This document shows positions 1 to 36,741 of a stretch of 36,741 nt of DNA, piece by piece (position 1 is the stretch's first letter; each line of letters opens with the position of its first letter). The position numbers and the translations under genes were made by a program. The DNA lies in the NCBI GenBank assembly GCA_017414645.1, contig JAFQLL010000003.1, positions 1-36,741 on the forward strand, read 5' to 3'. Source of the DNA: Clostridia bacterium (lineage in GTDB: Bacteria; Bacillota; Clostridia; UMGS1883). Below the pieces are notes generated by a model. It did no database searches. It had not been told where the DNA came from and worked only from the letters and a program-made list of their open reading frames with translations.

Positions 1-146
1 GCAAAAAATAAATTTTATATTATTGCCGTGCGAGAATTTCCTCGCAAGACTCGGAAAAGCTACAAAGGCATTACAAAGTGTTTTCTCCTCTGTTTACTTT
101 AATTGCAACTATCGTCAGAGAGTGTCGGAGACACTTTGTTCTTCTG

Positions 147-1061
147 TTAATAGCCGAAATATGTTGTGCAATATTCGTCAACTTTATTATAAAGAGCTTC
201 TCTTACTGCCATATCACCCATGAGAAGGTGGTTAGAATTTTCAAAGGTAAAGCAATCATTTTTTACATTATGCTTCTTAAGCTTTTCAAATGTAAGAGTT
301 TTGTTTTTTGTGGGAACAATACCGTCTTTGCCGTCACCTGCGTAACCGCATATTGTAGGAATTGAGTTTTCATTGATATAATAGATTGGGGATACGGTAT
401 TGATAATTTCCTGTTGTTTTTCATTTGTTAAATCAGCTATGCCGTTATCCAAATTCTTAATACCATAAAGAAGTAATGCCAAACCCGGACCTGTATTTTT
501 GTCGTAGTCCCATTCTTGCCATGTATCAGAGTTAAAGTCGGCGGGACCTACCATGTTGATAACGAAGGAAAGGGGAATGGCTGACCTTTCAGGGCAGGAA
601 TAGGAAAACAGTGTTGCAAGGTGTGCTCCCGAAGAAAAGCCGTGAAGTGCAAGATTGGTTACATTATAACCGTTTTCGTTGCAAAATTCTTTAAGCTTTT
701 GTATAGCTGAGGTAATGTCGTCCATGTTGGTGCTGATAGTGTTCTCGTTGTCGATGTAATGATAGTTTATACTTGCTGTTACATAGCCCTTTTCCTGATA
801 TTTTTTGCAAAGATATGCTTCCGAAGATTTGTCGCCGCTGGTCCAGCTGCCGCCATGGATAAACATAAGCGCACCATAAGAGCTTCTGTCAGAGCTTTTT
901 TCGGGAAGATATATGTCCATTACATTGCGTTCGGCATCGCTGTAGGAAATATCCTGATAAGTTACGGTATTGGTATGTGTATTATCCGGCAAAAGACCTG
1001 AAGAAACTGAAGGAACAATAAAAGAAATGAGCAATGTTATTATAGCAAAAATGGATTTCAT
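147..1061 (-). CDS. Secreted alpha/beta hydrolase (esterase/lipase-like)
   Basis: A 304-residue protein with an N-terminal signal peptide (hydrophobic residues about 4-20, likely cleavage after PSVSS). The fold signature is that of the alpha/beta hydrolase family: an oxyanion-type HGGSW at residues 69-73, a nucleophile elbow GFSSG at 141-145 (Ser143), an acid-loop candidate in GDGKDGIVP and a terminal histidine in NSNHLL. The HGGxW class includes carboxylesterases and feruloyl/acetylxylan esterases; substrate cannot be read from the sequence. The start follows a good AAAGGAG site. It is transcribed alone, divergent from the DUF523 gene, with its own promoter. Export suggests it acts on extracellular or wall-associated esters (inference). 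Confidence 0.88.
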   Translation of the reverse strand: MKSIFAIITLLISFIVPSVSSGLLPDNTHTNTVTYQDISYSDAERNVMDIYLPEKSSDRSSYGALMFIHGGSWTSGDKSSEAYLCKKYQEKGYVTASINYHYIDNENTISTNMDDITSAIQKLKEFCNENGYNVTNLALHGFSSGAHLATLFSYSCPERSAIPLSFVINMVGPADFNSDTWQEWDYDKNTGPGLALLLYGIKNLDNGIADLTNEKQQEIINTVSPIYYINENSIPTICGYAGDGKDGIVPTKNKTLTFEKLKKHNVKNDCFTFENSNHLLMGDMAVREALYNKVDEYCTTYFGY

Positions 1062-1090
1062 AAATTCTCTCCTTTCATTCTTATAAAACG

Positions 1091-1119
1091 ATTATAGTAT
1101 TGATTGTAAGAAAAGTCAA
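1091..1119 (-). promoter_or_regulatory. Sigma-A type promoter of the hydrolase
   Basis: On the minus strand, TTGACT (1119-1114) and TATAAT (1096-1091) are separated by exactly 17 nt, about 30 nt before the hydrolase start. Pattern match only. Confidence 0.7.
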
Positions 1120-1221
1120 TAAAAAAGGGAAAAAACAACAGTGGTTACATACCGGAAGATGAAGAAAAGAAAAAAGTTTATAAAAAACATACCAAATTGC
1201 TATGTTTTTTCAAAAATAGTA

Positions 1222-1250
1222 TTGATTATCATTTTTAAATGTGCTATAAT
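1222..1250 (+). promoter_or_regulatory. Sigma-A type promoter of the DUF523 gene
   Basis: TTGATT (1222-1227), 17-nt spacer, TATAAT (1245-1250), followed by the ribosome binding site AAAGGAGGGG and the ATG at 1274. The leader would be very short. Confidence 0.7.
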
Positions 1251-1273
1251 GCAATTAAAGGAGGGGATAAAGC

Positions 1274-1708
1274 ATGGACAATTTACTTATAAGCGCTTGT
1301 CTTCTGGGGCTTTCCTGTCGCTATGACGGTGAGTATAGGGAATATGATTTGAAAAATCTTAGGGAAAAATTCAACCTTATACCCATATGTCCCGAAATTT
1401 ACGGTGGCTTGCCAACTCCAAGGGTGCCAAGCGAAATACAAGGCGAGAAGGTTGTTAACCGCAATGGAGAGGATGTTACTGCTCAATATGAAAAGGGCGC
1501 ACAAGAAGCACTGAAATTGGCAAAGCTTTATAATGCAAAGTATGCTCTTCTTAAAGCAAAAAGCCCATCATGTGGGAAAAATGAGGTGTATGACGGCAGT
1601 TTCACCGCTACCCTTGTTAGTGGGGAAGGGGTTACGGCCAAGCTTTTACGTGAAAACGAATTGGTAATTTTTACTGAAAATGAGATTAATATACTGCTTG
1701 AAAAATAG
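1274..1708 (+). CDS. DUF523 family protein (TudS-like)
   Basis: A 144-residue cytosolic protein of the DUF523 family. Characterised TudS members are [4Fe-4S]-dependent thiouracil desulfidases with three cysteine ligands. The equivalent conserved points are visible: Cys9 in ISACLLG, Cys39 followed by Pro-Glu41, and Cys100 in SPSCG with Ser99 beside it. The length is that of the stand-alone domain. The start is fixed by a strong AAAGGAGGGG at 1258-1267. It has its own promoter, and a new promoter lies between it and pflB, so it is probably monocistronic. Sulfur removal from thiolated bases is inferred from family membership; many DUF523 proteins have no demonstrated activity. Confidence 0.85.
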   Translation: MDNLLISACLLGLSCRYDGEYREYDLKNLREKFNLIPICPEIYGGLPTPRVPSEIQGEKVVNRNGEDVTAQYEKGAQEALKLAKLYNAKYALLKAKSPSCGKNEVYDGSFTATLVSGEGVTAKLLRENELVIFTENEINILLEK

Positions 1709-1741
1709 GCAAATTATTTGTCAATTAAAACTATAAAAAGA

Positions 1742-1770
1742 TTGACGAGCTATGTTTTATGCGGTATAAT
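1742..1770 (+). promoter_or_regulatory. Promoter of pflBA
   Basis: TTGACG (1742-1747), 17-nt spacer, TATAAT (1765-1770). The transcribed leader of about 65 nt carries a small hairpin at 1778-1794 (GGCAAC/GTTGCC). No Rex-type dyad was seen. Confidence 0.75.
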
Positions 1771-1842
1771 GATATGTGGCAACCGACAGTTGCCCGAAGG
1801 TTTATATTTAATATTTTTTCATATAAAGAGGAGGTAATTTAC

Positions 1843-4098
1843 ATGACTGATTTAAAGGCATGGGAAGGCTTTGACGGCCGAATCTGGAAACTTGAAGTTA
1901 ACGTACGTGACTTCATTCAGAAGAACTACACACCCTACGATGGTGATTCTTCTTTCCTTGAAGGTCCTACAGATGCTACTAACAAGCTCTGGGGAAGGCT
2001 TTCCGAATTACAGAAGGAAGAAAGAGCTAACGGCGGCGTGCTTGACATGGAAACCGAAAAGGTTGCTACACTCACAGCATATGGCCCCGGCTACATTGAC
2101 GAATCCATGAAGGATTTGGAAAAGGTTGTTGGTTTACAGACAGATAAGCCTCTCAAGAGAGCATTTATGCCCTTTGGTGGCATTAACATGGCTGTAAAGG
2201 CTTGCGAAACAAACGGCTACACACCCAACCCCGAACTTGTTAAGATTTTCACAGAATATTGCCGCACACATAACCAGGCTGTATTCGATGTATACACACC
2301 TGAAATGAGAGCTGCAAGAAGCAACAAAATCATCACAGGTCTTCCCGATGCTTACGGCAGAGGCCGTATCGTTGGCGACTACAGAAGAGTTGCTCTTTAC
2401 GGTATTGATTTCCTTATCGAAGAAAAGAAGAAGGATAAGGTAGCTTGCGGTGAAAGCAGCATGCGTGACAGCGTTATCCGTGCACGTGAAGAAGTTGCTA
2501 TGCAGATCAAGGCTCTTGAAGACATGAAGACAATGGCTGCTTCCTACGGCTATGATATTTCTAAGCCTGCTACAAATGCACGTGAAGCTGTTCAGTGGCT
2601 CTACTTCGGTTACCTTGCTGCTATCAAGACACAGAACGGTGCTGCAATGAGTGTTGGTAGAGTTTCTACATTCCTTGATATTTATATCAAGAGAGATATG
2701 GATGCAGGTATCCTTACAGAACAGGAAGCACAGGAACTTATCGACCATTTCGTAATGAAGCTTCGTATGGTTAAGTTCGCTCGTACACCTGACTACAACC
2801 AGCTCTTCACAGGTGACCCCGTATGGGCTACACTTGAAGTGGGCGGTATCGGTATGGACGGCAGAAGCATGGTAACAAAGACAGACTATCGCTTCCTCCG
2901 CACTCTTGAAAACATGGGTCCCTCTCCCGAACCCAACCTTACAGTTCTTTACTCTTCTGCACTTCCTGAAAACTTCAAGAAGTACACAAGTGAAATTTCT
3001 ATCAGAACAAGCTCCATCCAGTACGAAAACGATGACGTTATGAAGCCCATCTGGGGTGACGACTACTCCATCTGCTGCTGCGTATCTGCTACACAGACAG
3101 GTAAGGAAATGCAGTTCTTCGGCGCAAGAGCAAACCTTGCAAAGTGTCTTCTTTACGCTATCAACGGTGGTGTTGACGCTAAGACATTAAAGCAGGTAGG
3201 TCCCGCTTATAAGCCCATCACAAGTGAATACCTTGATTACGATGAAGTAATCGAAAAGTATGTTGCTATGATGGAATGGCTTGCTAAATTGTATGTACAT
3301 ACACTTAATGCAATCCACTACATGCACGATAAGTACTTCTACGAAGCAGCTGAAATGGCTCTTATCGATACAGATGTTAAGAGAAGCTTCGCTACAGGTA
3401 TTGCAGGTTTCTCCCACGTTGTTGACTCCCTTTCTGCTATTAAGTACGCAAAGGTTAAGGTTATCCGTGATCCTGAAACAGGCGTAGCTAAGCACTTCGA
3501 AATCGAAGGCGAATTCCCCAAGTACGGTAACGACGATGACCGTGCAGACGATATCGCTATCTGGCTTCTTCGTACATTCATGGAAAAGATCAAGAAGCAT
3601 CACACATATCGTGAAAGTGAACCTTCCACATCTATCCTTACAATCACAAGTAACGTTGTTTACGGTAAGGCAACAGCTGACATGCCCAACGGCAGAAAAG
3701 CAGGCGAACCCCTTTCTCCCGGTGCGAACCCCGCTTACGGCGCAGAACAGAACGGTCTTCTTGCTTCCCTCAACTCTGTTGCTAAGCTTCCCTATCACTG
3801 GGCTCTTGATGGTATTAGTAATACTCAGACAATCAATCCCTCTGCACTTGGCCGTGATGAAGCAGAACAGACAGAAAAGCTCATTCAGATTCTTGACGGT
3901 TACTTCGACCAGGGTGCTCACCATGTAAACATCAACGTATTCGGTACAGATAAGCTTATCGATGCTATGGAACATCCTGAAAAGGAAGAATACGCAAACT
4001 TCACAATCCGTGTATCCGGTTATGCTGTAAAGTTCATCGACCTTACAAAGGAACAGCAGCTTGACGTTATTGCACGTACTTGCCATGACAGACTGTAA
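1843..4098 (+). CDS. pflB: Formate C-acetyltransferase (pyruvate formate-lyase)
   Basis: Glycyl radical enzyme that converts pyruvate and CoA to acetyl-CoA and formate, central to anaerobic sugar fermentation. The open frame extends upstream to 1759, but AAAGAGGAGG at 1825-1834 selects the ATG at 1843, giving 751 residues, typical for PflB. The active-site cysteines lie in a run of three (Cys411-413, ICCCVSATQTGK), where the E. coli enzyme has two. The glycyl radical motif RVSGYAV is near the C-terminus with Gly726. Codon use is strongly biased to C-ending codons (ttc, atc, tac, aac), unlike its neighbours, as expected for a very abundant protein. Its stop overlaps the activase gene by 14 nt. 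Confidence 0.97.
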   Translation: MTDLKAWEGFDGRIWKLEVNVRDFIQKNYTPYDGDSSFLEGPTDATNKLWGRLSELQKEERANGGVLDMETEKVATLTAYGPGYIDESMKDLEKVVGLQTDKPLKRAFMPFGGINMAVKACETNGYTPNPELVKIFTEYCRTHNQAVFDVYTPEMRAARSNKIITGLPDAYGRGRIVGDYRRVALYGIDFLIEEKKKDKVACGESSMRDSVIRAREEVAMQIKALEDMKTMAASYGYDISKPATNAREAVQWLYFGYLAAIKTQNGAAMSVGRVSTFLDIYIKRDMDAGILTEQEAQELIDHFVMKLRMVKFARTPDYNQLFTGDPVWATLEVGGIGMDGRSMVTKTDYRFLRTLENMGPSPEPNLTVLYSSALPENFKKYTSEISIRTSSIQYENDDVMKPIWGDDYSICCCVSATQTGKEMQFFGARANLAKCLLYAINGGVDAKTLKQVGPAYKPITSEYLDYDEVIEKYVAMMEWLAKLYVHTLNAIHYMHDKYFYEAAEMALIDTDVKRSFATGIAGFSHVVDSLSAIKYAKVKVIRDPETGVAKHFEIEGEFPKYGNDDDRADDIAIWLLRTFMEKIKKHHTYRESEPSTSILTITSNVVYGKATADMPNGRKAGEPLSPGANPAYGAEQNGLLASLNSVAKLPYHWALDGISNTQTINPSALGRDEAEQTEKLIQILDGYFDQGAHHVNINVFGTDKLIDAMEHPEKEEYANFTIRVSGYAVKFIDLTKEQQLDVIARTCHDRL

Positions 4099-4843
4099 AA
4101 AAGGTCTGGTTCATGCTCATGAAACATTCGGGGCCGTTGACGGCCCCGGTGTTCGTTATGTGGTATTTTTACAGGGCTGCACCATGCGCTGTAAATACTG
4201 CCATAACCCCGAAACCTGGGCAGAGAACGGCGGAGACTGGAAGGCAGAATTATGGGATGTGAAGGAGCTTTTTGACAAGGTTTACCGCTACAAGAATTAT
4301 TGGGGCAAGAACCTTGACAAGGGTGGTATTACCGTTTCGGGCGGTGAACCTTTACTTCAGATGGAGTTTGTGACAGAGTTCTTTAAGCTGGCAAAGGCTA
4401 AAGGTGTTCACACAACCATCGATACCTCGGGTCAGCCTTTTAAAAATGATGATGCGTATATTGAAAAGCTTAATGAGCTTTTAAAGTATACCGATCTTGT
4501 AATGCTTGACATGAAGGCCTTCGACGAAGAGCTTCATAAGGATTTAACAGGCTGCGAGAATAAGAATATTCTTGAGTTTGCAAAGCATGTTTCAGAAAGC
4601 GGAACTGCTATGTGGATAAGAAGAGTTCTTGTGCCCGGCGTAACAGATGGCGAGGACGACCTTGCAAAGACAGGCGAGTTTATAAAAACACTTAAAACTG
4701 TTGAAAAGGTAGAGGTGCTTCCTTACCATACATTAGGTCTTTTCAAATGGCAGAGGTTAAATCTGCCTTATCCCTTGGAGGGTGTAAGGTCACCGAGCAG
4801 GGAAGAGGTTGAAAAGGCTGAAAAATTATTAGGTATAAGATAA
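4085..4843 (+). CDS. pflA: Pyruvate formate-lyase activating enzyme
   Basis: Radical SAM enzyme of 252 residues that installs the glycyl radical on PflB. The radical SAM cluster motif is Cys32-x3-Cys36-x2-Cys39 (CTMRCKYC), followed by the HNPETW context and a GGEPLLQ glycine motif, both typical of PflA. The chosen ATG at 4085 lies inside the end of pflB and has no clear ribosome binding site, so initiation probably depends on translational coupling. An in-frame TTG at 4061, 8 nt after AAGGA, would add eight residues and cannot be excluded. Same transcript as pflB. Confidence 0.95.
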   Translation: MTDCKKGLVHAHETFGAVDGPGVRYVVFLQGCTMRCKYCHNPETWAENGGDWKAELWDVKELFDKVYRYKNYWGKNLDKGGITVSGGEPLLQMEFVTEFFKLAKAKGVHTTIDTSGQPFKNDDAYIEKLNELLKYTDLVMLDMKAFDEELHKDLTGCENKNILEFAKHVSESGTAMWIRRVLVPGVTDGEDDLAKTGEFIKTLKTVEKVEVLPYHTLGLFKWQRLNLPYPLEGVRSPSREEVEKAEKLLGIR

Positions 4844-4847
4844 ATTT

Positions 4848-4876
4848 AATACCCCTCTGATCTGCAGAGGGGTATT
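4848..4876 (+). terminator. Hairpin ending pflBA
   Basis: Arms AATACCCCTCT (4848-4858) and AGAGGGGTATT (4866-4876) pair perfectly, 4 nt after the pflA stop. The T-tract behind it is poor, so it may act as a weak terminator or a 3' stabiliser. Confidence 0.6.
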
Positions 4877-4885
4877 CGTTTGCAG

Positions 4886-4919
4886 AAAAAGAGCTGTTGC
4901 ATAATTGCAACAGCTCTTT
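4886..4919 (-). terminator. Terminator of the SulP gene
   Basis: Perfect 14-bp stem (4888-4901 with 4906-4919) and a 4-nt loop. The A-run at 4886-4890 becomes a U-run on the minus strand, so it suits the minus-strand sulP transcript; the short T-run on the other side may also help stop pflBA. Confidence 0.75.
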
Positions 4920-4928
4920 CTGATTATA

Positions 4929-6566
4929 TTATTGTAATGAACTGAAAGCTTCAATTGCATCCCAGTAAATGTTGTCGTTGCCGAAGGATTCTATAAAGCC
5001 GCAGTCGGTAAGATGTTTTTCAACCTTTGCCTGCAAACCTGTAATAAGAAGACGAATATCTTTACTTTCACATTCCTTGGCTACAGCTTCAAGCTCTGTA
5101 ACTGCGCTGTCGTCTACATAGGGAACACCACGCATGGAAAGAATAATAGTGTTTGTATCCTCAGGCATTTCACTGAGCGCATTTATAACCTTGTCCTGTG
5201 TGCCGAAGAAGAGCGGACCTGCAAGGTATACAACACGGACGCGTACATCCTCTGAAATGGTAATGCCCTTGCCCTCAAGCTTTTTATTGTCAACATCGCT
5301 TATTTTAAGGTAAAGCTCTGTATTCTTTACAACAAATACAAGCATAGCCAGAAGAACACCGATAATAATTGCAATTGTAAGGTCAAATACAACTGTTGCA
5401 ATCATAGTAACCAAGAACTGAAGAATGGAGAAGTAAAGCTTGTTCTTGAAAATGTGCTTTATTTCGTGCCATTCGTTCATTCTCCATGCTGTGACCATAA
5501 GAACACCTGCAAGTGCTGCCAAGGGAATACGGCTCATTACAGGGCCCAAAAGAAACATTGCAAGAAGTAATGTTACAGAGTGGAACACGCTTACAAGTCT
5601 TGTAACACCGCCCGACTTAATAGCAACAGAGGTACGGGCAATAGCGCTTGTTGCAGGAACACCGCCGAAGAGGGGGATAACAATGTTGCCTATACCCTGA
5701 GCAATAAGCTCACGGCGTGCGTCCATTTTTTCGCCCTTCATTTTGCCTGCGCTTGCGCCACAGAGAAGGGATTCTATCATGCCAAGTGCCGCAATGGAAA
5801 TTGCAGGAGATATGAGAGCCGAAATTTTTGAGAAATCCAAGCCTGCCGTAAGCAATCCATTCTTGCTTACCAAGGAGGAGGGAATTGTGCCAACCTCTGT
5901 AATTACGGGAGTTGGGTTCATAATCATGTTAACTGCAAGCGCAATTATAATGCCCATAAGAGAGGAGGGAATTATTGCATTGAGCTTTTTGGGGTAGATA
6001 AGCATAATTACAACAACCAAAGCACCGAAGAACAATGTTGTCATATCAACAGGGAAGCCTAAGCTGCCGTAGCTCAAAAGCTTTTCGATAGCGTTTTCGC
6101 CAACGCTTGTTGTGCCGAAGAAATTGTCAACCTGACCAAGGGCTATTGTTATTGCAATACCCGAGGTAAAGCCTGTAATAACAGGTGCAGGAATAAACGA
6201 AACAAGGTTACCGAGCTTGAAAATACCTGCAAGAAGCAATATTATACCTGAAAGGAGCCCGGCGATAAGTACACCTTCAATGCCATAAGCTGCGCTTATG
6301 CCCATAAGGATTGCCGCCATTGCGCCTGTAGGTCCCGAAATCTGGTAGGAAGCACCGGAGAGCACGCCCATGATAAGGCCTGCAAAAATTGCGGTGATAA
6401 GGCCTGCCTGTGCATCGGCACCGGAGGAAACACCAAATGCCAGCGCCAGAGGAAGTGCAACTGCTGCAACCGTTAAGCCTGCCATAGCATCCTTGGCGAG
6501 CTTGCCGCCGTTATAGCCGGAAAACTCACATTTGAGGTCGGATATGTACTTTTTAATCATAACCAT
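4929..6566 (-). CDS. SulP family inorganic anion transporter with STAS domain
   Basis: A 545-residue membrane protein. Residues about 20-420 contain the many hydrophobic segments of the SulP/SLC26 core, including AGLTVAAVALPLALAFG near the N-terminus and SGPTGAMAAIL, a typical anion-site loop. Residues about 435-545 form a cytosolic STAS domain (LSMRGVPYVDDSAVTEL). Family members carry sulfate, bicarbonate, chloride or dicarboxylates; the ion is not readable here. The start may be the ATG at 6566 or the in-frame ATG at 6560, as the ribosome binding site is weak. It is convergent with pflA and has its own promoter. Confidence 0.93.
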   Translation of the reverse strand: MVMIKKYISDLKCEFSGYNGGKLAKDAMAGLTVAAVALPLALAFGVSSGADAQAGLITAIFAGLIMGVLSGASYQISGPTGAMAAILMGISAAYGIEGVLIAGLLSGIILLLAGIFKLGNLVSFIPAPVITGFTSGIAITIALGQVDNFFGTTSVGENAIEKLLSYGSLGFPVDMTTLFFGALVVVIMLIYPKKLNAIIPSSLMGIIIALAVNMIMNPTPVITEVGTIPSSLVSKNGLLTAGLDFSKISALISPAISIAALGMIESLLCGASAGKMKGEKMDARRELIAQGIGNIVIPLFGGVPATSAIARTSVAIKSGGVTRLVSVFHSVTLLLAMFLLGPVMSRIPLAALAGVLMVTAWRMNEWHEIKHIFKNKLYFSILQFLVTMIATVVFDLTIAIIIGVLLAMLVFVVKNTELYLKISDVDNKKLEGKGITISEDVRVRVVYLAGPLFFGTQDKVINALSEMPEDTNTIILSMRGVPYVDDSAVTELEAVAKECESKDIRLLITGLQAKVEKHLTDCGFIESFGNDNIYWDAIEAFSSLQ

Positions 6567-6603
6567 TCCAACTTTCTTATTAATTTTTTGTTTAACCTAA
6601 TAT

Positions 6604-6632
6604 ATTATAAAGCTTTATGCAAAATATGTAAA
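6604..6632 (-). promoter_or_regulatory. Promoter of the SulP gene
   Basis: On the minus strand, TTTACA (6632-6627), 17-nt spacer, TATAAT (6609-6604), about 40 nt before the start. Confidence 0.6.
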
Positions 6633-6676
6633 TATACAAATTGCAAAAAAACACAATTTTTTCATGTGGAAATTTA

Positions 6677-6705
6677 TTGAAAAGATGTCCAAAAAGGTGT
6701 AGAAT
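6677..6705 (+). promoter_or_regulatory. Promoter of the serine dehydratase gene
   Basis: TTGAAA (6677-6682), 17-nt spacer, TAGAAT (6700-6705), with the ATG at 6735. Confidence 0.6.
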
Positions 6706-6734
6706 AAACGTATAACACATATAAGGAGAAGGCT

Positions 6735-7946
6735 ATGAAATCGCTTCGTGAATTGTATAAAATAGGAAGAGGTCCTTCCAGCAGTCACACAATGGGGCCT
6801 GAAAGAGCTTGCAACTACTGTAAAGATAAATATCCCGATGCAGATTATTACCGTGTTGTGCTCTATGGCTCTCTTGCCAAAACGGGTGAGGGCCATGGTA
6901 CTGACCGTGTTATAAAGGAAACACTTTCACCCTGCAAGGTTGACCTTGTCTTTGATATGAAAAATAACGACATTCCCCATCCTAACACTATGGACATTTA
7001 CCCTTATAAGGATGGCAAGGAGTTGGGGTGCGAGAGAATACTGAGCGTTGGCGGCGGCATGATCGAAATGATGAATGAATCGGGCGCGGTTTCCCGTGAT
7101 GTTTACCGCTTTACGAAATTTTCGCAAATATCAGACTACTGCAAAAAGCATGATATGCGCCTGTGGGAATATGTTCTGGAGGAAGAGGGCGAGGAGATAT
7201 TTAATCACCTTGGGGACATATGGCAGACCATGAAGGAAAGTGTACGTAACGGGCTTAAGGCTGACGGGGTTCTTCCCGGTGGGCTTGAGGTGCACCGTAA
7301 GGCACAAAAGCTTTTTAACACACGTCATATTGACGAAAGTGCTCAAACAAAGGAAAACAGACTTGTGTGCGCCTATGCCTTTGCCGTAAGCGAGGAAAAT
7401 GCAGCGGCAGGCACTATTGTTACTGCACCTACCTGCGGCAGCGCAGGCGTATTGCCTGCTGTGCTCTATTACGAGCAGGAAATGCGCAATTTTAAAGACG
7501 AAGAAATTGTTAAAGCCCTTGCAACGGCAGGGGTTGTAGGCAATATCATTAAAACTAATGCATCAATATCAGGTGCAGAATGTGGCTGTCAGGCTGAAAT
7601 AGGCTCTGCCTGCTCTATGGCAGCGGCTGCCTTGGGTGAGCTTTTTGGCTTAAGCCTTGATGAAATAGAATACGCAACGGAAATTGCCATGGAGCATCAC
7701 TTAGGGCTTACCTGTGACCCTGTGGGGGGCTTGGTGCAGATACCCTGCATTGAACGAAATGCCGTTGCGGCAATGCGTGCAATTAATGCCATTAGCCTTG
7801 CAAGCTTTCTTAGTGAATCGAGAAAAATTTCCTTCGACCTTGTTGTTGAGGTTATGTATGCAACAGGGAAGGATTTGAAGCGCCGTTACCGTGAAACAAG
7901 TGAGGGCGGTCTGGCAAAGCTTTATAAGAGTTTCAGAAAATATTGA
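6735..7946 (+). CDS. sdaA: L-serine ammonia-lyase, iron-sulfur type, single chain
   Basis: Deaminates L-serine to pyruvate and ammonia using a catalytic [4Fe-4S] cluster. The 403-residue chain holds both domains that some Firmicutes split into two subunits: an N-terminal beta-type domain starting with the hallmark GRGPSSSHTMGPERA, then the alpha-type catalytic domain with cysteines in APTCGSAGV, ECGCQAEIGSACS and the CDPVGGLVQIPC segment. It is somewhat shorter than the roughly 454-residue E. coli SdaA. The ATG follows AAGGAG closely. It is monocistronic with promoter and terminator, and its pyruvate product could feed PflB. Confidence 0.95.
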   Translation: MKSLRELYKIGRGPSSSHTMGPERACNYCKDKYPDADYYRVVLYGSLAKTGEGHGTDRVIKETLSPCKVDLVFDMKNNDIPHPNTMDIYPYKDGKELGCERILSVGGGMIEMMNESGAVSRDVYRFTKFSQISDYCKKHDMRLWEYVLEEEGEEIFNHLGDIWQTMKESVRNGLKADGVLPGGLEVHRKAQKLFNTRHIDESAQTKENRLVCAYAFAVSEENAAAGTIVTAPTCGSAGVLPAVLYYEQEMRNFKDEEIVKALATAGVVGNIIKTNASISGAECGCQAEIGSACSMAAAALGELFGLSLDEIEYATEIAMEHHLGLTCDPVGGLVQIPCIERNAVAAMRAINAISLASFLSESRKISFDLVVEVMYATGKDLKRRYRETSEGGLAKLYKSFRKY

Positions 7947-7959
7947 AAAATAAGGAATG

Positions 7960-7991
7960 GCCGTGTAGAGCATTACGTCTGCACGGCTTTT
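7960..7991 (+). terminator. Terminator of sdaA
   Basis: A 10-bp stem (GCCGTGTAGA with TCTGCACGGC, one G-U pair), 8-10 nt loop, then TTTT, starting 13 nt after the stop. Confidence 0.7.
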
Positions 7992-8079
7992 CGTTACTTA
8001 ATATATTTGATTTTGTGCAAAAAGTACAAAAAAAACTAATAATTAAAGGAAAAGTTAACAAAAATTCATAAAAAATATG

Positions 8080-8108
8080 TTGACATAAAAATGAAACTGT
8101 GCTTTAAT
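8080..8108 (+). promoter_or_regulatory. Promoter of the sugar ABC importer operon
   Basis: TTGACA (8080-8085), 17-nt spacer, TTTAAT (8103-8108), about 60 nt before the binding-protein start. A short dyad at about 8120-8138 (GATGTCTT/AAGACGTC) lies in the leader and could be an operator or a hairpin. Confidence 0.7.
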
Positions 8109-8169
8109 GGTGTTAAGAGGATGTCTTACAAAGACGTCAAAAACAAAAAAAGAAAGAAGAGGATGAAAC

Positions 8170-9159
8170 ATGAAAAAGTTACTTAGTCTTATGTTAGCAG
8201 TTGCAATGATTTTTGCACTCGCTGCATGCGGTGGAGAAAAGGCAGTTGAAACACCTTCTGATCCTACAGAAGCTGCCGGCCTTATCAAGGTTGGTATTAT
8301 CAACAACGACCCCAACGAATCCGGTTACCGTACAGCTAACGATGCTGACATGAAGAGAGTATTCACAGAAGAAAACGGCTACGAAGCATCTTTCGCATAT
8401 TCCTTAAAGAATGACGAACAGATCGCAGCAGCTCAGAAGTTTATTCAGGACGAAGTTGATTACTTACTTATCTCCGCTGCAGGTACAGCAGGCTGGGACA
8501 CAGTTTTGCAGGATGCTCAGGCAGCAGGTATCGAAGTTATCTTATTCGACCGTACAATCGACGCTGACGAAAGCCTTTATGTAGCTTCTATCGTTTCCGA
8601 TATGGCTAAGGAAGGCCAGACAGCTGTTGACTGGCTCGCTTCTCAGAATCTTGAAACTTACAACGTTATCCACATCCAGGGTGTTATGGGCTCTTCCGCT
8701 CAGATCGGCCGTACAGGCGCGCTCGACACAATGGTAGCTGAAAACGACAACTGGAACCTTGTAACACAGCAGACAGCTGAATGGAATGCTGAAACAGCTC
8801 AGCAGATCGTTCAGGCAGTTATCGACTCCGGTAAGGAATTCAACGTTGTATACGCTGAAAACGATGACATGGCTAAGGGTGCTGTAGCAGCTCTTGACGC
8901 AGCTGGTATTTCTCACGGTGTTGACGGCGACGTTATCATCATGGGCTTCGACTGCAACAAGTGGGCTCTTGAAGAACTCCTTAACGGCAACTGGAACTAT
9001 GACGGTCAGTGCAACCCCTTCCAGGCTGATTATATCGATGAAATCATCGATGGTCTTGAAAATGGCGAAGCTCCTGCTGAAAAGGTTGTAATCATGGAAG
9101 AAAAGGGCTTTGATGCAACAACTATCACACAGGCTGACGTTGACCAGTATGGTATCTGA
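8170..9159 (+). CDS. ytfQ: Sugar ABC transporter substrate-binding lipoprotein, YtfQ-like
   Basis: A 329-residue extracytoplasmic binding protein. The signal peptide ends in a lipobox (LAAC, Cys20), so it is a membrane-anchored lipoprotein. The mature part has the two-lobe periplasmic sugar-binding fold of the ribose/galactose class. The segment NESGYRTAN at 49-57 resembles the ESGWRTA motif that marks YtfQ, the galactofuranose-binding protein. Gene order (binding protein, double ATPase, two permeases) matches ytfQ-ytfR-ytfT-yjfF. Codons are highly biased toward C-ending forms, unlike the three following genes, indicating much higher expression. Galactofuranose is the inferred ligand; another pentose or hexose is possible. 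Confidence 0.85.
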   Translation: MKKLLSLMLAVAMIFALAACGGEKAVETPSDPTEAAGLIKVGIINNDPNESGYRTANDADMKRVFTEENGYEASFAYSLKNDEQIAAAQKFIQDEVDYLLISAAGTAGWDTVLQDAQAAGIEVILFDRTIDADESLYVASIVSDMAKEGQTAVDWLASQNLETYNVIHIQGVMGSSAQIGRTGALDTMVAENDNWNLVTQQTAEWNAETAQQIVQAVIDSGKEFNVVYAENDDMAKGAVAALDAAGISHGVDGDVIIMGFDCNKWALEELLNGNWNYDGQCNPFQADYIDEIIDGLENGEAPAEKVVIMEEKGFDATTITQADVDQYGI

Positions 9160-9191
9160 TAATTAGAAATTAGTTTAATTACATAAACTGC

Positions 9192-9226
9192 ACACGCGGT
9201 ACGGATATATAGTCCGCACCGCGTGT
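9192..9226 (+). promoter_or_regulatory. First intercistronic hairpin after ytfQ
   Basis: Arms 9192-9205 and 9213-9226 (ACACGCGG / CCGCGTGT outer part) form a 14-bp stem with one mismatch and a 7-nt loop. No U-run follows, so a stabiliser of the upstream mRNA or a partial attenuator is more likely than a strong terminator. Confidence 0.6.
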
Positions 9227-9261
9227 ATTACATTACGGGAAAAGCTTTCCCGTAATGTAAT
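9227..9261 (+). promoter_or_regulatory. Second intercistronic hairpin after ytfQ
   Basis: Directly abuts the first hairpin. Perfect 16-bp arms (ATTACATTACGGGAAA at 9227-9242 and its complement at 9246-9261) with a 3-nt centre and no U-run. It is placed where binding-protein operons often carry a processing or stabilising stem-loop. Confidence 0.65.
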
Positions 9262-9311
9262 GCACAATGTGTAGATAATATTGCTTTAGTATATATAATG
9301 GAGGCGAGAAT

Positions 9312-10829
9312 ATGGGGGAAAAGAAAACTGTTTTAAAAATGCGCGGCATATGTAAGTATTTCCCGGGTGTAAAGGCTTTGCAGAATGTAGACTTTACCCT
9401 GCGCGAGGGCGAAATTCATGCACTCATGGGTGAAAACGGCGCAGGTAAATCAACTCTTATAAAAGTTCTTACGGGTGTTTATCAGAAGGACGAAGGGCAG
9501 ATTTTTATTGGCGATAGTGAGAAACCAATTGTTATCCATTCGCCTCAGGAGGCGCAGAATGCAGGTATAAGCACTGTTTATCAGGAAATTACACTTTGCC
9601 CTAATCTTACTGTTGCGGAAAACATGTACATAGGCAGAACAAAGGGCACAGGCGTAAACTGGAGCAAAATGAATGCCAATGCAAAAAAGCTTCTTGACAG
9701 CTTGCAGATTCCTGCTCAGCCCACTCAGCAGCTTGGCTCCTGTTCAATTGCTGTTCAGCAGATGGTTGCAATTGCCCGTGCAGTTGACATGGAATGTAAG
9801 GTTTTAATTTTGGACGAACCCACTTCCTCTCTTGACGAGCAGGAGGTGCAGAAGCTCTTTACTCTTATGCGCGACTTGAAGGCAAAGGGCGTTGGTATTA
9901 TTTTCGTAACACACTTCCTTGACCAGGTTTACGAGGTGTGCGACACAATAACCGTGCTTCGAGACGGTCAGCTGGTGGACGAATACCCCATAGCTGAGCT
10001 TCCGAGGGTTAAGCTTGTTTCGAAAATGCTCGGTAAAGAGCTGGATGACCTTTCCGATATTAAAAAGCATGACGATGGTGATGGTAAATTACATGAGGGC
10101 ACAGCAGTGCTTGAGGTAAAGCAGCTTAAGCCCACAACGGGTGTTTCACCCTTCGACTTTGAAATATACGAGGGTGAGGTAAACGGCTTTACAGGTCTTC
10201 TCGGCTCGGGTAGAAGCGAATGTGTAAGAGCAATTTTCGGTGCTGATAAAACAAGCGGCGGCGAAGTTTTAGTGGGCGGCAAAAAGGTTAAAATCAATAA
10301 ACCTCTCGATGCAATGAAAAATGGTGTTGGCTATCTTGCAGAGGACAGAAAGCGTGACGGTATTATAGGCGATTTGTCTGTAAGAGAAAATATCATTCTG
10401 GCGCTTCAGGTAATGAAGGGCTTCTTCAGACCCTTCAGCCGTGCCAAGGCAGAAGCCTTTGCTGATGAATACATAAAGCTTTTGCAGATTAAAACAGCAT
10501 CTACAAACACACCCATAAAGTCCCTTTCGGGCGGTAATCAGCAGAAGGTTATTCTTGCACGCTGGTTACTTACAAACCCGTCATATCTCATTCTTGACGA
10601 ACCCACACGAGGTATTGACGTTGGTACAAAGGTTGAAATTCAGAAGCTTGTACTTAAGCTTGCGGACGAAGGTAAGAGTGTTACCTTCATTTCCTCGGAA
10701 ATAGACGAAATGCTCCGCACCTGCTCACGCCTTATTGTTATGCGTGACAGAAAGGTTGTTGGCTCACTTACAGGCGACGAGCTTACACAGAATAATATAA
10801 TGGCTACCATTGCAGGAGGTGACAAGTAA
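9312..10829 (+). CDS. ytfR: Sugar ABC transporter ATPase, YtfR-like
   Basis: A 505-residue double ATPase of the RbsA/MglA/YtfR (CUT2) type, energising the two permeases below. The first half has Walker A GENGAGKST (40-48) and Walker B LILDEPTSSLD; its signature region is degenerate (SCSIAVQQM), as is usual in this class. The second half has a modified P-loop GLLGSGRSE, the signature SLSGGNQQKV and Walker B LILDEPTRGIDVG. The ATG at 9312 follows GGAGGCGAG. It is separated from the binding-protein gene by two strong hairpins, and its stop is 1 nt from the first permease start. Confidence 0.93.
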   Translation: MGEKKTVLKMRGICKYFPGVKALQNVDFTLREGEIHALMGENGAGKSTLIKVLTGVYQKDEGQIFIGDSEKPIVIHSPQEAQNAGISTVYQEITLCPNLTVAENMYIGRTKGTGVNWSKMNANAKKLLDSLQIPAQPTQQLGSCSIAVQQMVAIARAVDMECKVLILDEPTSSLDEQEVQKLFTLMRDLKAKGVGIIFVTHFLDQVYEVCDTITVLRDGQLVDEYPIAELPRVKLVSKMLGKELDDLSDIKKHDDGDGKLHEGTAVLEVKQLKPTTGVSPFDFEIYEGEVNGFTGLLGSGRSECVRAIFGADKTSGGEVLVGGKKVKINKPLDAMKNGVGYLAEDRKRDGIIGDLSVRENIILALQVMKGFFRPFSRAKAEAFADEYIKLLQIKTASTNTPIKSLSGGNQQKVILARWLLTNPSYLILDEPTRGIDVGTKVEIQKLVLKLADEGKSVTFISSEIDEMLRTCSRLIVMRDRKVVGSLTGDELTQNNIMATIAGGDK

Positions 10830-10830
10830 T

Positions 10831-11928
10831 ATGGCAAAGAAGAACAACAAAAAGGGAATAGGCTCAATCTTTGCAGGCTTATTCCGTAATCAGATTTTCA
10901 TTCCACTTGCGGCGCTTCTCATATTGGTTGTCTTTAACCTTATTGCAGACCCAAGCTTCTTTAAAATTACCTTAGGTCAGAACAATGCAGGTGACCCCAT
11001 TCTTTCGGGTAACATTATGACAATTCTCAACAATGCATCTGAATTGGCAATTCTTGCAATAGGCATGACACTGGTAACTGCAGCCTCCGGCGGACAGGAC
11101 ATTTCAGTTGGTGCAACAATTGCCATTGCAGGCAGTGTTATTCTCCGCATTCTTTGCGGTGCAGCAGGCCCCAGACCGGAAACTATGCAGGCACCCATTA
11201 TTGTGGCATTCCTTATTGCTTGTGTTGTAACAATGCTCTTTGGTGCCTTTAACGGTGCACTGGTAGCATATTTTAAAATTCAGCCAATGGTTGCAACCCT
11301 TATTATGTTTACAGCAGGCAGAAGCATTGCGGCATGGATAAACAATAACCAGCTTCCTGTTATAAAGGACGTTTCCTTTGGCTATTTCGGCAACTACATT
11401 CCCGGAATACCCGTTCCGACACCTGTGTTCATAGCAATTTTATGCATGATTATAATTGCCTTGGTGCTTAAATTTACAAACCTTGGCTTGTATGTGCAAT
11501 CTGTTGGTATTAACTCTCACTCAAGCCGTCTTAACGGCTTGAACCCCGAGTTTATTAAGTTCATTACATACGTAATTATGGGGCTTTGTGTGGCAGTTGC
11601 AGGCCTTATAAAGGTAAGCCGAATTTCCACCATTAACTACTCTGTAATTGCGAAAGACATTGAAATGGATGCCATTTTGGCGGTTGCTCTTGGCGGTAAC
11701 GCATTGGGCGGCGGTAAGTTCAGCATGACAGCATCCATCCTTGGTGCTTATGTTATTCAGTTTTTGACAACAACCCTTTACAAGTTCGAGGTGCCCTCTG
11801 ATGCACTTCCTGCATATAAGGCAATTGTTGTAATTATTCTTGTTGTTATGAGCGCTCCTGTGGTGCGTGAAAAGTTTGGTCAGCTCTGGAAGAAAATAGC
11901 ACCCGAAAAAGCGGTAAAGGAGGCGTGA
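10831..11928 (+). CDS. ytfT: Sugar ABC transporter permease, YtfT-like
   Basis: A 365-residue inner-membrane permease of the BPD_transp_2 (ribose/galactose) family with about eight to ten hydrophobic segments. The GMTLVTAASGGQDISVGATIAIAG region is the conserved family core, and GGNALGGGKFSM is the late loop. AGGAGGT at 10814-10820 decides the ATG at 10831; the longer in-frame TTG at 10810 overlaps the ATPase gene and is unlikely. It should form a heterodimer with the next gene product. Confidence 0.93.
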   Translation: MAKKNNKKGIGSIFAGLFRNQIFIPLAALLILVVFNLIADPSFFKITLGQNNAGDPILSGNIMTILNNASELAILAIGMTLVTAASGGQDISVGATIAIAGSVILRILCGAAGPRPETMQAPIIVAFLIACVVTMLFGAFNGALVAYFKIQPMVATLIMFTAGRSIAAWINNNQLPVIKDVSFGYFGNYIPGIPVPTPVFIAILCMIIIALVLKFTNLGLYVQSVGINSHSSRLNGLNPEFIKFITYVIMGLCVAVAGLIKVSRISTINYSVIAKDIEMDAILAVALGGNALGGGKFSMTASILGAYVIQFLTTTLYKFEVPSDALPAYKAIVVIILVVMSAPVVREKFGQLWKKIAPEKAVKEA

Positions 11929-11932
11929 TGGT

Positions 11933-12964
11933 ATGAAGAAAAATAATTCTTTAAAGGGAAAAGTGGGAATATCCGACACCAATTTACTGCTTACAATTAC
12001 CATTGCGGTTTTCCTTCTTATGTATGTGAGCGCTGTTGTTTTCCTTGGCTCGGGCTTTACAAAGCCGCAGACCTTCTTCAACATTCTTAACGACAACGCA
12101 GCTCTTATCATTCTTTCCTGCGGTATGAGCATTGTTATGATAACAGGTGGTATCGATATTTCCGTTGGTACATTGACAGCCCTTGTTTGTATGAGCTGTG
12201 CTGTGCACCTTGACTATAACGGCGGCAACGTTATAACAGCAATGCTTCTTGCATTGGGCATAGGCTTAGCCTTCGGCCTGGTGCAGGGCTATCTTGTTGC
12301 TTACCTTGACATTCAGCCCTTCATAGTGTCCTTAGCAGGTATGTTCTTTGCAAAGGGCATGACAACCATTGTTAACTCAACTCAATTCAACGTTGCCCAC
12401 GAAGGCTTCAAGGCACTTAAGGCAATACGTATTTATGTACCCTTTATGGGCTCTATAAATAAAAAGGGCATATATGTACCGGCTTATGTGGAGCCCGGTG
12501 TTATAGTAGCTCTTTTGGTGGTTGTTATATTGTTTGTAGTTCTTAAGTGGACAAAAACCGGCAGAAACTTCTACGCGGTAGGCGGCAACGTAAACAGTGC
12601 AAACATGCTTGGTATCAATGTAAGACGAACAAAGTTTATTGCACACCTTATGTGTAGCCTCCTGGCAGGTATTGGCGGCTTTGTTTACTTCATGCACGTT
12701 GGCTCGGGCTCAGTTTCCCATGCAGCAGGTGCAGAAATGAACGCAATTGCATCAAGCATTATTGGCGGCACAATGCTTAGTGGCGGTGTTGGTAACATTG
12801 CAGGTACCTTCTTCGGTGTTTTAAGCTTAAGCACCATTAAGAACATAGTATCGTCACTTGGTCTTGACGAAGCATGGTGGACAAATATTACAGTTGCGGC
12901 AATGATATGTCTGTTCCTGTTAATTCAGTCGCTTGTGCTTTTGAGAAAGAATAAGAAAAAGTAA
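11933..12964 (+). CDS. yjfF: Sugar ABC transporter permease, YjfF-like
   Basis: A 343-residue second permease of the same family. GMSIVMITGGIDISVGTL is the conserved core; a late loop reads SSIIGGTMLSGGVGN. It starts 4 nt after the first permease stop, with AAAGGAGG lying inside the end of that gene. Presence of two different permeases, rather than one homodimeric permease, is a feature of YtfT/YjfF and argues for the galactofuranose-type system. Last gene of the operon. Confidence 0.92.
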   Translation: MKKNNSLKGKVGISDTNLLLTITIAVFLLMYVSAVVFLGSGFTKPQTFFNILNDNAALIILSCGMSIVMITGGIDISVGTLTALVCMSCAVHLDYNGGNVITAMLLALGIGLAFGLVQGYLVAYLDIQPFIVSLAGMFFAKGMTTIVNSTQFNVAHEGFKALKAIRIYVPFMGSINKKGIYVPAYVEPGVIVALLVVVILFVVLKWTKTGRNFYAVGGNVNSANMLGINVRRTKFIAHLMCSLLAGIGGFVYFMHVGSGSVSHAAGAEMNAIASSIIGGTMLSGGVGNIAGTFFGVLSLSTIKNIVSSLGLDEAWWTNITVAAMICLFLLIQSLVLLRKNKKK

Positions 12965-12992
12965 AAAAGCTTTTTCAATGCTTCAACCCCCT

Positions 12993-13015
12993 CGTTCCCC
13001 CAGTCTTGGGGGACG
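12993..13015 (+). terminator. C/G-rich hairpin after yjfF
   Basis: CGTTCCCCCA and TGGGGGACG pair around a GTCT loop with one bulged T. Flanking copies of AAAGCTTTT (about 12966 and 13022) can pair outside it. Probable first stop signal of the importer operon. Confidence 0.45.
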
Positions 13016-13096
13016 AAAAGGAAAGCTTTTATTTTACAAGCAAATATGCGCACATTCTGCGCGCAATTTCCTATGTAATAAAAAAACAGACAAACA

Positions 13097-13128
13097 AAAA
13101 CTCCGACAGGAAAACCTGTCGGAGTTTT
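13097..13128. terminator. Bidirectional terminator between yjfF and dapB
   Basis: Perfect 10-bp stem CTCCGACAGG/CCTGTCGGAG with an AAAA loop, flanked by AAAAA on the left and TTTT on the right, so it works for both converging transcripts. Confidence 0.85.
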
Positions 13129-13138
13129 ATTATGAAAA

Positions 13139-13897
13139 TTATTTGGATTGAATCAAGTCGTTCATGTCGTACATGCCCTTTTGTTTGCCCACCATGAACT
13201 TTGCTGCGGCAATTGCACCTTCAGCAAATACATCGCGGGAGAGGGCGGTGTGCTTTAATTCGATTATTTCGTCATTGCCTGCGAAAATAACTGTATGCTC
13301 ACCAACGATTGTGCCACCGCGGATTGCGTGAATGCCGATTTCTCTCTTTTCACGCTTTTTGCGCACGCTGTGACGGTCGTACACATATTCCTTCTTTTCC
13401 TTGCAGGCATCGTTTATTGCATCGGCAATGTAGAGCGCTGTGCCGCTAGGTGCATCAAGCTTGCGGTTATGATGTGCTTCAACAATTTCAATGTCGAAAT
13501 TGTCTTCCAAAACGTTTGTAGCCTTTTTTGCAAGGTCAATTATTACATTTACACCCAGGCTCATGTTTGCAGAAAAGAACACGGCAGTATCCTGTGCCTT
13601 TGCTGCCATGAATGCTTTCTGCTCAGGAGAAAGACCTGTTGTGCATACAACAACGGGAATTTTGTTTTCCGCAGCGTAGGTCATTGTGGGAATGAGACAG
13701 GAAGGGTGTGAAAAGTCGATAATAACGTCGGCTTTAACATTTACCTTATCGGGAGAAGGGAAAACAGGGAAGGAAAGAGTACCGTCGTCAACTATGTCAA
13801 TACCGCCTACAATTTCGCATGTGTCGTCTGCTGAAACCAGTGCACCTATTACTCTGCCCATTTTGCCTGAGCAACCCGAAAGAAGAATTTTTGTCAT
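13139..13897 (-). CDS. dapB: 4-hydroxy-tetrahydrodipicolinate reductase
   Basis: A 252-residue cytosolic enzyme reducing 4-hydroxy-tetrahydrodipicolinate to tetrahydrodipicolinate with NAD(P)H in the lysine/diaminopimelate pathway. The N-terminus shows the dinucleotide loop GCSGKMGR; the family hallmark EAHHNRKLDAPSGTA carries catalytic His and Lys. An in-frame ATG nine bases upstream (13906) touches the AAAGGA site directly, so the ATG at 13897, at normal spacing, is preferred. Third gene of asd-dapA-dapB, with a hairpin in the gap before it. Confidence 0.95.
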   Translation of the reverse strand: MTKILLSGCSGKMGRVIGALVSADDTCEIVGGIDIVDDGTLSFPVFPSPDKVNVKADVIIDFSHPSCLIPTMTYAAENKIPVVVCTTGLSPEQKAFMAAKAQDTAVFFSANMSLGVNVIIDLAKKATNVLEDNFDIEIVEAHHNRKLDAPSGTALYIADAINDACKEKKEYVYDRHSVRKKREKREIGIHAIRGGTIVGEHTVIFAGNDEIIELKHTALSRDVFAEGAIAAAKFMVGKQKGMYDMNDLIQSK

Positions 13898-13920
13898 TTG
13901 TAACATTCCTTTCTATGAGA

Positions 13921-13949
13921 AAAGACAGACAGAATAACTGTCTGTCTTT
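13921..13949 (-). terminator. Hairpin between dapA and dapB
   Basis: Perfect 12-bp stem AAAGACAGACAG/CTGTCTGTCTTT with a 5-nt loop, followed on the minus strand by TTTTC. It sits just after dapA and before the dapB ribosome binding site, so it would attenuate dapB relative to dapA; read-through must supply dapB unless it has its own promoter. Confidence 0.6.
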
Positions 13950-13955
13950 CGTTTT

Positions 13956-14846
13956 TTAAAGAATACCGTAATTTTTCATTGCGCTCTTTAAAACTTCAAG
14001 ATTCTTATCTGAAATTTCGTAAAGAGGCATGCGGAGTGTTCCGGGGCAAAGACCCATAAGCTCACAGGCTTTCTTAACGGGAATGGGGTTTGTTTCACAG
14101 AAAAGTGCATCAATAAGCTCAATTGCTTCTAACTGAAGCTTACGGGCTGTAACAATGTCACCATTCATGAAGGACGCCATCATGTCGTGTGTCTTACGGG
14201 GAGCAACGTTAGCGAGAACAGAAATTGTACCAACACCGCCAAGGGAAAGGATGGGAACGTTCTGGTCGTCGTTACCGGAATAAATGTCGATTGTGTCGCC
14301 AACAAGACTTGCAAGCTTTGCTACCTGAGAAAGGTTGCCACTTGCTTCCTTAATACCCACAATGTTTTCATGCTTGCTAAGCTCTGCCATTGTTTCGGGA
14401 AGCACATTGAGACCTGTTCTGCCGGGCACATTATAAACAATCATGGGGCAGTCGGAAGCAGAAGCCATAGCCTCGAAATGCTTTATAAGACCGCGCTGAC
14501 TTGTTTTGTTGTAGTAGGGTGTAACAGTTAAAAGCCCGTCTGCACCAAGAGCCGCTGCCTCGCGGCAAAGTGCAACGCCATGGCGTGTATCGTTACTGCC
14601 TGTGCCTGCAACCACAGGAATTCTGCCGTCAACCTTTTTTACAACATATTCAATAACGCTTAAATGCTCTTTATCGTTAAGTGTTGCAGATTCACCTGTT
14701 GTACCGCAAGCGATAATTGCGTCGGTACCGTTCTCAATCTGAAATTCAACTAAAGACCCTAAAGTATCGAAGTCAATGGAATGGTCGTCGTTGAAGGGTG
14801 TTACGAGAGCAACACCTGAACCTGTGAAGATAGGGTTTTGTGTCAT
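13956..14846 (-). CDS. dapA: 4-hydroxy-tetrahydrodipicolinate synthase
   Basis: A 296-residue TIM-barrel aldolase condensing pyruvate with aspartate semialdehyde, the committed step to lysine and meso-diaminopimelate. Visible landmarks are CGTTGES (48-54), the Tyr138 in IVYNVPGRTG and the Schiff-base Lys166 in IVGIKEASG. The ATG has AAGGAG 10 nt upstream. It lies 24 nt after asd on the same transcript. No visible leader riboswitch controls it. Confidence 0.96.
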   Translation of the reverse strand: MTQNPIFTGSGVALVTPFNDDHSIDFDTLGSLVEFQIENGTDAIIACGTTGESATLNDKEHLSVIEYVVKKVDGRIPVVAGTGSNDTRHGVALCREAAALGADGLLTVTPYYNKTSQRGLIKHFEAMASASDCPMIVYNVPGRTGLNVLPETMAELSKHENIVGIKEASGNLSQVAKLASLVGDTIDIYSGNDDQNVPILSLGGVGTISVLANVAPRKTHDMMASFMNGDIVTARKLQLEAIELIDALFCETNPIPVKKACELMGLCPGTLRMPLYEISDKNLEVLKSAMKNYGIL

Positions 14847-14870
14847 ATCAAGTCGGCTCCTTTATAAATT

Positions 14871-15869
14871 TTAGTTCATGTATTCAATAAGCTTTTCTGC
14901 GATCTGAACAGCGTTTGCTGCTGCACCCTTTCTGATGTTGTCGGCAACAACCCAAAGGTTTACACCGTTTTCAACGCTTTCGTCGCGGCGAATTCTGCCA
15001 ACGTAGGTTTCGTCTGTGCCTGCAGCTGTGATTGCCATGGGGTATACATTGTTTGCTGTATCATCCTGAACAATAAGGCCGGGAGCTGCTGCAAGAGTTG
15101 CCTTAAGCTCGTCAAGGTCGAAGCTGTTTTCAAACTCAACATTGATAGATTCGCTGTGACCATTAAACACGGGAACACGAACAGTTGTAGCTGTAATTCT
15201 CATGTCGGGTTTGCCAAGAATCTTTCTTGTTTCCTTAATCATCTTTTCTTCTTCCTTAGTGTAGCCATTGGGAAGGAAAACGTCAATGTGAGGAATGCAG
15301 TTGCCTGCAATGGGGTGGGGGAACTTTGTGGGTGCTTCACCCTGTAAGCCCTTCTCAAGATCGTTCCAGCCGCCTACACCTGCACCGGAAACTGCCTGGT
15401 ATGTGGAATATACAACTCTCTTGATTTTGTACTTATCGTCAAGAGGCTTCAGGGCAACCATAGCCTGGATAGTGGAGCAGTTGGGGTTAGCAATAATACC
15501 CTTGTTCCACTTAATGTCTTCGGGGTTAACCTCGGGAACAACCAGAGGAACTTCGTCGTTCATTCTCCATGCGGAGGAATTGTCTATAACTACGCAGCCC
15601 TTGCTTGCAGCGATGGGGGCAAACTTTTCAGAAGTAGAACCGCCTGCGGAGAAGAGAGCAATGTCGATACCGCGGTCAAAGCTTGTTTCTGTGAGCTCTT
15701 CGATCACATATTCCTTACCCATGAACTCTACCTTGCTGCCGGCACTTTTCTTGGAAGCAAAGAGATAATATGTATCAACGGGAAGCTTCTTTTCTTCGAG
15801 AACCTTAAGGAAAGTTCTGCCAACCATGCCTGTTGCACCAACAACAGCTACTGTCAATTTCTTGTTCAT
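14871..15869 (-). CDS. asd: Aspartate-semialdehyde dehydrogenase
   Basis: A 332-residue NADPH-dependent enzyme converting aspartyl phosphate to aspartate semialdehyde. It has the nucleotide-binding loop GATGMVGR (11-18), catalytic Cys131 in ANPNCSTIQ and a late GHSES histidine. The open frame runs 27 codons further upstream, but that extension is Phe/Ile-rich and overlaps the leader; the MNKKLTVAVVGATG start at 15869, with AAGG 12 nt before it, matches family N-termini. First gene of asd-dapA-dapB. Confidence 0.95.
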   Translation of the reverse strand: MNKKLTVAVVGATGMVGRTFLKVLEEKKLPVDTYYLFASKKSAGSKVEFMGKEYVIEELTETSFDRGIDIALFSAGGSTSEKFAPIAASKGCVVIDNSSAWRMNDEVPLVVPEVNPEDIKWNKGIIANPNCSTIQAMVALKPLDDKYKIKRVVYSTYQAVSGAGVGGWNDLEKGLQGEAPTKFPHPIAGNCIPHIDVFLPNGYTKEEEKMIKETRKILGKPDMRITATTVRVPVFNGHSESINVEFENSFDLDELKATLAAAPGLIVQDDTANNVYPMAITAAGTDETYVGRIRRDESVENGVNLWVVADNIRKGAAANAVQIAEKLIEYMN

Positions 15870-15940
15870 TTCTAACACGACCTTACTAAAATAGATTTGT
15901 TGCATAAAGGTTAATATAAAAGCAAAAAAACCTTTAATAT

Positions 15941-15969
15941 ATAATATCACCCAACGGTTTTAATGTCAA
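15941..15969 (-). promoter_or_regulatory. Promoter of asd-dapA-dapB
   Basis: On the minus strand, TTGACA (15969-15964), 17-nt spacer, TATTAT (15946-15941). The roughly 65-nt leader has only a weak AAAGGTT/AACCTTT pairing, far too small for a lysine riboswitch or T-box. Confidence 0.75.
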
Positions 15970-16071
15970 ATAAATTTTATAAAATAGGGGTGGATATTTT
16001 GTACGATATATGTTATAGTATATACGTGGTTTTATGGCAAAATTCCACAAAAGTTTGAAAGGATGACAATA

Positions 16072-17499
16072 ATGAAAAAAATTAAGGTGCTTTTTATTAT
16101 ATGCCTTATATTTTTATCTGTTCATGTGGGGGTTAATGCGGCAGAATATAAAGACGTATTGCGGGTAGGGCTCAGCTATGGTAACTCGGCTAAAGCTCAG
16201 GCAAACTTTTCCTCGTCGGCAGATATAAACGTTTACGATGTGAACACTGAGGAATATATTACAACAATTGCTGCCAACACAAAAGTTACCCTCAATGCAA
16301 CTGATGCTGTGGTACAGTGCGGTTATTATGAAAGCAGTACAAATGTGGTCAGGCTGGAAAGCAACGGCACAATTTTTTATAATGGTAAGGAATATCGAGG
16401 CTCTTTTGAGGTAAGGAATAACGGTGATTTACTTAGGGTTATAAACATTGTTAATATGGATGATTATCTTGCAAGCCTTCTTGGTAAAGAAATGAGCCCT
16501 TCATGGCCCATTGAGGCATTGAAGGCGCAGGCAGTTTGCGCGCGTAATTTTGCTGTTGCAAGTTCGGGCAAGCATGCCTCCTACGGCTTTGATGTGTGCG
16601 CCACACAGGACTGTCAGGTTTATGGTGGTGTTTCCTCTGAGGCAGAGTCCACACGCCGTGCCGTGAAGGAAACCAAAGGCGTTACAGTTACATACGAGGG
16701 TAAGGTAGTTCAGCTTTATTATTTTTCCTGTGATGGTGGCTACACCGAAAACAGCGAGGATGTGTGGGTAAGTGCTTTGGGCTATCTTCGCGGCAAGAAA
16801 GACATTTACGAAAACCCTGAATATGCAACACTTTACAACTGGAAAAAAACCTTTACAAAAAAACAGATTGAAGACATTCTTGCAAAGAAGGGGAAGAGCG
16901 TTGGCGAGCTTTTAAACGTTGTTATTGAAGAAAAAAGCGAAAACAACGGCGTTCTTAAGCTTACCTTTATCGGAACTGACGGGAAAACCAGCATAACAAA
17001 GTCCACTGTGAGAAGCTATTTCAGCCTTAACAGCAATACCTTTACCATTGAAAGGCATATAAATGAGCAGACAGAGGAGCCATCCAATGCATCTTGGATA
17101 ACAGTTCTTACGGGAAGCGGTATACAGCAAATTGAAAAGCCGACCTACGTGCTTTCAGCAGACGGTCTTTGCGAAATTACCTACGATGAGGAAGAAGAGG
17201 AGGAAGAGAACGGAATAAGCTACGATTCCTACACTTTCAACGGTCATGGCTATGGTCATCTGGTTGGTATGAGCCAATGGGGCGCATACTCCATGGCGAA
17301 GGAAGGCTTTAATTATAAAGACATTCTTAACTTCTACTTTACAGATATTGAAATTGTTGAAAATGCTGTAACGGAAGAAGAAAAAACAGAAGCTGAAACA
17401 ATGACCTACGAGCCTCAGACTAATGAAGCAGTAACTGAAATTGAAACCGAAGAAAACGAAATTTCCGACAACATACAGTGGAGTGATACAGGACTATGA
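16072..17499 (+). CDS. SpoIID/LytB domain secreted protein
   Basis: A 475-residue exported protein: N-terminal signal peptide (about 1-24, ending VNAAE), a SpoIID/LytB region with [16 protein letters not shown] and NFAVAS, and the hallmark [15 protein letters not shown] near residue 390-405. SpoIID is a lytic transglycosylase that cleaves denuded glycan strands during forespore engulfment; paralogues act in wall remodelling. Anomalies are a long insertion (about 300-390) with a run of Glu residues and a C-terminal tail of about 50 acidic, Thr/Glu-rich residues. The ATG at 16072 is preferred over 16063, which overlaps AAAGGA. It overlaps queA by 4 nt. Confidence 0.88.
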
Positions 17500-18518
17500 A
17501 CACAGAAGAATTTGACTACTATTTGCCCGAGGAGCTTATTGCGCAGCACCCTTTAGAAGACCGCGCGGCTGCAAGGTTTATGACAATTGATAAAGAGACA
17601 GGTGCTGTAGGGCATGATTATTTCTATAATGTAAAAAACTATCTTAAGAAGGGCGACTGCCTTGTTTTAAACGACACACGTGTTATCCCTGCCCGCCTTT
17701 ACGGTGTTAAAGAGGGCACGGGTGCCGCTATGGAGTTTTTGCTTTTAACAAGAAGAAGCACTAACGAATGGGAGGTTATCCTTAAGCCGGGACGAAGGGC
17801 CAAGGAAGGCGTGAGAGTTATTTTTGGCGAAGGAAAGCTTGTTGCCGAAATTAAAGAGGTCCTTGATAACGGCAACCGAGTTGTGGAGTTTTTCTACGAA
17901 GGGCTTTTTGAAAATGTGCTGGATGAACTGGGCGAAATGCCCCTGCCGCCGTACATTACAGCCAAATTAGAGGACAAGGAAATGTACCAGACGGTGTATT
18001 CCAAAAATGAGGGCAGTGCAGCAGCACCCACAGCAGGGCTTCACTTTACCCCCGAGCTTTTGAAGGAAATTGAAGACATGGGCGTGAAGCTGGCGTTTCT
18101 TACCTTACATGTGGGCTTAGGTACCTTCCGCCCCGTTAAGGTTGACAATGTTGAAGAGCATAAAATGCATTCGGAATATTATGTTGTGAGTGAAGAATGT
18201 GCAAAAATTGTTAACGACACAATCGACAAAGGCGGCAGGGTAATATGCATAGGCACAACAAGCTGCAGAACAGTTGAAAGTGCCGCTGAAAACGGCAGGC
18301 TGGTTGCAAAGAGCGGATGGACAGATATATTTATCTATCCCGGCTATAAGTTCAAAATTACAAACGCACTCATAACAAATTTCCATTTGCCCAAGTCAAC
18401 CCTTATTATGCTTGTAAGTGCCCTTTCCAGTAAGGAAAAAATACTTAATGCATATGACATTGCGGTTAAAGAAAAATACCGTTTCTTCTCATTTGGCGAT
18501 TGTATGATTATAAGTTAA
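17496..18518 (+). CDS. queA: S-adenosylmethionine:tRNA ribosyltransferase-isomerase
   Basis: A 340-residue cytosolic enzyme that transfers the ribosyl part of SAM to preQ1-modified tRNA, forming epoxyqueuosine. The N-terminal [18 protein letters not shown] and later [13 protein letters not shown] and [10 protein letters not shown] are strongly conserved family motifs. Length is normal. Its ATG overlaps the SpoIID-family stop as ATGA, indicating translational coupling, and tgt follows after 10 nt. Confidence 0.96.
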
Positions 18519-18528
18519 GGAGAAATCT

Positions 18529-19659
18529 ATGTATACATTATTGAAACAAGAAGGAAAAGCAAGACGCGGCAAGTTCGAAACTGTGCATGGCACTGTGCAA
18601 ACGCCTGTTTTCATGAACGTTGGCACAAGTGCGGCAATCAAGGGCGCTGTATCCAGTCTTGATTTAAAAGAGGTTGGCTGTCAGGTTGAATTATCCAACA
18701 CCTACCACTTACACATACGCCCCGGTGACGACCTCATTAAAGACATGGGCGGATTACACAAGTTCATGAACTGGGACAGACCCATTCTTACCGACAGCGG
18801 CGGTTTCCAGGTGTTTTCCCTTTCCAAGCTCAGAAAAATTACCGAGGAGGGCGTGCAGTTTCAGTCTCATGTTGACGGTAAAAGAATTTTTATGGGCCCC
18901 GAGGAAAGCATGCAGATTCAGTCAAACTTAGGCTCAACAATTGCCATGGCATTTGACGAGTGCATTGAAAACCCTGCACCCTATAAATATGTTAAGGATT
19001 CCTGCGAAAGAACCTATCGCTGGCTGGAAAGATGCAAAAAGGAAATGGAAAGGCTTAATTCCCTTCCCGACACAGTAAACCCTCACCAGATGCTCTGGGG
19101 CATTAACCAGGGCGGCACCTATGAGGACTTAAGAGTCTGGCACATGAAGGAAATTGCAAAGCTTGATTTGCCCGGCTATGCTATAGGCGGCCTGGCAGTA
19201 GGTGAGAGCGCAGAGGAAATGTACCGCATTATTGATGCGGTTGAGCCTCACATGCCTAAGGATAAGCCCCGATATTTAATGGGTGTTGGTACACCTATAA
19301 ACATTCTGGAAGCGGTTGACAGAGGCGTTGACTTTTTCGACTGCGTAATAACTTCCCGTAATGCACGCCATGCTAACCTTTTCACCGACAAGGGCGTTTT
19401 GAACCTTAATAACAACAAGTTTGCCCGTGACGATAAGCCCTTAATGGAAGGCTGTAACTGCCCTGCATGTAAGAATTATTCACGTAGCTACATCCGCCAT
19501 TTATTCAAAGCTAAGGAAATGCTCGGCATGAGGCTTTGCGTTTTGCATAATCTGCATTTTTATAATGACCTTATGGCCAAGATAAGAGATAATCTTGATA
19601 ATGGTACATTCAAGGAATTCAAGGAAGAAAAGGTTCAGGCTTTTTCAGGAAGAGTTTAA
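18529..19659 (+). CDS. tgt: tRNA-guanine transglycosylase
   Basis: A 376-residue enzyme exchanging guanine 34 for preQ1 in GUN anticodon tRNAs, the step before QueA. Asp89 in TDSGGFQVFSL is the conserved active-site segment, a second Asp lies in FDCVITSRNARH, and the zinc site is Cys309-x-Cys311-x2-Cys314 plus a C-terminal His (LHNLHFY). The ATG follows AAGGAG. preQ1 synthesis genes are not in this window. Confidence 0.97.
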   Translation: MYTLLKQEGKARRGKFETVHGTVQTPVFMNVGTSAAIKGAVSSLDLKEVGCQVELSNTYHLHIRPGDDLIKDMGGLHKFMNWDRPILTDSGGFQVFSLSKLRKITEEGVQFQSHVDGKRIFMGPEESMQIQSNLGSTIAMAFDECIENPAPYKYVKDSCERTYRWLERCKKEMERLNSLPDTVNPHQMLWGINQGGTYEDLRVWHMKEIAKLDLPGYAIGGLAVGESAEEMYRIIDAVEPHMPKDKPRYLMGVGTPINILEAVDRGVDFFDCVITSRNARHANLFTDKGVLNLNNNKFARDDKPLMEGCNCPACKNYSRSYIRHLFKAKEMLGMRLCVLHNLHFYNDLMAKIRDNLDNGTFKEFKEEKVQAFSGRV

Positions 19660-19670
19660 TGAAAAATACC

Positions 19671-19708
19671 TTGCTCAGTGGATTTTTTCTGCTGAGCAAT
19701 TTTTTTTG
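19671..19708 (+). terminator. Terminator after tgt
   Basis: Stem TTGCTCAG/CTGAGCAA with a 13-nt loop, then a T-run of eight or more. It closes the SpoIID-queA-tgt transcript. Confidence 0.85.
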
Positions 19709-19726
19709 AAAAATTCTAAAAACATA

Positions 19727-19754
19727 TTGACCAGGAAGAAAATTATGGTATAAT
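19727..19754 (+). promoter_or_regulatory. Promoter of the stalk/PepSY gene
   Basis: TTGACC (19727-19732), 16-nt spacer, TATAAT (19749-19754). The predicted transcription start falls at the edge of the Fur-box-like dyad. Confidence 0.75.
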
Positions 19755-19765
19755 GAAATTGAAAA

Positions 19766-19780
19766 TGATAATCAGTATCA
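19766..19780 (+). promoter_or_regulatory. Fur-box-like operator
   Basis: TGATAATCAGTATCA differs at one base from the 7-1-7 Fur consensus TGATAATnATTATCA and sits about 12 nt downstream of the -10 box. The perfect inner dyad is ATGATA/TATCAT. This position would allow repression by an iron-bound Fur-family protein. Based on motif match alone. Confidence 0.5.
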
Positions 19781-19807
19781 TATTTAAATAAAAGAAAGGT
19801 GATGAAA

Positions 19808-20677
19808 ATGAAAAAGAAATTAGCATTTATCTTAGCAGGAGTTATAGCTGTATCGAGCTTTGCGGTAGGTGCAATGAGTAAAAGCATTGTTGAAAAAATA
19901 GAGGCCGAATTGCGTGGCGACTTTACAGTTTACGTTGACGGCAAAAAGCAGACCTTCCGTGATGTAAACGGAAAGGTTGTTGACCCCATTTTGTACGAGG
20001 GCACAACATATCTGCCTGTAAGAGCAATAGGCGAATTGATGGGCAAAACAGTTTACTGGTATCAGGACGAAAAGAAAATTGAGCTTGTTGAGCCCTCAGG
20101 TGAAAAAACCTTAGTAACAGATGCCGACGTTATTGTTGATGGCGCAGATAAGGTTAAAGAGGAAAAGATAAAGGAAGAAAAGCCCGGTAAAGCAGAAAAA
20201 CCCGAGAAGGAAAAGGCTACAGAAGCAGAAATTACCCTTGATGAAGCAAAGGAAATTGTTCTCGAAAAAGCCGAGCTTAACATTGAAGATGTTGTTTTCA
20301 CCAAAACAAAGCTCGAATTCGACGATGGAAGATGGGTATACGAAATTGATTTCAAAACAGACGAAGCAAGATACGACACTGAAGTAGATGCAACAGACGG
20401 TGAAATTCTTCAGTGGGAGGTAGAAGCTAAAAAGAACAGCGAAAAGCAAGCACAGCCCACAGACAAAGAAGTTATAAGCCTTGAAAAGGCAAAGTCCATC
20501 GCTCTCAAAAAGGCAGGCTTAAAGGAAAAGGACGTTGTTTTTGAAGAAGCAAAGCTTGACTATGATAACGGCAGAAAGGTTTACGACATTGAATTCAGAC
20601 AGGATAGGGTAGAATACTCTGCCGAAATCGATGCAGTAAGCGGCGAAATACTTGAGTGGGAAAAGGATGTTGACTAA
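19808..20677 (+). CDS. Secreted protein with stalk (copper amine oxidase N-terminal-like) domain and two PepSY repeats
   Basis: A 289-residue protein: signal peptide (1-24); a stalk domain at about 36-100 with the typical YEGTTYLPVRAIGELMG; a charged Lys/Glu linker at about 112-140; and two tandem PepSY-type repeats, each starting with L-x-x-A-K-x-I and ending in GEILQWE or GEILEWE. PepSY domains often inhibit proteases or act at the cell surface. Two upstream in-frame starts (GTG 19799, ATG 19802) are too close to AAAGG, so the ATG at 19808 is chosen. It is monocistronic behind a Fur-box-like site, which suggests an iron link (inference). Confidence 0.88.
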   Translation: MKKKLAFILAGVIAVSSFAVGAMSKSIVEKIEAELRGDFTVYVDGKKQTFRDVNGKVVDPILYEGTTYLPVRAIGELMGKTVYWYQDEKKIELVEPSGEKTLVTDADVIVDGADKVKEEKIKEEKPGKAEKPEKEKATEAEITLDEAKEIVLEKAELNIEDVVFTKTKLEFDDGRWVYEIDFKTDEARYDTEVDATDGEILQWEVEAKKNSEKQAQPTDKEVISLEKAKSIALKKAGLKEKDVVFEEAKLDYDNGRKVYDIEFRQDRVEYSAEIDAVSGEILEWEKDVD

Positions 20678-20682
20678 AAATT

Positions 20683-20696
20683 AACCCGAAAGGGTT
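20683..20696 (+). terminator. Small hairpin after the stalk/PepSY gene
   Basis: AACCC-GAAA-GGGTT immediately after the stop. A 5-bp stem without a real U-run, so a weak terminator at best. Confidence 0.35.
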
Positions 20697-20726
20697 TACA
20701 TACAAATTCACTTCCAAAACAAAAAA

Positions 20727-21008
20727 GGCGAGGAGAAATCCTCGTCCTTCAGACTGTCGATAAACTTAAAATTTCGCACAATAGCGAAGGGCTCGGGGAA
20801 GAAGGTTCCCCGAATAAAATAGGAGGGGCTATCGCATTGCCCCTTCGAAAGTGCCGATTTTAGGGGGCGCTCAAGCCCCTTGTACGAGAAATTGGCACTT
20901 TGTTCATTAGAAAAATTTCAGACTTAAAAGATTGCTTTGGCAAGATTTTAAGTCGCGTGTCGACTTTTTCGACACGCTCAAGGACGAGGAGAAATCCTCG
21001 TCCTTTTT
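20727..21008 (+). repeat. Hairpin-rich non-coding stretch bracketed by GAAA-loop palindromes
   Basis: The 336-nt gene gap holds no credible ORF but at least five hairpins. It opens with CGAGGA-GAAA-TCCTCG (20729-20744) and closes with the same palindrome extended to an 11-bp stem (20980-21005) plus TTTTT. Inside are CGGGGAA/TTCCCCG, GGGGC/GCCCC, AGGGG/CCCCT, AAAGTGCC/GGCACTTT (long range, around 20848 to 20904) and GCGTGTCGA/TCGACACGC (20955-20977). GTCGA and CTTAAAAT near the left end are mirrored by ATTTTAAG and TCGAC near the right. It could be a small RNA ending at the terminator or a non-autonomous repeat element; no known RNA family was recognised. Confidence 0.5.
20980..21008 (+). terminator. 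Strong terminator at the end of the structured stretch
   Basis: Perfect 11-bp stem AAGGACGAGGA/TCCTCGTCCTT with a GAAA tetraloop and a run of five Ts in the plus direction. There is no plus-strand gene between it and the stalk/PepSY gene. Confidence 0.7.
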
Positions 21009-21013
21009 GTTTA

Positions 21014-21883
21014 TCATCCGCATTGCAGAGAAAACCATATGTTATCAAAATTTTTTGCGAGAAGGTCCTGCTTTTTTATGTAGAAATAAAGCATGCCGCA
21101 GTCACCAAACATCCATTCAAAATCATCCGTGCTGATTGTTCCCAACTGAAGGAGTAACGTCCAATCCTTTGCTTTTTCGATAATATCGCAGGCCTCGTCC
21201 TCGGGGGTATTCCGATAGCTCTCTACAGTGCCGGAAAAAAGTCCGCGGGTAACTCTTTCACATTCTGAAAGCATTTCACTCTGTATGATATCGGCATAAC
21301 CAAGTAGCTTGTGGTCGTACATATCTGAATCAAAATCTACGCCGAGTTTTTCGATAACACTGTCGTATTTTTCCCATTCACATTTTAAATCGCTTATACA
21401 GTCGAATTCTTCGTATCTTGGATAAGAACTTTTTGTCATAAAACTAACTGCTATTTCAGGCATTATATAGCCCTCTTCCAAATCCTCAGGCAAATCTATA
21501 AGTGAAAAGCCATTTGTGTTTTCATAGTAGAACACCCGTGCAGCACCCTTGTCGTCGGGGTCAAAGCCCCAGCAAAAGGAGTCGCATTCGTAAAAGAAAT
21601 ACAGCATGCCGCTCTTTGGCAAAAGGTTGTCCTTGTCATAAAAGGCTACATCGGACAAATTAATCTGGCAAAAGAACGAAAGGGGACGATTTACATTGTC
21701 ATCCTTGCTTGTAAAGCGCGGCCAGATAAAATCCGCAGGCAAAAAGGGCTTGCCTCCGATTTTGCTTTCATCAGGGCGAAGCTGAGTTTCATTTTTCCTT
21801 GGTGTAATCACAATTTCATTTTTTTTCAGTGCACTGAGCGTAGGTTTTAAATTGTTCTTTTTGAAAATATCAAATATTGACAT
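21014..21883 (-). CDS. YwqG family protein (DUF1963)
   Basis: A 289-residue cytosolic protein of the YwqG/DUF1963 family. Diagnostic segments are SKIGGKPFLPADFIWPRF near residue 40-60, PLSFFCQINLSDV, and a repeated MLYFFYE / MLYFYIK strand. The biochemical role of the family is unknown; members are widespread as possible immunity-like or stress-related proteins in Firmicutes, which is not proven here. AAAGGAGG 7 nt before the ATG at 21883 fixes the start, although the frame continues 20 codons upstream. Single gene, divergent from the MarR operon. Confidence 0.85.
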   Translation of the reverse strand: MSIFDIFKKNNLKPTLSALKKNEIVITPRKNETQLRPDESKIGGKPFLPADFIWPRFTSKDDNVNRPLSFFCQINLSDVAFYDKDNLLPKSGMLYFFYECDSFCWGFDPDDKGAARVFYYENTNGFSLIDLPEDLEEGYIMPEIAVSFMTKSSYPRYEEFDCISDLKCEWEKYDSVIEKLGVDFDSDMYDHKLLGYADIIQSEMLSECERVTRGLFSGTVESYRNTPEDEACDIIEKAKDWTLLLQLGTISTDDFEWMFGDCGMLYFYIKKQDLLAKNFDNIWFSLQCG

Positions 21884-21914
21884 AACGGCCTCCTTTGAAA
21901 ACTGTACTATAATT

Positions 21915-21943
21915 ATCATAATATAATTTTTGCAAAAAAGCAA
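21915..21943 (-). promoter_or_regulatory. Possible promoter of the YwqG-like gene
   Basis: On the minus strand, TTGCTT (21943-21938), 17-nt spacer, TATGAT (21920-21915). The AT-rich context makes alternatives possible. Confidence 0.4.
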
Positions 21944-21959
21944 CTGCTTGTGTTAATCG

Positions 21960-21988
21960 TTGACATATGAAAAAAATAGTGGTACAAT
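21960..21988 (+). promoter_or_regulatory. Promoter of the marR-oye-acnX operon
   Basis: TTGACA (21960-21965), 17-nt spacer, TACAAT (21983-21988), immediately followed by the MarR operator-like dyad. Confidence 0.75.
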
Positions 21989-21989
21989 A

Positions 21990-22013
21990 AAATTGTTGAC
22001 AGCTCAACAATTT
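21990..22013 (+). promoter_or_regulatory. 24-bp palindromic operator, probably MarR autoregulation
   Basis: Perfect 10-bp arms AAATTGTTGA (21990-21999) and TCAACAATTT (22004-22013) around CAGC. It begins 2 nt after the -10 box and so covers the transcription start, ideal for repression by the MarR protein encoded next. A small RNA hairpin is the alternative reading. Confidence 0.65.
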
Positions 22014-22030
22014 TAGAAGGAGGTGACAGC

Positions 22031-22483
22031 ATGATACAACGGTTTGAAGAGTTTACTTCAAACATTGCAAAGGCCTACAAAAGCATTATAAAAATCAAGG
22101 GTCACGAAATGACAGAATACGGGCTTAAAGCCTCGAATGTTACCTGCCTTTTTCATTTAGGTAAAAATGAAGATGGGCTTACCGCAACAGAGCTTTGCGC
22201 CCTTTGTATGGAGGACAAGGCGGCGGTGTCAAAATCCCTTTCTTTATTGAAAGAAAAGGGCTACATAGAACAAGAGGATGACAATAAAAAATACAAGCTT
22301 AAGTATTTTATTACCCCTTCGGGTAAAAAGGTGTTTGACGAAATAAGCATTGTTATCGGTCAGGTTGTAAGTCAGGTTGGCGACGGGCTTACTGATGAAG
22401 AAAGAAACGTTTTTTACAAATCCTTAGGCATTATCGTGCAGAACCTAAACACCCTTTGCACGGCGTCGGAGGGCAAAGCATAA
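22031..22483 (+). CDS. MarR family transcriptional regulator
   Basis: A 150-residue winged-helix regulator. Residues about 38-95 form the MarR DNA-binding core, with recognition-helix segment [20 protein letters not shown] and wing residues [20 protein letters not shown]; flanking helices would form the dimer interface. Start ATG follows AAGGAGGTGACAG. It is first in an operon with a 2-enoate-reductase-type flavoenzyme and aconitase X, so it probably senses a metabolite of that pathway, possibly an aromatic or enoic acid (inference). Confidence 0.92.
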
Positions 22484-22524
22484 GTTTAGTTTATTATAGT
22501 TTTATAAATAAAGGAGGAAGATTA

Positions 22525-24585
22525 ATGGACAAAAAGTACGAAGCGTTGTTTACCCCCTGGAAGATAGGCAACGTGGAAATCAAGAACCGAATTGTAATGT
22601 GCCCCATGGGCGGCACAAGCCTTTTTGGCTGGTTCGAATTGACAGGCTGCCATTTTGACAAGGAGGCGGCAAAGCTTTTCTTAGAAAGAGCAAATAACAA
22701 TGTTGGGTTAATTATCCCCGGCATCGCGCCTCTTCGTGACACCTTCTGGGGAAAGTGGCTCTGGCAGAACCCCAAAATGTTTGAGGATTTAAAAGAATTT
22801 ATGGACGAAATTCATAAAACAGGGGCGAAACTGTTTATTCAGCTTACAGCAGGCATGGGCAGAAGCTGGGCGATAACCGAGCTTGTGGCACCTCTTCATA
22901 AAAACAAAATAACACGTGCACTTATTAAGCCTGTTATCGACACAAGCCATGAACTGGCAAGCCCCAGTGAACAGCCCTCGCGCTGGGCACACGACATTAT
23001 CTGCCCCGAAATGACAAAGGAGCAGATTGAAGAAATTATTGAAGCCTTTGCCAAAACCGCTAAGCTTTGCCGTGATGCAGGCGTTGACGGCGTTGAAGTG
23101 CACGCTGTGCATGAGGGTTATCTTTTAGACCAGTTCGCAATTGAATTTTTCAATAAGCGCACCGACGAATACGGCGGCAGCTTCGAAAACCGTTACCGCT
23201 TTGCAGCTGAGGTTGTTAAGGCAATTAAAGAGGCGTGCGGAAGTGACTATCCCGTATCGCTCCGTTATTCCGTAGAGAGCAAAATGAAGGGCTTCTGCGA
23301 GGGCGCAATGCCCAATGAAGATTACATCGAAGTTGGCAGAAGCATGGAGGAAAGTGAAAAGGCTGCAAAGTTTTTAGAGGACGCAGGCTACGACATGTTA
23401 AACGCCGACAACGGCACCTACGACTCCTGGTATTGGGCGCATCCGCCGATGTACATGCCACAGAACTGTAATTTAGAGGATGTAGCTCACATTAAAAAGT
23501 TTGTAAACATTCCCGTAGTATGTGCAGGCAGAATGGAGCCTGACGTAGGTGCACAGGCTGTTAGTGAAGGCAGAATTGATGCAGTTGGTGTTGCACGCCA
23601 GTTCCTTACTGACCCTGCGTGGATAACAAAGCTCATTGAAGACAGATTAGAGGACATCAAGCCCTGCATCTGCTGCCATAGCGGCTGCTTCAATTTCTCA
23701 TCTTCCAAGGGTCACGCAAATACACAGGACTTAACCGACACAATGGGGCTTGCCCGCTGTGCCCTTAACCCCGAAACAATGCAGTCGAAAAAGTACAAGG
23801 TTACAAAGGCTAAGAAGGTTAAGAAGATTGCGGTTATCGGTGGCGGTATAGGCGGTATGGAAGCTGCAATACTTCTTAGTAAGCGCGGCCATAAGGTAAC
23901 CCTTTACGAAAAGACAGATAAATTAGGCGGTGTATTCATTGCAGCAGCGGCACCATCCTTTAAGGAAAAGGATCGTGATTTAATTGCATGGTACATACGT
24001 GAAATTAAAAAGCATCCCATTGAAGTAAAAATGAATATGGAAATTAAGGACATAACCACCCTTGATGCAGACGAGGTTATTGTTGCAACAGGTGCTACTG
24101 CAAAGCGTATCCCTGTAAAGGGCGCAGAAAAATCAATAGAAGCTGTTGACTACCTTCTTGGCGAAAAGATGGTTGGCGACAAGGTTGTTGTTATTGGCGG
24201 CGGTTTAACAGGCTGCGAAATTGCATACGATTTGTACCTTAAGGGCAAAACCCCTGTTATTGTTGAAATGCAGGACGATTTGGTTACAACCCCCGGTGTG
24301 TGCCTTGCAAACACCAGCTACCTGCGTGACTTCTTTAAGACAAATAAGGTGCAGGTGCATCTTGAAACAGCCCTTTGCTCCATTGAAGATGGCGGCGTAA
24401 CAGTTAAAGATAAAAACGGCAAGGAATTTAAAATTGATGCCGACAGCACAATTATGTCGGTTGGCTATAACCCCAACCCTATTGCAAAGAAGAGCGGCAA
24501 GGTGCACGTTATCGGCGATGCTAAAAAGGTGGGCAACTTAAGAACTGTTATATGGGGAGCATGGGATGTATGTATGAAGCTGTAA
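22525..24585 (+). CDS. NADH:flavin oxidoreductase of the 2-enoate reductase/BaiCD type
   Basis: A 686-residue, three-part enzyme. Residues 1-370 are an Old Yellow Enzyme TIM barrel (FMN) with [14 protein letters not shown], the form with Glu after the second His that is typical of enoate reductase/BaiCD relatives. Cys381, Cys384, Cys388 and Cys412 are candidate [4Fe-4S] ligands; 23 residues separate the last two, more than the usual 11-12. Residues about 430-686 contain two dinucleotide folds, [13 protein letters not shown] (FAD) and [13 protein letters not shown] (NADH). Such enzymes reduce activated C=C bonds. AAGGAGG decides the ATG at 22525. A perfect 17-bp hairpin spans the stop. Substrate unknown; see the aconitase X neighbours. 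Confidence 0.92.
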
Positions 24586-24601
24586 GCTTCATACATACAT
24601 C
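24565..24601 (+). repeat. Perfect 17-bp hairpin spanning the flavoenzyme stop codon
   Basis: Left arm 24565-24581 and right arm 24585-24601 are exact complements around a 3-nt centre; the stop TAA is at 24583-24585. It lies at the left edge of the hairpin-linker array and may belong to it. Confidence 0.75.
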
Positions 24602-24780
24602 AACTGAGTTTGCCATAAATGGCAAGTGAAGTTATCTTCGATAGTGAAGTTGCCTGACGGCAGTGAAGTTTCGGCTAACGCCGAAGTGGCAAACTGAACT
24701 TCACTTTCTGTGTGGGATATACAGAAAACTTCACTGTGAGTTTACTCACAACTTCACTTTTGCGACAGCAAAAACTTCAC
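24602..24780 (+). repeat. Hairpin-linker array A (linker GTGAAGTT / AACTTCAC)
   Basis: GTGAAGTT occurs three times (24626, 24644, 24663) and then its reverse complement AACTTCAC four times (24697, 24727, 24750, 24773). Between them lie short hairpins with unrelated stems: TTGCC/GGCAA, TATC/GATA, TGCC/GGCA, TTCGGC/GCCGAA, TTTCTGT/ACAGAAA, TGTGAG/CTCACA and TTTTGC/GCAAAA. GTTTGCCA at 24608 can also pair with TGGCAAAC at 24687. The array fills the gap between the flavoenzyme and aconitase X genes. Not a CRISPR: the spaced sequences are self-complementary and 9-23 nt. Confidence 0.8.
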
Positions 24781-24840
24781 CAATAACACTTTACAGTTAC
24801 CCGATTAAAGTGACTTGACACGATTGAAAGGAGCAATTTT

Positions 24841-26121
24841 ATGGCTATGATTTTAACCGATGAACAGCAGGCGATACTTAACGGCTCTAAAGGCGAAACA
24901 ATGGCAAAGGTTATGAAAACCCTTGTAATGTACGGTGAAGCCTTCGGTGCTGAAAAGTTGGTGCCTGTTACAAGCAAATACAACCATCTTGTTACAAGCT
25001 TCGGCTTAAAGATGATTACACCTGTTTATAAGCTTATGGACGAGCTTATCGAAGCAGGATTAACCTCGAGGCAGAAGTTTTCCATGGACCCTCGTCCCGT
25101 TGACAAAAACGTGCCTGCAAACTTTTTACAGAACATTATTTTTAATAAAATAATGTACACAAAACAGGACTTTTACGAAACTCAGCTTGAAAAACTTGGT
25201 CTCATGGATAAAAACGCTTTTACCTGCACCTGCTACATGGACGAGGTAGGCAACAAGCCCGAAAAAGGCGAGGTTTTAAGCTGGGCGGAAAGTAGCGCCG
25301 TTGTTTATGCAAACAGCGTTTTAGGTGCAAGATGTAACCGAAACAGCGGCATTATCGACATTATGGGCTCCATTGCAGGCTACGTGCCTTACTTTGGCTT
25401 ACTCACCGACGAAGGCAGAACTGCCACATGGGTTGTTGAGGTTAAAACCACAAAGAAACCCGATGCGCAGCTTTTAGGCAGTGCTATCGGCATGAAGGTT
25501 ATGGAAGATGTGCCCTATGTTAAAGGCATGAATAAATACCTCGGAGAAAAGCTTGACGATGCAGCATGCACCTATCTTAAGGACTTTGGTGCGGCAACAG
25601 CCTCTAACGGTGCGGTTGGTCTTTATCACATCGAAAACCTTACCCCCGAAGCAAAGGAATTGGGCGAGAGCTTAATTGCACCCGATGCACGTGTTTATGT
25701 TGTTGACGATGCGGAACTGGAAAGGGTAAAGAGCGAATATCCCGTTGTGTGGAAAAACAAGGATGCTAAGCCCAAGCTGTGCTTTATCGGCTGCCCCCAC
25801 ATGAGCCTTCAGCAAATGAAGGACTGGACAGACAGGGTGGAAAATGCTCTTAAAGAGGCAGGCAACAAAAAGGTGCTTGTGCCCACTGTTTTTACAGCGG
25901 CACCCGATGTACTCGAGGCTTTTAATAAGACAGAATATGCTGACCGCCTTAAAAAGACAGGCGTTATAACAAGCTATATTTGCCCTCTTATGTACATGAA
26001 CAACCCCCTTTGCGGCTCCATGCCTGTTATAACCTGCTCAAATAAGCTCCGTACATATTCAACAGCAAGATTCTACTCTGAGGACGAAATCCTCGTTAAA
26101 ATTACAAAGGAGGGGAAGTAA
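24841..26121 (+). CDS. Aconitase X, large catalytic subunit (DUF521)
   Basis: A 426-residue protein of the aconitase X catalytic family. Conserved segments are YGEAFGAEKLVPVTS near the N-terminus, GARCNRNSG, CFIGCPHMSLQQM (Cys314, Cys318, His320) and CGSMPVITCSNKLRTY (Cys391, Cys399), which supply candidate Fe-S and substrate residues. Characterised bacterial AcnX enzymes dehydrate cis-3-hydroxy-L-proline; archaeal ones dehydrate mevalonate 5-phosphate. Here the catalytic and swivel domains are separate genes. The ATG follows AAAGGAG. With the upstream enoate-reductase-like enzyme it could dehydrate a hydroxy acid whose product is then reduced (inference). Confidence 0.9.
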   Translation: MAMILTDEQQAILNGSKGETMAKVMKTLVMYGEAFGAEKLVPVTSKYNHLVTSFGLKMITPVYKLMDELIEAGLTSRQKFSMDPRPVDKNVPANFLQNIIFNKIMYTKQDFYETQLEKLGLMDKNAFTCTCYMDEVGNKPEKGEVLSWAESSAVVYANSVLGARCNRNSGIIDIMGSIAGYVPYFGLLTDEGRTATWVVEVKTTKKPDAQLLGSAIGMKVMEDVPYVKGMNKYLGEKLDDAACTYLKDFGAATASNGAVGLYHIENLTPEAKELGESLIAPDARVYVVDDAELERVKSEYPVVWKNKDAKPKLCFIGCPHMSLQQMKDWTDRVENALKEAGNKKVLVPTVFTAAPDVLEAFNKTEYADRLKKTGVITSYICPLMYMNNPLCGSMPVITCSNKLRTYSTARFYSEDEILVKITKEGK

Positions 26122-26122
26122 C

Positions 26123-26566
26123 ATGAAAACATTCAAAGGACGAGTTATTGCACCCGGCACCTGTGAAGCAGAAGCCTTAGTTACGCATGGCGGCTTGAAC
26201 ACACTGGCATCTTTCCAGAAGGCGTTGCAGTTTGGTGACAAAAAAACAACCTGCTCCGACCAGAACAACCCCGACCTTTACGGCAAGCAGATGCTTAATA
26301 AAGCTCTCTGCCTTCCGCAGACAATAGGCTCAACAACAGGCGGCATGGTAATTTACTGTGCCTGTGCAATGGAGCGCCAGCCAGCCTGTATGCTGTTTAG
26401 TAACCCTATTGACTCCTTAGCAGCGGCAGGAAGCATTCTTGCTTCTGTTTGGCTTGACAATGTAAATATGCCCGTTGTGGACTCTTTAGGTGACGAATTC
26501 CTTAACTATGTTAAAGAAGGCATGACAATTAAAGTAAAAGAAGACGGAATTGTAGAAGTTGAATAA
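26123..26566 (+). CDS. Aconitase X, small swivel subunit (DUF126)
   Basis: A 147-residue partner of the preceding protein, forming the swivel domain of aconitase X. The conserved GSTTGG at 69-74 (Ser70 as probable catalytic Ser) and SFQKALQFGDKKTT fit DUF126. It begins one nucleotide after the large-subunit stop, with AAAGGAGGGG inside that gene's end, so the two are made together. An Fe-S or substrate role for Cys54, Cys63-type residues is unclear. The gene is followed by a heptamer repeat and a strong terminator. Confidence 0.9.
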   Translation: MKTFKGRVIAPGTCEAEALVTHGGLNTLASFQKALQFGDKKTTCSDQNNPDLYGKQMLNKALCLPQTIGSTTGGMVIYCACAMERQPACMLFSNPIDSLAAAGSILASVWLDNVNMPVVDSLGDEFLNYVKEGMTIKVKEDGIVEVE

Positions 26567-26595
26567 GTGCAGAATGCAAAATGCAGAACGCAGAG
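26567..26595 (+). repeat. Heptamer-type dispersed repeat, copy 1
   Basis: Four 7-nt units directly after the stop codon: TGCAGAA, TGCAAAA, TGCAGAA, CGCAGAG. The same ordered block, three bases different, follows the groES stop (28297-28328). Confidence 0.75.
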
Positions 26596-26604
26596 TTAAT
26601 GAAA

Positions 26605-26638
26605 CAACCCGAGCAAAAATGCTCGGGTTGAATTTTTT
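26605..26638 (+). terminator. Terminator of the marR-oye-acnX operon
   Basis: 10-bp perfect stem CAACCCGAGC/GCTCGGGTTG, 6-nt loop, then AATTTTTT. Confidence 0.85.
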
Positions 26639-26665
26639 GTGCTGATATTCAACAGTTAGGTTATT

Positions 26666-26729
26666 GCACCAGTGGGGACGTACACTTTTGGTGCAAATTT
26701 GTTCCAAAAGTGTACGTCCCCACTGGTGC
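26666..26729. repeat. Perfect 26-bp inverted repeat
   Basis: Left arm 26666-26691 begins GCACCAGTGGGGACG and right arm 26704-26729 is its exact complement, around a 12-nt loop. It lies between convergent genes. The GTGGGGACGT core resembles palindromes dispersed in Firmicutes genomes and sometimes associated with Y1 (RAYT) transposases; no transposase is in this window. It has no U-run typical of a terminator. Confidence 0.8.
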
Positions 26730-26731
26730 GT

Positions 26732-26983
26732 TTAGTTAAAGTTCTGTGAATATTTCTGATATGCTTCGCTGACCTGGTCTTCTCCCGCGTATTTTGTTGG
26801 CGGAATGTCCTTTGGGTCAAGCTCGTAATTGAGCCAGCCTATAATGTCACTTTCTTCCCGGGCGATGGAGAGAAAGTCAATTTTTAAATTGGGGTTTGTG
26901 CATTCGTGAGCATGGTTGTAGTATTTTGTGCCAATTTGCTTCTGGCTGTTCTGAAGCTCTTTTATAATTTGCGTTTTGTCCAT
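26732..26983 (-). CDS. Small CotF-like (spore coat F family) protein
   Basis: An 83-residue protein with two amphipathic helices. YYNHAHECTNPNLKIDFLSIAREE resembles the ferritin-like coat F domain pattern in which small helical proteins carry a xxECxNPxL turn. GTGAGG before the ATG at 26983 supports this start; a GTG at 26995 is the alternative. It is 8 nt after the next small gene's stop and is the last gene of the operon. Spore-coat location is inferred from the family resemblance. Confidence 0.65.
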   Translation of the reverse strand: MDKTQIIKELQNSQKQIGTKYYNHAHECTNPNLKIDFLSIAREESDIIGWLNYELDPKDIPPTKYAGEDQVSEAYQKYSQNFN

Positions 26984-26991
26984 AATGTACC

Positions 26992-27186
26992 TCACTTTAA
27001 ATAACCCAAAAGGGTATTATAGTGCTTTTCGTGCACGTCGGCAACATGGTTACACTTGTCACGAAGGGAGGCATCGGAGCAGCTTTCCGCATAGGAGCGG
27101 TACTTTGCAACAAGCATCTGCTCGGCTTCAAGCTGGTCTTCAATGGCATAAAATTCTTTAAGGGATACATTTACCATAAAAATCAC
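26992..27186 (-). CDS. Small CotF-like protein, paralogue
   Basis: A 64-residue helical protein. EQMLVAKYRSYAESCSDASLRDKCNHVADVHEKH has the same Y-x-x-x-A-x-x-C-x-(N/D)-x-x-L layout as its downstream neighbour, so the two look like tandem divergent copies of one coat F-like domain, not halves of a broken gene; each has its own stop and ribosome binding site. Start is uncertain: GTG at 27186 (5 nt after AAAGG) or ATG at 27177. Confidence 0.6.
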   Translation of the reverse strand: MIFMVNVSLKEFYAIEDQLEAEQMLVAKYRSYAESCSDASLRDKCNHVADVHEKHYNTLLGYLK

Positions 27187-27222
27187 ATCATCCTTTCCTT
27201 TGTAGTTTTCCCTTGGAAGGGG

Positions 27223-27816
27223 TTAATATTCATAGGTTAAAAAGTTTTTTGAATCGGTTACAACAATCATGTAGCCCTCACGCAATACCGCATAGGCAGA
27301 CAAAGGCAAAAACGGGTGAGGCTCGTTTTTAATGTCGCATTCAATGGCGATAGCTGTTTTGTTATCCTTGGTGCCGTAGTAGTATCTGCCATGAAGCATG
27401 AAGGCATCGTAAAAGCACTTATGGCTCAATATGTAGCGCACGGAAAGGTTTTCCGAGGGGAATGCCTTGGAGGTAATCTCCTGCCAGCTGTAGCCGTCGT
27501 TAAAACTAAAAATGGGCTCGCTTTTTTTTGTCAGGGAGGGTTGTTCCTTAAAAAGTGGGGCGGTGTTGAACTTGCCGTAGAACATCTGCCGTCCGCTTTG
27601 GGTTAAAAGGATGCCGTCGAAGGCAGTGGTGTCAATTTCTTTTTTTAACATTCCGTTGACAAGGTTACCTATTTCTATGGTTTTGCTGCCCGTAAGCCAT
27701 GCCTTTAAACAGCCCGAAACACCGTACACCCGTATGCTTATGCTCTTTTCATCCACATATGCTTTTGCTATCCCGAAGGAATTGAGACTCTTTAATTCGA
27801 TTTCATTTTTTATCAT
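27223..27816 (-). CDS. Protein of unknown function, upstream of the CotF-like pair
   Basis: A 197-residue soluble protein with no signal peptide or membrane segment and no family I can name. It looks mostly beta: alternating hydrophobic strands such as IAKAYVDEKSISIRVYGVSG near the N-terminus and a GYSWQEITSKAFP turn in the middle, ending in LTYEY. AAAAGGAGTGAC decides the ATG at 27816; the frame extends 18 codons upstream. It is 36 nt before the CotF-like pair, so a link to sporulation or the cell surface is possible but unproven. Confidence 0.7.
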   Translation of the reverse strand: MIKNEIELKSLNSFGIAKAYVDEKSISIRVYGVSGCLKAWLTGSKTIEIGNLVNGMLKKEIDTTAFDGILLTQSGRQMFYGKFNTAPLFKEQPSLTKKSEPIFSFNDGYSWQEITSKAFPSENLSVRYILSHKCFYDAFMLHGRYYYGTKDNKTAIAIECDIKNEPHPFLPLSAYAVLREGYMIVVTDSKNFLTYEY

Positions 27817-27905
27817 ATTGTCACTCCTTTTGTACATAAATATGTATGGAGTATTAAAAAATATGAACAAAAGTTGAATTTAGTGGTAAAAATATTAAAT
27901 AGGGG

Positions 27906-27934
27906 TTGAAAATGGAAAAGTGCTGTGTTATTAT
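27906..27934 (+). promoter_or_regulatory. Promoter of groESL
   Basis: TTGAAA (27906-27911), 17-nt spacer, TATTAT (27929-27934), overlapping by position the CIRCE element right behind it. Confidence 0.75.
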
Positions 27935-27935
27935 A

Positions 27936-27962
27936 TTAGCAGTCTCGAGCTGAGAGTGCTAA
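27936..27962 (+). promoter_or_regulatory. CIRCE operator (HrcA site)
   Basis: TTAGCAGTC-N9-GAGTGCTAA matches the CIRCE consensus TTAGCACTC-N9-GAGTGCTAA except for one base in the left arm. It starts 2 nt after the -10 box, where HrcA binding blocks groESL transcription until heat shock. The hrcA gene is not in this window. Confidence 0.9.
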
Positions 27963-27996
27963 AAATGATAATTTATATAAATTGGAGGTAATTAAA

Positions 27997-28284
27997 ATGA
28001 CAATTAAACCTTTAGCAGACAGAGTTGTTGTTAAAATGGCAGAAGCCGAAGAAACAAAGACTACAAGCGGTATTGTGCTTACAGGCAGCGCAAAGGAAAA
28101 GCCTCAGTATGCTACAGTTGTTGCAGTTGGCCCCGGTGGCGTAATTGACGGCAAGGAAATAGTTATGGAAGTTGAGGTAGGCGACAAGGTTATCCTTTCT
28201 CAGTACGCAGGTAGCGATGTAAAGGTTGACGGCGTTGAATACAAAATTGTTAAGCAGAGCGATATTTTAGCAAAGCTTGTATAA
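27997..28284 (+). CDS. groES: Co-chaperonin GroES
   Basis: A 95-residue lid protein of the GroEL chaperonin. MTIKPLADRVVVK, the mobile-loop segment EETKTTSGIVLTG at about 16-28, and the C-terminal VDGVEYKIVKQSDILA are classical. TGGAGGT 8 nt upstream selects the ATG at 27997 over an in-frame upstream codon. It is first in the CIRCE-controlled operon; the 188-nt gap to groEL is unusually long and filled with repeats. Confidence 0.97.
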   Translation: MTIKPLADRVVVKMAEAEETKTTSGIVLTGSAKEKPQYATVVAVGPGGVIDGKEIVMEVEVGDKVILSQYAGSDVKVDGVEYKIVKQSDILAKLV

Positions 28285-28296
28285 GCAGTTTTATTA

Positions 28297-28328
28297 AGTG
28301 CAGAGTGCAAAGTGCAGAACGCAGAATG
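28297..28328 (+). repeat. Heptamer-type dispersed repeat, copy 2
   Basis: Units TGCAGAG, TGCAAAG, TGCAGAA, CGCAGAA, 12 nt after the groES stop. Same unit order as 26567-26595. Confidence 0.75.
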
Positions 28329-28334
28329 AAGGAT

Positions 28335-30119
<1,785 letters not shown>

Positions 30120-30120
30120 T

Positions 30121-30258
30121 ATTTGCCTATAGCAAATGCGATATTTCAAAGCTTGCTTTGAAGCGATATAAAAAGGTGACACCTTATGGTGTCACCTTTT
30201 TGCGATATGTGCTTTTGGCACGCGATATGCCCTGTGGGGCGTTGGAAAAATATATCGC
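30121..30258 (+). repeat. Hairpin-linker array C (linker GCGATAT), after groEL
   Basis: GCGATAT occurs four times exactly (30138, 30163, 30202, 30222), then once inverted as ATATCGC (30252). The spaced segments are five hairpins with unrelated stems: ATTTGC/GCAAAT, TTCAAAGC/GCTTTGAA, a 14-bp stem AAAAAGGTGACACC with its complement (30170-30201), GTGC/GCAC and GCCC/GGGC. Same architecture as array A but a different linker. It lies between the groEL stop and its terminator, so it is in the mRNA 3' end. Confidence 0.82.
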
Positions 30259-30275
30259 CAAAAATTAATATCGTA

Positions 30276-30299
30276 GGGACCGGCGTCCTCGACGGTCCG
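30276..30299. repeat. Small GC-rich palindrome
   Basis: GGACCG and CGGTCC frame a GC-rich loop, preceded by GTAG. It looks like a dispersed intergenic palindrome of gut Clostridia, recognised by style only. Confidence 0.4.
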
Positions 30300-30305
30300 A
30301 TTGGT

Positions 30306-30335
30306 AAAAAGACGCCTTAGTAAGGCGTCTTTTTT
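30306..30335 (+). terminator. Terminator of groESL
   Basis: Stem AAAGACGCCTTA/TAAGGCGTCTTT with a run of six Ts, about 190 nt after the groEL stop and beyond array C. Confidence 0.85.
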
Positions 30336-30338
30336 GTA

Positions 30339-30367
30339 TTGAAAAAAAGTGACAATTCGTGTAAAAT
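30339..30367 (+). promoter_or_regulatory. Promoter of the secreted metallopeptidase operon
   Basis: TTGAAA (30339-30344), 17-nt spacer, TAAAAT (30362-30367), 20 nt before the start codon. Confidence 0.65.
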
Positions 30368-30386
30368 ATACTAAAGAGGTGTTAAT

Positions 30387-33350
30387 ATGAAAAAAGTTAT
30401 AGCTTTATTATTGATATTTGTGATGCTGTTTGCATTCTGCCCGTCGGGCTTGGCCATTGAAAGCCTGTCCGACCCTATTATTTTTACCTGGGCATGGGGC
30501 GCAAACAAAATCGACACAGATAACTCTCTTACCATAGTAAGCTGGTCGGGCGGAAGCAATGCAAGCTACCGCAGCGGTTTTATTGTGTATGATTTACCCG
30601 AGGGCTTTACCTATGAAAGCGTTAAAAGTGAGGTTATAGCCTCCTTTGCAATTAATAAGGCAACACTTAACAATGGTACAAGTCAGGCACCTACGGCAGC
30701 TGTTGTTATGGTTGACGGCGATAAGGTAAAGGAAGCCTACAGCTTAAAAAGTGGTGCAAATGCAACCGCACTCCTTAAAGAGGCAAAGAACGACGGTGTG
30801 CTGCTTGGCACATATAAAATAGGGCAATACCCCAGAACAAGCCGAATTAAAAACGCTAACATAAATGCTTTTTTTGAAAAGCATCCAAATGTTAAAAGCA
30901 TCGGCTTTTATGTGACAAACCTTGCAAGCGATGGTTATAGTGGCACCACTAATGGTATTGCCAGTGCAATAAGTGACGTTGAGGTTAATTTTACGGCGTA
31001 TAATAATTATGCCAACGCAACTGTAAACATGGTTGACGATAGTGGCAATGTGCTTAACACGCTTTTTGTTCGTGGCAGCATAGGCTCAGCTATTGAAATT
31101 CCCGAAACAATCGAAAAGAACGGCACAATCTGGGTGAGAGACAATGAAGATAGCTACTATCTTGCTGATAATACAGGCACAATAACAGTTACCTATCATG
31201 ATGATAAGGGAGACAGGGAAAAATACGTTACCGTTATTGAAAACATGGCAGAGGAGCTTTTGAAAAACCCCGTTAGCGAGAAAATAGCTTTGCCCACTGA
31301 ATACGTTGCAGATGATGGCTTTGTGATTAATATTGAGTGGTATTCTGAAGACGAAAGTGTTGTTGCCCCTGACGGAACCATTTTCCAAGGAACAGAGGTG
31401 CAGACAACCAAGCTTTATGCCCGCCTTTGGATTGGTGACTATACAAGTGTTGAAACAAAAAAGTTTATTGTAACCGTTCTGCCCATGGCAAGTGGCGAAA
31501 CAGACCAAGCGCTTCTTTATGCAGAAAACTTCACTTCTCATGTGGAAAACCGTGGCAACTTTGCAAGCGAAGGGTTAGCAGTTGACGTTAGTGTAGCGGA
31601 CGAATTTACCATAAGCGCCCATGTGCGTGTTGACGATACATCAAAGGGCGGCACAATTTTTGATATAAGCGGAAGAAGGCTTACGATAGCTGACCTGCCC
31701 GCAGTGGAAGAGGGAAAATGGTATCATGTTGCCTTGACAAATTCTACCCTTTATATTGACGGTGAAAAGGCTTGCGATATTGAAACAACTATCATGGGCG
31801 AAGATAGCTATATTGGCGAATACACCGGTAAAATGGATAATTTTTATGTGTACGACAAAGCGTTTTCTCAATCGGTTGTAAAATCTCTTTCCGAAGAGGA
31901 GTACGATTCTCCCGAGATTGAAATTGTGTCGGCATATGTTATAGAAGGGCTTGACAGCGTAATTGTCAGAGTGGCAACAAAGGGGTATACAGGCTGTGCA
32001 ACCGTGTTGGCTTTTTCGGATGTTGATAACGTGCACCATAGCGGATATGCAAAAAAAGAAATTGATGATACTCTTACTGTGTTTACACTTAACGTGCCCA
32101 ATATGGGAGGTAGCCTCAGTGCAGACAACACCTATGTAATGCTGTGGGATAGCATTACAGGACTGAAGCCTCTTGGAGAAAAACAGACCGTTGACAGAAG
32201 CTTTGATTTCGGCTTTGATTATACGCATCCCGATAATCATATGCTTTCTAATACTTTTACCCTTATGAACCCCAATACAAAACTTTATCTTACAAGCGAA
32301 GGTTTAAGCCAAAGGAGTACTAATGGCTTGTGGACAGGATGTATAGGCAAAGAAGGCTATTATTACCTCAAAAACGAAAACGGCAACACAATTGACGGTA
32401 ACTTTACCTTTGAACAGGTGGAGGACAATATTTACAAAATTAAAAATAATGATGCGGGAACATACATTACCTATGGCGGAAACGACGAGTGGATGCTTAG
32501 TATTGTGTCGTACAATGATGTATCGAAAGCTTTTGCAAGTGAAGGCTTTTTCCTTCTGACAGAAAACGAGCGAGAACGGCTTTACTCTGTAACCGCTCAG
32601 GCGCTTAATGAGAGCGTTGCAAGGCGAAATAAGCTTAAAGAAATAATAAATAATGGCTATTTTGACCTTGACGGTTATTCTCAGGCAGAAGAGTTGCGAA
32701 AGGTTTTTGGTTTTACACCTACGTATCAGATAAATCGTGATGTTAATAAAAACACAACAGGAATAGAAACAAGGTATTCATTATCGGATATTGAGTGGAC
32801 AACATATTCCGATATGAACAATAATTCCAAAAGCGGATATACAGCAAAAGCTGTGTATGCACATGCTGAGGATGAACAGGAAATCCAAATATTTGCCAGA
32901 AGCCGCAGTAGTGTGGAAAGCATTGCAAAGGGCTTAAGCTATATGCCGTATCAGTTCATAAAACCCTTGAAAACAGTAATTGATTACAACGCATCCAATA
33001 ATCAGTTTAAGGCAGAGACGAGCGTAATTTATGTTGAAACCAACTACGAGGTTACGGCAACCGGCTTTGCAATAACAGGGGCACATGAGCTGGGTCACAT
33101 TGTGGATTTTGCAGGCTTTTGGATAAGCTCCAACGAAGATTATACAAATGCGAGAGAGACAGACTGTGCAGTGCTTTCGGGCTATGCTGAAACTGCCAGA
33201 AGCGAAGACTTTGCAGAGTTTTGTCAGTTTATAATTTCCTGCTCGGGAGACGGGGAAAAGCTCAGACAATTACGAGCAATGTACCCCGGAAGATTTGATG
33301 CAGTTTGCAAGGGATTGTGCCAGCTGTATGGCGAATGTTATTTAAAATAA
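30387..33350 (+). CDS. Large secreted protein: Ig-like, LamG-like and HELGH metallopeptidase-like regions
   Basis: A 987-residue exported protein. Signal peptide about 1-23 (ends SGLA). Residues about 25-215 form a beta-rich region of unknown family. Residues about 282-368 resemble a degenerate bacterial Ig-like domain (WYSEDESVVAPDGTI). Residues about 372-505 look like a LamG/concanavalin A-like domain (GGTIFDISGRRL, EGKWYHVALTNSTLYIDG). The C-terminus holds His900-Glu-Leu-Gly-His904 and a later SEDFAEF with Glu940 and Glu944, arranged like a gluzincin zinc site. No wall-anchor motif was seen. Probably binds a glycan and cleaves a surface or host protein (inference). Same operon as the SGNH hydrolase. 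Confidence 0.85.
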   Translation: MKKVIALLLIFVMLFAFCPSGLAIESLSDPIIFTWAWGANKIDTDNSLTIVSWSGGSNASYRSGFIVYDLPEGFTYESVKSEVIASFAINKATLNNGTSQAPTAAVVMVDGDKVKEAYSLKSGANATALLKEAKNDGVLLGTYKIGQYPRTSRIKNANINAFFEKHPNVKSIGFYVTNLASDGYSGTTNGIASAISDVEVNFTAYNNYANATVNMVDDSGNVLNTLFVRGSIGSAIEIPETIEKNGTIWVRDNEDSYYLADNTGTITVTYHDDKGDREKYVTVIENMAEELLKNPVSEKIALPTEYVADDGFVINIEWYSEDESVVAPDGTIFQGTEVQTTKLYARLWIGDYTSVETKKFIVTVLPMASGETDQALLYAENFTSHVENRGNFASEGLAVDVSVADEFTISAHVRVDDTSKGGTIFDISGRRLTIADLPAVEEGKWYHVALTNSTLYIDGEKACDIETTIMGEDSYIGEYTGKMDNFYVYDKAFSQSVVKSLSEEEYDSPEIEIVSAYVIEGLDSVIVRVATKGYTGCATVLAFSDVDNVHHSGYAKKEIDDTLTVFTLNVPNMGGSLSADNTYVMLWDSITGLKPLGEKQTVDRSFDFGFDYTHPDNHMLSNTFTLMNPNTKLYLTSEGLSQRSTNGLWTGCIGKEGYYYLKNENGNTIDGNFTFEQVEDNIYKIKNNDAGTYITYGGNDEWMLSIVSYNDVSKAFASEGFFLLTENERERLYSVTAQALNESVARRNKLKEIINNGYFDLDGYSQAEELRKVFGFTPTYQINRDVNKNTTGIETRYSLSDIEWTTYSDMNNNSKSGYTAKAVYAHAEDEQEIQIFARSRSSVESIAKGLSYMPYQFIKPLKTVIDYNASNNQFKAETSVIYVETNYEVTATGFAITGAHELGHIVDFAGFWISSNEDYTNARETDCAVLSGYAETARSEDFAEFCQFIISCSGDGEKLRQLRAMYPGRFDAVCKGLCQLYGECYLK

Positions 33351-33363
33351 AAGAGGTGAGCAA

Positions 33364-34788
33364 ATGAAACAGTGGATTTCGGTATTATTAATATGTATAC
33401 TGCTTTTGGGAATGAGCACTGTTTCATTTGCCGCTGAGCGAACCATTCTTGCTTTAGGCGACAGCATTTCTGCCGGCTATGGGCTTAGTGACCGTGAAGG
33501 AGAGTGCTTTGTGAGCCTCATAACCCTCACGGGCGACACAATTATAAACAAGGCTGTGGACGGCAATAAGGCAACGGATATTATCTCGCAGCTTACAGAT
33601 ACTGAGAACGAAAACTATATAACCACCGAGGCTATTGAGACTGCTGATATTGTTACCATTACCTGTGGCGGTAACGATATGATGGCTCTTTTGTACGAAA
33701 AAATTGCCATTGAATACCAAATAGTTCACCCCAGAAAGCAGAAAATAACCGCAGATGAGGTTTTGGGCAAGCTTGCCCAGGGCAATGTGTATGCAATTGC
33801 TGCAGCCATACATGTGCTTGATATAGAAGATGATGCCTATTACATGAACGACGGCGAGTTTGAGGTAAGGCTTAGTGTATTTATTGAAAACCTTTTGTGG
33901 ATTACAGAATATATCCATACCATAAACCCCGAAGCCCAGATTTTTGTTGCAACACAATATAACCCCTATGTGGAATTTGAAAATTCTTCAGGGCTTAAGG
34001 TTTTGTATTTTGGCATGGAGGACGGAGCAACAAGGCTGAATGCGGCAATAATGGAAAATGCCGAAAAGGGCGGCTATAAGGTATGCGATGTTAAAGCTGC
34101 CTTTGACAATTATACCGGCAAAGAAGATTTGTATAACGCAAACCCCGATTTGGACAATATTAACCTCGATTTTCACCCCTCAAAGGCAGGTCATGAGGTT
34201 ATTGCCGCTGTTTTTGATGAAGCAATTAACAATGTTCACCGCCTTGGGGTAAGAAATAGTGACGGTACATATTCACTTCCTAAAAACGTGGTGGGGTATT
34301 ACATAACCGGTGGCGACGGTAACACACAATTTGTTGATGCAGGCATATATAATAAAAACCAAGGCGACTATGTGGAAGCGGTTTATATTAACGCATCAAT
34401 GGTTGATGGCGCACAGGTAAAGCTAAAAGGCAGCGGGTTACGCTTTTTGATAGCCGTTGACCGAAGTGAGTTTGATGCAGCCGTCTACGGCGTGAAGCTT
34501 TTTGCAGAGGGCAGCGTGGAGGAAGTGTTTGTTGAAGCAAATGCATGGCAGACAGATTCCTTATTTACCGTTGCAATTGAAAACATAACAGAAGAAAACT
34601 ACAGCCGTAATTACACCGCAATGCCTTTTGTAAAAGTGGTGTACGATGACGGAACCGAAAGGGTAATAGTGGGCACACAGTCCGTTACAAGAAGCATTCA
34701 TACCGTTGCAAGTGGGCTTCTTAATAAGGGCGGGCTTGATGAAGTAACAAAAAGTGCTCTTGAAGAGTATGTGAAAAATATGGAATAG
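33364..34788 (+). CDS. Secreted SGNH/GDSL hydrolase with a C-terminal accessory domain
   Basis: A 474-residue exported protein. Signal peptide about 1-24 (ends SFAAE). Residues about 25-290 form the SGNH catalytic domain: LALGDSISAGYG with Ser34, GGNDMM with Asn104, and DFHPSKAGH with His271, the classical blocks of GDSL esterases and acyl hydrolases. The remaining roughly 180 residues are beta-rich, of no family I can name, probably a binding module. It starts 13 nt after the metallopeptidase-like gene with GAGGTGAG. Together they suggest attack on an acylated polysaccharide or glycoprotein outside the cell (inference). Confidence 0.88.
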   Translation: MKQWISVLLICILLLGMSTVSFAAERTILALGDSISAGYGLSDREGECFVSLITLTGDTIINKAVDGNKATDIISQLTDTENENYITTEAIETADIVTITCGGNDMMALLYEKIAIEYQIVHPRKQKITADEVLGKLAQGNVYAIAAAIHVLDIEDDAYYMNDGEFEVRLSVFIENLLWITEYIHTINPEAQIFVATQYNPYVEFENSSGLKVLYFGMEDGATRLNAAIMENAEKGGYKVCDVKAAFDNYTGKEDLYNANPDLDNINLDFHPSKAGHEVIAAVFDEAINNVHRLGVRNSDGTYSLPKNVVGYYITGGDGNTQFVDAGIYNKNQGDYVEAVYINASMVDGAQVKLKGSGLRFLIAVDRSEFDAAVYGVKLFAEGSVEEVFVEANAWQTDSLFTVAIENITEENYSRNYTAMPFVKVVYDDGTERVIVGTQSVTRSIHTVASGLLNKGGLDEVTKSALEEYVKNME

Positions 34789-34827
34789 AAAAAGTTCATT
34801 CACTCAATGTTGGATGAACTTTTTTTG
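34789..34827 (+). terminator. Terminator after the SGNH hydrolase gene
   Basis: Arms AAAAAGTTCAT (34789-34799) and ATGAACTTTTT (34814-34824) start at the stop codon, with a continuing T-run. Confidence 0.8.
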
Positions 34828-34836
34828 TTGTAATTA

Positions 34837-34865
34837 TTGACAAGAATGCCGTTTTCTGATAAAAT
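34837..34865 (+). promoter_or_regulatory. Promoter of the TetR/beta-solenoid operon
   Basis: TTGACA (34837-34842), 17-nt spacer, TAAAAT (34860-34865). No clear palindromic operator was found between it and the start. Confidence 0.7.
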
Positions 34866-34905
34866 TAGGTTGCGACCGAGAAAGACATTAAAGGAGGATT
34901 AAGGT

Positions 34906-35601
34906 GTGATTAACAGTATAATAGAAAGAAATAACAGAATTTCACCCTTAACGGAAAGTGAAAAGAAAATAATTGCTTCGGCGGTTAAGCTGTTTTTACA
35001 GAACGGATATTCGCAAACAACCCTTAAAATGATAAGTGCTGATTGCGGACTAAGGCAGGGTACTATTGCATATCATTATCATACAAAGGAGGATATGCTC
35101 AGGCACCTTATAGAAGAGCTGATGGATTATCATTCTGATGTTATTGAGGACACCCACGAAGAAACAGAGGATGAGCTTTTTTCCTATGCTATGGAAATTG
35201 CGGTGCAGATAGCCCTTTGTGAAAACGACAGAAAAGCCTGGGATATTTACTATTCTGCCTACAGCCACCCGCATACCTTTGAGCATATTAAAAACTGGGG
35301 TGCAAAAAAGAACTACATGCTTTTTAAAGAACGATTACCCCATTGGTCGGAAAGCGATTTTCGTAATATTGAAAACATAACAAGCGGCATGGAGCTTTCG
35401 GCGCTGACTTCGCCCTGTGACCGCTATTATACATTGAAGGATAAAATCAATTTAACAATTGATTCCATGCTTAAAATATACGAAATTCCCAAGGAGGAAA
35501 GGGAAAAGGTTTTGGAAAAAATTGAAAATTTTGATTGTGAAAAAATCGGCAATGAGCTTTTTGAAAAGTTTGTGAGCAGGTTAAAAATAGAGGAGGATTA
35601 A
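34906..35601 (+). CDS. TetR/AcrR family transcriptional regulator
   Basis: A 231-residue regulator. Residues about 18-65 carry the TetR helix-turn-helix (NGYSQTTLKMISADCGLRQGTIAYHYHTKEDML); the C-terminal half is a helical ligand domain of no recognisable specificity. It starts with GTG, supported by AAAGGAGG 8 nt upstream; no in-frame ATG lies nearby. The next gene begins one nucleotide after its stop, so both are one transcription unit and the regulator may control the surface protein. Confidence 0.9.
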   Translation: MINSIIERNNRISPLTESEKKIIASAVKLFLQNGYSQTTLKMISADCGLRQGTIAYHYHTKEDMLRHLIEELMDYHSDVIEDTHEETEDELFSYAMEIAVQIALCENDRKAWDIYYSAYSHPHTFEHIKNWGAKKNYMLFKERLPHWSESDFRNIENITSGMELSALTSPCDRYYTLKDKINLTIDSMLKIYEIPKEEREKVLEKIENFDCEKIGNELFEKFVSRLKIEED

Positions 35602-35602
35602 A

Positions 35603-36741
35603 ATGAAAAAAATATTAGCGATTATTATAGCTTTAACTATGGTTATAAGTATTGTGCCATCATTCAGTCTTATGGCAAGTGCGGCAGATGCAGTAAGCTA
35701 TATTGACTGCTATTGGGATAGTACAAATAAAACACATGTCAGCAGGACAGAACAGGTGGAGGAGTACACCGTACTGACAGAGGAAAACATACAAACCCTT
35801 ACAGACGGCTGGTATGTGTTAAAATCCTCATTAACTGCGGATAACCGCATTGAAGTAAACGGCAATGTGCATATTGTTCTGTCAGAGTATATGATTCTCA
35901 ATGCTAATGAGGGCATACATGTTCCCGAGGGAACAAAGCTTCACATTTACGCACAGTCAGCCATTGAAGATACAATGGGACAGCTGTTTGCCGGTTACAT
36001 TGAAAAGTCGGCAGCAATAGGCGGTAACTACAATGGAAATTTCGGCACTATTGTTATAAACGGTGGTAAAATAACAGCGAGAGGACATTACAATGCGTCA
36101 GGCATTGGCGGAAGCTATAAGAGTAACGGCGAAAGTATAACAATAAACGGTGGCATAATCGATGCCGAAAGCATGGGCTATGCAGCTGCTATCGGTGGCG
36201 GAGGCAGCGGAAACCTTGAGGCGTTAACAATAAACGGCGGAAAAATAAGAGCCTTCTGTTACGTTAACGGTACGGGTATCGGAGCTTGTGATGGCAGGGC
36301 AGATGTAACGATAAATGGCGGCACCATAGATGCATCGGCAGAGCGTGGCGCCGGTATAAGCTCCGAAATTATAAATATCAACGGCGGTGAAATTAATGCC
36401 AGCACTACCCAAAGTGGTGGTGAGGGCATATCAGGTAAAGTAACTGTTACAGGTGGCAAGGTAGTTGCCAACGGTTCACTCAGCTATGTCGGTATTGAAG
36501 GTGAACTAATTGTTCTGGGTGGCACTGTTGAAGCCTGTATCCACGGTAATGTAACAATTAAGGACGGAACCGTTACAGCAACGGGCGAAACAAAGGCGGC
36601 TATCGGTGGTGACAACATAACCATTGAAGGGGGCACGGTAATTGCAACAAGTACATTGGACTGTGCGGCTATCGGTGGTAATGCTGACTATAATGGCGGT
36701 AATATAACAATTTCAGGCGGTAATGTTACCGCAAAATGCGA
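35603..36741 (+). CDS. Secreted beta-solenoid repeat protein (5' part, cut by window end)
   Basis: An open frame of 379 residues with no stop before the window edge. Signal peptide about 1-28 (ends MASAAD), then a roughly 100-residue N-terminal region, then from about 135 onward irregular repeats of the type TINGGxIxAxGxxxAAIGG, each about 20-30 residues: INGGKITARG, INGGIIDAES, INGGKIRAFC, INGGTIDASA, INGGEINAST, and so on. Such repeats form right-handed parallel beta-helices found in large clostridial surface or carbohydrate-interacting proteins. AGGAGG precedes the ATG at 35603. The C-terminal domains, and hence any anchor or catalytic part, lie outside. Confidence 0.85.
   Translation, partial: MKKILAIIIALTMVISIVPSFSLMASAADAVSYIDCYWDSTNKTHVSRTEQVEEYTVLTEENIQTLTDGWYVLKSSLTADNRIEVNGNVHIVLSEYMILNANEGIHVPEGTKLHIYAQSAIEDTMGQLFAGYIEKSAAIGGNYNGNFGTIVINGGKITARGHYNASGIGGSYKSNGESITINGGIIDAESMGYAAAIGGGGSGNLEALTINGGKIRAFCYVNGTGIGACDGRADVTINGGTIDASAERGAGISSEIININGGEINASTTQSGGEGISGKVTVTGGKVVANGSLSYVGIEGELIVLGGTVEACIHGNVTIKDGTVTATGETKAAIGGDNITIEGGTVIATSTLDCAAIGGNADYNGGNITISGGNVTAKC

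Follow-up and report, generated by a model that had tools for sequence, protein, structure and literature searches.

A linker-and-hairpin array in a Clostridia genome, probably belonging to a dispersed foldback DNA family that includes the catalogued Gut-1 RNA

Organization of the array and of its surroundings

The window analysed here is a stretch of 36,741 nucleotides of a Clostridia bacterium genome (contig JAFQLL010000003.1). At 24602-24780, flanked by a flavoenzyme gene with Oxidored_FMN and Pyr_redox domains and by an aconitase X gene, it carries an array in which three GTGAAGT and four ACTTCAC linkers separate seven hairpins. The initial annotation, made from the sequence alone, had described a constant linker alternating with variable self-complementary inserts and switching orientation midway. 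This build is real and is repeated in other copies: the copies of GTGAAGTT (at 24626, 24644 and 24663) and of AACTTCAC (at 24697, 24727, 24750 and 24773) are exact, and the linker words, counted on both strands of the whole window, occur 9 times for 1.45 expected, a count reached in none of 100 shuffles. The linker is constant as described, but its length is better taken as 7 nt than as the 8 nt first proposed, since base eight closes each stem. All seven inserts are self-complementary, though one (24633-24643) is weak, forming no pairs alone as RNA and 3 bp when the whole array is folded as DNA. The inserts of the left half are the shorter ones, which gives the element a polarity. A perfect inverted repeat of 17 bp, overlooked in the initial annotation, spans the flavoenzyme stop codon and ends exactly at the left edge of the array. 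The features are as follows, all on the forward strand.

24565-24601: perfect inverted repeat, 17 bp (24565-24581 / 24585-24601), abutting the left end; a repeat is likewise placed in 45 of 62 further copies
24602-24609: L0-like segment AACTGAGT; usually AACTAAGT in the family; CGATAT copies have a complete linker here
24610-24625: hairpin H0, whose 5' arm is also able to pair with the centre
24626-24632: linker L1, GTGAAGT
24633-24643: hairpin H1, weak (RNA and DNA folds)
24644-24650: linker L2, GTGAAGT
24651-24662: hairpin H2 (folds)
24663-24669: linker L3, GTGAAGT
24670-24685: hairpin H3 (folds)
24686-24697: centre, with segment c, a 9-bp partial complement to the left end
24698-24704: linker R1, ACTTCAC
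24705-24727: hairpin H4 (folds)
24728-24734: linker R2, ACTTCAC
24735-24750: hairpin H5 (folds)
24751-24757: linker R3, ACTTCAC
24758-24773: hairpin H6 (folds)
24774-24780: linker R4, ACTTCAC, right end
24601-24674: match to the whole Rfam Gut-1 model, 41.5 bits (cut-off 50)

Folded as DNA, the array lies far below its shuffles (z -7.5 on the forward and -6.9 on the reverse strand) and pairs L1:R4, L2:R3 and L3:R2, one step shifted relative to the consensus of the CGATAT family described below. Folded as RNA, the segment 24586-24840 reaches z -5.2 against shuffles. An ordinary tandem repeat was rejected, the array being unreported by Tandem Repeats Finder. The T-run of a Rho-independent terminator is missing from 24602-24780, where five T never occur in a row, and no RNA of the window reaches its Rfam gathering score (one RNase P does among 13 loci scanned).

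Other repeats are found elsewhere in the window. A degenerate second array, with small hairpins and spacer words resembling AATTTATG / AATTAATG, follows a terminator-like repeat at 28355-28450. Runs of GTGCAGA-like heptamers lie after genes at 26567-26597 and 28297-28328, similar to those at a gene end of a sister genome (L316), and a long inverted repeat around CCAGTGGGGACGTACACTTTTGG at 26665-26730 represents another type of intergenic repeat.

A family of dispersed, two-armed copies and its relation to Gut-1

The search suggested by the initial annotation, for one word spaced by hairpins in this and related genomes, uncovered a family. The pattern AACTTCAC-N7..35-AACTTCAC has 70 matches in this 2.1-Mb genome (G000) and none with the reversed control. 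It occurs in 8 of 61 related genomes, but 6 of 61 is a fair count: G010 and G045 have one apparently accidental match each, and stray hits of the reversed control turned up in five genomes. When 292 genomes of the class were searched with a stricter left-end pattern, 8 had it, this one among them (control 0). A scan of named genomes returned at least 119 stretches, by title mostly from gut Clostridia. At least L072, a CTTCACT-type repeat from Butyrivibrio, has to be set aside as not being an element, and probably L086 and L166 as well. Twelve contigs classed as viral also match the linker pattern; of these, L190 and L195 look like arrays and L193 is a repeat within coding sequence. BLAST of one copy each against phages and plasmids gave no match, and no such element was found in the main texts of the open-access literature on repeats, foldback elements, quasipalindromes, introns and the IVP protein treated below.

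Several sister families share the plan with other linker words (CGATAT, GCGATAT, TGAAAT, TGAATT, GTTATAT and GCTAAAT), inverted between the arms; the GCTAAAT family was discovered solely through IVP genes. Arms with ATATCG words give 28, 42, 28, 49 and 7 matches in G000 to G004, respectively (control 0). A word-blind arm finder applied to the gathered loci detected 444 arms and 133 adjacent pairs, falling to 6 arms and no pair after block shuffling; these counts are from its third version, the two earlier ones having been too strict and having lost known copies. Together with the word counts in the window, this result led us to reject a chance origin. Among the 133 adjacent pairs, 110 have inverted words, 5 direct words and 18 different words, several of the last being neighbouring arrays or register errors; the true exception is L151, in which the words of the two arms differ by one base. 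The order LLLRRRR is the commonest elsewhere (44 of 109 oriented unique clusters, two of which are false). The words thus stay inverted-complementary across families, which bears out the earlier suggestion that left and right halves can pair, and they fit pairing as well as the binding of both arms by one protein. In some copies, belonging to two linker families (L031:5377-5536, L221:4978-5180 and L314), an insert like CCCTGAGCGAAGCGAGGAAGTACTCTTGGGG separates H3 from the centre. At L091:2489-2952, twenty ATATCAC words run in one direction, about 2.1 kb from an SRP RNA gene (97-364).

The initial annotation knew of no named element with this build, yet the array is not without a name, since the left arm of the window copy aligns with the whole model of Gut-1 RNA (RF01706, positions 1-77 of 77) at 41.5 bits, below the curated cut-off of 50. 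Hairpins set between repeated words, GTGAAAT in Gut-1, are a further common feature. Gut-1 matches of 34-43 bits are present in 15 of 20 short loci, and the gene end of another copy in this genome (L036) has counterparts scoring 60.7 bits in G004, 55.6 in G002 and 45.2 in G003. Of the 61 genomes, 21 have Gut-1 matches at E <= 0.001, 13 of them above the cut-off, for one below the cut-off among 14 control genomes. A second arm is present in at least 5 of the 12 Gut-1 loci shown. The 77-nt Gut-1 model hence corresponds to a single arm of an element that has two and measures about 175 bases. The element differs from the model by its second, inverted arm, its several linker words, the dispersal of its copies, its DNA-like pairing and the gene that some copies carry. 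The 2010 paper that includes Gut-1 presents it as certainly an RNA and probably not cis-regulatory, its table giving human gut only (PMC2864571). A search by the name Gut-1 retrieved no paper among the openly accessible main texts.

Copies are dispersed with sharp ends in unlike flanks, as expected of MITE or foldback elements. Over 14 CGATAT copies, mean identity is 0.77 within the element and 0.58 and 0.59 in the flanks (shuffled, 0.57); between two copies of one genome (L340 and L341) it is 0.95 within the element for 0.59 and 0.64 outside. The position between the two genes was correctly described, but the element is not tied to their operon: it is dispersed, and the aconitase X locus of a sister species (G002), with the same gene pair, lacks it. 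In G002, the orthologous site (L235:1420-1490) carries a different hairpin repeat instead.

In 45 of 62 copies, the left edge is where an inverted repeat of 8 bp or longer ends; the same holds for 1 of 186 control positions taken 60-250 nt past the right end. The upstream stop codon lies inside this abutting repeat in 14 of the 37 of these 45 cases with a stop in reach. Among copies with an upstream ORF, 49 of 56 share its reading direction; the downstream gene has mixed orientation (34 forward, 25 reverse), and 5 of 59 copies overlap a predicted ORF. The position after genes and the mixed downstream orientation could suggest that the arrays terminate or insulate transcription. This role is highly improbable: a T-run of at least five is present in only 9 of the 45 abutting repeats, arrays also lie just upstream of IVP genes, and many orthologous gene ends do without one. 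For 38 orthologues of 12 gene ends, an array is present in 15 (none with the GTGAAGT word), no array was detected by the finder in 21 of the 36 readable ends, and 2 are too short; by eye, three of the 21 (L257, L260 and L273) have degenerate arrays, and two members of the set, L261 and L266, come from one genome (G003), so that at most one of them is a true orthologue. One gene end is often occupied by different families, which could also reflect an old resident feature.

No target-site duplication was recognised by eye at the few filled and empty sites compared. At two gene ends (L031+ versus L319 and L043- versus L318), the hairpin next to the element has a 3' arm that repeats the gene end in inverted form and is missing in an empty orthologue. 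This observation would suit a neutral by-product, palindromes being made and kept perfect at gene ends by replication template switching with no machinery of their own, as would the report that template switching can yield perfect stems and multi-base paired changes (PMC8794818). Such an origin is improbable, since it accounts neither for the common plan, the identical linkers of each element and the words shared genome-wide, nor for near-identical copies in unlike flanks and the IVP gene.

Pairing as DNA or as RNA

The stems vary and remain paired. In five hairpin slots they are 85-96% Watson-Crick, a figure that drops to 50-62% once each 5' arm is combined with the 3' arm of another copy, and each slot holds 33-47 distinct inserts among 43-61 copies. 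The initial annotation had reasoned that conserved stems and linkers in relatives would point to an ordinary structured RNA; the plan is conserved and the linkers are conserved within a family, the stems are not. In the CGATAT family (15 copies), both-side changes affect 112 cells for 36 in shuffles, none of 500 shuffles reaching 112, and at most 21 when slid; the number of pair types is no higher than in shuffles (48 vs 47.7). The consensus fold of this family is a nested tree pairing L0:R4, L1:R3, L2:R2 and L3:R1, with small hairpins at the junctions, and the first base covaries in three of the four linker pairs. In one orthologous pair, with flanks 84.5% identical over 2447 nt upstream and about 80-83% downstream, H0, H1 and H2 are identical, H4, H5 and H6 have one paired substitution each, and H3 is replaced. 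The left end, H0 and the centre covary jointly in single copies, both pairings being exact in only 36 of 73, which is a lead only.

Covariation of this kind is commonly taken as proof of a functional RNA. Gut-1 is catalogued in Rfam as a small RNA, and a small RNA or a 3'-UTR element on the strand of the upstream gene would explain the paired changes by RNA folding, the co-orientation with the upstream gene and the RNA fold of the window copy. The asymmetry between wobble pairs expected of RNA is missing, however. Among 588 cells of the CGATAT family, with the structure taken from one copy, G.U occurs 12 times and A.C 11 times; in the SRP RNA of 15 related genomes, the counts are 213 and 8, with the reservation that these 15 were hand-chosen among 25 fetched loci and that a consensus-predicted SRP structure favours standard pairs. 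G.U represents 2.4% of standard pairs in the element and 18.7% in SRP RNA (Fisher p 3e-23), about eight times less, and the ratio of one-side to both-side changes is 11:112 for 93:180 (p 3e-8). With consensus structures on both sides, at mean pairwise identities of 0.72 and 0.73, the element has 6 G.U and 4 A.C. The GTGAAGT family alone gave 11 G.T and 7 A.C, for 30 and 17 in terminator-like hairpins, a set too small and a control too weak for a powerful test, for which reason the CGATAT alignment and the SRP control were used.

The loops also bear on this question. Among perfect triloops read on one strand, TNC accounts for 92 of 138 in the left arm and GNA for none, and GNA for 45 of 90 in the right arm and TNC for none, so that both arms have the same type of loop, but on opposite strands. 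Opposite loop types argue against an RNA, and a left end that always lies against a gene-end hairpin would produce the orientation bias as well. A structured RNA is therefore an unlikely explanation. The pairing looks DNA-level, on the comparison of one family (CGATAT) with one RNA control (SRP), and strong covariation without wobble asymmetry suggests that folded DNA may have been catalogued here as an RNA family.

A candidate partner protein and the proposed nature of the element

In some copies, a gene for a four-helix protein of PF05635 (23S rRNA-intervening-sequence protein, IVP) lies directly behind the right end. PF05635 has 43 matches listed in 20 of the 61 genomes, 39 of them above the cut-off, and none in 14 control genomes. 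An array lies at most 410 nt from 21 of these 43 genes, 19 times upstream; in the controls, this holds for none of 22 SRP genes and for 1 of 117 windows located at a distance of more than 900 nt. Of the 19 upstream arrays, 15 are two-armed by word order, and in the eight loci printed the array is upstream and on the same strand as the IVP gene. The finder detected no array at the other 22 IVP genes; it misses some, since L385 and L410 have Gut-1 matches alongside. IVP genes occur without array in G005, G015 and G021, and G004 (73% complete) has Gut-1 matches and no IVP match. Occupation differs between relatives at single gene ends: at that of L043, G002 has an array and an IVP gene, G000 and G001 an array and G003 nothing; at that of L031+, G000 and G002 have an array with IVP, of different words, and G001 and G003 no array.

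IVP is thus a candidate partner of the element from its gene neighbourhood. PF05635 is described as homologous to Avd of diversity-generating retroelements (PMC10053308), and the retroelement of a Bordetella phage depends on a DNA hairpin or cruciform close to the end of a gene, in which the stem sequence can vary and the loop follows GRNA (PMC3240598). The resemblance has limits: a single hairpin is described there, for seven with linkers in the array, and array triloops are often GNA, not GRNA tetraloops. Reverse transcriptase is present in 5 of 8 genomes and absent from G003, G012 and G028; as G003 and G012 are at least 93% complete and rich in arrays, a retroelement route is unsupported in these two. 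In G025 (C9:47839-49354), a reverse transcriptase lies near a below-cut-off PF05635 match with no array, perhaps an ordinary diversity-generating retroelement. The Y1 transposase (PF01797) received no support as a partner: it does not track the element, being present in 8 of 9 genomes, including the element-less G005 and G007, and absent from G002; six fetched loci show no clear array, L328 having three ATATCG words within about 100 nt.

Other known systems share part of these features. Intervening sequences of 23S rRNA are also short selfish elements with an S23-type gene (PMC4990558); those described lie in 23S rRNA, whereas the arrays are dispersed at gene ends and mostly gene-less. REP/BIME sequences with RAYT are likewise intergenic and numerous, with palindromes maintained by complementary changes and inverted pairs, and were proposed to be non-autonomous elements (PMC2817692). 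REPs, as described there, share a stem sequence and a short fixed tag, whereas array stems share none and the constant word sits between hairpins. Bacterial-C (group IIC) introns insert right after a hairpin or terminator (PMC8919778), as the arrays follow a repeat, but no intron RNA family was matched in the loci scanned and the element is 175 bp long, mostly without a T-run.

Taken together, these comparisons make it probable that the array is a copy, without a gene, of a foldback DNA element present at dispersed sites; the catalogued Gut-1 RNA would be one arm of this element and IVP a candidate partner. The element is conserved in shape, symmetric between strands and dispersed, and from comparison we infer its mobility and the role of IVP. 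The DNA would extrude on each strand as a trunk of linker pairs bearing small hairpins at four-way junctions; this branched fold would be the recognised form and the linker word the address of the family. Copies with an IVP gene would be candidate complete elements on which the others depend, IVP possibly binding the array hairpins as an Avd relative, and the stems may be kept perfect by recognition of the fold, by template switching, or by both. More tentatively, and with rather less confidence than in the foldback element itself, the family might represent a class of mobile DNA defined by its folded shape, with changeable stems and linkers, the word as a swappable address, and an Avd-like IVP reading DNA hairpins.

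The element of gut Clostridia keeps its folded shape while its letters change. The comparison of G.U with A.C could be used on other orphan RNA candidates. The link with IVP provides a testable substrate for this protein family and a parallel to the DNA hairpins of diversity-generating retroelements. If the definition by shape is true, Gut-1 would be a DNA element classed among RNAs, and there would be a substrate for the orphan IVP/S23 family.
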